Of a stretch of 64,000 nt of DNA, positions 1 to 64,000 are shown one piece after another. The stretch is from assembly GCF_964355755.1 (NCBI RefSeq), contig NC_092672.1, positions 34,530,501-34,594,500 on the forward strand, written 5' to 3'. Positions within the stretch are counted from its first letter, which is position 1. Every line of letters begins with the position of its first letter. The notes below the pieces were generated by a model. The model was not told the origin of the DNA, did no database searches, and worked only from the letters and a program-made list of their open reading frames with translations. The translations under genes were made by a program, and so were the position numbers. The stretch is from Antedon mediterranea. Lineage: Eukaryota; Echinodermata; Crinoidea; Comatulida; Antedonidae.

Positions 1-268
1 AGAGATGCAAAGACCATCATCAGAGAGATGCAAAGACTATTGTCAGAGGGATGGCAGAGACCATCATCAGAAAGATCATCGACCATCGTCAGACAGAGGG
101 ATGCAATGACCCATCATCAATTCAAAGGGCTGCAAGGACCATCGTCACACAGAGGGATGGCAATGACCATCATCAGAAGGATTAAAGACCATCGTCAGAC
201 AGAGGGATGCAATGACCATCGTCAGAGGGATGCAAGGACCATTGTCAGAGTGATGCAAGGACCACATG
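1..268. repeat. Degenerate minisatellite, unit about 24-29 bp
   Basis: Units built on GACCATCGTCAGAGGGATGC repeat irregularly about ten times from the window edge to about 268, with small insertions such as ACA or AGA between GTCAG and GAGGG. The open frames across it are by-products of the repeat and show no protein family, so I do not call a gene. The array probably continues left of the window. Confidence 0.8.
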
Positions 269-957
269 AGGCTACACTTCACCGGGCAGCTGATGCAGGT
301 CTGAGAGGACACATCAGCACACCAGTGAAGCGTAGTAACATGAAGCAAAAGATGATTTCCAGACCAAAGAAGTAACATCAACAAAATTATGAAAGTTTAG
401 TGACAAGTCTTCTGGAGAGACCAGAGGGCCTTCCCACAACCACACCCTGCACGAAGATGGTATCACAAGTAGCACAGAGGGTGCCAACTTTTTCAGTGTA
501 TGTGAAGGAAGTGTAAAACCACACAACCACGCAAGAAGATCAACATTTCTAGTAGAATTTGAGAACATACACCAGAAAGATAAAAAAATTATTTAATAAA
601 GAGTATGACAATTCAAGAAAAAGAAAGAAAATAAACAAATTGTTACAAAGCTGAATTTATGTTATAGAAATAGGGACTGGATTTGTTTTAGTATTTTACT
701 TATTTTTAGCTCTTTTGTTATAATTTGTGATCCAAAAGAAAAATAAAATTAGAATTTTTAATTGAATTAAAATAGAAAGTCAGGAAAGGGCGTGGCAACT
801 AGATGGATTAGAAAATAAAAAATGGACAAATAGTAGGGCCTATGCATTTTCAAATTCAGGTATGGTAGAAATACACTTTCAAGTGAAAACACCAAAGAGA
901 AACTGTGATCTTAAAGATTGTTGGAAAGACTTCCATAGTATTTACAGTAAAAGTGTT
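269..957. other. No gene seen; AT-rich sequence
   Basis: After the minisatellite the sequence becomes A-rich, with homopolymer runs. I found no exon with paired splice sites on either strand and no repeat family that recurs elsewhere in the window. It is probably intronic or 3' sequence of the minus-strand GTPase gene. Confidence 0.5.
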
Positions 958-1372
958 TAATATTAGTTACACTTTCTTATCAATTTTGGCATTTTTACAT
1001 ATAGAAAATTTACATACCTTTTTTTTTAAAACAAATTAACTTTTAACACTAGCAATTTAAATATGTTGACATTCCGTTATTTATAGAATGTTACGAATAA
1101 TCTATTTATTTCTCGGAAAAATAGCTAGAAATGGAAAAAATCAACGCCAATATGCTACTATAGTACTATAGTAACACTTTATCAAATTTGACATTTTTTA
1201 CATATAGAAAATTTACATACCTTTTTTTTAAAACAAATTAACTTTTAACACTAGCAATTTAAATATGTTGACATTCCTGTTATTTATATTACAAATAATC
1301 TAGCAATTTATTTCTCGGAAAAATAGCTATAAATGAAAACAATTTACGCAAATATGTTACTATAGTACTACA
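958..1372. repeat. Tandem duplication of a ~205-bp unit
   Basis: Two adjacent copies (about 958-1162 and 1163-1372) share long identical blocks, including ACATATAGAAAATTTACATA, the run around AACTTTTAACACTAGC and the end CTATAGTACTA. They differ by small indels and substitutions, so this is a direct segmental duplication that has begun to diverge. No coding potential. Confidence 0.8.
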
Positions 1373-1610
1373 GGATTTCAATGTATTCAACCTGCTTAAT
1401 ACTATAGAGTATAAAGTCACGTTACTGATCAAAATAAATGAACGGATTTGACCAGGTGAGAATTAAAATACAACCACAGGTCAAACATATCTACAAACTC
1501 ATCTGTAAAAATAATATCTAATTTGTATTCTGTATGGATTTTAAATTTTTAAATACAAACATGAAGAATACGTTTTCTTTTTTAAATAAAAATATAATAA
1601 AATAACTTAC

Positions 1611-4600
1611 CATCGATCTTTGCCAGTTCTTTGAAGTGCGGGTATAAATGCAATGTTGCATTTCCCTAGAAAAAAAAGAAATAAAACCCGTAAAGAAATG
1701 TTTAATTATTTTCTCTTGCAGAAAAACAGTACACATAACTGTAGATAAAGTGTGTCAAAGTACAGTGCTGTACAATGAAGACATGATGAAAATAACAATA
1801 TTTTGTAGTTAAATTTGTGATCCTAATACAACAAGGTTACATACCGATCATTATGAAACATATCAATGTGCAGTAAGTTGTACCATTTATTAAGAGGGGT
1901 GTTTAAAACATTAAATTTCAATTTAAAGAAATAAAAGGGGAATATTGTTACCAACTCAGAAAAAAATAATTAAGTTTTTACTATTATTTGATGCATAGCA
2001 TATATTATAAAGTATTTTTTGAATCAGTCATTTAAAAAAAAAGAATTAACAAATGGTTTTATTAAAAAATAATAGTTATATTTACATAAACCTCTACAAA
2101 GAAAAATGGTAAAGTCCCAGGTGAGGGATCCTTGAGATTTTCAATCAATGGACACCTGTTAATACCCAAGGCCAGTTAATTTATCTTACTCATTGAGATG
2201 TCCATACTAATGGTCTAATGTCCCTGGACATTCAATGACCAACCTAACTGGACATTAGCTATGTCCTTCCAGTAAGGTTTGCGCATGCTCATTGCATGGA
2301 ATCAGGCCATGATTGACCATCAGTTTTGTTTAAGTGCTGGTCAGCCTATTATATGTTTGGCCTTACTTTAATACTAGCTTTAGCAATTAGTTAACAAATA
2401 ACCAGAGTATATTTTAAAAGTAAATAGATTATTCAGCCAATCTATTATTAGATATATCCTTGGACAACCTTTAGTAGTATTACAATTTCTATTAAAAATA
2501 TACAGTAATAATTAATAAGCTAGTAAATATACAATCAATTAATAAAATTCAGAATATAAATATTTTAATAAATTTATGTTTATGGAGTTTAAACAAATTG
2601 ACAGAGCATGTACTTAGAATATCTTTTATCATCATCTACAGCTCTGTCTACACTATCAAACTACAGTAGTTTGACAAAAAAAAGTGTAATGTGCCCAAAT
2701 ATGGTAGTGATATGCCCAAACATGGTAGTGATATGACATCATCATGTTTTTGTTACATATCAATTTGATAGTGTAGACAGAGCTTTAGTTAAAGAATAGC
2801 TGTTAGTATAATATAATATGTTATTAGCTATCAACAACAAAGAAAGCAAATTATCGTAAAATGTTATGGAGAACTATAAAATACATTGAAATTTAACAAT
2901 AATATATTTTTATAAACAAAACTAAAGATAAATTTTACATAATTATTAATAGACGAAAGATACATTTGTTTATAAAATAATTTACTAAAATACAATAATA
3001 ATATTTTGTAGTTCAATTGTAAGCTTTATTATCCGATATTTGAAACATTAAATCCAATTGAAGGACAAGGCTTTATAGAATTATTACAAAATATAAATGA
3101 TCTATTTTTATTTTAATGGAAAATTAAACTGTATTGTAAAAATACAAAGAAAGGTCATGTAATTATTTAAAATAAATATTTTACTATCGTTATATATTTA
3201 CTATTTATTTTACAGCAAACTAACATTTTAACAAGATTTAGTTAAATTAATATAGATTCAGATTTTTGATATATTAATAGTAATACTCTTTATTTTAAGA
3301 GGGAATATGAATATTTATATATAAAATTTCACAAAATTTACATTTTCAAAAAATAGTTTTGCATAGATATTAATTTAATAAACACACAATATTATACCTG
3401 ATCTATATTTATATAAATTGTCTAAATGTCTACAAGACAACTATTCAAAAAGGTGCACAACAAAACGCAAAAACTTACCGTGAGTGATTCTCGTTTTCTG
3501 CCACTAGTGACAAAAGTAAAACCTTGCGTTTCGATGGCAACACCTGTACGTTGGACATGTTCCTCAATATACCTGCAAAAGAATTCAAATTTGGTTTAAT
3601 TATTTTACTTTTAGCAGCATGTATTTACTAGCAAATTAATAAATTTTAAAAATTGTTATTGTTCCACTAAGAAAACTTTTATATAAAATTTAATTACAAT
3701 ATTCAATTACAATACAACATTGTATATTCAGTTATTGTAAGTTCAGTAGACAATATGAAATTCTTTGACAAAATAATATTCAAATGTTTGTTACTTTTCA
3801 GGCCTTGCCTTTTAAGGCGAGCGAGTGCGATCACTCTCCTAACACACTCCTAAACTGCCCTTGAGGCACACTCAAATTTGGTAAACTTCTACACACCAAA
3901 ATACAAACAGCACACCTACAGCACCCCTGAATGTATTGAGGAGTGCAATTTGTAGCACACCTATAATTATCAAAAGACAAGGCCAGACTTTTCAAGATAT
4001 GTTCTCCCCTCAGTGGAGAGAAAATGACTATGTTGGTTTATCCAGGTAAGCTAGGCACAACAAATACAATTTACAAGTATAGTTTAAAAAAATGATGTTT
4101 TAACAAGATAAAAAGTAGATTCATTGTTCTGCTAATTTAGAAATAAATTCCGAAATGTAAAGCAGGTTACCGAATGAGTGTAAAATTTAACTAAATCTAT
4201 ACAAAAATGTCAAAAATTGTATACTTTATTTATTATTTGGATTCATTCTTTTATATGGTTATTCTATATTTAGAAATATTATTTGTGCTATCAAATAGAT
4301 TTTATACATAGCATTGTTGAAAACATTTAGAGAGCACTTCCAGCTTAAATACAAGGACACAAAGTATTAATTACGACAGAAACAATGGCCGTATCTAGGG
4401 CATCTGAGCCTGTTAGATATCCTAATATGACCAGCAAAAATACAAAGAATCGCTGCAATGTTAAAAGGATTTCGGTTGCAACACTATGCCATGGCTATCA
4501 CTAATAAAGGAGAGCTGTTAATTCTTGAAATGGCTGATGGATGTAGGCAACGTATTAAATTATTCAAAATACTATCCCAGGATGCTTTGTTTTATTGAAA

Positions 4601-7600
4601 CTGTTAAATGTCTTAACATAAAACCACCATGATGGATTAAATAAAACACAAACAAATCACTGTGTAAAAAAAATTCGTGTAAAGCTTTTTTTTTGTAAAA
4701 TAAAATATTACATTTTCGGTTTTATGGAGAAATAATCCATGTTTCTTGCTAAGCTATTTTTTGTAAAATAAAATATTACATTTTCGGTTTTATTTATATC
4801 ATGGAGAAATAATCCATGTTTATACTAAGTATAATTCTATTTTTTTCTACTATTTGGGCCCTGTGAAGGAAACCATTGTAATACACACATCAAAGAATGG
4901 CTATTTATGGATCAAAAAGCTATAGATCCAGAAAACAAAACTGAACAATATATTTGTGAAATTTAAGACTGAGACTACAAAAAATCTGGATAATTGAAAT
5001 TAATCAACCATAAAAGCAAAATGAAATCAAGTAAGTAGACCTATATGAAACAATTTTAAATATAAATTGTGCAAAGAAGACCCACACCCGATTAATGCCA
5101 AAGAAAAAAAAATTAACCACAAAATATTGAAATAATAAAAAAATGTAAATTCTGCAGCAGAATCAATCATAGAATCCAATTCACTGATGCGAATAAATAA
5201 GATATCTTGAAACTTACCTTAGATTCTGTAATGTAAAATGTTTAAAGTAAAGATTTGTTGAAATTGAATTGGAGAGTCACAGTGTCCTGTTGCTTTGGTG
5301 TCTGAATAACTACTAAATTCTATCTAACTATTGCAGAAGGTCTACACAGCACATAAAGAAAACAGCCTTGATGAATATTCATGAAGCCAAGAAGACCTCC
5401 ATTTGCAGAATGCAAGCTAGCCTGCTGATGGTCATCTCTCATTATTGGAAATTTCTATGCTGATCACACCATTTGTCCAGTTTGCCATGAACCTCAAGAG
5501 CCTTGGCATCAAGGCCTAGCTCCCAAGAGCAAACTAACCATGTCCCTGAACCAACCAGGCCTCCAGGCCAATATTTGTCCACTGACCACAAGAACAAACA
5601 TACTGTGAGGGAACATTTGAGAAAGAGGTATAAAAAGGGCAGGAAAAGTTCCTAAAGAAACAAGGCTGAAACATTTCATAAGCAACCTGAATATAAATCA
5701 TAAAACACACAGAAAACTTTCACAAACTTCTAGACCAATCACAATGCTTTACATGCCAGCCAATCAGAATCGTATTATGTGAATGTTAACATAGATAAAC
5801 TAGATGCCTTAGAAACCAGTTTATTTTTATAGTTTTAAATAGATATATTTTATATTAGTAGGAATATCAGGAGAAACTACAGCAATAGGTACAAACAAAT
5901 CTACTGCCAAGGGACAATGCTATATTTACATGACCCAAAGTGAAGTCATAATAAAAGTACTTTTGATAATTGCTAGCATAAAAAATAGTAACTATACATA
6001 ATAATAGTAAAATGTTTTCATTTAAACCCATTTCAATTATACTTTTTTTTACTTGCGATAACTTTTGATTGTTAAAGTAGACAGTACCATAGGAATACTG
6101 GTTGGGAAGGTTTCATTTGATGTATCATAACTTTCAACGGAATACTGTATATAGGGAAAGAAATAAGGAGGGAAAGAGCTAAGGAACTATAGATGAAAAC
6201 AGAGAGAAAGGAAAATTATCAGGAATGAAGGAAAAGAGAAGATGAAAGAAACAGGAACATAAAGACATTAAGAAAGAAGGAGGAAAAGCAAGATATGAAA
6301 GATGAAGAAGTACTCAAGAAGTAAGGGAAAAATATAAGAAATGAAGGAAGAAAGAGATGAGGAAATGAAGTGACATTGAAACAAAAAGAAATTATGATGG
6401 TTGTATGTTGGGATGCTACCACTTGAGGGTGGGGTTCATGGAATGTACCATTATCGGATAGGGATGTTTCATTAAATGTTATATATTCGACTTGTAACTC
6501 TCTTCTTGGAGTGAATAGGCCAATGTCGGTTTATCCAGGTAAGCTAGGCACGATATAGACAACATAATAATACCCGTATATTAAAATCATCAAAGGGTCA
6601 TGTTTGTGGATTATCGTATCTTCTCCAGAAAATTAAACGACGACACAACTTGATTCTGATTGGTTGAGGGGACTCAATAACCGTCAAACAAAACACCACT
6701 TTGTTTCCTATTACTACAATCGAGCTTCTTCGTTTAAAAACTACCCTTGAGAACTGTGAATTCGTTCTTTAATTGCTACTCAAATAAGTACAATTATAAT
6801 TGTATATACAAGGTCTATGTCTTCGATACATTTCTAAATCCAAGTTTGACTTTATAATAAGTATGTTGCTTAATTGGATAACAAGCCAATCAGAATGCTT
6901 TCTCAAAATCAATGGTTTTTGAAGTGTAATTTATCAAGCATTATGAAGAAACAGCTCGTAATCATAAATGTATTAAATCAGTGAAATATTCATCAGTTTC
7001 TGTATAATATTCAAATTGCATTCATTTATCTATTCTTACTAAATGTGCTTATGGTTTTTTTTAAATAATTTAATTTTCATTTCAAATAGGATTTTTTGAT
7101 GAAAAGGTTTCATTGGATTTTAATAAAAGATTTATAATGAAATTTAATTTTGAAATCATCAATTAATAGTATTGTATTGCAAAAATAGTAAACTATAAAC
7201 TTAACTTTACATCATTCTTGTCATTTTTATATTGTAATTTTTAGTTATTAAATTACAGTAAATTGACAACTTCTTATTCTGTTGGATGGCATATGTATGA
7301 ACAATTCTGAAATTTTAAATATTTTTTTTTATTGTTTTGTCACTATTTGTGTAGATTAATTATTGTAAAACTACTAAAGATTATCTATTTAAAATTAATT
7401 TAGCTTGAAAACAGTTCTTTAATGATATTTAATATTTCAAATGCTGTTCAACTTGATAACTGAATGTATACTAAAATAACTGAAAATTTCTGCCTAATTC
7501 TTGCTACTCTTCAATTTTCTGATAATAAAGTTTCACTATAGTTTCTCTCAACAAGATTAATTTCCATAAAAAATTGCAATTTCCAATATCAAATTATTAA

Positions 7601-9736
7601 AATTCAACTGTTATTGTTAATATTAATAATCACATTCTGCATTCTTAGTTGTAAATCTTTTCAACCAATCACAGAGGTCAATATAACTCCACCAATCAGA
7701 GAAGGGATACTATTCAACCTATGTAAAGGTAAATGTAATCAAGACTCCCTAAGTTAGCTTAATTGTAAGTGACAAGTGCCTATGGCCAATAGTGAACTTG
7801 TCCTAAATAACAATGACCCTCTAAGTCTCATGTACAATGATGACATGTTCAGGTTAGCTTAAGGGTCACACAAAATGATCAACAGAGAGGGATTTGGGAA
7901 GGGCTGGGAAGAGGGACTGGGAGGGACTGACTGGGGAAGGACTGGGAAAAGGGACTGGGGAGAAGGACATGGGAAGGACTGGGAAAAGGGACTGGAGAGG
8001 ACTGGGAGAACTTGGGTAGGACTGGGCTGGGAAAGGGGACTGGAGAGAGAGGGACTGGAGAGAGGGACTGGGAAAAGGGACTGGAGAGAGGGACTGGGGA
8101 GAGGGAAGGTGAAGCTGATGTCATGAATCTCATTCCCTCTACTTTCATGTTCAATATTGACAAGCTGGTGGGAAACTTGGGAAAAACATGGTTAAGAGAT
8201 GAATATTCATTAACACTTTTTTTGTGAGATTCTGGCATTCTATGCATTGTCTCCCTGATCTATGGACGTACGTACGTACATTTAAGCTTGTCTACACTAT
8301 CAAACAAGTTTGAAAAAAAAAGTGTGACGTGCTCAAATATGGTAGCGATATTCCCAAATATGGTAGCGATATGCCCAAGTATGGTAGCGATATGACATCA
8401 TCATGTCCATATATGGGCACATCACATTTTTTGTCACATTAAGTTTGATAGTGTAGACAGAACTTTACATCAGCCTTTACAAAATTAAAGTGCCAAATTA
8501 GAGTTAGACTACAAGAAGTTTGACAAAAAAGTGTGATGTGCTCAAATATGGTAGTAATATGCCCAAGTATAGTAGTTGATATGACATCATCGTGTCCATA
8601 TATGGGCACATCAAATTTTTTGTAACATTAAGTTTGATAGTGTAGACAGAGCTTTACATCAACCTTAACACAATTAAGGTGCCCAATTAGGCTCAATCTG
8701 GATAATGTTTGAAAGTACACAGTATAGCTGAAAATATTCTACTCAATCATAATGCACGTACCTACAGCAGTTGTCAAGTGACGTTTATCCAAATAAAACA
8801 TACAATCCAGATAACCCTTGTCTCTCAATATGTCAAATAAAACCTATTTGGTAATGCATCTTCTGCACCAGTAGAAAGGATGAGAGGTGGCATTTATCCC
8901 AGTTGACCTTTCGATAACGTGCCCTAGTTTCCAAGCAATGATGAAATTCTATCCACAATCCTAAACTAACACAACTTGATATTGAATATACTTCCATTCA
9001 TGATGAAGAAGTGCTTAGATCACACTGGACTTAATTTGGTCAATTTAACAGAGTCGCCGGCTAAATTTATCAAGAATATCGTCCAATCCGAACAGCTACA
9101 ATCCTTTCAGGGTTCAATTAAGCAAGACAATGTTTAAATTTACCGACCACTGCCTGACAGAGAGAACTATAATATATGATCGACATTTGAAAACAAATTT
9201 GGTGATAACTTGTCCTGATGTAAAAATTGAATTTTAGTAGGTTTTGTTTGTCGATAAATATCTCTAATGCAATATCTCAAAATGGATTCCAATATTGGGA
9301 TTGAATTGAAATATTTTATTTAGACTGGTCTCCCAGATAGAGGGCCCAGTTATGATCAGTATGATGTACTAGTACACCAGGGTTACCCCTTACTCGTCAT
9401 GAAAGATGTACTAGGTTCTTTAAAGTGCACAACGACTAGATGTGTACACTGGACTTACAGTTTATAATCCTTATCTGAGAAAACTCTACTACCTGGACCA
9501 TGGAGCGAGTGAGCCTCGAACCCTTGCCGCTGTTTCAGCTATGTAATTACGGTTCCACTGTCTTGACCGCTCGCCACTCACTCACTTGAATCAAGAAACA
9601 CCAACGTACAACATGAACACTTACCAATTAATGAAGGAACTTTTACCAGCCGAGTGGTTACCAATCAGAAGAACGGTAATCTTCTTCCGCGGAACAAGAA
9701 GACGCAAGTTTAGTCGTTCTGCAATAGTCTGCAATC
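1611..9736 (-). CDS. Dynamin-like P-loop GTPase, partial (three internal exons)
   Basis: Three minus-strand exons join in phase: 9625-9736, 3479-3572 and 1611-1665, each with an AG acceptor and a GTAAGT-like donor. The first ends with a P-loop, IGNHSAGKSSFINW (G1). The second encodes YIEEHVQRTGVAIETQ followed by GFTFVTSGRKRESLT, holding the likely switch-I threonine (G2). The third encodes GNATLHLYPHFKELAKID. I recognise this as a conserved EHD/dynamin-type large-GTPase family seen in varied eukaryotes, but have no gene name for it. Such proteins bind GTP and usually act on membranes. The G3 exon (DTPG) is not found before position 1, so the 3' part lies outside the window. The first exon begins in phase 1, so at least one upstream coding exon is still missing. 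Exon boundaries are firm; the family name is from memory. Confidence 0.78.
1666..3478 (-). other. Intron of the GTPase gene, with one MITE
   Basis: Apart from the fold-back element at 2639-2785 this 1.8-kb intron is AT-rich single-copy-looking DNA. I see no other exon, RNA gene or recurring repeat in it. Confidence 0.6.
2639..2785. repeat. Fold-back MITE family A, copy 1
   Basis: Full-length copy in a GTPase intron. Its arms start AGCTCTGTCTACACTATCAA and end with the reverse complement. TA dinucleotides lie just outside both ends. Confidence 0.85.
3988..4066 (+). repeat. Family-B repeat fragment
   Basis: Carries the block GGTTTATCCAGGTAAGCTAG followed by GCAC, shared with 6430-6560, 12930-12990 (both orientations), 13855-13990 and 17120-17150. 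It is a short dispersed repeat fragment; its contained CAGGTAAG looks like a splice donor but belongs to the repeat. Confidence 0.6.
4684..4818. repeat. Tandem duplication, about 65-70 bp unit
   Basis: The segment TTTTTGTAAAATAAAATATT through AATAATCCATGTTT is present twice in direct orientation; the second copy has a short extra TTTATATCA. No coding content. Confidence 0.75.
6430..6560 (+). repeat. Family-B dispersed repeat
   Basis: About 130 bp, alignable along its length with 13855-13990: both contain a TCGGATAGGGATG-like block, a stretch ending TTGTA..CTCTC, and the end TTTATCCAGGTAAGCTAGGC. The two copies are diverged. Family origin unknown; probably a non-autonomous element. Confidence 0.6.
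7885..8110. repeat. G-rich minisatellite (GGGACTGG unit)
   Basis: GGGACTGGGAAAA, GGGACTGGAGAGA and related units alternate for about 220 bp, giving strong purine asymmetry on the plus strand. Open frames in several phases result from the repeat; the predicted Gly/Trp/Lys-rich or Ser/Pro-rich products are not plausible proteins. Confidence 0.85.
8284..8465. repeat. Fold-back MITE family A, copy 2 (long variant)
   Basis: This copy has three tandem NATGGTAGCGATAT units in its left half instead of the usual one or two, making it about 180 bp. The 3' flank (TTTACATCAGCCTTTACA) recurs after copy 3. Confidence 0.85.
8504..8654. repeat. Fold-back MITE family A, copy 3 (duplicated with flank)
   Basis: The left arm is eroded and the right arm intact. 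Copies 2 and 3 are followed by nearly the same ~45 bp, so the pair arose by local duplication of element plus flank and not by two independent insertions. Confidence 0.8.
9305..9590 (-). repeat. tRNA-derived SINE, full length
   Basis: Read on the minus strand, the head contains an A-box-like TGGCGAGCGG and a B-box-like GGTTCGAGGC about 55 nt apart. A ~170-bp tRNA-unrelated body with GCACTTTAAAGAACC follows, then an A-rich tail ending AAATAAAATATT. It lies 35 bp downstream of the donor of the P-loop exon. It cannot fold as a true tRNA gene. Confidence 0.7.
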
Positions 9737-9889
9737 CTGAAAAAAACAATTTTAACAAAATATATTAATATTATAAAAATTGATTTATAACCTGATTTTC
9801 TATCAGAAATTCATTTCTATGCAAAAGTTGGAAACATTTAAAAAAATCATATATTATTATATTATAATATAAATTTATACCGATTTTTG

Positions 9890-10045
9890 TAGGTTTTAGC
9901 TTTTTTGTTGGAGTGGCACGCCTAATTGGCGACAGAAGCTATTTGCCTCTTTTGCCACTCCTTGGCGCAATCTAGCTATTTTTTGTCTTGTTTTGTTTTG
10001 TAAAATGTGTTTGCCAAATTTAATAAAATAAATAAAAAAACAAAA
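9890..10045 (+). repeat. Probable 3' end of a non-LTR retrotransposon
   Basis: A short inverted pair (GGAGTGGCACG / TGCCACTCC) is followed by a T-rich stretch and a terminal run of TAATAAAATAAATAAAA. This resembles LINE 3' tails. No reverse-transcriptase frame is attached. Confidence 0.35.
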
Positions 10046-11394
10046 TATCTACAAATTAAAAAAAAGTTGTATTTAATAACAGATCAACAACCCATACCAT
10101 TACGATTGAATCACAAAACACAATATAATAACAAAATACCGTAATAACAAATAATTTTATTTATTTATTTATTATTTATCCTGTAGATACTTTCAGTACT
10201 AGTGCACTGGTACAATGATTTGAAATAACAAACATAATTAAAGTAAAGACAAAGAGTAACCAAAATTATAAATAAAGAAAATATAATAAAAATACAAATC
10301 AATTTTATAATAATACTACAAAACAAAAATAACGAAAACAAAGACGTTGATCCTTGAAATGGTATGACCACTAATAAAAGGCATGATCTTTGATAAAACA
10401 TGTTAAATATTCCTTACTGCGTTAAATAATTCCTATATAAATACCCAATTAAGAGGTGAGGGCTACACAGATATCATTATAATTATATCTCACATGGCGA
10501 ACACTTCTTCAAAAAATAAACGCTTTGTCAACACCAACTGGCTATCAGCACATGACTGGACTCAATAGGTCATTGATCAAAAGGTCAAACTAATTATATT
10601 AAAAAGATGAAAAACTGACCAGTAACAAATATGTATGCTGATGATTTCTAATAGCAATCGCTAGTACATGAGATAGTAGACACGCACACACAAATTTCAA
10701 ATGGTATTACCATCAAGGACTGAAGCAGTATAATGGCGAATATAGCCTATCATATTTTGTTAAATCTTTCCAACCTAAATCTTATGAATGGGATAGGACA
10801 GCAGAGTGACGCACTGTACAACTAAAGACTTGTTTATGAAAGCAATGAAGCGTTGAATATTGGTATACCGGTATATATATTTTAACAGGATGTGCATCAA
10901 TTGGTCGTTTACTAAACTTATACTATTATATATTTTTTTCTCTCTGAAATAATATTTCATTTTATCCACATCCAAAACCAAGAGGCCAATAGAATGCCTT
11001 AGAGCAAAGGTAGCAGTTAATACTAAATATAAACATTATTACATATATAAATCCAAAGGCAAATTTCTGAAAAAATGACAATGCTGTGGGTATCAGTGGC
11101 TGGATCTCAATGGAGATACAAAAAAAAAGCGAAAAGCTATTAATCAAAACGATAAAGTAAACAGCCAGAAAAGTTAGCTGAGCTTTCGGGCAACACTAGC
11201 CCTTCATCAGTGCATATATATATACAAATTACATTTAATTACAACACAACTATACTAGGTATATTCAAATTAGGAAAATAAACAAAATATTAATTATGGA
11301 CAATGATTCAGAATTTGAATTCACTTTCAAAACACTATTTGGTATCAAGAAAACTGTGTGACTGTCCCCTGAATCATTTGGTTAAATATGCCAT

Positions 11395-11637
11395 TTTAAT
11401 GTTGCATAATATTTATTCACTCTGACCAAAAATTGGATGGAAAACAAATTATTTACCTGAAAAACTGTAATCTAAAGCAAAAAATAGTCAAATTGACTGG
11501 AAGTCAATGAGTTATTGGCTGAATTTAGTGGAAACTTTTTAAAGTTTTTTCTACAGAAGTGATTAACATTATTAAAACTCTTTTTTATTAATCTTCATTT
11601 TTCATTTTTTTGGGAGACAATTTACATCTTTAAAGCT
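11395..11637. repeat. Family-C element (TIR near TTAAAGATGTATTGTCCC)
   Basis: Shares in order the blocks TTATTCACTCTGACCAAAAA, AAATTATTTACCTGAAAAA, CTGTAATCTAAAGC and the end GGGAGACAATTTACATCTTT with copies at 26.86-27.12, 44.69-44.83, 45.69-45.96 and 50.17-50.35 kb. The opposed end motifs suggest a MITE. Confidence 0.6.
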
Positions 11638-11679
11638 TCAATCCCACTGGCTTAAACACAACAACGTAGCCGCAAATAA

Positions 11680-11757
11680 GTAGACATTATTGGTCAAACT
11701 TCTTATTAAGGTGGGCTTACATATTTGTGTTGCATCCAAGTGGAAACCAAGCTTAAA
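11680..11757. repeat. Family-D fold-back fragment
   Basis: Carries TGTTGCATCCAAGTGGAAAC, the right-end block of the intact fold-back copy at 36147-36313. The left half is missing. Confidence 0.45.
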
Positions 11758-12567
11758 GGACGTTGCATGAATTTGCTATTGCAATGAGATACCATGGAGT
11801 ACTCCATGGAGATACAGTACTGATCAACTGTACAGTACTGCCCACTTTGCTTCAATCTCAAATGTACCCCTTCTCCTCCTTAAACCTCCAATATATTTTA
11901 AAATATAGGCCTACATTTAGGTGCTTTATTGTGCAGAATTGGGTAGTTAATTGCGAAAAAATGTATAGATAATTTGACACAAAAATCTTAAAGGTTATAT
12001 GGATGAGTGGATGGATTATTATTATTATTAGTAAAAGTAAAGTTTGTTGAACAACATAGAAACAATACTATAATCAAGCTTGTGGATTATGTTCTACAAG
12101 GAACAAGGTCAAAGGTCAAATGTATGGTTGAAACACAAGGTGACAAAACAGCAATATTTGATTGACAGGAGAAGGCTAGCAACTAGTAGGTGACTATTAA
12201 GCTTGAGGTTGACCTTTAAGTATGACCTCAACACTTTAGCATCTGTAAGAGGTGTCCTTCAATGTGTGCAAGGTTGTATATTGACCATAATACACTGACC
12301 ATTATAATGCAAGGTTATCATACAATATAGAGCTGAGATAAAATATTGAAAATATCACAAATACAATCTACTTGAAAATTACTGTGCTCTCTTACATACA
12401 GTAGTTATTACAACGAGTATTACAACGAGATTTGCCAATAGTAAAGTGGTTACAGAATTACACCATAAGGCCGGCTGACAATCTAACGCTTCATAGTTAA
12501 CAATGACAATCTATTATGCAGCTTTTCCGTTAAAACTGTGTGGGCACAAAATCCGTAGGGATTAGGG

Positions 12568-12611
12568 AACAACACACACAAATCCCACACAAATCCCACA
12601 CAAATCCCACA
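12568..12611. repeat. Short tandem repeat, ACAAATCCCAC unit
   Basis: ACACAAATCCC repeats three to four times in direct orientation, a small minisatellite without further structure. Confidence 0.7.
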
Positions 12612-12934
12612 CGGGTCGAATAATTCTGTTTAATTATTTAGCCTATTACAATTTCACTATCATACTTTTCTTGAAGGTTTTAAAAAAAACTTGAATGTTC
12701 AAATGCATTTGAGATCATAGGTCATAATTGCACAACACATTCACAAGATCAAAGATGTTTTATATAAAATTAACCAGCCAATCACGGCCTGATGATCTCA
12801 ATATGAGATATGTAATATTTAACAAAACAAGTAACAACCAAAAAAACATAATAAAAGCAAGCGTCCTTTATAGTTTTTAACTTTTGAAAAAGACAATTAC
12901 ACAAACCAAAAGTGGTGTTGGTAGTCTATAAGTG

Positions 12935-12990
12935 CTAGCTTACCTGGATAAACCGACATTGGCTAGGTAAGCTAGGCACGGAATAGACAA
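12935..12990. repeat. Family-B motif in inverted orientation
   Basis: TAGCTTACCTGGATAAACC (minus copy) runs directly into GGCTAGGTAAGCTAGGCAC (plus copy), making a small fold-back of two family-B ends. Confidence 0.55.
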
Positions 12991-13377
12991 AAAAAAAATA
13001 CATACTGCACTTTGTTGGTAAATGACAGTTGTCCTTACAATCTCACAGTCTTGGTTCAACTCTAACATCACTCACTAAATCATTTTTCAACTAAAATCAG
13101 CTTAATAATCCTGGCACTAAAATGTCAATGAAACAGTACTATTCGTATAGTACAAATGAAGGTTTCTGCAGCTAGCTCTGCCAACGAGGTTTAGGAAACA
13201 AAATAATGTCCAACAATCAGATTTCTGTATAACTTTTGTCTATACTTAAATTTTATTTAACGCACTTATCCAGGAAGTGGTTGGCAAAGCATTAATTCTC
13301 AGGAAACCAATTCCAAACCCATCCTCTTTGGTAAGTTCGTGAATAAGCTCGCTAATATCTATTAAAAGGTAACCAAT

Positions 13378-13508
13378 ACTCTGTCTACACTATCAAATTA
13401 GTTTGACAAAAAAGTGTGATGTGCCCAAATATGGCAGTGATATGCACAAATATGGTATTGATATGACATCATCACATTTTTTTGTCACATGATAGTGTAG
13501 ATAAGGCT
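13378..13508. repeat. Fold-back MITE family A, copy 4
   Basis: Short copy; the right arm lacks the usual AAGTTT block before GATAGTGTAGA and ends in TAAGGCTT. Confidence 0.8.
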
Positions 13509-13854
13509 TAAGCATCGTTCTGTGATTGTCTACTACTGTACTACCACCTGTCTAATTTGAATACACTATATTTAGTCTCACACCAATTATTTCTCCATGC
13601 TCATACAGAAATATTAACATTCTTTTAATGATTCTCTAATGAAAGTAATGATTTGTACGTTAATTTTCTTGCCATTTGTTTTTCCTTTTTTTTTTAACCT
13701 TATTATTATTACTTTTCATTTTTGTTATAGATTTTGTTCCTATTTTTTCTGCAATTGAAGGAAATAAATGTTTATTTTGAATTGATTTGAAAAAGCAGAT
13801 AAAAAAACGAGGCTAAAATCGACAAAAAAAGTACTCAACAATGTGATTATCGTT

Positions 13855-13990
13855 ATGAGATGATGGAGTTACAGTTCTTGAAATACACTATTGTCTGATA
13901 GGGGTGTTTGATAAATTGTTATGTTTGAGTTGTAGCACTCTCACTGGACCAATGTCAATTTATCCAGAAAAGCTAGGCATGAAATAAACA
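13855..13990 (+). repeat. Family-B dispersed repeat, second long copy
   Basis: Colinear with 6430-6560 but diverged; the terminal block reads TTTATCCAGAAAAGCTAGGC, with AA in place of GT. Confidence 0.55.
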
Positions 13991-15189
13991 TGCTGTAGCA
14001 ATCTAATCCTACAAGAAGTAAAATTTCACAGGAATTAGTACTGAGTGTATTTCAAGTACCTTTACTTTGCGAAAAAAAAAAAAAGTACATATTTTTCAAA
14101 AATTACAACCAAGCATAACTAGTTTTAAATTTTTCAACTATTTTTATATTATAATTACTTTCTTCTTGCCTTGTTTAAATAGAACTGTTTGTATTATAAT
14201 TTGTATCCTTTTTATTGAAGTACTTCTGCAAAACGGATTTACTTATAAACAAAAAAATGGAAATGACTTGATGAATTATATGGTAAGGAAATACAATTTG
14301 CTATTATTGTCAAGAATTCTTAAGGAAAATAAAAATAAAAAGAGATCACCGACAGAGTTATGACATTTAAAACGGATCATTGCATACTATTCACGTACAA
14401 TGAACAATAACCAACCAACTGCTAAGAATTTCCATCTCGATTTCAAGATAAAGGTATGGTAATATTTAAATTTCAAGCATTCGACGTTGGTATAATGATA
14501 CCGAAATTAGTATTCCCACTGTATCAAGATATAGACAGTGGACATTGATACGGTAGATTCAAGCCATGCATGCTAGAAAACAAATTTGAATGACCTCGAG
14601 CTGGACATACACTGCTGAACAGGAGTTCTCAAAGAAAAAATCTAATCAAAGCAACTTTATGTAATTAACTAAGTTACATAATGGATTAATGTGTCCTTGC
14701 TATGTTGTCAGGCCACATTATTGGTTGCTGTTGTCGGCAAGGCCAGCCCTTCAACAGCACCTATTCAAGGGAAATAATTGTCAATAATTTATTGATAAAG
14801 GCTTACAATCTAATAATGTTGTTGAAAAAAATTTACCTTGGAAATGATTGGTAGATGGTATATTGCATAAATTTACATAGTTAATTTAAATATTATAATA
14901 AACCTATTAGTATGTTCTTGGATTTCACAGAAGTTGTGGTTACTATGGATACTGGTCAGTTGAAGAAGATACTCAATAACCATATAAGTACACGGACAGT
15001 ACTTAAATTGACAACTGATAAAATAAAACATATAAAATGAAAACTGTAAACGTGACCAATAGAATGATTCAATTGGTTATCAATTCTGTGAGTAATGGTC
15101 AAATATGAATTGGGTTTTGGAAATTTCAACTTAGTTATTAAGTCTAATCTTTATAAAATTAAAACACTAGCTGATCTTTGTTAAGTAAT

Positions 15190-15680
15190 TTGAATTTGAT
15201 TACAAAACTTAAACTTGATTTCCAAATCTAAACTTTGTAAATCTAAACTTGGTTAGCAAAAGCTAAATTTTTTAACTCAAATCTAAACTTGGTTAGCAAA
15301 CCTAAAGTTTGTTACTCAAATCTAAACTTGGTTAGCAAAGCTAAAGTTTTTTACTCAAATATAAACTTGGTTAGCAAATCTAAACTTGGTTAGCATCTAA
15401 ACTTGGTTAACAAATCTAGACTTGGTTAGCAAATCTAAACTTGGTTAGCAAATCTGAACTTGGTTAGCAAATCTAAACTTGGTTAGCAAATCTGAATTTG
15501 GTTAACAAATCTAGACTTGGTTAGCAAATCTAAACTTGGTTAGCAAATCTGAACTTGGTAATAGCAAATCTGAACTTGGTTAGCAAATCTGAACTTGGTT
15601 AGCAAATCTAAACTTGGTTAGCATATCTAAACTTGGTTAGTAAATCTAAACTTGGTTAGCAAATCTAAACTTGGTTAAAA
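15190..15680. repeat. Minisatellite, 19-20 bp unit, about 25 copies
   Basis: The unit AAATCTAAACTTGGTTAGC is repeated over nearly 500 bp with scattered substitutions (GAACTTGG, AGACTTGG, TTTTTTACTC variants). The centre is most regular and both edges decay, as expected from unequal exchange. It lies in the long GTPase intron or upstream region. Confidence 0.92.
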
Positions 15681-16918
15681 TAGCAAATACAAACAAAATT
15701 TAACTTCAATTATAACAACATTTAAATTACTAATGTATAATGTATTTATGCAGAGAAAAAAAAATCAGAATATCTTCAAGATGACTTCCGCAGCCATTAT
15801 GGTAACATGAAACTTTCATGTCATCAAAACATTAATGTATGCATCTGAATATGTTTAATAATTCATGTACCAATGTAATCAAACATTTATTAATGTAATA
15901 TACAATAATATTATAGCATAATTTGGCCATTCACAAATCAAGTTTTACTGTAAAAACAAGCCGTATAAAAAATAATGTTTTAAATATAATTTTGTTGTTC
16001 ATCAACATTCACATATCTCAGAATTATAATTGAATTTATTCATTAATTTATTCATTATTTTATTTCCTTCATTTATAAACAATAAGAAATACAATTTCTT
16101 AGATAAAAATTATTTTTATTTACAAATAATGATTTGCACAAATATGGGAGATGGTGAAGTTGATAATGATGATATTGATGATAACGCTGATGATGAATCT
16201 ACACTACAGTAATAATGACCACAATATAAAATTGACAATTATAACAACATTATATATCAATATATTTTGATTAAAAATCATATTCAGTAAAAAATTGTAC
16301 TAAATAAAAAACATGAAATGCTAATTATATCAATGTCAAAGGTCACAACATGTTAAGCTGATGTCATGATGCTGTTACACGAATGCCAATCATGTTGGCG
16401 CCATGTTGTTTCAATGTGACATCCGAGAAATACAACTTTACGTTTTTGCTTGTTACTTGAACATGACTAGGAGTAGGAATAATGTTATTCTTACAAACAG
16501 TACATTTGTCTTTTTCAGTATTTTATTATTTATTTATTATAAAAAAAAAAGACATTAGAAATAAATTTTTTACTGATGAAATAACAAAATTTAATTGAGT
16601 AAAAATATATCTTGAAAAGTTTCAAATACCTAAACACAAAATCATTTTTACTTAATGGTTTTCCTTATTCCTTATAAAGAAAGGCATATATTAAGTAAGT
16701 TGTAATTGCTTATTTACTATCTCTTGTATGAACAACCACAGAATATTTATTACATTTCATAAATTCATAAGTATAACTTAATACCTTGCAATAGTATAAT
16801 AGTGTAGTAGACTGAAAATTAATACTTAATTTTACAAATAAATCAATATCATATTTATTAAAAGCTAAATCATTTCTTCTTCTTACTTCCAAATATATTA
16901 TAAGCTATGTTTCTGTTA

Positions 16919-17078
16919 AACTTTGTCTACACAAGCAAACTAGATTGACAAAAAAAGTGTGATGTGCCCGAATATGGTAATGATATGCCCAAATATGGTA
17001 GTGATGGTCATCATAATGATAACATCATAAAAATCACATTTTGTTGTCACATAAAGTTTGATAGTTTAGACAGGGCTT
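16919..17078. repeat. Fold-back MITE family A, copy 5
   Basis: Full-length; includes an extra TCATAATGATAACATCATAA in the loop. Ends GACAGGGCTT. Confidence 0.8.
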
Positions 17079-17119
17079 TAGACATTTTCTAAATTAGTCT
17101 TCAATTTGAAGACTGTAGA

Positions 17120-17232
17120 AAAAATAGCTTACCTGGATAAACCAAGCGAGGAGAAGAAAAAAAATGTGAAAAGAAGAATTGTTATTGGAACAACACTCCA
17201 CCTATCAATGGGATAGTCCGCTAACACCCTCT
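17120..17232 (-). repeat. Family-B repeat, inverted copy
   Basis: Begins AGCTTACCTGGATAAACC and continues to CACTCCACCTATCAATGGGA, which matches in reverse the TGTTTCATTAAATG side of the longer copies only loosely. Confidence 0.4.
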
Positions 17233-17614
17233 AGTAAGACCATCCAATTACTAATTTTTTTATTTGAGCAACCCTTATTTTATACCTCGATCGAGCAACC
17301 AAAGATAATGTGTAAGGTTTTAAACTGTGTGTAAATAATCCAACTAAACCAAAACAGAAAACAAATAATCTTACTTTATGAAAGTAAAAGAAACAGAGAT
17401 TCTAAATTTATATATCCTGTAACCAACCAGGTCGCACAGCGGTCTTCAACCAAACATACTTTGTTACTATTCATAGACTTACTTACACCATCCACTAATT
17501 TCACTTTCAAATTTCAAGCACAATAAAAATATATTTTATAAATTTAATTTATAAATCGATTCTAAAATATATTAAACCAGAGAAGACTGAATTACAATGT
17601 AATTTTACTCTTAC

Positions 17615-17661
17615 CTGATTAAACTCATAATTAACATTTTCATTAGCCATCCCATTACTAC
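17615..17661 (-). CDS. Putative start-codon exon, possibly of the GTPase gene
   Basis: On the minus strand an acceptor (AGTACAG at 17662-17668) is followed by 11 nt of leader and an ATG at 17650. Twelve codons follow (MANENVNYEFNQ), and the exon closes at a good donor, CAG/GTAAGAG. It is the only convincing start exon upstream of the P-loop exon on this strand. It ends in phase 0 whereas the 9.7-kb exon begins in phase 1, so they cannot be joined directly; a linking exon is missing or this exon belongs to something else. Confidence 0.42.
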
Positions 17662-18583
17662 CTGTACTATTCTAATCTGAATTTGGAGTGAAACAAGTTT
17701 GCATCAGGAAAGAGTGAACATTTCAATCTTCTCTGGATTGCATTGTGTTTAACATTTGATTTGTAGCAATAAGGTGGTACACTGTATTGTGTCATATTCT
17801 ACACTGGAAAAAAGTGTCACCTACTTTAACAAATTATTTTTTTATCCATAATATGTCTACAGGTAGGCCTAATAGTATTAGTAAAGGAAATATCAAAGTT
17901 CCAATTGGTAAATTATAATGCATATGTCTATATGAAGTTAATAATAGAATGCTTTTTAAATGAATTGCTTGGGGAATAATAATCGTTATTACAGGAAGAG
18001 TTGATAAAGGGGTGTTTTTTTTTTCTTACTTTGCCAGACATTTAACAAGTTATTTTGATAGAGTACATGTAGAAACCCATGTGTTTTCTGTTTCACAAAA
18101 TAACATTGATTGATCTAATAATAGTGTGTTTTTCTTTCTAATTATTTTCATGTTTTAAGGTCAAAATAAAGATGTGATTTATGATTAAAATTAAAATAAA
18201 AGTAAAAATGTTTCATGGTTTTTGTATCTTAGCAGCTGGGGTGCATTTTAATGAACTGGATTCATTTTTACTAAGTTTTACTCCAATTTGAGATCAATCA
18301 TTTTAAATAGACTCTATAATTAAAAGACTATACTTAAAATAAAGACTTTAAATTGTAAAATAGCTGATCATTTGGGAGAAAGGTTCTATTAAAAAACCAA
18401 CAAAATGTGGCTCATATCAGAGAGATGTATCTCTCTGCTCAGATACAGTACACACAAAATAATAGCTGGTCCTGTGTAAATTAAAAACATAACATAATAA
18501 TGACATGGATGACTATAAATGAAATGTTTTGATTCATAATTACTATGATCTAATAAATAAATTATGATAAAAATGATAATCTG

Positions 18584-18730
18584 AAGCTCTGTCTACACTA
18601 TCAAACTAGTTTTGGGATGTGCCCAAATATGGTAGTGAATGTTTAAATATGGTAGTTATATGACATCATCATGTCTATGGGCACATCACATTTTTTTGTC
18701 ACATAAAGTTTGATTAGTGTAGAAAGAGCT
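18584..18730. repeat. Fold-back MITE family A, copy 6
   Basis: Near full-length; the left half lacks the GACAAAAAAGTG block and the right end is AGAAAGAGCT. Confidence 0.8.
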
Positions 18731-19800
18731 CAATTAAGACTATAATTTTGATAAAATGTTGATATTTGATGATGATAACGTATGGAAACAATTATAGAAA
18801 CTAAATTATATTTTTTAAAGCATTTCAAAGATAGTTATTCAATTCAAAAAGCAACCACAACCAAGCCATAGATGTCAAATATACATGACAGCATTACTTA
18901 TGTAATTAAATATGACTGTATGTATAGTTTACATTGTGGTCACATCTTTGTATTCACATATCAATGCCTCACTACTGCTGTTCCTGTCACATAAACCTAT
19001 AATACATTGCCTTTTACTTTGTATTCTTAACTAGTGTAAAACCACAACTACTACTATCTAATGAATTGGCTGATTAAAATATTGCCCTAATTTGTGGTCA
19101 ATTTACCAAAATAAAACAACTGTGATTTATGTTGTTCTAATACTAATAGAGAGAGTAGTAGGAGCTTTAAATCTACTTAACTTCTGTGACTACAGAGGGG
19201 GCTAGTCTTGGGTGATTTGCAATGGGAAGGCATGTGGAGGCCTACCGTATGTTTGTATGGATATTACGGTGTATGGTGGATTAGTAGTGAGTTGAGGTGG
19301 TGGGTTAAATCTTTTTAAAAATATAAAGACATTCTCCATGCAAGGGGACAGAAAGGTTAAACAAAATATCTAGTATTGAATCTGTATTCATCATAAGTTT
19401 CATTTACCATTTTCGTAGTATTTGTTGAGAGTAAAAGGGTAACAATTGCAATTGGATTGATAGAATATTTTTTAGTTTGGCTTATAATTCCAAAATAGAA
19501 AAGCAAATTATTTTCCTTGTGCCTGCCATGTACAGTAAATACCATGTTTGATCACTACCATATTATTATACAATATTCATTAATCAACTATGACAGTGTA
19601 TTGCAAGTCTGCAGTGAGTCTGTTGTTATATTGTACTGTACTGTAGTAATTCATTCTTTGATATTTTATGATTATTCATTGTATAATCAGCAGATTTTCT
19701 TTTTCATCATTTATTGCATCGTCTTTAAAATGTTCAAGATGATATTTTTAAAATTTATTTTTTAATTTTTTAAATTCAAGAATGAAATGAGATGGGAAAG

Positions 19801-19948
19801 CAGAGGTGGATCCAGCATTATATATTAGGGGGGGCTAATTAATTCATAATCCGTCGGGTTGCAGGAAAATAAAAATAGTCATTATTTTATTTTAAAAAGA
19901 CATGGCTGTTAAATTTTAGACGGGGCTAAAGCCTAAATCCGCGCCTTG
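19801..19948. mobile_element. Probable hAT-like MITE
   Basis: The ends read AGAGGTGGATCCAG and, inverted, CTAAATCCGCGCCTT, close to the CAGNGGCGGATCCAG ends common in hAT-type non-autonomous elements. Inside, two GGGGCTAA blocks occur. No 8-bp target duplication is obvious, so the call rests on the end motif. Confidence 0.4.
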
Positions 19949-21108
19949 GAAACATTGGACATCCAAGCAAAACATTACTCAAAGTATTGATGTTCTCAGA
20001 TCACTACTGGGTGTCATTTCCGATTACTTAAAAAACCTTACGCAGTTGACATTTCAAATCAGAAAATTAATCCGAACAAAACTTCAAATGTCATGTGAAA
20101 TAGAAGACACTAATAAGGTTCCTATGGACTGGAAACACAAGAAGGAAGATGGATATCACCGGTAGAATCATGCTAAATTGAAGCTCAAAAGCATGCATTT
20201 GGATAATTAATTGTAAAAACATGTGACCAACTTCAATTTAGGATAATGGTTCCTTTATAAAGAGCTTGCTGTAATAAAAAGATATTCAATGAATAAATGG
20301 AAGAATAGATGGTTTTATGGAGAAATTATTCAAGTTATCTGGCAAGGAATAAAATTAATTATGGGATAGATGTGAAAAACAAGTGTACAGGCCTACGTAG
20401 TCTCAATTCCGTCCACCCAGTCTATCTAGTTGTCATCAAATATTGTTGCATCCAACCTCTTTACATGCCTCTATAGCAGCCCTTATCTATCCACCATTAT
20501 CCTTATGTCTCTTACCTTTAATTTGTCCGTGTTTATTTATTCCACTTGATATAATATCAGTCACATCTTACAGTACACACTTGTAATACTTAATATTACC
20601 TACATGATGTACATACTTTGGTATACTGGTACAAAGTACAACTTTCACTTTGTATAAAATATGTTGGATCAAGCTGTTTCGGGCCAACTTAAGTTACTTT
20701 AAATCCAACCCAATCAAACACACCAGACAGAGAGACATTAAGTGGCCAACTGAAGCAATACCAACTTTTCAAATACTCTATCACGCACTACAATCTTATT
20801 AATGTTATACTGTACCAGTGATATTTCTATTACAATTTAATGACCTAAACCTATAATAATGATAAAACATTATGGCAGTTTCATTTTTGTTCAACGGCAC
20901 GAACTCATATCATATGATGAACTCAAACTAAATGCTTATAAAAAAAAAATTAAAACATTGTTAAATTAATATTGAACAGGTATTACAGACTAGACTACAG
21001 TCTGCATACATCTGAGTCACACTCTTGTCCCAGACGCGTTTTGGGGTTTGAGCATGCTCAATCCGAGTTTTCAAATACTCATTTTTTCAGCCGTAGTAAA
21101 CAATAAAG

Positions 21109-21375
21109 CCTGGTTTCCATTAAAATCGCTACAGCGTTTCCATTAAAATCGCTACACGCGCAGATGTCGCCGACGCAATCGCGAAGGCTCCCCGATTCAT
21201 CGCAGTCAAATCGGCAAAGTTCAACCATGTTCAACTTTGCCGATTGTGTCGGCGATGAATCGTATACGCGTACCAAAGAATATTTAGCGCTCGCGTACTA
21301 GATCCCCGATAAATTCTAGTGTTTCCATAGAATCGCTACGCTCTGTCGTGTAGCGATTTTACGGAAACCAGGCTA
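21109..21375. mobile_element. Fold-back DNA element with GCCTGGTTTCC ends
   Basis: The left end GCCTGGTTTCCATTAAAATC then GCTACA is matched in reverse at the right end by TGTAGCGATTTTACGGAAAC then CAGGC. The motif AAATCGCTACA is repeated inside the left arm. TAAA lies outside each end (4-bp putative target duplication). The interior is unusually CpG-rich (TCGCCGACGCAATCGCG). Non-autonomous, about 265 bp. Confidence 0.65.
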
Positions 21376-21492
21376 AAGCTGCTGCTATGGTCACTGTTTC
21401 CTATTGATTCCATTCTCTTGAATGTTACTGCCTCAAAACTATCAATCTGATCTATTGTTATATTTATTTGATTGAAAAGAATCCACATCTTA

Positions 21493-21655
21493 AAGCTCTG
21501 TCTACACTATCAAACTAGTTTAACAAAAAAGGTGTGATGTGACCAAATATAGTAGTTATACACCCAAATATGGTAGTGATATGACATCATCATGTCCATA
21601 TATGACCACATCACATTGTTTTGTCACATAAAGTTTGATAGTTTAGACAGAGCTT
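21493..21655. repeat. Fold-back MITE family A, copy 7
   Basis: Full-length copy with TA immediately outside both ends, one of the cleanest examples of the putative TA target. Confidence 0.85.
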
Positions 21656-22546
21656 TACTTACCATTTCATACCGTACCATTAATAATATAGAGGAAAGGC
21701 CTAATTGTACAATCCAAGTGGATAAACCCATCTAAAACAGGGACCATTTGGTGACGTTTCAACCTGACCACTTTTAGGACTTACAGAAACTACTATATTG
21801 GCAAAAAATCAACATCCAAAAAAGTGTTATTTTTTGGGTTATTCATTGAAATGTTTTTTTACTGTACAATTGATCAGAATATGTTAACGATTAATTAAGA
21901 AAAATTTCAAACCAGTATAATTAAACAGCCTAATTTAATAAACAAAATACCTAACTCTGTACACTACACAAACAACATAAAACCAAGCAATACTTACAAT
22001 GGTATACACTGTGCTTAGAACGTGCTTACCTCAACATATCTGGTTTAGATTCTATATTTCAACCTACTTCAAAGGCATTATGTACATTCCTGTAGAATAC
22101 CTATGACCTCATCATAAACTGCTTTTTAACATAAAACTTGCGACATACACTTTTCATTACAAATATGTGCTACAGAGCATTTAGCAACATTAGCCACTCC
22201 ATAATCTTTTTGCTTTTCTTCTTTATATCTATATTTTATATTTTTTAATTTATACTAACAAATATCCTTATTATTAATATTAAAATCATAACAATAAATA
22301 TAAAAAAATATATATAAAATAATAATTATCGCATAATATACAGTCTAGGATAATTAATTGATATACAAAATCATTACACCCAACTACTATCTTCATATCC
22401 TTATGCGGAACATCATTTGAATAATAGAACAAATCACACATCTACACATAATCAAACATCGTATACTCTATCTCTAACAATCGACAAAAGCCGAAGTATA
22501 ATCATTATCTCGGGACCGTTCTATGGTCACAACCAGGTAGGCTTAC

Positions 22547-22660
22547 TTCATCAAGGCTTCTATGAATCGATGACGAGTTGAGAGCAGGAACGCTAGTAGA
22601 CCAAACCCAGTACCGTTTTGATTACGATCATGCGGGAAATTACCTCACGACGATAGTAAA
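22547..22660 (-). promoter_or_regulatory. Possible leader exon and promoter (minus strand)
   Basis: A locally CpG-richer block ends, on the minus strand, in TGATGAA/GTAAGC, a good donor, with no convincing coding frame upstream of it. This pattern fits a first non-coding exon and transcription start for the minus-strand gene whose start codon may be at 17650. Supported only by composition and one splice site. Confidence 0.3.
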
Positions 22661-23358
22661 TCTCATGCATTTCATTTCAGTTATCAATAAATTATTACCA
22701 TATTTAATTATTTGTAATTATATTTTCATAGAGTGTTTTATCTTGCTTTTTCTTTTATATTCTTTCTTTACATAGACCATAGACTTATTCATTTGAATCA
22801 AAAAAAGCAATCAGCTATAAATAATTAAATTCTAAACTGATTGTGAACTTATATTTCAAACATCAATCCAACATAATATAAAAACTCCTGCATGTACAGT
22901 ACAAACCTACTGTATAGACTTCTATATGAATTTGAGTTCATTAGTTACAGACTAGTATAATTAAATACCCTTATCTGTAAAGTGTGTGGAATGGTTTTGC
23001 TCTACAAATATTATACAGTTGACACAGAAAATTATGCCAATCACGAATTATGTATGTGTAATGTATTATGATTAGATTAAAAATGTTTGTATTAGGACTA
23101 TTGTCTTACTGAAGCGACATTATTATTAATGCATGCAAGGCGAAAATTTCATTTGAAAAGTTTGATTAGTGAAATTGATCTAAGTCTTCTAAAGGAACAT
23201 AGTTTTCTACTGCATTTTCTGTAGTCCTACAGTACGTTTAATGAATTCTCCTCTTTCTATTCTTTTTTCTTTCTTTATACTAACTGTAATGCTTTATGTA
23301 TGTTTATGAATGTGCATGAAGAATGCAATAAAGAAGAATCATTTGTAGTTTTGTGTAA
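22661..23358. other. No gene seen; LINE-like tail near 23240-23335
   Basis: AT-rich. The segment ending GAAGAATGCAATAAAGAAGAA after pyrimidine-rich sequence resembles the 3' end of a non-LTR element. I see nothing else in the stretch. Confidence 0.35.
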
Positions 23359-24075
23359 ATCTCTGTCTACACTATCAAACTCTACAGTATGTTAGTTGTT
23401 ACAATATAATGTGATGTACTGTACCCATCCATATACTACAGGGTTGGGTAGGTTTGGCCAGTATGCGTACCTTTTTATGGCCAGCGGGCGTCCCGGATAT
23501 AGCGCAATATGGCCAGCGGGCGTCCAATTATTGCGCAATATTTTTTTTATGGCACATGTCCGTGCGTTTGAAATACGTACAATGCGACAGAGGGCGTTAT
23601 ATTTCAATTTTCCGCGCGAGATGCCGGCCGGCCACGGACCGGGCTGCGTGGATAGCTATGGGATCATCGGCCGGCGGAGAGAGTCGCTGTCCCTGTGATG
23701 TCCCAGATACATAGGCTTTTAGAGGCCTCAGTTCCGGCTTGCCCTACTTGCAAATGCTGTATATATAAAATAAATGATGTATATTGCACCTAGGCTCTGT
23801 CGCATTGTACGTATTTCACACACACGGAGCGGACGCTGCCATTGAAAAAATATTGCGCAATAATTGGACGGCCGCTGGCCATATTGCGCAATATCCGGGC
23901 CGCCCGCTGGCCATAAAAAGGTACGCATACTGGCCAAACCTACCCAACCCGTATCTCCATATATGGACATGATGATGTCATATCACTACCATATTTGGGC
24001 ATATCACTACCATGTTTGGTTGTCATTATCATACTTTTTGTCAAAGTAGTTTCACACACAGTGTAAACAGAGCTT
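23359..24075. repeat. Fold-back MITE family A, copy 8, interrupted
   Basis: Left part 23359-23436 begins CTCTGTCTACACTATCAAAC. The right part 23954-24075 resumes with TCTCCATATATGGACATGAT and ends ACAGAGCTT. The 517 bp between them are a different transposon, so this copy predates that insertion. Confidence 0.8.
23437..23953. mobile_element. Inverted-repeat DNA element nested in MITE copy 8
   Basis: Long inverted arms of about 150 bp start TACAGGGTTGGGTAGGTTTG and include GTATGCGTACC, ATGGCCAGCGGGCG and ATTGCGCAATATT. The right arm is the reverse complement with few changes, ending CCTACCCAACCCGTA. The centre (about 23600-23770) is GC-rich and lacks a transposase frame. Non-autonomous; superfamily not assigned. 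Several ORFs in the arms are mirror images of each other and not genes. Confidence 0.8.
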
Positions 24076-25500
24076 TGCTTTGCTACATGAAAATATTCCC
24101 TGTAAAATGTTTGCTGACATATTATACCTATATCATTGCACATTTATTTATTTGTTGTTTATTAAAGTTTATAAGAGCATGTTTTAAACATTGATGCATT
24201 TTAGCAATTGCTTTTTTAATGAATGGAATTGAGTGTCAGACAAAAACAAAAAGCTGACCATTGCATGGATTCTGTCATAGAATTTTCTTTTGATATTAAA
24301 CTTTTATAGCATTCTACTACCCTGAACCTTTAAACCACTTACTTTAATAATTATTACTATCAAGTTAAAAGCTTTTTATGGTTATCACCTGCTTTCTCTC
24401 TTCCAACAACTTTATCGTAGTAAAACAGTGTATTTAAGTAATTATAAGTGAAGTTTGCACTTTCTTAAAATAACCATTATGAAACCTGGTTATTTTTAAA
24501 TAGCATCTGATTCTGGATGGAATCCAAAAGATAGGCCTACTACTGTAAAGATATGCTTAAATACATAAAACTCTTTAATCGGTGTGTCATGTTTTTTAAA
24601 AATCTCATATAAAATACAGTATTTGTTATTATCACTGCATTATTTCCATTGTTAGTATTTTTATCGTTACAATTAATATGGTACATTATACTGTTTTTAT
24701 CTATTTATTTATTTAATTATTTATCTATTTCAATTTCAATTTCAATTTTGTTTGTTTTGTTTTGTTTTTTTTCTCGTTTTAAGGGGCTTTGCGTCTAAAG
24801 CATTAGCTTACAGCTTAACCCCGTTCACAACCTCAATTAATTTTGCATGTACTTTGTATTATCTGAGATTGTGAATAAAGTTATATATATAGTAATTCAG
24901 TATTACTGCATACATTTTGCTATAGTGCTTTAAACCAAAGAGATGTAACATTTCCATGCTATTTTAAATTACTAATTAAATTACTAATTTACTTCTTTTA
25001 CAGTATAAAGAAAACCAACTAAAATCTGTCTCCACCAATAGTAGAGTCTACTATTATTTGTTATCAATGTGAACATTGTGACAGGGATGTGGACATTTAA
25101 AGCTTGCAAACAGACAATGCTTCTAAAAAAATGATATTACAAATTCATACTTTTCTTAGAGAGTAATCCCTTTTCCCAAGAGTTTGGAATTCCATTCATT
25201 ATTTATCCATTTATTCAAGATATGCATCTAAGGTAGATGTTAGCAGTCTGATAAACAACATGGCTGGAATATAAATCTATACTGCTCTCACAACATTTAA
25301 TGTTATTCTGGCTTGGAGCCAATGTCATGTTGTTACACAAGCAAGGAACGACATCATTCTCATAACGACATGAAAACCCACCTACGCCCTCACCTCCACA
25401 CCGTGAATATATTATATTTAATATATTCTAACATTGCAGTCTGTTATCTAACTGATGATATTTGATCGTAATTTCAATGTTTACATTTTAAATGGTGATG
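24076..25500. other. No gene seen; LINE-like tail at 24690-24890
   Basis: At 24690-24890 a (TTTA)n and TTTTG-rich stretch leads into GGGGCTTTGCGTCTAAAGC and ends GAATAAAGTTATATATATAG, resembling a non-LTR 3' UTR. The rest is AT-rich without recognised features. Confidence 0.4.
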
Positions 25501-25800
25501 AGGAGAGATGACAGAAAAAAATGAATATCATCATCATAATGACAAAATAATGATAGAACAAAGATGACAATGATGGTGATTATGTCTGATGATGATACAG
25601 TATGATAATTATGATCCTGATAATGATGTTGATATTACAGTTACTGTACATTGACAGTACTGTACATTGATAACTATGATTATAATGATATTGATAATGA
25701 AAATGGTCATTCTGAAACTTTGTATTTTATAATTATATTAATGATGAAAATGATACCATTGATAATTATGATTATTGATAATATTATGTTGAAGATAATT
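25500..25800. repeat. GAT/AAT microsatellite-like region
   Basis: Imperfect GATGAT, AATGAT and GATAAT trinucleotide-type repeats fill the interval on the plus strand. The 60-codon open frame inside is simple-sequence by-product. Confidence 0.7.
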
Positions 25801-25802
25801 AT

Positions 25803-26375
25803 GAAATGGCCAATAATCAGCCGATATGAATAATGAAAATGACGAAAATGATAATGTAAACCAACAAACCACAACCTCACAAGTTAAAGACAATACAGGT
25901 CCAATGATGATATAATTTTATTAATTTACAAGATAATATGATTATTGATAATGATAATGATTTATAAAGATTATGAAATGGTCAATAATAATAATCTGAT
26001 TAGAATATTAAAAATGATAAAATCGATAATGTAATTGTAAACAAACAAAGCACAACTTTTCAAGTTAAGTACAATACAGAGGTCCAATAATGATACAATT
26101 GATAATATGATTATTGATAATGATAATGATAAAGATGAAATGGCCAATAATCAAGCTGATATGAATTAGGGAAATGAAAACATCGATAATGTAAACTACA
26201 ACTTTTCAAGTTAAAGACAATACAGAAGTGCAATGGTGATACAGTTGATACAATTATTGATAAAGATAATGATAATAATGAAGATGATTATGAAATGGTC
26301 AGTGAATCAAGTCGATTTGAATAATGACAATGACAACATTGATAATGTAAACAAATCACAACTTCAAGTTAAGGG
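25803..26375. repeat. Higher-order tandem array, ~155-173 bp unit, 4 copies
   Basis: Units start near 25803, 25976, 26136 and 26291 with AAATGGYCARTRAATCAA-like sequence. They continue through GATAATGTAAAC, CACAACTTTTCAAGTTAA and GACAATACAGAGGTCCAAT, and close with a GATAATGAT run. The last copy is truncated. Divergence between copies is moderate. Confidence 0.8.
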
Positions 26376-28699
26376 ACCTCTGGGAGAACAGTTTTTTAAG
26401 TGAAGAGGTCACACAGTATAAAGAATAAATAAAAAGGACAATTACAGATAGTTTCACTGGTGAAGGAAGTAAACAATGTAACAAGTGACAATATAAAACA
26501 CAATATGGGAAGTACATGCTACAACTACATTACACTTTCAACTTAAGTCTGTATATTTTAATAGCTGGATCATAATACTATCCCACGGGACAAGCACCAT
26601 GCTTTATTGTGGATTAACATTTGACTCGTATTTATTGTGAATTACATAGCCAGCCAGATTATGATAGTAAGCTACACAAATTATTTTCATGCTAAATGAG
26701 AATGATGGAATTTCTTTTTGCGATGAAAGAATCCAAGGAGGCCATGTTGTGAAAAGGTTGTTTAATTGAAAATGATCATTACTGTACATTACAAACAATC
26801 TAAACATTTCAGTGTTTGGTAATTTTTAGGTAGAATAAATAGTAAAATGTTGTCCTCTTGAAAACATTATTTTCTATATTTGTTGTTGTTGAATGCCATT
26901 CATTATTAACTATATTATTATTAACTTTGACCAAAAATTTGATAAGAAAAAAATTATTTACTGAAAAAACTGTAATTTAATTTTTGTTGTTTTCATTTAT
27001 TTTTCTGCGAAAGTGACTAACTTTAATAAAACTACAAAAGGACCTATTAAAAATCTGCTTTTATTAATCATTATTTAATATTTTCCATGTTTTTGAGGGG
27101 ACAATACATCCTTAAATGATAACCAAATCTGGATCTAATTATGAAAATAAATAATGCAGATTTATCTACAGTAATTGGTTGCATACATTCGGCATAATAT
27201 TCCAGCACGGCCTAATCAGTAACAAACGAATAGCTTCATTTGGAATAGATGCCATGATTATTACCTGAAGTAAGTAGTATCATTTGCAGGTTTAAGACAG
27301 CCAGACGAAACAAAGTGAAAACAATACTCCTCATAGGCAACATAGGGTATTGAAGACTATGATAAATATCTGAATTGTGTACATAACATTTAACAATCTA
27401 GAAAAACAGCGACTTTATAGGAACTTTGCTTACTGTCATAAACTAGATATATCACTATATAACTACCTATACTATAAGTTTTAAAAGTAGAAATTATATT
27501 ATTATATTTATTATTTATATTTTAAAGCCATTGAATGTACAGTAATATAACACAGTAGAATCCCTATTAATATTATTCAGGATCAAAAAAGAGGTGTCAT
27601 CCATGAATAGTTGGCTGCATTAACATTAATGTCCTTATGTCCCTGAATAAGGGTGTTTCGCAATGTTAATAAACATAATAGCCTTTGTTAACTGAATAGG
27701 GGGTGCCTCTGAATAGTGTTCTCTCAGTAGTCTAATGTTTTAAAAAAACTTTCATTAAAGAAATTATCATAGTGTACTGTACATAATAGAGCAACTATGA
27801 GTACATTGAAGTCACATAAATGAATTATGATGATGATGTAATAAATGTTACATCATGCATCAATTGATATAAATGGGTTAATTGGTTTATATTACTATAA
27901 TAAATTATGTAATACTAATACCTAAGGGTATAAATTAAAGCATGTAATAATCATTTTTGTATTCATTGAATTTTAATTAAACAATGGAAGACAGCCTTAG
28001 GCTGTATATTAATACATCTATCAGTGATAATATCATTATCAATTTTATTTATCAATTAATAAAATAACATTATTTAAATGTTACAATGTTGTTGCTTTAA
28101 AGAGTGATGGAAATAATTTATATGAAATATGGCTTGTATTATTTAATTTTAAGATGGTGATAAGCTTTGATCTGCCCAAAAACTTATTACCATTTGTCAA
28201 TATTTATTATTTTATTGGAAATAATAAAGAATATAACTGTTTTTAGTTTCACAAAAATTCTTACTTTTAAAATGTTAGTTTAGATATTTAAATAAATATT
28301 AGTACTTTTCATAAATTATGAAAATAATTTTGCAATTAAAATATACAATTTATACTTTCATTATCATATGTTGAGGGCAGTATTGCATATTTTTATATCA
28401 TCAGATAAAGCACACCATAGTCGAATTAATCTTTGAATCATGCAGATGAGCAGTTACTTATGCAAATTCAAGGTGACAGGGTGACATGAGGAAAAAAATT
28501 AGTATTTATCAACAAGGTTGGCACTGGTGGAGGCTTCTGTAATCTAGGTACCAATCTTTTATTATCATTTCACTATCTCTAACTGGGTAATAATTTAATA
28601 ATAGGTGGATCCAAGCAATGCCTCTTTTATTTTTAAAACCAGAAACAACAAGAGAAACAAATCCGCCACTTACAGCTTGGTTTAACAGATACAATACAA
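26376..28699. other. No gene seen; one family-C element
   Basis: Besides the element at 26860-27118, the 2.3 kb are AT-rich with no recognisable exon, RNA or further repeat family. Confidence 0.5.
26860..27118. repeat. Family-C element
   Basis: Colinear with 11395-11637: TTAACTTTGACCAAAAATTT, AAATTATTTACTGAAAAAAC, TGACTAACTTTAATAAAACT and the end GGGGACAATACATCCTTAAA. Confidence 0.6.
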
Positions 28700-29040
28700 T
28701 TACAACAACTCAGAAACACTTAAATTACGACGAAACAGATAAAGATTGGAATTAAAAATGTCAATATGGGGATGGGCCTGGACTAAACTATTATAATATA
28801 AACTTAATCTACTGATGTAACCATTTTTTAGAACATTGACTCTACAAAAGGGAACACAAAGGATATTGTTGTTTCTTAAATTACGGGCGGGAACATGAAT
28901 ACCGAAATTGGAGATAAAGTTGCAGTCAAAAATAGAATGAAGACATTTAAAAAGAAAAATAAGATCATTGTGACATCTACTGTACGTAATGAAGGGACAT
29001 CTAAATTTTCGGACAATGCAAAAGTTTAGGTTTTGGCAAG
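28700..29040 (-). pseudogene. 3' end of a non-LTR retrotransposon reverse transcriptase ORF
   Basis: A minus-strand frame stays open for about 110 codons to a TAA at 28700-28702. It includes CHNDLIFLFKCLHSIFDCNF, IHVPARNLRNNNILCVPFCR, VNVLKNGYISRLSLYYNSL and DIFNSNLYLFRRNL. The order (HxDLxFLFKCL, ARNLRN, VPFxRxNxxKNxxISR, YNxL) is what I know from the C-terminal tail of LINE ORF2 proteins of the jockey/CR1 type. No catalytic reverse-transcriptase motifs lie upstream, so this is a 5'-truncated copy. The frame is uninterrupted, suggesting modest age. Confidence 0.62.
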
Positions 29041-29454
29041 TTTAGCACTCCAGTTTACAATTTTGTGTACCTCTCCCTCCAATTCAAAGCCGAAAAATTG
29101 TCAAAACGCCCTCTGTTATATGTGATGTTTTTGTGGCGTATATACCATTGCTTACATTAAAGAATAGTTGACAAGACTACTTATTATTACTTGAAAAGGA
29201 ACATCACAAATAAAAAAACCACAAACCAAATCATCAGTCAGGTTCTCTATAACAATTTTATTGTTTAATCAAGTATTGTTTTATGGTATCAAATGTTATC
29301 AAGTACATGCTAACATTATAATATTTAATATTGTTATATTTAATTGTTAATTGAACATTTTGAATGCAAAAAATTGTCAAAATACTGATCAAGTTTATTC
29401 CGAAATGCCCTCTGTTATATTTGATGTTTGTGTGGCATCATTGAACGCATCATT

Positions 29455-30763
29455 ATGCACTTGTCAATTGTATGACCCACTATACGAGAATACAGATCAC
29501 TCCGGCCGCGCTTCACTCCGGCCGCGCTTCAATCCGGCCGCGATTTATTCCGGCCGCAGCTATGGAGCGCGCAATGAGTCTTTTACAACCGAGACACGTT
29601 TTTTTGTAGAGAATCAAAATAAACATTTGTAATCATACAGTATATTTTTTCTCTTTCAGGATCACAACAACATCGCAAGTGTTTTAAATTAGGTCTAATG
29701 CTAAAACAAAATAATTTATGTGTTTTATCCAATGTAATAGGCTAGTATATTAATTGTAATGTGATTAATTAATGTAATTTATTGCAATGTACCCTATATG
29801 TCATATTATTTTTATCATATATAAATTAAAATATAAAATCATTGTAAATTGGACTGTACCAAAATAATATATTAATTCTTGATACAATTCCAGGTAACAT
29901 TAATTAGACGGATATTTGATTATTTGAAATAAATTAATTAATATATGTTGTAAATATTGTTATTAACTATAAACAAACATAAATAATAATTGATTATTTG
30001 AAATAAATTAATTAATATTTTACATATTGTTATTAACTATAATTAGTAAGTATGGGTACTGGCAAGATAAAGTGTTATAAAAATAAGGGTTTTAACTAAT
30101 TTTTAATGTTAATAAATGTAAAGCTATAAAAATAAATGTACATAGAAAGAAATTAAATATTGTTATTCAACCATAATTAGACGGGTATTTGATTATTATT
30201 TTATTATTGAATTTAATTAAGTTAAGTAATAGTTTGAAAGAAAAAGCAGTTCCAACTTCTTTGAATGTTATTGTTAATGAAAAAAGTAAAATTGTTGCTA
30301 ATAAATATTCAACTAGTTCCATTTAAATTCACCAAGAATTTGTTATAACACTGAACAGTATAGAAAACGTAGATATGGGCGCTCCATACTAACGGCCCCT
30401 TTGCACAGGAAGTCGAATTGAATAGCGGCCGGAGTGCATACATCGCGCTAAACTGATACGGCGGCCGGAGTGAAGCGCGGCCGGAGTGATCGGCTACCCT
30501 ATACGACCCCTGGGAGAGGTGAGTCATTTGTCCGATGTGCATCATACTTTTGAATACCATACCCATTTTGACGCACTGTGACCATGTTGTTTATGATATG
30601 GTGGGTGGTAAAGTGACGGACATTGACACACCTTGTTCATTGATGTGACGTACCATCTAGGTTTTTTGACGCACCCCTGCGTCAGTAATTATTTGTAAAT
30701 GACGCACCCATGACGCACCTTTCCCGGGGGTCGTATAGTGAGTCATACAATTGACAAGTGCAT
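29455..30763. mobile_element. 1.3-kb fold-back element with CCGGCCGC clusters
   Basis: Terminal inverted repeats begin ATGCACTTGTCAATTGTATG (left) and are mirrored by CATACAATTGACAAGTGCAT (right), then both continue with CACTATACGA. Just inside, clusters of (A/C)TCCGGCCGCG(C) occur at 29500-29560 and, inverted, at 30415-30490, bracketing an AT-rich core with 78-bp tandem repeats (29905-30045). No transposase frame. It resembles a long non-autonomous MITE. Confidence 0.65.
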
Positions 30764-31663
30764 TAACGAGTTGTGAAAAATGAAAAGTTTTAACAATATT
30801 TTATTAATATTAATTAACTGATTTTCTAGGGGAAAAAATATATTTTTAAATAATAAAAATATATAATATTTAAAAAAATGTACTTGACATCATTTTATAT
30901 CATAAAACCCTACCAGGCGATATCGGGTCCCTAACAGGCGACACCGGGCCTACCGGGCGTAGATTAGTATGACTGATCACTTCCTTAAAACTGAAAAGAT
31001 TTACATTGAAGGGAACCAAAGCATTTACCCGCCCGACGAGCCGGCACTGTCAATGAATATTGCATAATGAAAATGTTGGCCTACCTTTGCCGGGTTCTGT
31101 ATAAAGATTATAACATTCCATTAATATTTTCTCATTAATGGAGCGTGTACCGGCGTCTACTGAATTAGCAGCTGAACGTTGTTTCAATTTTCCAGACATT
31201 TTAGAGGAGATAATGTTTGACAAAGTATAACAAAAACACCGGTGTTTAGGTCTTGTGAATGATGACGTGAAAAGGACTTCAAAATCACACGTCTGCTCAT
31301 GTCTTTATTTTGCGCCGATACGTCTGATAACGCAAACGCGTTTAGATTAAATCCTCACTCATTATTAGTGGGAAAAACCAACTGGCTGGGATACAAGTAT
31401 TTGTGTTAGTATGTATTTGATATACTTCTAGGGACCACTAATACTGTATTAACAATGCAAATCGTTTCTTTTATTAAACTGCTGAAAATTCAAACGATAA
31501 AGAACATTTTTGTTGACGCGTTATTGTTTATGTTGACACTTTATAACCGAACGTGGTTGGATCGATCACACTGCACGAACGGCGACCGTTCCTCTCTTTA
31601 TTTATCGTGTTCTTTTTCTTTGAAACTAAACTATTATTGTTAATTTATTTAATTATATTCATT
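30764..31663 (+). promoter_or_regulatory. Upstream region of MRPL57
   Basis: The interval contains a small tandem motif (ACCAGGCGATATCGGGTCC / AACAGGCGACACCGGGCC at 30910-30958). A CpG-containing stretch at 31130-31600 is less AT-poor in CpG than surroundings and is the likely promoter/5' UTR of MRPL57. The in-frame open reading upstream of the ATG continues without a start until 31664. Confidence 0.4.
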
Positions 31664-33977
31664 ATGTGGCTAACGAGGGTTCTTTGTGGTCATAAATTCT
31701 ATTCTCGTAAACGAACACATGGATTACAATTTATAGGGTAAGTTCTAGGCTTGAAAGGTGCTTGGCGGTGGTGTTTTAGAAAGGGCGGTGAGGGAGCCCC
31801 CTGTCCCCTAGGCCGTCGTGGTTTATGAATAGGACTCTCTGGTGAAAGCTGATATTGGCCTAGCTGAGATCCTGTTTTGCGCAATTTAAAATTGCGCAAG
31901 GGTTTTTTTTGCGCAAACAAATTATAATATTCATTTCGCAGTTTTGTTTTTTTTTAAATATTTCTCAATATTATTTTTTTTTTCTTATTTTTTAGTACAT
32001 AAATATATTATAATATTAATAAATAATAATAATGGATGGAAAAAGTGTATTATTCTGTCAAAATCTTTATTTATTTATTTATTTATTCTTTCCTTAGCAC
32101 TATTTTGTCCGTGAATTATCTTGGCATCAGTTTCATCTATCTAAGTCAATTTTTCAGAGTATATTCCTTATGGCCAGGAATCGATGTGGTTATATTTTCA
32201 CGATGCGCAATCAAAAATTACGCGGTCTACGCGCGATTTTACGAAATCACATATGTAATCATATCTTCACAAGCATGAATCACAATTAAACAAAATTTGG
32301 TACTCATAAATTTCAGGTCATATTTCGTGATATGGCAATACAATTACGTGCGTAGCGCATATAACGCTTGCGTACGCACGCTTAAAATGTTCAAAATTGT
32401 CAAAATTTATTTTCGATGAAATTAGAGTACGTTTCAGGCAATTTTAAGCAGATTTTTGCACGCGCACTGCGCGTTAAACGTTAATGCGCACTCTTTTTGC
32501 CCGATTTCTGTTTTACAATCTTTCTTTAGTAATATCATCATATTTGATTCAGGTTTCAACTCGAAATTGCGTTATACGAGCACGTCAAAAGTGACTGGCT
32601 ACGCACGTATAAGTTAACAAAATGGTGAAAATATGCTAAATTTTAAAATTAATATATATCGTCAGAATGCAGGGGAACACCTATTTTTTATTTCATTTTC
32701 TTGAAGTGTATGTATCAAATGTATGATTTATTATGAAATTAGAAGAACAAAAGTTGATTAAGTCATCATTAATTGCATATTAAATTTAAAAAAATTAATT
32801 TCGACAATCAAACAAATTATGACATTTTCTTAGGCCAAAATAACAAACTTAACATTAACTTTCTTCCTTCAAAAGTTCATATATTAAAGTTAAAAGTATG
32901 TAGTTTGACAGTGCATCATTTGTTTACATTTTAAAGATGTCATCATAGTAAAAAATTATAATTCATTTCGGTATGTAATAATCTATTTGCACCAAAGTGG
33001 TTACTGCATAGTAAATACACGGAGGAATTTTTCTACAACTTTTAGCCAGTTGTGTATGGCTCGATGGTCTGTGCTCGTGTCTATGGCATTCAAGGTACCG
33101 AGATCGAGTCTCACCTTGGGAAACGAAATAAGATTTTTTTTTATTATTTGTATTGTTCAAATTTTTTTCTTAGTGTATAGATTATACACATGATTTATAA
33201 TGAAATCTAGATAAAAATTAACTTATGTCTTTATTATTATGTAACAACAAATGTGGTTTATGACATTATACGCATATGGATCTTTGATCGGATTGTGATA
33301 CCGGTTAGCAAGGTCCTATCATATATTATAAATAATTAAAGATTCTGAGAAAATCAATCAATATATCTTTTAAAAATCAATTATCTTTATTTAATTCAAT
33401 GCATATAACCTATAATTTGTCATAGTGACAAATTAAATCTAGTTTTAATTTTTAGTTTGTTACATATTTGTTTTTCCTTGAACAAATTGCTGGCAAAAAA
33501 TCTACTCGTACTTCTCGGGTCTAAGGGTAAATGTTATTAGCACTGACTATTTAAAACCAATTAAGGCCTAAAGTATTAATTATCACATCATGCAAAATAA
33601 TTTTTTATTATTTTATTTTTCAGTAAGCATCGAAGATATCGACCAATTACCAAATTTATGGTGCAAAATATGGTACGGAGGCTGAATCTTGAAGAACAAA
33701 ACCGGAAATATCTTGAAACTTCATTTCTGTCTGAGGTACATATTACTATTAAATATGGCTAAAAAAATTGAAATTGTATCACAAACTAAATATTTTTCTA
33801 TTATAAATTGTTTTAATTGTATTTTTTAATTTGCAGGAAGAAGAAAGTGGAAGTGCAAGACAAAGACATATTGTTCAAGCCAAGGAATTCATTAATGCAC
33901 GAAGAGGAGTGAACATGAGGCCTCATAAATATCTTATAGACTATTTTAAACACTTAGAAGGCTATAGAACGTGGTAG
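31664..33977 (+). CDS. MRPL57: Mitochondrial large-subunit ribosomal protein mL63 (MRP63)
   Basis: Three plus-strand exons, 31664-31737, 33624-33735 and 33837-33977, join in phase (GG/T, GAG/GAA) to 108 codons plus TAG; human MRPL57 has 102. The N-terminus MWLTRVLCGHKFYSRKRT resembles a short mitochondrial targeting sequence. The diagnostic stretch GLQFIGKHRRYRPITKF spans exons 1-2, followed by QNMVRRLNLEEQNRKYLE, and a C-terminal PHKYLIDYFKHLEG. The protein is a small component of the mitoribosome large subunit. I chose ATG 31664 because it aligns with the vertebrate start, and the upstream in-frame extension has no ATG. AATAAA at 34015-34020 is 38 nt past the stop. Intron 1 is 1.9 kb and repeat-filled. 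Confidence 0.92.
31874..31919. repeat. GCGCAATTT palindrome, solo copy
   Basis: TTGCGCAATTTAAAATTGCGCAA is a near-perfect palindrome of the unit that forms the array in POP5 intron 2, followed by TTTTTTGCGCAA. Confidence 0.75.
32190..32625. repeat. CpG-rich repetitive segment
   Basis: Embedded in AT-rich intron, this segment has clustered short GC motifs: ACGCGGTCTACGCGCG, CGTGCGTAGCGCATATAACG, GCGTACGCACGC and TGCACGCGCACTGCGCG. I cannot assign it to an element, and no inverted ends were found. Confidence 0.4.
33047..33130 (+). repeat. tRNA-like SINE head
   Basis: TATGGCTCGATGGTCTG (A-box like) and GAGATCGAGTCTCACC (B-box like) are spaced as in tRNA-derived SINEs, followed by AAACGAAATAAG. 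The cloverleaf is not restorable into a normal tRNA. Confidence 0.5.
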
Positions 33978-34014
33978 CCAATAATCCAACATGGCCATAT
34001 GATAGAACACTATG

Positions 34015-34020
34015 AATAAA
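34015..34020 (+). terminator. Polyadenylation signal of MRPL57
   Basis: AATAAA 38 nt beyond the stop codon; a second AATAAA lies at about 34238. Confidence 0.6.
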
Positions 34021-35470
34021 CTGTAGTATGGACACTGAGGATATTTTGAGTGGAGGGAGACAAGAACCAAGGAAATGTTGTGTGCAGGTTCAGGTTACAC
34101 ATCTGGTAGAAGTTTTTTTTAAACTGTCTACAGCTTTGGTATTAAAGGACCTGAACATCACAATTTTAAAAAGAACTGAACATTCTACTTCATTTAAAGT
34201 AGTACAGTATATGGGCTAGTAAAATCCCAGTGGTCCGAATAAATAATGGCGAAGTTGTCCTGGTTTTTTAACAATCAATAGCTTTCTATTCAGATTAAAC
34301 ATGTCATAAAGCTGTCTACGCTATCAAATTTTATGTGACAAGAAAATGTGATGTGCCCATATATGAACATGATGATGTCATATCATTGCCATATATAGGC
34401 ATATCACTACCATATTTGGGCACATCACACTTTTTTGTCAAACTAGTTTGATAGTGTAGACATAGCTTTAGATTTAAATGAAGTGTCATCTATTGAAATA
34501 CAAAGATGTACCTTTTGACATTTAATAAAAAAGATAAAAACCAAAATGTGAATAATAAATACAATTAACTTGATAATAACCAAATGAAATGGTAATCTTT
34601 AATTATGGTAGAGTTGATACGAGCTCTGAATGTCCAACATGCTTTTCTGTACATCAATTTTGACAATAAACAATCATAAATTATAATATCTATTCATATT
34701 TACTACATAAGCCCTGCTTTATAACAATAGCACGACCAGAACCAACAAGACGGTGGGTTTGTAACCCTTTATACCATACATGATTAAATTATTTAAAACT
34801 AAACTATTTCTTATTGTATCTGCTTCAACAAAAAAAGCTAATTGTTCTACAAACGGTACACCAATTATGCTAATAAAACAACAAGTGATGCTGTAGGTGG
34901 ATAGCACAAACTAAGCCCAGTACAGTTATTTGATATCTGAAAGACAATGAAGTAAAGCTGGATGGAAGAATTTTAGTCTGATATTGCGCTGTCGAGTGCT
35001 CAGTGCTGGGTAGCAATACATTTAAATAACAGAATTACTTCTGGAATAATTTAAAACATGGGGGGACCTGCCCAGCATGATATTGTATCATCGAATGTGG
35101 TACATTATATATTTTTTTGAAATGATATATATTCTGTTTGCTAATTAATATATTATAAAATTAGCAATAATACAATTATTTACATTATTATCTTTAAAAA
35201 AAACCTACCATACTGGTATCTATATAAGGAATATATGTGATATAATCATATTAATTAATCTTTAATCATTTTCAAAACAAATTATTGTTTTTATAAAATA
35301 TAACCATTTGTGATAGCACTTTTTTCTGATGAAAAAATTTAGTCATCAAAAAGAATTTTTTCTGTTTCTATCTTAAAAACTAGGTAAAAATGTATTATTT
35401 CAGATCAGCCTAAAAAAGGTTTTACACACACTTTTTTCTTCACTGCAGTTGGAAAAGCTAAAATCCATGT
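34021..35470. other. Intergenic region between converging MRPL57 and AIFM3
   Basis: About 1.45 kb separate the two polyadenylation signals. It holds one family-A MITE (34309-34468); otherwise AT-rich with nothing recognised. Confidence 0.6.
34309..34468. repeat. Fold-back MITE family A, copy 9 (inverse orientation)
   Basis: Here the ATGTGACAAGAAAATGTGAT half is on the left, so relative to copies 1-7 the element is inserted in the opposite direction. Ends GTAGACATAGCTT. Confidence 0.85.
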
Positions 35471-35474
35471 GGCA

Positions 35475-35480
35475 TTTATT
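35475..35480 (-). terminator. Polyadenylation signal of AIFM3
   Basis: AATAAA on the minus strand (TTTATT on plus) 48 nt past the AIFM3 stop codon. Confidence 0.6.
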
Positions 35481-35527
35481 GATTATATCTTGAATATATG
35501 TATAGAAATTTATAGTCCACAGTTGGT

Positions 35528-38500
35528 TTATAGCTTGCTCTTCCAACACGAGGGATCTGACTGCAATTCTGATTTAAGAACATCCTGGTCACTCAGAAGA
35601 AACTCTGCGAATTGCGACACAACAGGGTCAGAGTTCATGCTGGCAGCTGCGACTACACGATCACCCCTTTAAAAAAAAATTTCATTTTAAATAAATTCTA
35701 AAGATTTAACGTTTTTATATATGTTTTCTAGAGTGGTTCTTGATACCTTAAGATAAAACACACAGCCAACACAAAAATTGATAATTATGAAATTAATCTT
35801 ACTTTGTATAATAAGCAACAAATTTCAGTTCTTCTAAGCTACCATCAATAATAACATCATCCATGCCATTACTGTACCCTGCAAATCGTACACTTTTCCC
35901 AAAAATTTGCGTCCAGAAATAAGGTACGCTCTTCACTTCTGTCTCCTGGTCTAAGACATTTAATGCTGCTGTACGACCTGAGAGAAAAACAAGAAGATAG
36001 TTATAAATGTCAGTTTGTGTTTTTGTACATCTTCTTTGAAAAAATGCATTGATGTTCATGTAGCAAGACAAACTAAATCTCAAGAGCTTAAGCTACATCT
36101 GTATTTTAAAACTGCCTTATGACATGTGGCTATATTCAGCACCACTTAAGAATGGTTTCCACTAGGACGCAACACAGGAACATAAGCCATAAGGTAAGCG
36201 AATTGACCAATCAAAAGCCATATATTTTTCCAACTGTCGCTTGTGATTGGTCAATTCGCTTGCGTTGCAGCTCATGTCCTTGCGTTGGTTGCATCCCAGT
36301 GGGAACCAAGCTTTAGGCTATTAGGGAAATATAAATTCTCATATATAAGTTACATCCTTTAAATATTGATTATTTATTTATTGACTTTAGTGAAATACTT
36401 ATTTAATAGAAATATTCAACTTGATTCAGATAGGTAATATATAGACATTGAAGCCTGCTGCTGTAAGAAGCTTAGATGGTTGCTGTTCCTCAGCTGAGAG
36501 GTTGTAGACAGAGTGTTTACAACTCACCATGTGCATGTGCCATCTGCCAGTGTCCTATTGATACCTTTGCATCATCAGCAATGCTCAATGGGAACTCCAC
36601 TATATCTCCAGCAGCATATATATTATCCTTATTAGTTTTCATAGTCTGTAAAAAATGATACAGGTATGAAATTATATAAAGCTTTTTCTACACTATCAAA
36701 CTTTATGTGACAAAAAATGTGATGTGCCCATATATAGACATGATGATATCATATCAATACCATATTTGGGTATATCACATCACACTTATTTTTTTCACAT
36801 AAACTTTGACTGCACACGTGCCAATTCATGTGGTAATGATTTTGTCCTGTTCTATTCTCTACCAATATACTGTAGCAGACTATTGTTACCACTTTTTAAG
36901 ATAATTTATAAATTCCTACTATCTATTTCTTTCTTTGTTAAACTAGTGTATTTTATTTTATTTAAAAATGTTTTATTTGATTTCAATTGGCAAATCTACA
37001 GCGGGGAGTAGATACAAAACAAGACAAAAGAACATGACAAGGTCCACAAGAACCAATTACAAACAATTCTTAATTTGGATTTAAATAAAGATAAAGAATT
37101 TTTAATATAAAAAGAAAAGTGTAAAAACTTCTCTGGTTTGGTTACTTTGATGTACCTGTTCTGTACATTATCAAATTTTGAAAGAATTTCATTTAGCTTC
37201 GATTTTGTATAGATGACAAATTTCGTTTTTGTAAAAGCACAAGTTAACGGAGTACTTACTCGAACGTTTCGATCTCTATCAGAGATCCTTCTCAACTGAC
37301 TGCGGAGTGTTAATGCAGCTTGGTCATTCTTGACGTCATCTGTTGATGACGTTGGGGAAACAGGGAGGGCATTACAAACACGAATTAATGATCACAAAAA
37401 AGATGTTACAACAAACACGGGGGGAGTAATGACTAGGGCCTCCAGAACATCCACATCTTCGATCATACACAAATCTGCCATTACAGAACATGTCATAAAA
37501 CACAATCATGTACCGAACTGGGAGGCTACCATCTTAACCAAAGAGCCTAAACGCAAAGACAGACAGATTAGAGAATCATTACATATAAGGAGAAATAAAG
37601 AGAAGACCATGAACCGGGACACTGGAGCCCACGAACTCTCGCATTTGTACAATGATTTGATAGACACATCACCTGGCCGAGCCCCGCACAACCTCCAACC
37701 TACAACCGGAGGCGTACAACGTCATCAACAGATGACGTCAAGAATGACCAAGCTGCATTAACACTCCGCAGTCAGTTGAGAAGGATCTCTGATAGAGATC
37801 GAAACGTTCGAGTAAGTACTCCGTTAACTTGTGCTTTTACAAAAACGAAATTTGTCATCTATTATCAAATTTGTCATTAAGAATTAAGAATTGCTTATTT
37901 CTTTACCTTGTCTACTATGACAGCTCCCCTGTCATTCATTACAACACCGCTATCTTTCAAGAACTCCGTTGATGGCGTCACACCAATGCCAACAACACAC
38001 ACATCGGCAGCAATCGTTTGTCCGTCTTTCAACACGGCTTCTCTTAATTTTCCCTCTTCTCCTTTCAGCTCGGTCACTCCATTGTTCATTATAAATTTGA
38101 CATTCTTTTCTTCACAAAGCTAAAAAAATAGTAATACAATTTAAAAATATTTTTTATACACCGATTATACTGTACCTAAATTGATAGTTCTCATTCAAAA
38201 TGATACATATGCATATATAGTCATTAAATTTATGGTATTGTGGTATGAATCCACCCTGGAATTAGTAAGTGAATATTGTATTGTTTACTGTTATCTAAAG
38301 ATATGTTAAAATATAAATGCATAAATAAATATTTTCTGAAATATATAATATTATAATGGGGAGAGGGTAAAATTGCAGATACTTACCTTTTGAAGAGCGC
38401 CACCAATGTCTTTACCTAGACTTGCTTCATACGGTACAGTTGACCGTCCAACAATGGTGACACTGCTTGCCTTGTTGGCCAAATAGGCTGCAACTTCCAC

Positions 38501-41500
38501 CCCTAAATAAATTTAAGTAATAACTTTAGTGAGGTGACATAGACAGTTTTGTGTGAGTGACATTATATTAAAATGCAATGTTCAAATTTGGTTTGTTTAT
38601 ATATTTAGGTAAATTGTCAAGGATAGCCATAAGCAAATTCATTCACTATCCTTCTCAAAGGTGGCAGTCCTGTTCGTTCACAATACACACATATACACAA
38701 GATGCTCTACATAAACAAAGTCTTATTACAAGTCTTTGGGAGTGGAGTTTGTCATTAGAAAAAATCCTGACATGACAGGACTTGAACCCAGGACCCTTGA
38801 ACCCAGGACCCTTGGATTGGTAGCCAAGCATTATAACCACCAAGCCACAACTCCACTCTATTTGGCTGCAAATGAGACTGTAGTGTTAAGGAAGTTGTGA
38901 AATGTGAACTTACCTATAAATGAGGCTCCAATTATTACTACATTCTTGCCTTTAGCATTAGCTACAATATGGTTACCATCTTCTGGAGTTCTCAGTAAAC
39001 AGACATTTTCCAGGTCAGCTCCAGGAATTGTAAGCTTTCGTGGTCTAAAAATAGTTTACCATGTGTAAGTCATCATCATGTGGTTTGAATAGATAAAATA
39101 CTCTGTCAGTAGTTATGTTAAAACAAAAGATATTTTTCTTATGCTCTCTCTACACTATCAAAATTTATGTGACAAAAACAATGTGATGTGCCCATGGACA
39201 TGATTATGTCATATCACTACAATATTGGATATTGTCATATGTAGGTCAGGCTTATATTTGGTTTTGAGAGCAAGGAAAGAGAAAGTTGGAGGATGGGTGT
39301 AAGTTTGGAGTGAAGTGGTAGAAGAGCATTCCATCCGACCTCCACACAAATTTTAATCATGATGTACTTACTTGCCACCAGTTGCAACAACAAGCGTGTC
39401 ATAGACTAACGATTCTCCATTTTGGAATTTGACAGAATTCAGCATTGTATCAACTGATACAGCTTCCATGCTGGTCTTGACATCAATGTCATAAACACTA
39501 AAGAAGTCAGCCTTTCTAAGAGCAAGAGAATCTGCAGTGGCATCAAGGGCCTGCAAGATTTTAAAAGTACATTATTATTGGAGTTTATTATCTAACAGCG
39601 ATGATTAAATAACAGGATTGTGAAATTAATTGGACAAAAAAAATTGATGTGCCCAAATATGATATGACATGTCCATATGGGCACATCACATTTTGTTGTC
39701 ACATAAGGTTTGATAGTGGAGACAGAGCTTTAGATTATTTAACTGTTTATGCATCACACACTGTATACATAACAAAACTATAGCCAGTGGAGTAGTAGTG
39801 TAACGGTGTAATTTTAGTGTATCCGTTACTATACCATATAGTCTCAGCGGCAGGATTTCACACAGTCACAAAATGTACCAACAGCAAATATGGTTTATGG
39901 TCAGATACAGCTTTATTTAAATATGCAATGTAATACAGTCTATTCTGGCTATATTACATACCTTTTCTTCTCTCCATTATAAATGTTTTATTCTACCAAG
40001 CTCTTTTCCTTCTCTTTTTCTCCTCTTACCAGTGCATCCATATTTTAAGGAACGGTCCTAATTAATATGCATGTACTGGGAGGGGACTATTTAGTAAAGG
40101 GAACATTCCATGATGATGAGGAAACAGTAATTGATTAAGGATGTGGGTTATAGGAGAGTGAATAAAGAGTACCTAGGGATAGGAAGAAACCACTAGGAAT
40201 GTTAATAGATGGAGTAGGGAGAAATAGTGAAAAAGGGTTGTTGACCTGATGGTCAGAGTGTTACATTATTCCCTCTCTACCAAAGAAGTGTCCCACTTCG
40301 TATATTTAAAATAAAAGATAATTGTAATATAAAAGAAATTAAGTAATTAAGTAAATGCTGAAATTAAAACTGTATGCTAATTAAATTTAAGAAACAAAAT
40401 CAAGCGTAGTAAAATATTTGTTCCCTGCTAGGGCGTCTAGCATATCCTCAATTCTGGGGAGGGGGTGGCAGTCTTTAATAGTGTGGGTATTGAGTTTTCG
40501 ATAGTCTACACAAAAACGGTAAGACTTATCTTTTTTCTTTACCATTACGACAGGGGAGCACCAAGGACTATTGCTAGGTTCAATAACGCCTTTTTTCAAA
40601 AGGTCTTGAATTTGAGAATTAATTTCGTCCCTAATTTTTGGTGAAGTACGATATGCTTTCTGTCGAATTGGTTTAACATTATCTGTATCAATAGAATGGG
40701 ATATTATGTCGGTGTGGCCAAAATCGGTTTTATCCTTACTGAAAATATCGGGAAATTGATTAAATAAATGGCCTACAGCAGTCGACTGGTCCTTGGTTAA
40801 ATCACTAGGTAATACACATGGATTAATTGTTGTATGAGGGGCCTTATGAATATTAGGTTCTTGAGAAACAGTATGATCAACATCATCTACAAATGCATTT
40901 GTGCAAATAAACTCTAATGGAGAATTATCGCAATTGGTACCTGCTGTTGGTTGAATAATAGAAAATAATTTATTACAGAAATCAATTTTGACTGAATATT
41001 TGTCTAGAAAATCGAGACCTATAATGAAAGACCTAACAACATTCTTAGCTACCAAAAATAATTGGGTATAAGCAACATTATTAATGAAAAATGGAATTTC
41101 AACCGTTCCTACAATATCTAAAGGAGAACCATTTACTGACCGTGTTAAATACCTACTATTACTAGTACGAGTAAGGGTATGCTCAGCATGAAGATGAGTT
41201 AGGAAGAAATTATAATTTACTATTGAGACCTGAGCACCTGTATCTATTAAAGCATTAACAATCTGGTTGGATACAAAAATGGGAATTTCGGATTTATTGT
41301 TTAATCGAACTTGGAGCCTCTGATGATCAATATAAGAATGGGTAATAACATTCTGAGCTGAGAATTGCTCCTTCTTCCCAGCTCTTCCTAGTTTTCCGGT
41401 TGATTTGAGAAGGAGACACGCCTATTAGTATGAGGGCTATTACTACCTGAACGATTATGAGGGGAATTTTCACGATTATGTCGTGGGTAAGGGCTTCCAG

Positions 41501-44500
41501 ATCGCCGAGGAGTACGGTAGTGAGGAGATTGGGAGCGATTGGAATTATGATATCGGGGTGATTGAGATCTATTATTGTAGTAGTGTGGTGGACCAGGGCT
41601 GTATGACCTGGTATTCCGTTGGTCATAACGGTAGGGGCTTGGACTACTACGACGATCATGAGATCTACGATTATAATCACGGCGATGATGATACGGACTT
41701 GGGCTGCGTCGGTCGTGCCAGCGGGGTCTGTTTGCATATTCGGGAAATCTACTTCTACTAGGTCTATCTATATCTATAGTTAATAATTTATTGACAGCAT
41801 CTTTTAGAGCCATGACCTCTTGACGAAGGTCGTCTGTCTGAACCATATGAACAGGGGCTGGGGATTGTGATGATGGACCATAAAATTGAGTGGCCTCTTT
41901 TGAATATTCTATATTTTGGGCCACGCGCAAGGCTTGTGTAATGTTTGTTACACCATGCTCATGGCATTTTTGACGCAACTCTGTATCCAAACCAGCAATG
42001 AAACGTCTGAAGATTTCGCCATCTTGCGCAACCTGACCATAAGTCGGGAAGACCTCGCGTACCAACCGAGCAATGTCGGCGGCATAAACTTGTAAAGACT
42101 CCCCAATTCGTCTTGGTCGGGACGTGAGAGATGATCGGAATGCCAGGTGTTTTAGTGAATCTTGGTCAAAGGTTTTAATTAATTCAGCTTGCGCTAATTG
42201 AAAGTTAGTTTTGATTCTGTGGGGCAAATTATCCCAAAATGTGAATGCAGCTCCCGATAAACGTGAAGGTAAAATACGAGCCTTTTCGGCTGGGGTCGTT
42301 GCAGGATTTGCTGCATCGAGAGCTACCTCAAGGCGCCGGCACCATACCGAAAAATCTTCGGTGCCATTACCCAGGAAAAAAGGGGGTAAATCAACTTTAT
42401 ATGGAACGGTGTGAGAATTTTGAGAAGAGGCGTGACTTCTATGTAACGGGGACGGAAGGGTTATCGAGGGGGATGATGGGGTAATCGGGCTGGTATCTGT
42501 ACCAGGTATCAGACTGTGTGTAGAAATTGGGGTATTAACAGCCGTATTTCCCGAACGTAAAAACATGTTACAATATTATTATATCTATACCTATATTATA
42601 TCACCCGAAGAAAGAGGAGGTTATAGAAAAGAACTAGAAATGATGGATCACTTACCACTTCGTTAATATTGTGTTCAAATCAAGTTGAATATACTGTGGG
42701 CTATCCAAAATAATGTTTAAAAATAAATCAGCCAAGCCATCCACAAACAAAATGTTTATAAAAAGTTCCATCTGCGACTCAAAAGTATTAAACAAATTTT
42801 ATACGTATCAAAGTTCGTATAAAGCGTTCAAAATAAAAAATGTCAAAAAAAAGTTAAACAAAAGGTCGCAAAAACAGTTAATGATCAATAGTAAAAAATC
42901 ATCTTCTTTTCGGTCTTCGTTCTTCGTCTCTTTGCCTCGGTGTTTTTTTCTTCTGTCTTCCGTTTTCTATTTCTGGGGTTGGTCCTGCAATTGTTTCATC
43001 CAATAATCTTCTTTTCTTCTTCTTTTGCTCTTCTTTGTCTGTGTTCATTCATCCATCAGCATCTGCTGCTCCACAAATTCCAAATCTGATCCATCTTCTT
43101 GTTTTTTTTTTCTTCTTTTTTCTTTTTGTTTTATTGGCTTCTGTGGGTCCAAATTGGTGTGGGAACCAGTTGTAACGGTGTAATTTTAGTGTATCCGTTA
43201 CTATACCATATAGTCTCAGCGGCAGGATTTCACACAGTCACAAAATGTACCAACAGCAAATATGGTTTATGGTCAGATACAGCTTTATTTAAATATGCAA
43301 TGTAATACAGTCTATTCTGGCTATATTACATACCTTTTCTTCTCTCCATTATAAATGTTTTATTCTACCAAGCTCTTTTCCTTCTCTTTTTCTCCTCTTA
43401 CCAGTGCATCCATATTTTAAGGAACGGTCCTAATTAATATGCATGTACTGGGAGGGGACTATTTAGTAAAGGGAACATTCCATGATGATGAGGAAACAGT
43501 AATTGATTAAGGATGTGGGTTATAGGAGAGTGAATAAAGAGTACCTAGGGATAGGAAGAAACCACTAGGAATGTTAATAGATGGAGTAGGGAGAAATAGT
43601 GAAAAAGGGTTGTTGACCTGATGGTCAGAGTGTTACAGTAGCCTTCAATGAAGTTTGCTCCTAAATGTTAGAAGAAGTTTGTATTTTTTTTTTTATGGTT
43701 TACTCTTCACTATAAAATCTTAAAATAGCATCGCACCTTGCTCAACTTAGGTCTGTCGTATGGTACATGTCCTTCTTTAGTCGCCATCACTAATTGACCT
43801 TTGAACCCTTCCTGCCTCAAAGTCTCTGCACAAGTAGTAGCAGCAGCTCCTAGAAAAAAACAAAAATGTTGTTGACTTTGTGCTAATGTTTTTGCACCAA
43901 ATCTCTGTCTACACTATCAAACTTCATGTGACAAAATGTGGACATGATGTCATATCACTACCATATTTGGGCACAGACTAGGATAAATACGTACCTCCTC
44001 CTATTATTAATATTTTCTTGTCCTCATCAGGAGACTGGCAAGTCATCTCTTTGATCCGTTTATGTGATTCCTAGAGTGATAAAATCAAATGACTACATTG
44101 TTGACACAAAACCTATTTTTCTAATAATTAGCAGCTAGTAATTGAGTAATTAAGAGAGAATTTTCTTTTTTGTTAATCTAAAAATCAAAATCATAAAAAA
44201 AAAAAATTCAATCTGTTAATATCAGGAGAAAAATATATTTAAGTAGTAATTGAGTATGAGTTTTAATTAACAATTTTATAACGTTTAAGAGAATTGTTCA
44301 AACAACAGTTGATATTAACATCAATAAAAGTGAGAGATAATATTAGGAAACAAGTTCTTTAATATAAGACATATCTTATGAGAGTTACTAAAAAAAAAAA
44401 ATAATAACAAAATTAAGATATTATGTCATCACTATCTTACTTTATTATTACATGTCACAATGACATCATCTCCTTCAACTTTGACATCAAATTTAGGAAC

Positions 44501-47500
44501 GCTATCAAGTCCAGGTGACTCCTCAATATCGCCTGTTTTACTGTTAAAACAAGCGCCGTGCCATGGGCAACGCACATGACCATTACTTAAAACCCCTGTA
44601 GATTAAAATAAATTGTAAAAAAAATTGAAGATTTTTTTCACTTTTTTTTAATATATGCCATTTTACAATATCACATAATAGAATATTAAAGATGTATTGT
44701 CCCTTTGACAAATCCCAAAAAAATATTTTTTTTAAATATTTCGAAAAAAAGTGGGTCATTTTGAAGTATCATTATAGTTATTAACTTTCACCAAAAATTA
44801 GTCGAATCTGTGTAAAAACACCTTCTCAACTGCGACGAGTTGTAAACAATCCTAATTAGCATCATGCATAATGCATACTAATGGTTTGAAATCTCTGGGC
44901 CTGTTCGTAGGGGTTGAAAATACCAGCTTATTCCCGATTTCCGTTCGCGTGATCCAATTAACTTTTGCCTCAGGCTACAAAAAATTCGAGGTAAAATGTT
45001 CACCAAATTTGCAGGTTATTTCAGCGATAATCCAATTATACTCGGCCTTCGAGGATAATAAATCTCAGATAGAGGCAATGTGTCAAATTTTGACAAACGT
45101 TTGCTGCCTAGGCCCGTCATTTCTCCTACGAAGCTCTTCCATACACGCTTCGAGAGCGATCGTCAGCTAGTGCTGTCCTTGTTGGTGTAGACCGCTTAGT
45201 AGGCCTAGCTGGTCGGTGGTGTTTCATGTAACATTGGGCTCAAATTCTTCGTCAAGGAGTAAAATAATGGTCGTCAGGAGAAGGCATATTTCGGCAGGAT
45301 TATCGGCGTTAAGAGGCATAAGGTTTGTCGCAAGGATAAGCAGTGTAAAAGGTAGCAAGTAATTGTTATTGTAAAGAAAGATCGCGAGTAAAAAATATAC
45401 AACACGAAACTAGCGTGCGAAAATGGGGTCGTAGGTTGTAAAGACAACTGACCTTAAAACGTAATTTCCGGTTTGTGATTCGTCGATTAAGCAAATAAGC
45501 GGTTAAATATTTCAAGTACGAACAACGCTCAATTTATAACCCGAGGCATGGGTGAAATTAAGCGCTTATTTTAACCACCGTACGAACACGATCTTTGTTT
45601 ACTTTCGCTCGTGACGATTTTCCAGACGAAATGTAATCAAATTAATTTACCTGTTAATTACGTAAACTTGTTGTTTTTGGCTCGAATTTTTGACAAAGTG
45701 AATAACTTTAATATTACTTTGATATGGCCAATTTAAATTTAGAACATTTTTTTTTCATTTTTTTGTGTTTCAAGGGACAATAAAAAAAATTATTTACCTG
45801 AAAAAAAATGTAATTTAAAGCAAAAAAAACAATGGTTTTTGGTTGAAATTAAATGTTTCTTTTGTGTTTTTATAAGTGAAATAACTGCAAAATGGTCGGT
45901 CTATTTAAAGTCTGATTTTATTAATCTTAATTTGTCCTGTTTTTGGGGACATCTTTAAGTTCTGAGAGGAAACCAAAAGTAACAAATACAGCCGTTGTGT
46001 AAGAAATTATGATAGGTGTGTGAAGACAATGATTGATATAGTCTGGTATATTAAACTGATTGCAACAATAGGCTCTTCATACAGATTGATTGAATACAAA
46101 CAACTGTATATTTACCTACAGTAAACAACACTGTAATACCTTAATTAATGCCTAGTGTAAAAAACGATTCATTATCATCATCATCATCATATATAATATT
46201 AAAAAAGGTGAAGAACAATTTTTAACAACCTACTGCAGAATGCAGAAGTAAAAAAATTGCATGTATGATTGATTTTCTCATATTTACCATGTTTCAAAAA
46301 TCATATATTATAATATTATTATAGATGTGCAGGTGGTAACCATGTAAGAACCGAATTATTATGCATCATACCACCAGTATAAATAATAAATGCATTGCTT
46401 AAATTTTCTTTATGGTATAAATTATGAAATCTTGGTTGCTATTGCTACGATTATTCAAACAATATTTGTTTTCATATTCATGGAAAGTTATTTTTAGACA
46501 AATTCAGTTTAAAGAAATTATTGATTAGTTCAAAAAATAGATATTATTAATTACTTGCAATATAAAATTGGGTTAATTTTTTTTTTAAATTACAAATCTC
46601 CACACAGTGAGCCATTATATATTTCACTTGTTTTTACAATGTTAATACTGTATTAATAAATTTTAATGCATAGGAGATTACATTTCAATTGTTCAAAAAA
46701 TAAAACAAAAATGAACAATTTCACACGTAATGGGATTTTTGCTTGTGTAAAGTATTGTACTGTAAAATACTATTCCTAGTTATACATATTTTAGAATATC
46801 GTCTTTTGTTTATTATAGAAAATTTAATATATGCAAAGAAATGCAATGATAGAGCTATATCATCTATTGATTTTATAAAAAACAAAAATACTTTAAATAA
46901 CCACAGGTGTAGGTGTATATGATTTAAATTTGTATATTTGTAAATTTGAATATTTACCTTTAATAAGTGGAGCACCATAATGGGAACATTTGTGGCCAAT
47001 TGCGCTGAATTCGCCGTGTTCACGGATAAGCAGTGCCTTCCCAGAACTCACTTCAACCTCTTTCATCCTACAATAAGAACGCATTCAAGATTATATTTTA
47101 TTTATTTTTTAAAAATTTTATTCAATTTTCAGGCACACATACATGACAACACAGCGGTGCAGCACCCTGAGTGCAAAGCACTATCGAGATGGCTCTCCAT
47201 ATACTGCACTAGAACATATAAGACACACATATACACAAGATGCTCTACATAGACAAAGACTTATTATTAAGTCTTTGGGAGTGGAGTTGTAAATTGTCAT
47301 GAGAAAAAAACCCTGACATATGACAGGACTTCAACCCAGGACCCTTAGATTGGTAGCCAAGCATCATAACCACCAAGCCACAGCTCCACTCCATATAAAG
47401 AACAACACCTCCTATATTCAGGGAAAACCAATATTCTGGGAAAATCCATATTCAGGTAAAAACCCTTATTTATGGAAAACACCTATTCAGGGAAAACTCT

Positions 47501-49008
47501 ATGTTTAGAACACCACTATTCAGGGGAACTTATGTAGAGGACACCATTGATCAGGGAAAACCCTTATTCAGGAAAAACCCACATTCAGGGAAAACCCACA
47601 TTCAGGAAAAACCTATATTCAGGAAAAACCCATAATCAGGGAAAACCCATTCAATACTTGTATTGCACATTGTTTTACAGAAATGTTAATTGTTTAATAC
47701 AGTACTATTTTAACAAATAATTTACAATACAATATCTTACACTAGTTGAGATACCCCTATTCAGGGGAACCTCTATGTATGTGAACCCCTATTGCTACCC
47801 TTAATTTGAGCGCCATATAGATACTTACTCTCCATCTTTGAGGTCATCTACTTTGCATACTTTTACATGTGTCACAGACACTTGCTTCTTGTTGTCAACA
47901 CTGCTACCGTTAGATGCACTTCCTTTTTTGGAACTTTTAGCAGATACTGTATATAAAAAAAAAATTCACAAAAAAATGTTAATATTAAATTAAATATATA
48001 AATTAAGGCCGTAGTAACAACTTTAAAATATAGGCTATTTTACTAGCTGTTTGATGATATCCTCAAAATAATAATTAATAAAGCTCTTTCTACACTACCA
48101 AACTAGTGTGATATGTCCAAATATGGTACTGTAGTGATGTTTTTAAATATGGTAGTGATATGTACATTTTATGCAATATTATGTACAACGTATTCTTCAT
48201 GGATTCATATTGTTATTAAACAAACAATTTTAAATATCAACAGAATATACTTGCACTGTTCTAACAGCACACATATTTGTTTTTTAGTAATAACAACATT
48301 TATTCAACATCAACAGACATTGTTTATGGTCAAGACACACAGACGCCAAAGTGGCTTGTCTTTGTAGTCCCTAAGATATTTATTTATTTTTGATATGACA
48401 TATTCATACAGAAAGTTTATACAATATAAATAAACACATTCATTTTTCATTATTATAAAAATTGAAAGTAAAAACAAGAGAGGTACAAGATGACCAGTAC
48501 AGCTTGTTTTAACTTATGTTAACTAATTAGTTATAATATAAATATTATCAAAATTAGCTATAGTAGGCCTACTGCATATTGTACATACCATTTTTGCTGA
48601 CAGTGCCTTCATTAGATGCTGATTAAGAAAGATTAAAAAGAACACGGTATTTAAAAATTCATATAATAAGTATTAATATACTGTACTACATTAAGCTCTA
48701 TCTACACTATCCAATTAATTTGACAAAAAAAAAAGTGTGATGTGGTAGTGATATGCCCAAATATGATAGTGATATTACATCATGATGTCCATATATGGGC
48801 ACATCACATTTTTTTGTCACATAAAGTTTGATAGTGTAGACAGCTTAAGAATTCATGTTTATGTAAGACAACAAATAATCATCTGTGTGTCCATATTTCC
48901 TCTATAACTTCTACATCATTAAAAAAAAAATTATTCTACAAAATAAAATAATAGAATCATTATAAACTTACCCCCGTTCCCACCGTTCTTTGACGAAGAG
49001 CTTCCCAT
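35528..49008 (-). CDS. AIFM3: Apoptosis-inducing factor 3 (Rieske/FAD oxidoreductase)
   Basis: Fourteen coding exons join in phase to 569 residues: 48972-49008, 48589-48618, 47829-47946, 46958-47067, 44441-44595, 43995-44070, 43737-43849, 39372-39550, 38914-39044, 38387-38502, 37907-38119, 36528-36645, 35803-35977, 35528-35666. Residues ~62-140 form a Rieske [2Fe-2S] domain (CSHYGAPL, C89/H91; CPWHGACF, C108/H111). An FAD-binding GGGAAA (174-179), NAD-binding GASFIG (312-317), the late FAD motif IYAAGD (435-440) and a C-terminal domain (FGKSVRFAGY, DDVIIDGSLEELKFVAYYTK) follow. AIFM3-type proteins carry electrons from NAD(P)H through FAD and are linked to apoptosis. The N-terminus MGSSSSK fits N-myristoylation instead of a mitochondrial presequence. 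Exon 2 is a 30-nt microexon. Exon 7 has a weak donor (GTGCGA). Full length; comparable to human AIFM3. Confidence 0.96.
36147..36313. mobile_element. Family-D fold-back MITE in an AIFM3 intron
   Basis: The two halves are reverse complements: TGGTTTCCACTAGGACGCAA and AAGCGAATTGACCAATCA on the left mirror TGATTGGTCAATTCGCTTGC and GCATCCCAGTGGGAACCA on the right. It sits between exons 12 and 13. Confidence 0.75.
36679..36812. repeat. Fold-back MITE family A, copy 10, right end lost
   Basis: Left arm intact (AAGCTTTTTCTACACTATCA), interior present, and the match stops after ACATAAACTTTGA, so the terminal ~20 bp are missing. Confidence 0.75.
37209..37354. repeat. Left inverted terminal repeat of the Penelope-like element
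   Basis: 146 bp that reappear, by eye without a mismatch, as reverse complement at 37717-37862. Contains the hairpin GATCTCTATCAGAGATC and CGAACGTTTCG. Confidence 0.85.
37330..37761 (+). pseudogene. GIY-YIG endonuclease domain of a Penelope-like element (truncated)
   Basis: Open frame of 143 codons that starts inside the left repeat and ends inside the right one. Recognisable parts are GETGRALQTRINDHKKDV (the end of the GIY-YIG N-terminal block), SAITEHVIKHNHVPNWEATI, KRKDRQIRESLHIRRNKEK and MNRDTGAHELSHLYNDLI. The catalytic GIY and YIG motifs themselves and everything upstream are absent, so the fragment cannot encode an active enzyme. The matching part resembles the C-terminal tail of Penelope/Poseidon-type proteins from memory. 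Confidence 0.7.
37717..37862. repeat. Right inverted terminal repeat of the Penelope-like element
   Basis: Reverse complement of 37209-37354. In this orientation it reads CAGTTGAGAAGGATCTCTGA then TAGAGATCGAAACGTTCGAG, a layout like the hammerhead ribozyme of Penelope PLTRs but with a defective CUGANGA box. Confidence 0.85.
38681..38860 (-). repeat. tRNA-derived SINE (family 1), 3' truncated
   Basis: Minus-strand head has GTGGCTTGGTGGTTA (A box) and GGGTTCAAGTCCTG (B box). A CCCAGGACCCTTG segment is duplicated within it. The body includes AAGACTTGTAATAAGACTTT and CATCTTGTGTATATGTG. Same family as 47085-47394. In the AIFM3 intron after exon 9. Confidence 0.7.
39141..39240. repeat. Fold-back MITE family A, copy 11, truncated
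   Basis: Left arm CTCTCTCTACACTATCAAAA and ~75 bp of interior; the right half is absent. Confidence 0.7.
39626..39730. repeat. Fold-back MITE family A, copy 12, left arm lost
   Basis: Starts at GGACAAAAAAAATTGATGTG and retains the whole right arm ending GACAGAGCTT. It ends 68 bp before the LTR element. Confidence 0.75.
39799..40265 (-). repeat. 3' LTR of the AIFM3-intron retrotransposon
   Basis: 467 bp, TGTAAC...GTTACA, no difference seen by eye from the other LTR. Minus-strand AATAAA motifs occur inside it (plus TTTATT near 39911 and 39987), suitable as retroelement polyadenylation signals. GTAG lies just outside at 39795-39798. Confidence 0.9.
40387..41400 (-). pseudogene. pol: Truncated pol: protease and N-terminal reverse transcriptase
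   Basis: The frame is -1 relative to gag and open from about the gag stop to TAA at 40387. The aspartic protease core shows NALIDTGAQVSIV and, further on, SFIIGLDFLDKYSV. The reverse transcriptase begins with VKPIRQKAYRTSP, KKGVIEPSNSPWCSPVVMVK, YRFCVDYRKLN and ends at KYFTTLDF followed by VS and a stop. This is where the first catalytic region of Ty3/gypsy RT starts; the YxDD box, RNase H and integrase are all gone. No internal stop interrupts the retained part, so the loss looks like one clean deletion. Confidence 0.88.
41388..42566 (-). CDS. gag: Retrotransposon Gag polyprotein, intact
   Basis: 392 codons from ATG 42566 to TAG 41388. Residues ~55-225 contain the Ty3/gypsy-type capsid signature (VDLPPFFLGNGTEDFSVWCR, WDNLPHRIKTNFQLAQAELI, GESLQVYAADIARLVREVFP, IFRRFIAGLDTELRQKC). 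Gag forms the particle that packages element RNA. The C-terminal ~110 residues are rich in Arg, Ser, Pro, His and Tyr (RRSPSPYHHRRDYNRRSHDR-like repeats) and have no CCHC zinc knuckle, so RNA binding is probably by this basic tail. The stop is preceded by GGAAAAC, where a -1 shift would enter pol. Confidence 0.88.
   Translation of the reverse strand: MFLRSGNTAVNTPISTHSLIPGTDTSPITPSSPSITLPSPLHRSHASSQNSHTVPYKVDLPPFFLGNGTEDFSVWCRRLEVALDAANPATTPAEKARILPSRLSGAAFTFWDNLPHRIKTNFQLAQAELIKTFDQDSLKHLAFRSSLTSRPRRIGESLQVYAADIARLVREVFPTYGQVAQDGEIFRRFIAGLDTELRQKCHEHGVTNITQALRVAQNIEYSKEATQFYGPSSQSPAPVHMVQTDDLRQEVMALKDAVNKLLTIDIDRPSRSRFPEYANRPRWHDRRSPSPYHHRRDYNRRSHDRRSSPSPYRYDQRNTRSYSPGPPHYYNNRSQSPRYHNSNRSQSPHYRTPRRSGSPYPRHNRENSPHNRSGSNSPHTNRRVSFSNQPEN
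42567..43170 (-). other. 5' leader of the LTR retrotransposon
   Basis: Between the 5' LTR and gag. On the plus strand it is pyrimidine-rich (TTCTTCTTTT runs), i.e. the leader RNA is purine-rich. Starts (minus strand) ACTGGTTCCCACACC, the putative primer-binding site; I could not name the tRNA. Confidence 0.6.
43171..43637 (-). repeat. 5' LTR of the AIFM3-intron retrotransposon
   Basis: 467 bp, same length and, by reading, same sequence as 39799-40265. It ends 99 bp from the donor of AIFM3 exon 7. Confidence 0.9.
43901..43977. repeat. Fold-back MITE family A, copy 13, truncated
   Basis: Left arm ATCTCTGTCTACACTATCAA and a shortened interior; ends at CATATTTGGGCACA just 18 bp before AIFM3 exon 6. 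Confidence 0.75.
44596..46957 (-). other. AIFM3 intron between exons 4 and 5
   Basis: 2.4 kb. Two family-C pieces (44690-44830 and 45690-45962, the first starting TTAAAGATGTATTGTCCCT) bracket a GC-richer 0.85-kb stretch, 44840-45650. That stretch has many CG dinucleotides and no exon or frame I recognise. Confidence 0.5.
44690..45962. mobile_element. Possible long family-C element with inverted ends
   Basis: The left end TTAAAGATGTATTGTCCCTT and right end GGGGACATCTTTAA are opposed, with CACCAAAAATTAG near the left and a reverse GACAAAGTGAATAACTTTAA side near the right. If one unit, it is a 1.27-kb version whose interior (44840-45650) replaces the short interior of other copies. It could equally be two neighbouring insertions. 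Confidence 0.4.
47085..47394 (-). repeat. tRNA-derived SINE (family 1), near full length
   Basis: Minus strand: head with GTGGCTTGGTGGTTATGATG and GGGTTGAAGTCCTG, body with GACTTAATAATAAGTC and GCAGTATATGGAGAGCC, tail AATAAAATTTTTAAAAAATA. It lies 18 bp upstream of the acceptor side of AIFM3 exon 4, within the preceding intron. Confidence 0.75.
47408..47785. repeat. Minisatellite, TATTCAGGGAAAACCC unit
   Basis: About fifteen imperfect copies of (T)ATTCAGGGAAAACCCA, 16-20 bp, with variants GGAAAAACC and GGGGAACCTC. It fills most of the 0.76-kb AIFM3 intron between exons 3 and 4, only 45 bp from exon 3. Confidence 0.85.
48081..48162. repeat. Fold-back MITE family A, copy 14, left half only
   Basis: AAGCTCTTTCTACACTACCA plus two ATGGTA-type units; no right arm. 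Confidence 0.7.
48693..48846. repeat. Fold-back MITE family A, copy 15
   Basis: Full-length in the AIFM3 intron between exons 1 and 2; starts AAGCTCTATCTACACTATCC, ends GTGTAGACAGCTT (2-4 bp deletion in the end). Confidence 0.85.
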
Positions 49009-49483
49009 ATTAAACACAGTAATCCACACTACAAGCAAAGCAGTCTAACTGATTCTACTGAAGAATGATGGTCTTTACACAAACAGTAATACCTGGCAAT
49101 CAATTCCCCTCAAGCAAACTTAATCTATCGCACATTCACACGAATTGTATTGAAACCTGCAAGATATAATAACATCAATACTTAAGTACAGTTACTTAAC
49201 TAAACAAAATAGCATGCAGTAGGGAGCATTGAGCAACAACATTCAACTAATGAACTCAAATGAATAGGCCAATTAAAAAAACAAAACACGTACTGATTAC
49301 CATGGTAACACTATCATCCACTCTTCTTATCCAATATGTTGGGAAAGTGCAGTTAGAATTAAAAAAAGGTCATGAATAAATAAATTTAAATTTTACTAAA
49401 ATACCTAATCATTAAAATAATTAATTTTGATGTTGAAAATGTTTGTAGTTGGTCGCTTTTTTGTAGATACTTTAATTGTAGAA

Positions 49484-49589
49484 CGTGATGTGCCCAACTA
49501 TTAAATATGGTAGTGATATGACATTATTATGTCCATATATGGGCACATCACATTTTTTATGTCACAAAGTTTGATAGTGTAGACAGAAC
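49484..49589. repeat. Fold-back MITE family A, copy 16, left arm lost
   Basis: Begins GTGATGTGCCCAACTATTAA and keeps the right arm to TAGTGTAGACAGAAC. Confidence 0.75.
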
Positions 49590-50169
49590 AACAAAAGTGT
49601 CCCCTTGTAATTATTATTTTGTTAATTACTAGGGGCCAGAGGCCTAAAGTAAATAAAGTCAGGCGAAATAGTATATTTATTTGTACACTGTAATTTGATT
49701 TGAAAAAGAAATGACTAGATTAATATTCGGCTAGCTGTGGTGGTAAATTTGTAGGGTTTTTGAGGTATGTGAAAACAGAAAGTCATGGATGGGTTAGGTA
49801 TTCAAACAACCAAAAACTTATCATATGAACTGATTTTATTTATCTAAATGACAATGCTTCTTTCAGTGAAACCCAGGCAAAATAACAAGAATTGGAAAAT
49901 ATTTTCTATCAAAATGCAATTTGATATTCTACTGTATTATAGCTGTAGTAAATAAAAAATGTTTAAGTTGTGTAGAAACTTGTGAAAAGTTTTTACAATA
50001 TTTTGGCATCATAATAGTAAGCTTGGAAATATGCACAAAGCACAATAGATTATGCTTATTGAAGGTGAACTTGCTCCAATTAATCACAATAAAACTTGAG
50101 TTTAAACCATGGGATAATCTATTGACCTTGAAGATGATTCAGCAATTCACATTTTTGATACATATTTTT

Positions 50170-50350
50170 TGTTATATTAAAGATATGTTGTCCCTCTAAA
50201 AAAATAATTTGTTATTAACATCATTTTAATGTCACATAGGCCTAACAGTTATTCTATTAGTATTATTCACTTTGACCAAAAACTGGATCGAAAAAAAAAA
50301 TTATTTTCAAAAAAATGTAATTTAAAGCAAAAAACACCTAAATTGTTTGT
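50170..50350. repeat. Family-C fragment
   Basis: TTAAAGATATGTTGTCCCTC, TATTCACTTTGACCAAAAAC and ATGTAATTTAAAGCAAAAAA in family order; the far end is missing. Confidence 0.55.
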
Positions 50351-50827
50351 TAGACAATGGTTTTTCCTTGGTGGTGCACCATGCCTGCATATTATGGATT
50401 GATTGTTTGTAACATACAATATAATAATATATACAATTTACACAATAAACAAAATATATTTTGATAACCCTTTAATTAAGTTGGAACGCAGTCACTATGC
50501 ACTGTGATCAAACTTGTTTTCCTTAACAAAAAAACATATCAGGGCACTAACTTGCCTGGTGCAATTTTTACCTCCATCCAAGCCTGGTCCATTCAGCCAA
50601 GCGACATGCCCCTCCCACATGTACCACCAGCCTGATTCAGTGATTTCTCATATTATGTGAAATTGGCACTAATGTGCCTACCCGCCGGCTGCATGACTAC
50701 CACCAGCCTAGTAACTATGCCACTCTAGGTTACCTACTACCTCTAGCTAGTCCCTACTTCAAGTATTTGTTCTATGTTATGTACACATTATTGAATTTAA
50801 ACAAATCAAAAAAGTTAAATCACTTAC

Positions 50828-50960
50828 TAATTGAATCAATAGCTTCTCTACGGCTGTGATCCCAGCTCGTATTATTGTTGACTCGTCGTCGTTTGTTTGC
50901 TTTATGATTTATTGAGTTCCGCCGGCGGTTGTCTGATCTCTAGGCCGGCCGCTCTTTGGT
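50828..50960 (-). promoter_or_regulatory. AIFM3: Probable AIFM3 leader exon and promoter
   Basis: On the minus strand GATTCAATTA/GTAAGTG is a good donor preceded by a CpG-richer block (CCGGCCGG, CCGCCGGCGG near 50925-50950) in an AT-rich background. It pairs with the acceptor before the AIFM3 start exon. I infer a non-coding first exon with the transcription start near 50.9 kb. Confidence 0.45.
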
Positions 50961-51553
50961 AGTGTGCAGTCAAGCGTGAACATGTCAACAATACCACGAG
51001 GATCGAATGGCCTTTTCTCCAAATAATGACATCATAGTCCAAGAAGTTTATCTAACGCTGACCAGTGTCCACTTGACACTTTAATTACAAAACTTTACAA
51101 AGACAATACTTGATTTCAATGCAGAAATGCTGTGTGTTTATTTATTCTATAATACATCAAATATGTATCTAAAGAAACAGTTATATAAAACCTCTATACA
51201 CATTTTCAAAATAAAATTTACAACAAAAAAAAGGAACGATAGTTGGATTCCATCATAGAACCAAGTTCAAGATTGTTTATGACCGAGTATAATCCCATGT
51301 TTGAGTATAATAATCCCACCCTAACCTACGAATTTACAGTAGGAGAAATTCAGACACAAGTCTTTGGTTAATTCCATTATTAATGAATACAATATGAATA
51401 TTATGATCCAATTCTGTAATTTCTTCCAAAAAAATTCATACCCAGACCTAGGGACTATAATCGGTCATGTGCAGTACTATTTTATACAAAATGTAACAAC
51501 ATACAATAGCTCCTCTCGTATATAGCTAAGCAAACAACTTTGATATTCATTTT

Positions 51554-51681
51554 AAGCACTGTCACTCTACACTATAAAACTAGTTTTTACAAAAAAGTGT
51601 GATGTGCCCATATATGGTAGTGATATGACATCATCGTGTCCATATATGGGAACATCACATTTTATAGTGTAGACAGAGCTT
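51554..51681. repeat. Fold-back MITE family A, copy 17
   Basis: Left end AAGCACTGTCACTCTACACT carries an insertion; the right arm has lost the GTCACATAAAGTT part. Confidence 0.75.
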
Positions 51682-52488
51682 CAAAAGCTTTAAAAATTAC
51701 AAAATTGTTACAAGAAATCTGACAAAGCATAATATACACATTACAATTATGTTAATTCAAATGCATAACAGATTCAAATTTTTGCCAAAATTAATTTTAC
51801 ATTAAACCATAGACAAATGAAACATAGTTCTTCATTTCGAAATAAATTTCAAATATTTCAAAATAAAGAATTTATATCAACAGTATTATAATTAATTTTT
51901 TATTATACTGTAATAATTTTTATAAATCATATGGTTTCATAGCAATTGTTTTTATATATACACATCCTAAAACTAAAACAAATTCATTAATAGAGTGCCA
52001 CAATTTAATAGGCCTGTCATTAATTTACGTATAATAAAACATTATGAAAAAACATGTTTTATATAGACACAATTCAAAATTTACCACATTTACAATCTCA
52101 TGATTAATTATAAAAAGCATTCAAATATTTTCCACTTTATGTTGGCTTTCACATAATCCATCCAGTAAATTACCAAGTTGACAATAAAACATAAAATAAA
52201 TAATATAAACAATTGATTATTAAACTGAATGAGTAGGGGAGTGCCCTGCTAAATATGGATTGGTTATAGTATTAAAACATATATTGCCCCTCATTTTGTA
52301 CATTGGAAAGTGTCCTCTTAATAGGGATGTCTCAAAAACTTTCACGAAAAAGAATTCCAATTTGTAATATAGAAACATCATTCATTTTGTGAAAGACAGT
52401 AAAATTTCATAAATAAACTAGCTGGCTGGTTATCTCTACATATGTTATTACTGTGTAGTGAAGGAATAAGAAACTCTCTGCCAGACTA

Positions 52489-52629
52489 AAGCTCTGTCTA
52501 CACTATGAAACTTTATGTGACAAAAACATGTGATGTGCCCATAAATGGACATGGTGATGTCAAATCACTACCATATTTAGGTACATCACACTTTTTTTTC
52601 AAACTAGTTTGATAGTGTAGACAGGGCTT
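52489..52629. repeat. Fold-back MITE family A, copy 18 (inverse orientation)
   Basis: Full-length; AAGCTCTGTCTACACTATGA to TAGTGTAGACAGGGCTT, with TA on both outer sides (CTAAAGC / GCTTAAG). Confidence 0.85.
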
Positions 52630-52761
52630 AAGATCAAGTCATCACAAATGATCATAATACTGTACATTCTATCGTAACAAAAATGTACTAAGAGAGAAAG
52701 CAATCCATCCAGTACTTTTGTGTTTGCTGCCCTCTGGTGTTAACTTTAAATGTGGCATCAG

Positions 52762-55380
52762 CTATTTGTAGATTCCAAGAGATTTGGCAAATGAGGCTCC
52801 ATCACCTTTAGTTGCTTGCTAAAAAAAAAATATAAAAAGGCAAATTATAAATATAAAATTAAACAATCAATTAAACACAATTAAAGCAACAAATTGTTGA
52901 TTGATTTTGCTATCATGCTAAACTACTAAATGCAAACAGGTTCAAAATGACACTAAAATGTGTTAAAAACCACAAAATTCACCATTAAATTGAACTACCT
53001 GTGCCAACTACAAATGACTACTATTTAAGCACCTTAGTATATTCTTACTACTGTACCTTATTGATTTCTTTATGCCTACTTCTGCTCACAATTTCTTCAA
53101 TTATTTCACCATCTCCTCTCACTAATCTATAAAAAAAGCAATTACATTATCCATTACTACATGTTCACACACCCGTCACCATGGGAAGAACTTGGGTAGT
53201 GCACTCCCCCCTTTTGACAGCTAAAACAACATTATGAACCTTTTTTATATCTAGTTTTGACAGACTACTATCATGCTAGCACTCAAAAATTAATGGATAC
53301 GGCCATGTTGGCCCCAGCTGTGTCCACACTATCAAACAAAAAAATGTGATGTGCCTATATATGGACATGATGTCATATAGTATCACCACCAGTTTTCTTG
53401 TCAAACTAGTTTGATAGTGTAGACAGAGCTTAACAGACACCGTTCTGTACTCCCTATTCAAAGCTTCCTGGATCTATCCATGAAAGCATGGCTGTAACTA
53501 CAATATTATTTACCTATTTCTTTCAGTGTCTGGGTCATACACTCTACGAACTGTATTCTGTTTCTTTTCATATTCTTCCTTTGTCATCGGACCTTTACTT
53601 TTAGGTGCTTCTTCTTCAACTTTATTGCCTAAAAACAAATTTGAAATAGTTAAAATAAATATAATAGGATGGGTACCGCTTGATGGAATTCTTGAATGAA
53701 ACACTTTAAATACAAAGGGATTAAAATGTTTACTTTAGGCTACATTCAATTAAAACAACATTTATTTACTTTCAAAAGACACACACATACAGACATCAGC
53801 TACTAAGTTTACATGAAACACTGTACTTAATTAAAACATAATAATAATAATTAATACTAACCCTCCACCTCAGTACTGTTAATTGGTTTTTTTAACGAAT
53901 TGTCTGATTTTGATTTTTCAGATTTTTTCTCTTTCTTATCTTTCTTCTTTTTCTTATCTTTAGATTTCTTTTTCTTTTTTTCCTTTTTTTTCTTCTTTGA
54001 TTTGTTCAAGTCTGGTGATGAACTAGAAGATCGTTTTGATTTCTTGTTTTTATCAGAATTTGATTTTGCAGAATCTTTCGGTGATTTTAACGTTTCCTTT
54101 TTCTTAGAATCACTTGGATCTGAATCGGAGTGTTTTCGTTTCTTTGATTTGTCTTTCTCTCCATCTTTTTTATCAGAGGAGTGGCTTCTTTTACTTTTAT
54201 TATCTTTCTCCTTATCGCTCTTACATTCTGACGATCGACTCCTTGATATACTTCTATGCTCTCTCTTTTTATTTAAATCAGAATTCAAATCATTATGTTT
54301 AGGTTTTGAAGAAGAATGTTTTGGAGAATTTTTTCTTTTTAAATTTGGAGACTTTGCTCTAATTTCATCAATTTTTTTTCTAATATCAGATATACTTAAT
54401 TTTGAACTTTTATCAACTTTGTTAGTTTCTGTGAATCGCTCAGATTTATTTTTCGAATCGTCCTCGTTTACTTTTGTTGAATACGCTTTTGGAATTTTTG
54501 AATCAGGTTCTGAAGATGACTTGCTTCTTTTTCTCTTGTTCTTTCTTTCATGTTTTTCTTTATCTTCCCTTTTATTGTCCTCTTTATCTTCTCTTTTATC
54601 ATCCTTTTTATTTTCCTTCTTATTGTCTCTTTTATCATCCTTTTTATTTTCCTTTTTATCTTCCCTTTTATCGTCCTTTTTATTTTCCTTTTTATCTTCT
54701 TTTTTATCGTTTTTTTTAATTTCTTTTTTGTCTTCCTTTTTATTTTCCTTCTTGCTTTCCTTTTTATTGTCCTTTTTATTTTCACTTAGTTTCTTATCAT
54801 CAGTAGCAGGATCTGCGTAAGCTTTTGGTAGTACCGATTTCCCAGTGGCTAGTTTCACAAGAGTATTTCGAGATTCTCGAGTCCCACTAGAAGAATTACT
54901 ATCCGACGAACTATGTCTTCGTTTATTTGAATTAGACTTTTCCTTTTTGTCAATTTTTGAATCAATTTTTTCAACAGCGGATGCATATGACTTTGGAAGA
55001 ATCCTGGCAAGAATGTTCTTAATATCTTCATCTTTGCTTTGAGATTGTTTGTCCCTTAGTGATTTTGTTCGGTCAGTATGTCTGTCATCATCTGATGACT
55101 GTGACTTTTTGTTTCTGGCACTCCAAGGTCCAGGATTAGTATTGCTTTCTCTAGATTTTGAAGAACGGGTTTTCAAGTCTGTGCTTCTTGACCGAGAAGA
55201 TAATTTCTTTTCTTTAGATCGTGACCTGCGACCTTCATTTCTTGAAGTGTTATCTCTTTCTTTATATCTATGACTGGAATTCTGTTTTTTAACATTTTCT
55301 TTCAGCTCAGAACGAGATGTTGATCGGGAATGCTTGCGTGATGCTGACCTGCTTCTACTTCGTGATCTTGAACGAGCCAT
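52762..55380 (-). CDS. ARL6IP4: ARL6IP4-type arginine/serine-rich nuclear protein (SR-25 family)
   Basis: Four exons, 53862-55380, 53514-53628, 53057-53126 and 52762-52818, join in phase to 586 residues. The start MARSRSRSRSRSASRKHSRS opens an RS domain. A very long Lys/Asp/Glu/Asn/Ser-rich middle follows, with KKENKKDDKREDKK-type repeats at ~200-275. The conserved C-terminus is GPMTKEEYEKKQNTVRRVYD, LVRGDGEIIEEIVSRSRHKE and INKQATKGDGASFAKSLGIY, which I recognise as the ARL6IP4 (SRp25) signature. Known relatives are nuclear-speckle proteins that influence splicing. This one is larger than the human protein because of the charged middle, all in one 1.5-kb exon. It shares a 536-bp upstream interval with divergent POP5. 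Identity rests on the last ~70 residues. Confidence 0.88.
53316..53431. repeat. Fold-back MITE family A, copy 19, in an ARL6IP4 intron
   Basis: Short copy (116 bp) with a deleted centre; sits 83 bp from exon 2 of ARL6IP4. Confidence 0.8.
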
Positions 55381-55916
55381 CTATATTTACAATTGGCTAT
55401 AAAAATAATATTATTATTAATAAAATTAACGTTTTCAATAGGTAGATGTCTGTGTACTTTATGGCCGGTTATTATATTCATTTTTCAAGCGTATCCCCAA
55501 GTTGGCTAAGCTAGGCTCGTATCCACCAAGAAGGCACCCACTCTCCCCTCTCCTTTACTGCTGGCAGTCCAGTGGACAGCCGGCGATAGGAGTGAACATC
55601 GTTTGGTTACTCAATCAACATATTCAACGTGTTACTGTAGAAAAATGGATATTTTTAACATCTAAAATCTTAAATGCGTTACCTTGTATATCTATAACTT
55701 AATTAGTATTATTTTACGATGTTTTATAGAAGATTTCATTCCTCAAAATGTGCTAGCTAGGCCTACAAAAATTGAGCATCGCCAATCGCCAACTCGTTCT
55801 GGCTGTAGAGGGCGCACATTATAAACACATGGGGTTTTTTTTGGTGAACTTGTTGTTATGTTGTGCACACTTTGGATCATCTCGAGGATAAGTTTAGAAA
55901 GTTTATTTTGGTTATA
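55381..55916. promoter_or_regulatory. Shared upstream region of ARL6IP4 (-) and POP5 (+)
   Basis: The two start codons face away from each other with 536 bp between. No canonical TATA pairing is evident; the stretch is mixed in composition and contains GGCTAAGCTAGGC and GTGGACAGCCGGCG. A bidirectional promoter is the simplest reading. The 65-codon frame in it has no homology I recognise. Confidence 0.6.
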
Positions 55917-58214
55917 ATGGTCCGTTTAAGAAACAGGTAGCACTGTATTTCCCACTAACTATAATTTTTAAATGTCTTAATAGAATATACTTTAATTCGT
56001 TGTAGATGATGATGAATTAACATCCACCGGACCTGGCTAAAGCTAGGCCCTCTCCTTTCTGACTTACTACTGGACATGGATGAGGTACACATTGAGATGC
56101 AGACAGCACGCAGCACCAAGAGGAAGTGATCCTATTATGAAAAATAGACAAATATTTTATTTTTAATCTTTTAAGTCATGTTTTTGTAGCAATTTTGTGA
56201 TTTTATTATTTTTTAAAAGGTATCTTCTTTGTGAAATAAACTTTGATGATCAGCGTACAAATATTGCAGTTATGTCAAATGATCTTCTTAATGAAATTAA
56301 GCAGTCTGTTGTGACTATGCATGGAGATTATGGGATCGGTTCTGTCATGCCTGGCTTTAATGGTACGTTGAATAAATATACATTTGTTGAATAACCATTC
56401 AATTTATTCCAAATAGATTTTAGTCGACAAATTAACAGTACCTCTACAAACAACAACAGAAAATGTAAAAATGCTCAGCTTGGCCCTTGGGGGAACTCTC
56501 TCGTAATCACTTCCCAAAATTTTTAATTTAATGATAATGTTATGCGCGATTTGAACGATTTGCGCAATTTGAAATTGCGCAAAAAAAATCCTTGCGCAAT
56601 TTGAATTGAAACATGTGTTTCAAATTGCACAAGCAACGTATTAAATTGCGCAAGTAATCTGCAAATTGCGCAAGGTTTTTCGACAGATTGTGAAATCATG
56701 CACACCCATATTTTTATAGTAATTTCTAAGAATGATTCAAAATTAAAGATAAATATCGCATTTCCTTATTTTAGTAGTGCAAATATTGTTATAAGTTAGC
56801 ATACCGTCGAAGAACCGACGAAGGAAAACGAAGCGGTGGTGTTCCACCAGGCGGGCGCGGCGCGGGCGGCCGGCTATACTACTCTAGCCTTGCTAGGGTC
56901 TGGACTACTGATACTGACTAGGTTACATGGCCTAGCTTAAACTAATATTAAAAAGTGAGTATTAACATTATCTTCATTGAAATGGTCTTATTTACCCTAT
57001 ATAATAAAATACTAAATTTTAAACTCCTCTGCCTAGGCTTAGCCTAGCCATGTATGGGAAAATTTACAGTTTGTTTTCAAATTGCGCAAAGGTGTCATAT
57101 TGCGCAAGAACTATCTTGCGCAATTTACAAATTGTGCAGCGCAATTTAAAATTGCGCAAAGATTTTCTTGCGCAATTTGAAATTGCGCAAGTTGATTGCG
57201 CAATTTGAAATTGCGCAAAAAAATCCTTGCGCAATTTTTAATTGCGCAAGAATTCTTTGCGCAATTTCAAATTGCGCAAAGATTTTTTTGCGCAATTTTA
57301 AATTGCGCAAATCGTTCAAATCGCGCATAACAATAATATTGATAAAATGTCATACACTGAGTCCTGGATATCTGGCACAGTATTAATTCCTTAGACCCAG
57401 GGGAATATCTGATAAACATACTATAATCATGATACATAGTTTATATCCACTTTAAAACACTGTTAAGCCAGTACTGTATTTAAAAAATGTCTTTTAGTGA
57501 AATATTTGAACCCGTATACAAGAATATTCATAGTACGTTCAAGAAGAAGGTCTTACAAGTTTGTGTCTACTGCTTTACCTTTCATGAAGAAACTTCTTGA
57601 TAAACCCTGCAGAATCACAACATTGCATTGCGGAGGTAGGAAATCAGTTGTTCACTCTGCGTGTTCAAAGGCGAGAAAAAATGTTTTTGAAATTTGTTAA
57701 ACCTTCCTACACTATCAAACTGGTCTGGTTATCATTTAATTTATCTAATAATTACCATATTGTAAAATGTAAAGCTCTGTTCACATATCAAACTTTATGT
57801 GACAAAAAAATGTGAATGTGATGTGCTTATATATGGACATGATGATGTCATATCACTACCATATTTGGAAATATCACACCATTTTTTTTGTCAAACCAGT
57901 TTGAAAGTGTAGACCGAGCTTTATGGTGGATTTGTGAGATTTATGGTCAATGCAGAATATGCCACTTTGAATCTGTTATAGATTGAGAAGTCATTAACAT
58001 TCATTTCAGTATTTATGCATTATATTTAGGGACAATTCGTTCTTGTCAGAAATTCCTCCTCAAATATCAACGCCAACAACTCTCTGCCGTCCTTCTAAAG
58101 TGTAAAACAGATCCAGAGCAAAAGAAAGTTAAGGAGTCAATACTGAAATGTACACTGAAGGATGTGGAGGGGGAGGGATGCTTGGAAGAGGAAGAAGACA
58201 TTGACAGTAGCTGA
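55917..58214 (+). CDS. POP5: Ribonuclease P/MRP protein subunit POP5
   Basis: Four exons, 55917-55936, 56220-56362, 57498-57635 and 58030-58214, join in phase to 161 residues (human 163). Landmarks in order are MVRLRNRYLLCEI, DLLNEIKQSVVTMHGDYGIG, VKYLNPYTRIFIVRSRRRSY, FVSTALPFMKKL, ITTLHCGGTIRSCQKFLLKY and an acidic tail ending GCLEEEEDIDSS. POP5 is a core protein of the RNase P and RNase MRP ribonucleoproteins that process tRNA 5' ends and pre-rRNA. The first coding exon is only 20 nt. Intron 2 (1.1 kb) carries a palindrome-rich fold-back element. AATAAA at 58677 ends the transcript close to that of convergent TYW1. Confidence 0.96.
56539..57332. mobile_element. Fold-back element of GCGCAATTT palindromes in POP5 intron 2
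   Basis: Both ends carry the same inverted sequence: GTTATGCGCGATTTGAACGA then TTTGCGCAATTT on the left and its mirror ending CGCGCATAAC on the right. Subterminally, TTGCGCAATTTNAAATTGCG units are repeated, few on the left (56560-56680) and about ten on the right (57075-57315). The core contains a GC-rich block (GGCGGGCGCGGCGCGGGCGG near 56853). AAT flanks both sides. No coding frame; ORFs here are by-products of the repeats. Confidence 0.75.
57772..57921. repeat. Fold-back MITE family A, copy 20, in POP5 intron 3
   Basis: Full-length, inverse orientation, TA on both outer sides (GTAAAGC / GCTTTATG), 109 bp before the last POP5 exon. Confidence 0.85.
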
Positions 58215-58676
58215 GATGAAACCAGTTACAGCACCAAAGAGCTATTAAACCAGTTACAGCACCAGAGAGCTACAAGGTGTGGGAAATTGGATTTCCAGGG
58301 AAGAGATGCTTCCATGTTCAATCTTTACAAATATAGAAAGGCCAAGCTTATTATACTTATAGGCTAAAACGTACTTGGATGAAATTATATAGATTTCAAA
58401 TGGTAGAGTTTGGAAGAATCCATCAGTCCTACAATTTGTAGGCAACAAGGTTTTGGAAATCACAGCTGTTACATTTTAAAGACCTATCACAGCTTTTATT
58501 TTTCCAAGAAGAGAATTTCTACATTGTATGAGTACCAGTCAGCTGTGGACAGACCACTTTAACACATGCAATTTAAACATACACTTTATTTATTTAAAAT
58601 AGTTTGCTGAGAACAAGTGTGGATAAACTGAAGCTATAAACTAAAGAGAACAATTTGTTTACAACACTGTATTTCA

Positions 58677-58682
58677 AATAAA
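58677..58682 (+). terminator. Polyadenylation signal of POP5
   Basis: AATAAA on plus, 463 nt after the stop codon. Confidence 0.6.
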
Positions 58683-58712
58683 GATGGCAAATATAACTTT
58701 TGTATGGTTTAC

Positions 58713-58718
58713 TTTATT
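58713..58718 (-). terminator. Polyadenylation signal of TYW1
   Basis: AATAAA on minus (TTTATT on plus), 303 nt after the TYW1 stop and only 30 bp from the POP5 signal on the opposite strand. Confidence 0.6.
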
Positions 58719-59020
58719 TGTTTAAAACTTCTTAATTGTGTGGCAAGTAACAGATTAAAACTATCAAGTTCCTTAACATTAATTACTCTATGGAATTCAA
58801 AATTCTAGGCTGTCCTAAAACAGCTCTTCTTCACACAGATATACAAGAACAAAGGTGACCGTAAATACTATTAGATTTCTGATGCCTACTAGTATAGGCC
58901 TACATAAGCCCCACCAATAAGCACAAAGCTTCAACGTTTCTGGGCTTGTACTAAAGAAGTGGATATCACATTTTGCAGCAATATTTGAGTCAGGCTTATA
59001 GTCCTTTAAACATACACTTT

Positions 59021-61996
59021 TTAGCAACCAGACAAGTCACGCTTTTTCTTCCCTTTAGCATAAAATCTGGTTTCTACAGGGTCGAATCCCTGCTCTGCGC
59101 TGCCATACACCGCCCAGTGAGGCGTGGCTGCCATGTAATCCTCGGCCCGGAATGTAGAGTCTCCTTCACTTTGTTTTAAATCTTGAATCAACTCGTGAAA
59201 TTTATCATAATCTATCCAAGTATGCCAAATGCCATCTACCTTAAACTGTTGGACGAAAAAGGACAGAATCTTTGTCAATATTGGTTTTAATGGCTTTTGG
59301 TAGTAAATCTATGCAAACTGGTAAAACTGTACAGAAACCAATAAATGTACAATTCATGCTAACATTTTCTGAAAAATTCTTAAACTGTATACTATACAAT
59401 TTTAAAAAAATATTAAAAATTAAAAATAAATTTGTGCTGTTATAAAATAAATGTAATGTATAGTTGCATGCTAAATTTATTGAATAACATAATACAGTAT
59501 TCGCTTTTATATATTACAAACCTTATATTTCTGTTATTACAGTTATATAGATTTTTTCTTTTTTAGGGCACCACTAGTTGTAAAAGCGTTGTTGCTTGTT
59601 TTGTGGTTGTCCCTGTTCCATTTCTTCTCAATTTTACAATTTCAGATGGAATAAAAGAAATAAACTTACTTTTTTGTGTGCCAGCAGAACGCAATTGGAA
59701 TGAGCATGCTCAGAAGCTATTTCGTAGTCATTCAGACTATTTGCTAAATTTTCTACAAATCCTACGACTTCTTCATGCCAAGGCACATTCTCCATTGTTA
59801 ATGAACTAGCTTTTGATGTTCCGCAATATGTAACCCCCTTTGAAAAAAAGGATATCATAGAATGAGCATGCTCACAAGATATCATCCAACTATGGATGTT
59901 AATACAGTAGTAATATCTAATTTGGTTTTCAATGATAGTTATTATATAACACCTAAAAATAACTAATACTAATAAATTCTTGTTATTTGATAAAAAACAA
60001 GTGCCCTATTATTATGTTAAAGATGAAAGGTCATATAACCTTTCACCTCTTGAAATTATTTGTACTATTGCACTCATAAACATTATTTGTATGCTATAGA
60101 GTATTCAATGATGGTTATTATAGAGGATTTATAATCTGAATTAGATGCTTTAAAATATAATTGAAACATTATTGGAAATTTAAAAAAAACATGCAGTATA
60201 AGAAAAGGAAAAGAAGATATGAAAATACTATGTCTCACCTTGACTTCAATGAAATCTGGTTTTCCTAGGCTGACTAAGTTTGCATATGCATCAACCTCCT
60301 CACTATTCCAAGCCTTCACGATTGTCAGACGATACACCGTACGCTGACCCTAGGAAATAACAGTTATTTACAATGATTTCATTCAATTTTAGGACTATTA
60401 TTATTTTGGACTAGTATTATTCATTATTAAAGTAATGCTGTGATGATTTGTTTACGTCTAATTTCTGATGGATACACTAAGAATCAACATTTGTTTTACA
60501 TTTACGTGAAATCTGCAGAATTATTGACTGAACATCAATTTCAGTACTAATTATCCCTTAAGACCCTAGGCTTACCTAAGTATTAACAATCATTTTTTGG
60601 GTCTATCACTCATTTAGTTCATTCAGGTTTTTTTCTACATACCTTTTCTGATAAAGCTTTTAGGCTGTTAAGGAATCTAGGCCAGAAGTCTCTAAATAGA
60701 GGTCTGTCGATCTTCTTTAAACTATCCTTAGTGCTGGCATCAACACTTACATAAAGCTGCGTCACAGGTTCCAATGATCTACAATATAACACACATTTAG
60801 TATTATAGAAATTTGTATACCTCAATGGAAATATGATATAGGTCTCGTATTCAATTCTGAACATAGGGTAATGAGCTGTTAGCTCATTTTACTTAAGCCT
60901 TGGCATTGTGTGGTACAGTGACCAGTTCCTTTCCACGCCATCTTATCTTCCCTAGTATTTTTAACCAGATACTTATTTACAGCATACTGGGAGTTGTCGA
61001 GTATAATCCCAGGGGTATGGTTACATTTGGTGAACATTAGGGGTGGACATTTACTCTTAAAGCTCTGTCTACACTATCAAACTTTTATGTGACAAAGTGA
61101 TGTACCCATATATGGACATGATGATGTGGATATGGACATCATAATTACAGAACCATATTTGGTCATATCACTACCACATTTGGGCACAACGAGTTTGATA
61201 GTGTAGACAGAACATTACGGTACAATAATCCAACACTACACTAATCTCATACATGTCTGATTACCTTATTGCATCAGGGAACTGTGCATTTGTAACAAGG
61301 AATGTTGATATTTCTTTACTGTGGAGTAACTGAATAAGTGTGTTTATTTCTGGATACATGATTGGTTCGCCTACTAATGATAAAGCACAATGTTTGGCCG
61401 TCATTCCTTCTGCTAGCCTTTCTGGTATCACGCCTGGTACACCTAGAAAAATATGGCAATATATAATGCTGTGAATTAATCAAATTCACTTACTATCTTT
61501 TCTGGTTGTCTGGTATTTGAACAGGACAAGTCTCCTTTCATTTCTTATACCAAATTTAATTAGACATATTACTTTTTTAAGCTCTGTCTACACTATCAAA
61601 CTTTATGTGACAAAAATGGTGATGTGCCCATATATGGACATGATGATGTCATATCACTACCATATTTGGGCACACACACTTTTTTTGTCAAACTAGTTTG
61701 ATAGTGTAAATAGAGCTTTATACATAATTTAATTAGACATATTACTATAATTTATGAATTTTTGTATAATTTCACAAAAAAGGAAGTTATGTTGAACTTA
61801 AATTGAAAGAAAAAATGTTTATTCGATTTGAATACCAGCTTACAGAAAAAAAATGTGTTTATAAATAAATAATATTTATGTCATACCTTTGAATTCATTA
61901 ATCATTTTGTAATGATTTTGAAGAGCACCCTTAACAACAGTTTCTGGATCATCCATTTTCCATCGCCATTCAGTTCCAACAGGGTTAGTGTGATGT
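59021..61996 (-). CDS. TYW1: tRNA wybutosine-synthesizing protein 1, C-terminal half
   Basis: Six minus-strand exons, 61887-61996, 61265-61442, 60643-60778, 60239-60349, 59670-59837 and 59021-59245, join in phase to ~308 codons ending RDLSGC-stop. Matched blocks are HHTNPVGTEWRWKMDDPETV, KHCALSLVGEPIMYPEINTL, TQLYVSVDASTKDSLKKIDR, PDFIEVK/GVTYCGTSKASS, TMENVPWHEEV and YMAATPHWAVYG. TYW1 is a radical-SAM enzyme that makes 4-demethylwyosine from N1-methylguanosine-37 and pyruvate in tRNA-Phe. The flavodoxin domain and the CxxxCxxC cluster motif (just before HHTNP) lie on exons not present before 64000, so the 5' half of the gene is outside or unrecognised. Human TYW1 is 732 residues. Confidence 0.95.
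61059..61212. repeat. Fold-back MITE family A, copy 21, in a TYW1 intron
   Basis: Inverse orientation with an extra ATGTGGATATGGACATC. The 45 bp before it (GGGGTATGGTTACA...TTACTC) recur before copy 24, so both were duplicated with flank. Confidence 0.8.
61579..61717. repeat. Fold-back MITE family A, copy 22
   Basis: Full-length, inverse orientation. A 21-bp direct repeat (core TTTAATTAGACATATTAC) lies at 61553-61573 and 61726-61746, close to both ends. Confidence 0.85.
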
Positions 61997-62256
61997 CTGG
62001 AACAAAAAAAACATAGATTATTAAAATAACAACTAATAATTAAAAAAAAGTACAAGGCCAGATAGAGATGTTTGTCAAATTTGTTTATGTTGAACAATAC
62101 TTGGGAGATGTAACAATTTTTTAAATTTATTTTACATCTTTCTGACAATACTATTTTCAATAGACAATTTTTTTCTATAAGCTGGTATTCAAATCGAATA
62201 AACATTTTTTCTTTCAATTTAAGTTCAACATAACTTCCTTTTTTGTGAAATTATAC
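61764..62256. repeat. TYW1: 87-bp inverted repeat around a TYW1 exon
   Basis: Left arm 61764-61850 and right arm ~62169-62256 are reverse complements with one visible mismatch (TTACAG vs TTATAG). Shared blocks include CACAAAAAAGGAAGTTATGT and ATTCGATTTGAATACCAGCT. The 318-bp loop contains TYW1 exon 61887-61996 with both splice sites. Confidence 0.88.
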
Positions 62257-62364
62257 ACGAACTTGTCACGAACTTGTGTAAAAACAATCAATATTGATTG
62301 AACGAGTTGTACTGCACATCAGTCTCGTGTCTAAATAAAGTTTATATATATATATATACCGTAT

Positions 62365-62592
62365 ATAAATTTCAATTAGAAATCCTAATTTACTTCTGAG
62401 AAGTGAATGTATTTTTTGCCGACATGAAAAGAAACATTTTTCATTAAAAAAAATAATAATTTACAATTCTAATTTACTTTAGCAAATGTATTGTTTGCAG
62501 ACATGAAATTGAAAAAAAAACAACAGATTTTTGGTTAAAATACAAAAACAAAATTAATTTAAAATCCTAAATTACTTCAGTAAATGTATGTA
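62365..62592. repeat. Three tandem ~93-bp units
   Basis: CCTAATTTACTTCTGAGAAG, TCTAATTTACTTTAGCAAAT and CCTAAATTACTTCAGTAAAT begin successive units, the first two followed by TGTATT...GC(C/A)GACATGAAA. Confidence 0.6.
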
Positions 62593-62825
62593 TATCATTA
62601 ATTTACAGCTTTAATATAATGAAAAATGTATTTTTCAAACATAGTACCAGTCAAGGACATGGTATTCGTTTTAAGTAATGCAAAAATAATTCTCAAAGAC
62701 TCAAGGTTTTCCGTAAAAAACAAATTAGAACAACAAATTTTAATTAGTACAAAATCAGACAGCACAACCTTTCATAAACATTGAACAATTGTGAGCAAAT
62801 GTATTTCACCTTGCTCTAGATATAA

Positions 62826-62894
62826 AGATCTGGCCACACTATCAAATTTTATGTGACAACAATTCTGATTTGCCCATATATGGACATGATGATG
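62826..62894. repeat. Fold-back MITE family A, copy 23, left half only
   Basis: AGATCTGGCCACACTATCAA through CATATATGGACATGATGATG; no right arm. Confidence 0.7.
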
Positions 62895-63001
62895 AACTAA
62901 AATAAAATTAATGAATGTATTATATACAATGACCTAGTATAGTCCAAGGGGTATGGTTACAACAATTGGGGAAATTAGGGGTGAACTTTCACTATACTTT
63001 A

Positions 63002-63130
63002 AAGCTCTGTCTACACTATCAAACTTTATGTGACAAAAATGTGATGTGTGCCCTTATATGGGCCTCATATTACTACCATATTTGGTCACATTACACTTTT
63101 TTGTCAAACTAGTTTGATAGTGTAGAGCTT
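63002..63130. repeat. Fold-back MITE family A, copy 24
   Basis: Inverse orientation; the end is shortened to GTGTAGAGCTT. Its left flank matches that of copy 21. Confidence 0.8.
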
Positions 63131-63728
63131 AAGCAGAGCTTAAAGCTCAGATACAGGCATGAATTTTAAATATAATATTTGGTTAATTGTACATAAATCA
63201 AATATTTGTAACAGAAATCGAGACGAAAAAACATGAATTTCCCTTAATATGGTCAAATACAAAATTTGGCAAAATTCTTCCATAAAAACCAGGAAGACTT
63301 TTTTTCAGTAGTTAGGTAGTTAACCTACTGTAATTCCATGTCTGGTGACTCCCTAGACGGTGAAAAAAGATGGTGGATATACGGTGGATAATTTTTGCTA
63401 TAGCATGAAAATAAAAATCTGAAGTGAATAAAAATATCAGAAATGTAATATTCAAGTTATATTACCTATATTTAGTCATCTGATAACATTTTTTACCACA
63501 CCATTTATTTTTCATAGCTTTTTAAAATGCCTCTCTATTTACAAAATTTGTGTACAAAAGAATAGAGATTTTACTGTGTAATTTGAACTATCCCCCCACT
63601 GATAAGAAAGTGCTTATTTTCAACAAGCTCGTGTAACACAAAAAAATTATGAAACATAGGGGAAACTATAGATCGACAATTATTGGAATTATGATCAATA
63701 GAAATTTTTTGCCCGCACCTGGCCTTTA

Positions 63729-63800
63729 AAGCTTATGTGACAAAAAAATCTGATGTGCCCATATAAGGACAAACTAGTTTGATAGTCTAGACAGGCAGCT
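63729..63800. repeat. Fold-back MITE family A, copy 25, internally deleted
   Basis: AAGCTTATGTGACAAAAAAA, a TGATGTGCCCATATAAGGAC block and the right arm AAACTAGTTTGATAGTCTAG are joined directly, leaving 72 bp. Confidence 0.7.
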
Positions 63801-64000
63801 AAAACCAAGGGAGAAAACCATATCTCAAAGACACTAAATACATGTATTTCAGTTAATACAAAGTTTTATGTGATGAATGCCTTTAATCCAGCTCATTATC
63901 AGTGGAGGAAATACAAACAAACAAACAAATAATACTTAAAATCCATGAGTTTTCTTTGATATGAGGGGGGTATTTCCCAATTTACTAATAAAAAAACCAT

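Follow-up and report, generated by a model that had tools for sequence, protein, structure and literature searches.

The long inverted repeat that brackets one exon of the TYW1 gene in Antedon mediterranea looks like the by-product of a LINE insertion rather than an evolved control element. Within the window, i.e., the whole stretch of 64,000 nucleotides analysed here, arm A (61763 to 61842, plus strand) lies in the intron downstream of the exon, and arm B (62178 to 62257, minus strand) lies in the intron upstream of it, where it adjoins a fragment of a high-copy LINE, a neighbour that the initial annotation had missed, together with the resemblance of the repeat to an insertion scar. The arrangement of these pieces suggests that arm B was probably made at the LINE junction, repeat and element having arisen jointly in one recent insertion. 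According to this proposal, a LINE would have landed in the TYW1 intron upstream of the exon in a single event, and its 5' junction would carry an inverted copy of nearby intron sequence, arm A being the putative ancestral copy and arm B the derived one, copied from arm A during the attachment of the LINE 5' end.

The bracketed exon (61887 to 61996, minus strand) is 110 nt long, contains conserved TYW1 sequence and is bounded by AG and GT splice sites, and its skipping would shift the reading frame. The joined exons of the gene matched the Pfam families Wyosine_form (E 1e-26) and Radical_SAM, which supports the TYW1 identity proposed in the initial annotation of this DNA, and an exon-by-exon search located one copy of TYW1 in the genome. 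The neighbouring exon on the upstream side runs to about 64016 and that on the downstream side begins at about 61442; the introns flanking the bracketed exon extend from 61997 to about 64015 and from about 61443 to 61886, and complementary arms sit in both of them. This exon is the only one in the loop, which bears out the earlier reading that the loop holds exactly one 110-nt exon together with both of its splice sites.

When the two arms were compared, they turned out to be exact reverse complements over 80 of 80 bases, separated by a spacer of 335 bp, with the first mismatch inward of the perfect arms at 61843 (C) versus 62177. With mismatches tolerated, the inverted match lengthens to 94 bp (97.9% identity) or 103 bp (94%), the imperfect similarity of arm A running on inward to about 61865, and the previous description of 87-bp arms with one mismatch around a 318-bp loop was a fair one. 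In 30 resamples of the whole window under a first-order Markov model, exact inverted matches within 1 kb reached at most 12-18 bp, and an inverted match of 80 bp is far beyond chance. A search of the arm sequence against the 354-Mb genome (11 large contigs) returned the two arms alone, so that the earlier statement that the arms match no other repeat holds across the genome at the sensitivity of this search, which diverged copies may escape. Since the arms are, at that sensitivity, unique to the locus, they are not the terminal repeats of a transposon, and a TIR transposon or MITE having the arms as its ends was excluded because the arm is present at two genome sites only.

The other large and close inverted repeats that were checked, two in the window (23441/23837 and 37209/37717) and one from a random sample of 10 kb (L007), proved to be dispersed elements, comprising a Penelope-like fragment and elements with terminal repeats, and the possibility that repeats of the TYW1 type are a genome-wide habit was discarded on these grounds. 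Random samples totalling 180 kb yielded no recognisable repeat of this type with unique arms, two smaller or longer pairs (L008 and L011) being left untraced. Because its arms are unique and the other large, close inverted repeats are dispersed elements, the TYW1 repeat is, as judged from these comparisons, a local inverted duplication and not a pair of transposon ends.

The element beside arm B (62266 to about 62358, plus strand) is the 5'-truncated 3' end of a young LINE that belongs to a dispersed family and ends in a (TA)n tail. A 70-bp LINE probe gave 175 first-look candidates in the genome, 12 LINE candidates were read to establish the identity of the LINE 3' end, and in longer copies the sequence upstream encodes a reverse transcriptase domain (RVT_1, E 3e-28). 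The stretch from 62266 to 62358 has near-identical counterparts at no fewer than 40 further genome sites, all of them joined at one and the same base, and the window copy agrees with a longer copy (L030) at 86 of 86 bases over 62266-62351. The arms (80/80) and the LINE (86/86) show equal apparent youth, a point in favour of their joint origin. Truncation points differ among the 24 other copies truncated within the stretch read, and in the 200 upstream bases compared (some flanks being short) none of these 24 showed a local inverted repeat at its junction. Because of this absence, the capture of neighbouring sequence would be at best rare in the LINE family, and, since the other large, close inverted repeats are in addition dispersed elements, the exon-bracketing repeat is, on present comparison, a rare accident. 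No adjacent target-site duplication was found at the window LINE, which is not unusual for the family because only one of the 24 other copies has a long one (L028, where the truncated copy at 1434-1646 has a perfect duplication of 57 bp) and most copies lack any.

Two other members of the family have 5' junctions of their own interest. Copy L034 (about 1500-1510) shares its truncation point with the window copy, down to the LINE base, and is likewise preceded by CTTG, and copy L056 (about 395-415) carries the short tandem repeat ATCAAGCAAG at its LINE 5' junction. Both junctions hint at slippage of the LINE enzyme as synthesis ends.

The outer junction of arm B is accounted for to the last base. 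Eight bases of filler, CGAACTTG (62258 to 62265, plus strand), join arm B to the LINE. Read together with the terminal CA of arm B, they duplicate the start of the LINE fragment; CACGAACTTGT accordingly stands twice in tandem (62256-62266 and 62267-62277), and nowhere else in the window. Arm B, filler and LINE are flush, with zero unexplained bases, and the far-end overlap between arm B and the re-copied LINE start is 2 bp (CA). Arm A has no LINE neighbour, the duplication that flanks the adjoining MITE stopping about 16 bp away, and it is because arm B is flush with the LINE and arm A lacks such a neighbour that arm A is taken to be old and arm B derived.

At the inner edge, the perfect match ends at 61842/62178 and, after one mismatch, AGAAAAAAA (61844 to 61852, plus strand) stands opposite TTTTTTTCT (62168 to 62176, plus strand). 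These sequences form a 9-bp inverted microhomology in which AGAAAAAAA would be the template side and TTTTTTTCT, at the end of the putative original target DNA, the primer side. Anchored extension of the inner sequences gave a score of 32, which was equalled by 2 of 1953 random window placements. This score is about what would be expected if the best annealing site within 1-2 kb had served as primer, and the similarity past the perfect block would fit, as expected, such a choice of the best local site. Since the tract is T-rich, the inner microhomology is moderate rather than strong evidence.

These features make fold-back priming the likeliest specific route to arm B, a preference that we hold tentatively. 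The broken upstream DNA end (...ACAATTTTTTTCTA-3') would have folded back and annealed to AGAAAAAAA beside arm A; it would then have been extended through arm A for about 80 bases and released, and the product would have been joined to the LINE cDNA end via the 2-base CA overlap. A comparable process is known in yeast, where double-strand breaks at MATa yield fold-back insertions that are inverted local copies, with an imperfect inverted microhomology of 10 bp where priming occurs, a far-end overlap of 0-5 bp (median 2), copied tracts between 2 and about 150 bp long and a loop of 41 nt (PMC11724301). The TYW1 locus resembles these insertions in its inverted local copy, in its 9-bp inner microhomology with an imperfect extension, in its far-end overlap of 2 bp and in its length of 80 bp, which lies inside the 2-150-bp range. 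In contrast, the partner end at TYW1 would be a LINE cDNA instead of the other half of an enzyme-cut break, and the case concerns the germline of an animal, in which the event is either fixed or segregating. The loop differs as well, being about 325-335 nt instead of 41 nt, and a 9-bp T-rich primer would be poorly served by a hairpin loop of that size, which counts against the fold-back route.

A close rival, somewhat unlikely in itself, is a template jump, in which the LINE reverse transcriptase would have come off its own RNA, re-copied 11 nt and next taken the sense TYW1 pre-mRNA at the locus as its template for about 80 nt of intron, the cDNA then being joined to the upstream target DNA. 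The 11-nt re-copy resembles slippage or jumping, and a jump was the explanation favoured by the authors who described many extra 5'-junction nucleotides in the zebrafish LINE ZfL2-2 (PMC2666801). Rearrangements described at R1 insertion sites consist of 16-27-nt copies of the 28S target upstream of the site (PMC2718515). The TYW1 locus is like the ZfL2-2 and the R1/R2 cases in having extra, partly templated bases at a truncated non-LTR 5' junction and a target-site duplication that is variable or absent, but its extra sequence is 80 bp long, inverted and derived from a host gene about 335 bp off. To extend leftward beyond the LINE, a cDNA would have to be templated by the sense strand of TYW1, and the gene is indeed transcribed from the minus strand, although a strand fit alone has a one-in-two chance of occurring. 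The extended similarity at the inner edge is not predicted by a jump alone, and jump and fold-back are inseparable from a single case.

Both of these routes assume that arm B and the LINE arrived together, whereas it is improbable that the inverted duplication is older and that the LINE landed by chance at its edge or cut a once longer arm. The density of transposable elements in the region would favour such an encounter, and the imperfect similarity inside the perfect block could reflect partial homogenisation by gene conversion. Nevertheless, the junction is exact to the single base and the LINE is the source of its filler, the sequence from 62359 on does not, by eye, extend the arm outward of 61763, and arms and LINE look equally young. 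Inverted junctions are also a known type of artefact; however, an assembly or amplification artefact is hardly credible here, because the sequences just inside the two arms are different, the structure is continued on either side by unique sequence and contains the LINE junction, and it sits within a 38.9-Mb contig. A simple inversion between LINE target-site duplications was also considered and excluded, since the orientation of the exon would come out wrong.

The consequences of the repeat for the TYW1 transcript were assessed by folding predictions. The arms would pair across the exon in the TYW1 pre-mRNA; the repeat region is predicted to fold at -198 kcal/mol (z = -12 versus shuffles), the duplex between the arms having an energy of about -134 kcal/mol, in agreement with the strong pre-mRNA stem previously suggested. 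It had also been suggested that this stem could hide the exon, but the predicted mean unpaired probability was 0.41 for the acceptor and 0.50 for the donor with arm and LINE present, versus 0.29 and 0.47, respectively, in the in-silico empty site. The splice sites are, therefore, predicted to be no less accessible with the insertion, and folding lends no support to their burial. The effect to be expected by default from this model is a double-stranded intronic stem that is tolerated by splicing, and circular RNA or editing, should either occur, would be incidental to it. Since conserved TYW1 sequence lies in the exon and the frame would shift without it, the repeat is probably tolerated, not used.

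That the repeat is instead a maintained regulatory element that decides whether the TYW1 exon is included or circularised, or else an editing substrate, is highly improbable. The very strong predicted stem, the presence of exactly one exon in the loop and the single copy of the gene in the genome would speak for such a role, whereas the apparently accidental and recent origin of the repeat, the lack of predicted extra burial of the splice sites and the short, frame-shifting exon speak against it. The locus has complementary sequences in both introns flanking the exon, as do Sry and the flanking-repeat models of circular RNA formation (reviewed in PMC4479058), but its repeat is unique instead of a pair of dispersed elements, and its exon is short. 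In that review, inverted repeats alone were reported to be insufficient for circular RNA formation, and short exons to be unfavourable (PMC4479058).

If the reading of a joint origin is right, the locus provides a base-by-base record of an exon-spanning intronic inverted repeat born from a single retrotransposon insertion, with no need for two element copies to meet in opposite orientation, as well as a natural and fresh test of whether a new strong stem alters the splicing of a single-copy gene. Every ingredient of the proposed origin is already known, and a narrow literature search, covering few subscription journals, found no description of an inverted repeat that spans an exon and originated at the 5' junction of a LINE. 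A broader claim, that intronic LINE insertions can surround an adjacent exon with a long, perfect inverted repeat in one step, is at this point speculative and rather unlikely to hold; if it were true, 5' junctions that copy the host transcript or broken host DNA would give rise to new dsRNA substrates and circular RNA loci.

Several other repeats of the window were recorded. A palindromic MITE-like element (61579 to 61720, strand not assigned), with 1373 first-look candidates in the genome, lies in the same intron as arm A and outside the inverted repeat, and it is flanked by a near-perfect direct duplication of ~28 bp (61545-61573 and 61718-61746), which is long for a DNA transposon. The region 37209-37862 contains a perfect 146-bp inverted repeat around a GIY-YIG-like fragment, labelled Penelope-like by eye from its GIY-YIG-like reading frame; the right part of this region (514 bp) is about 100% identical at some 40 genome sites, so that the family is very young and active-looking. 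A cluster of palindromic GCGCAATTT-type repeats in mixed orientations occupies 56530-57340, and open frames on the minus strand at 40387-42575 resemble, by eye, the gag and protease/reverse transcriptase of a Gypsy-like LTR element.
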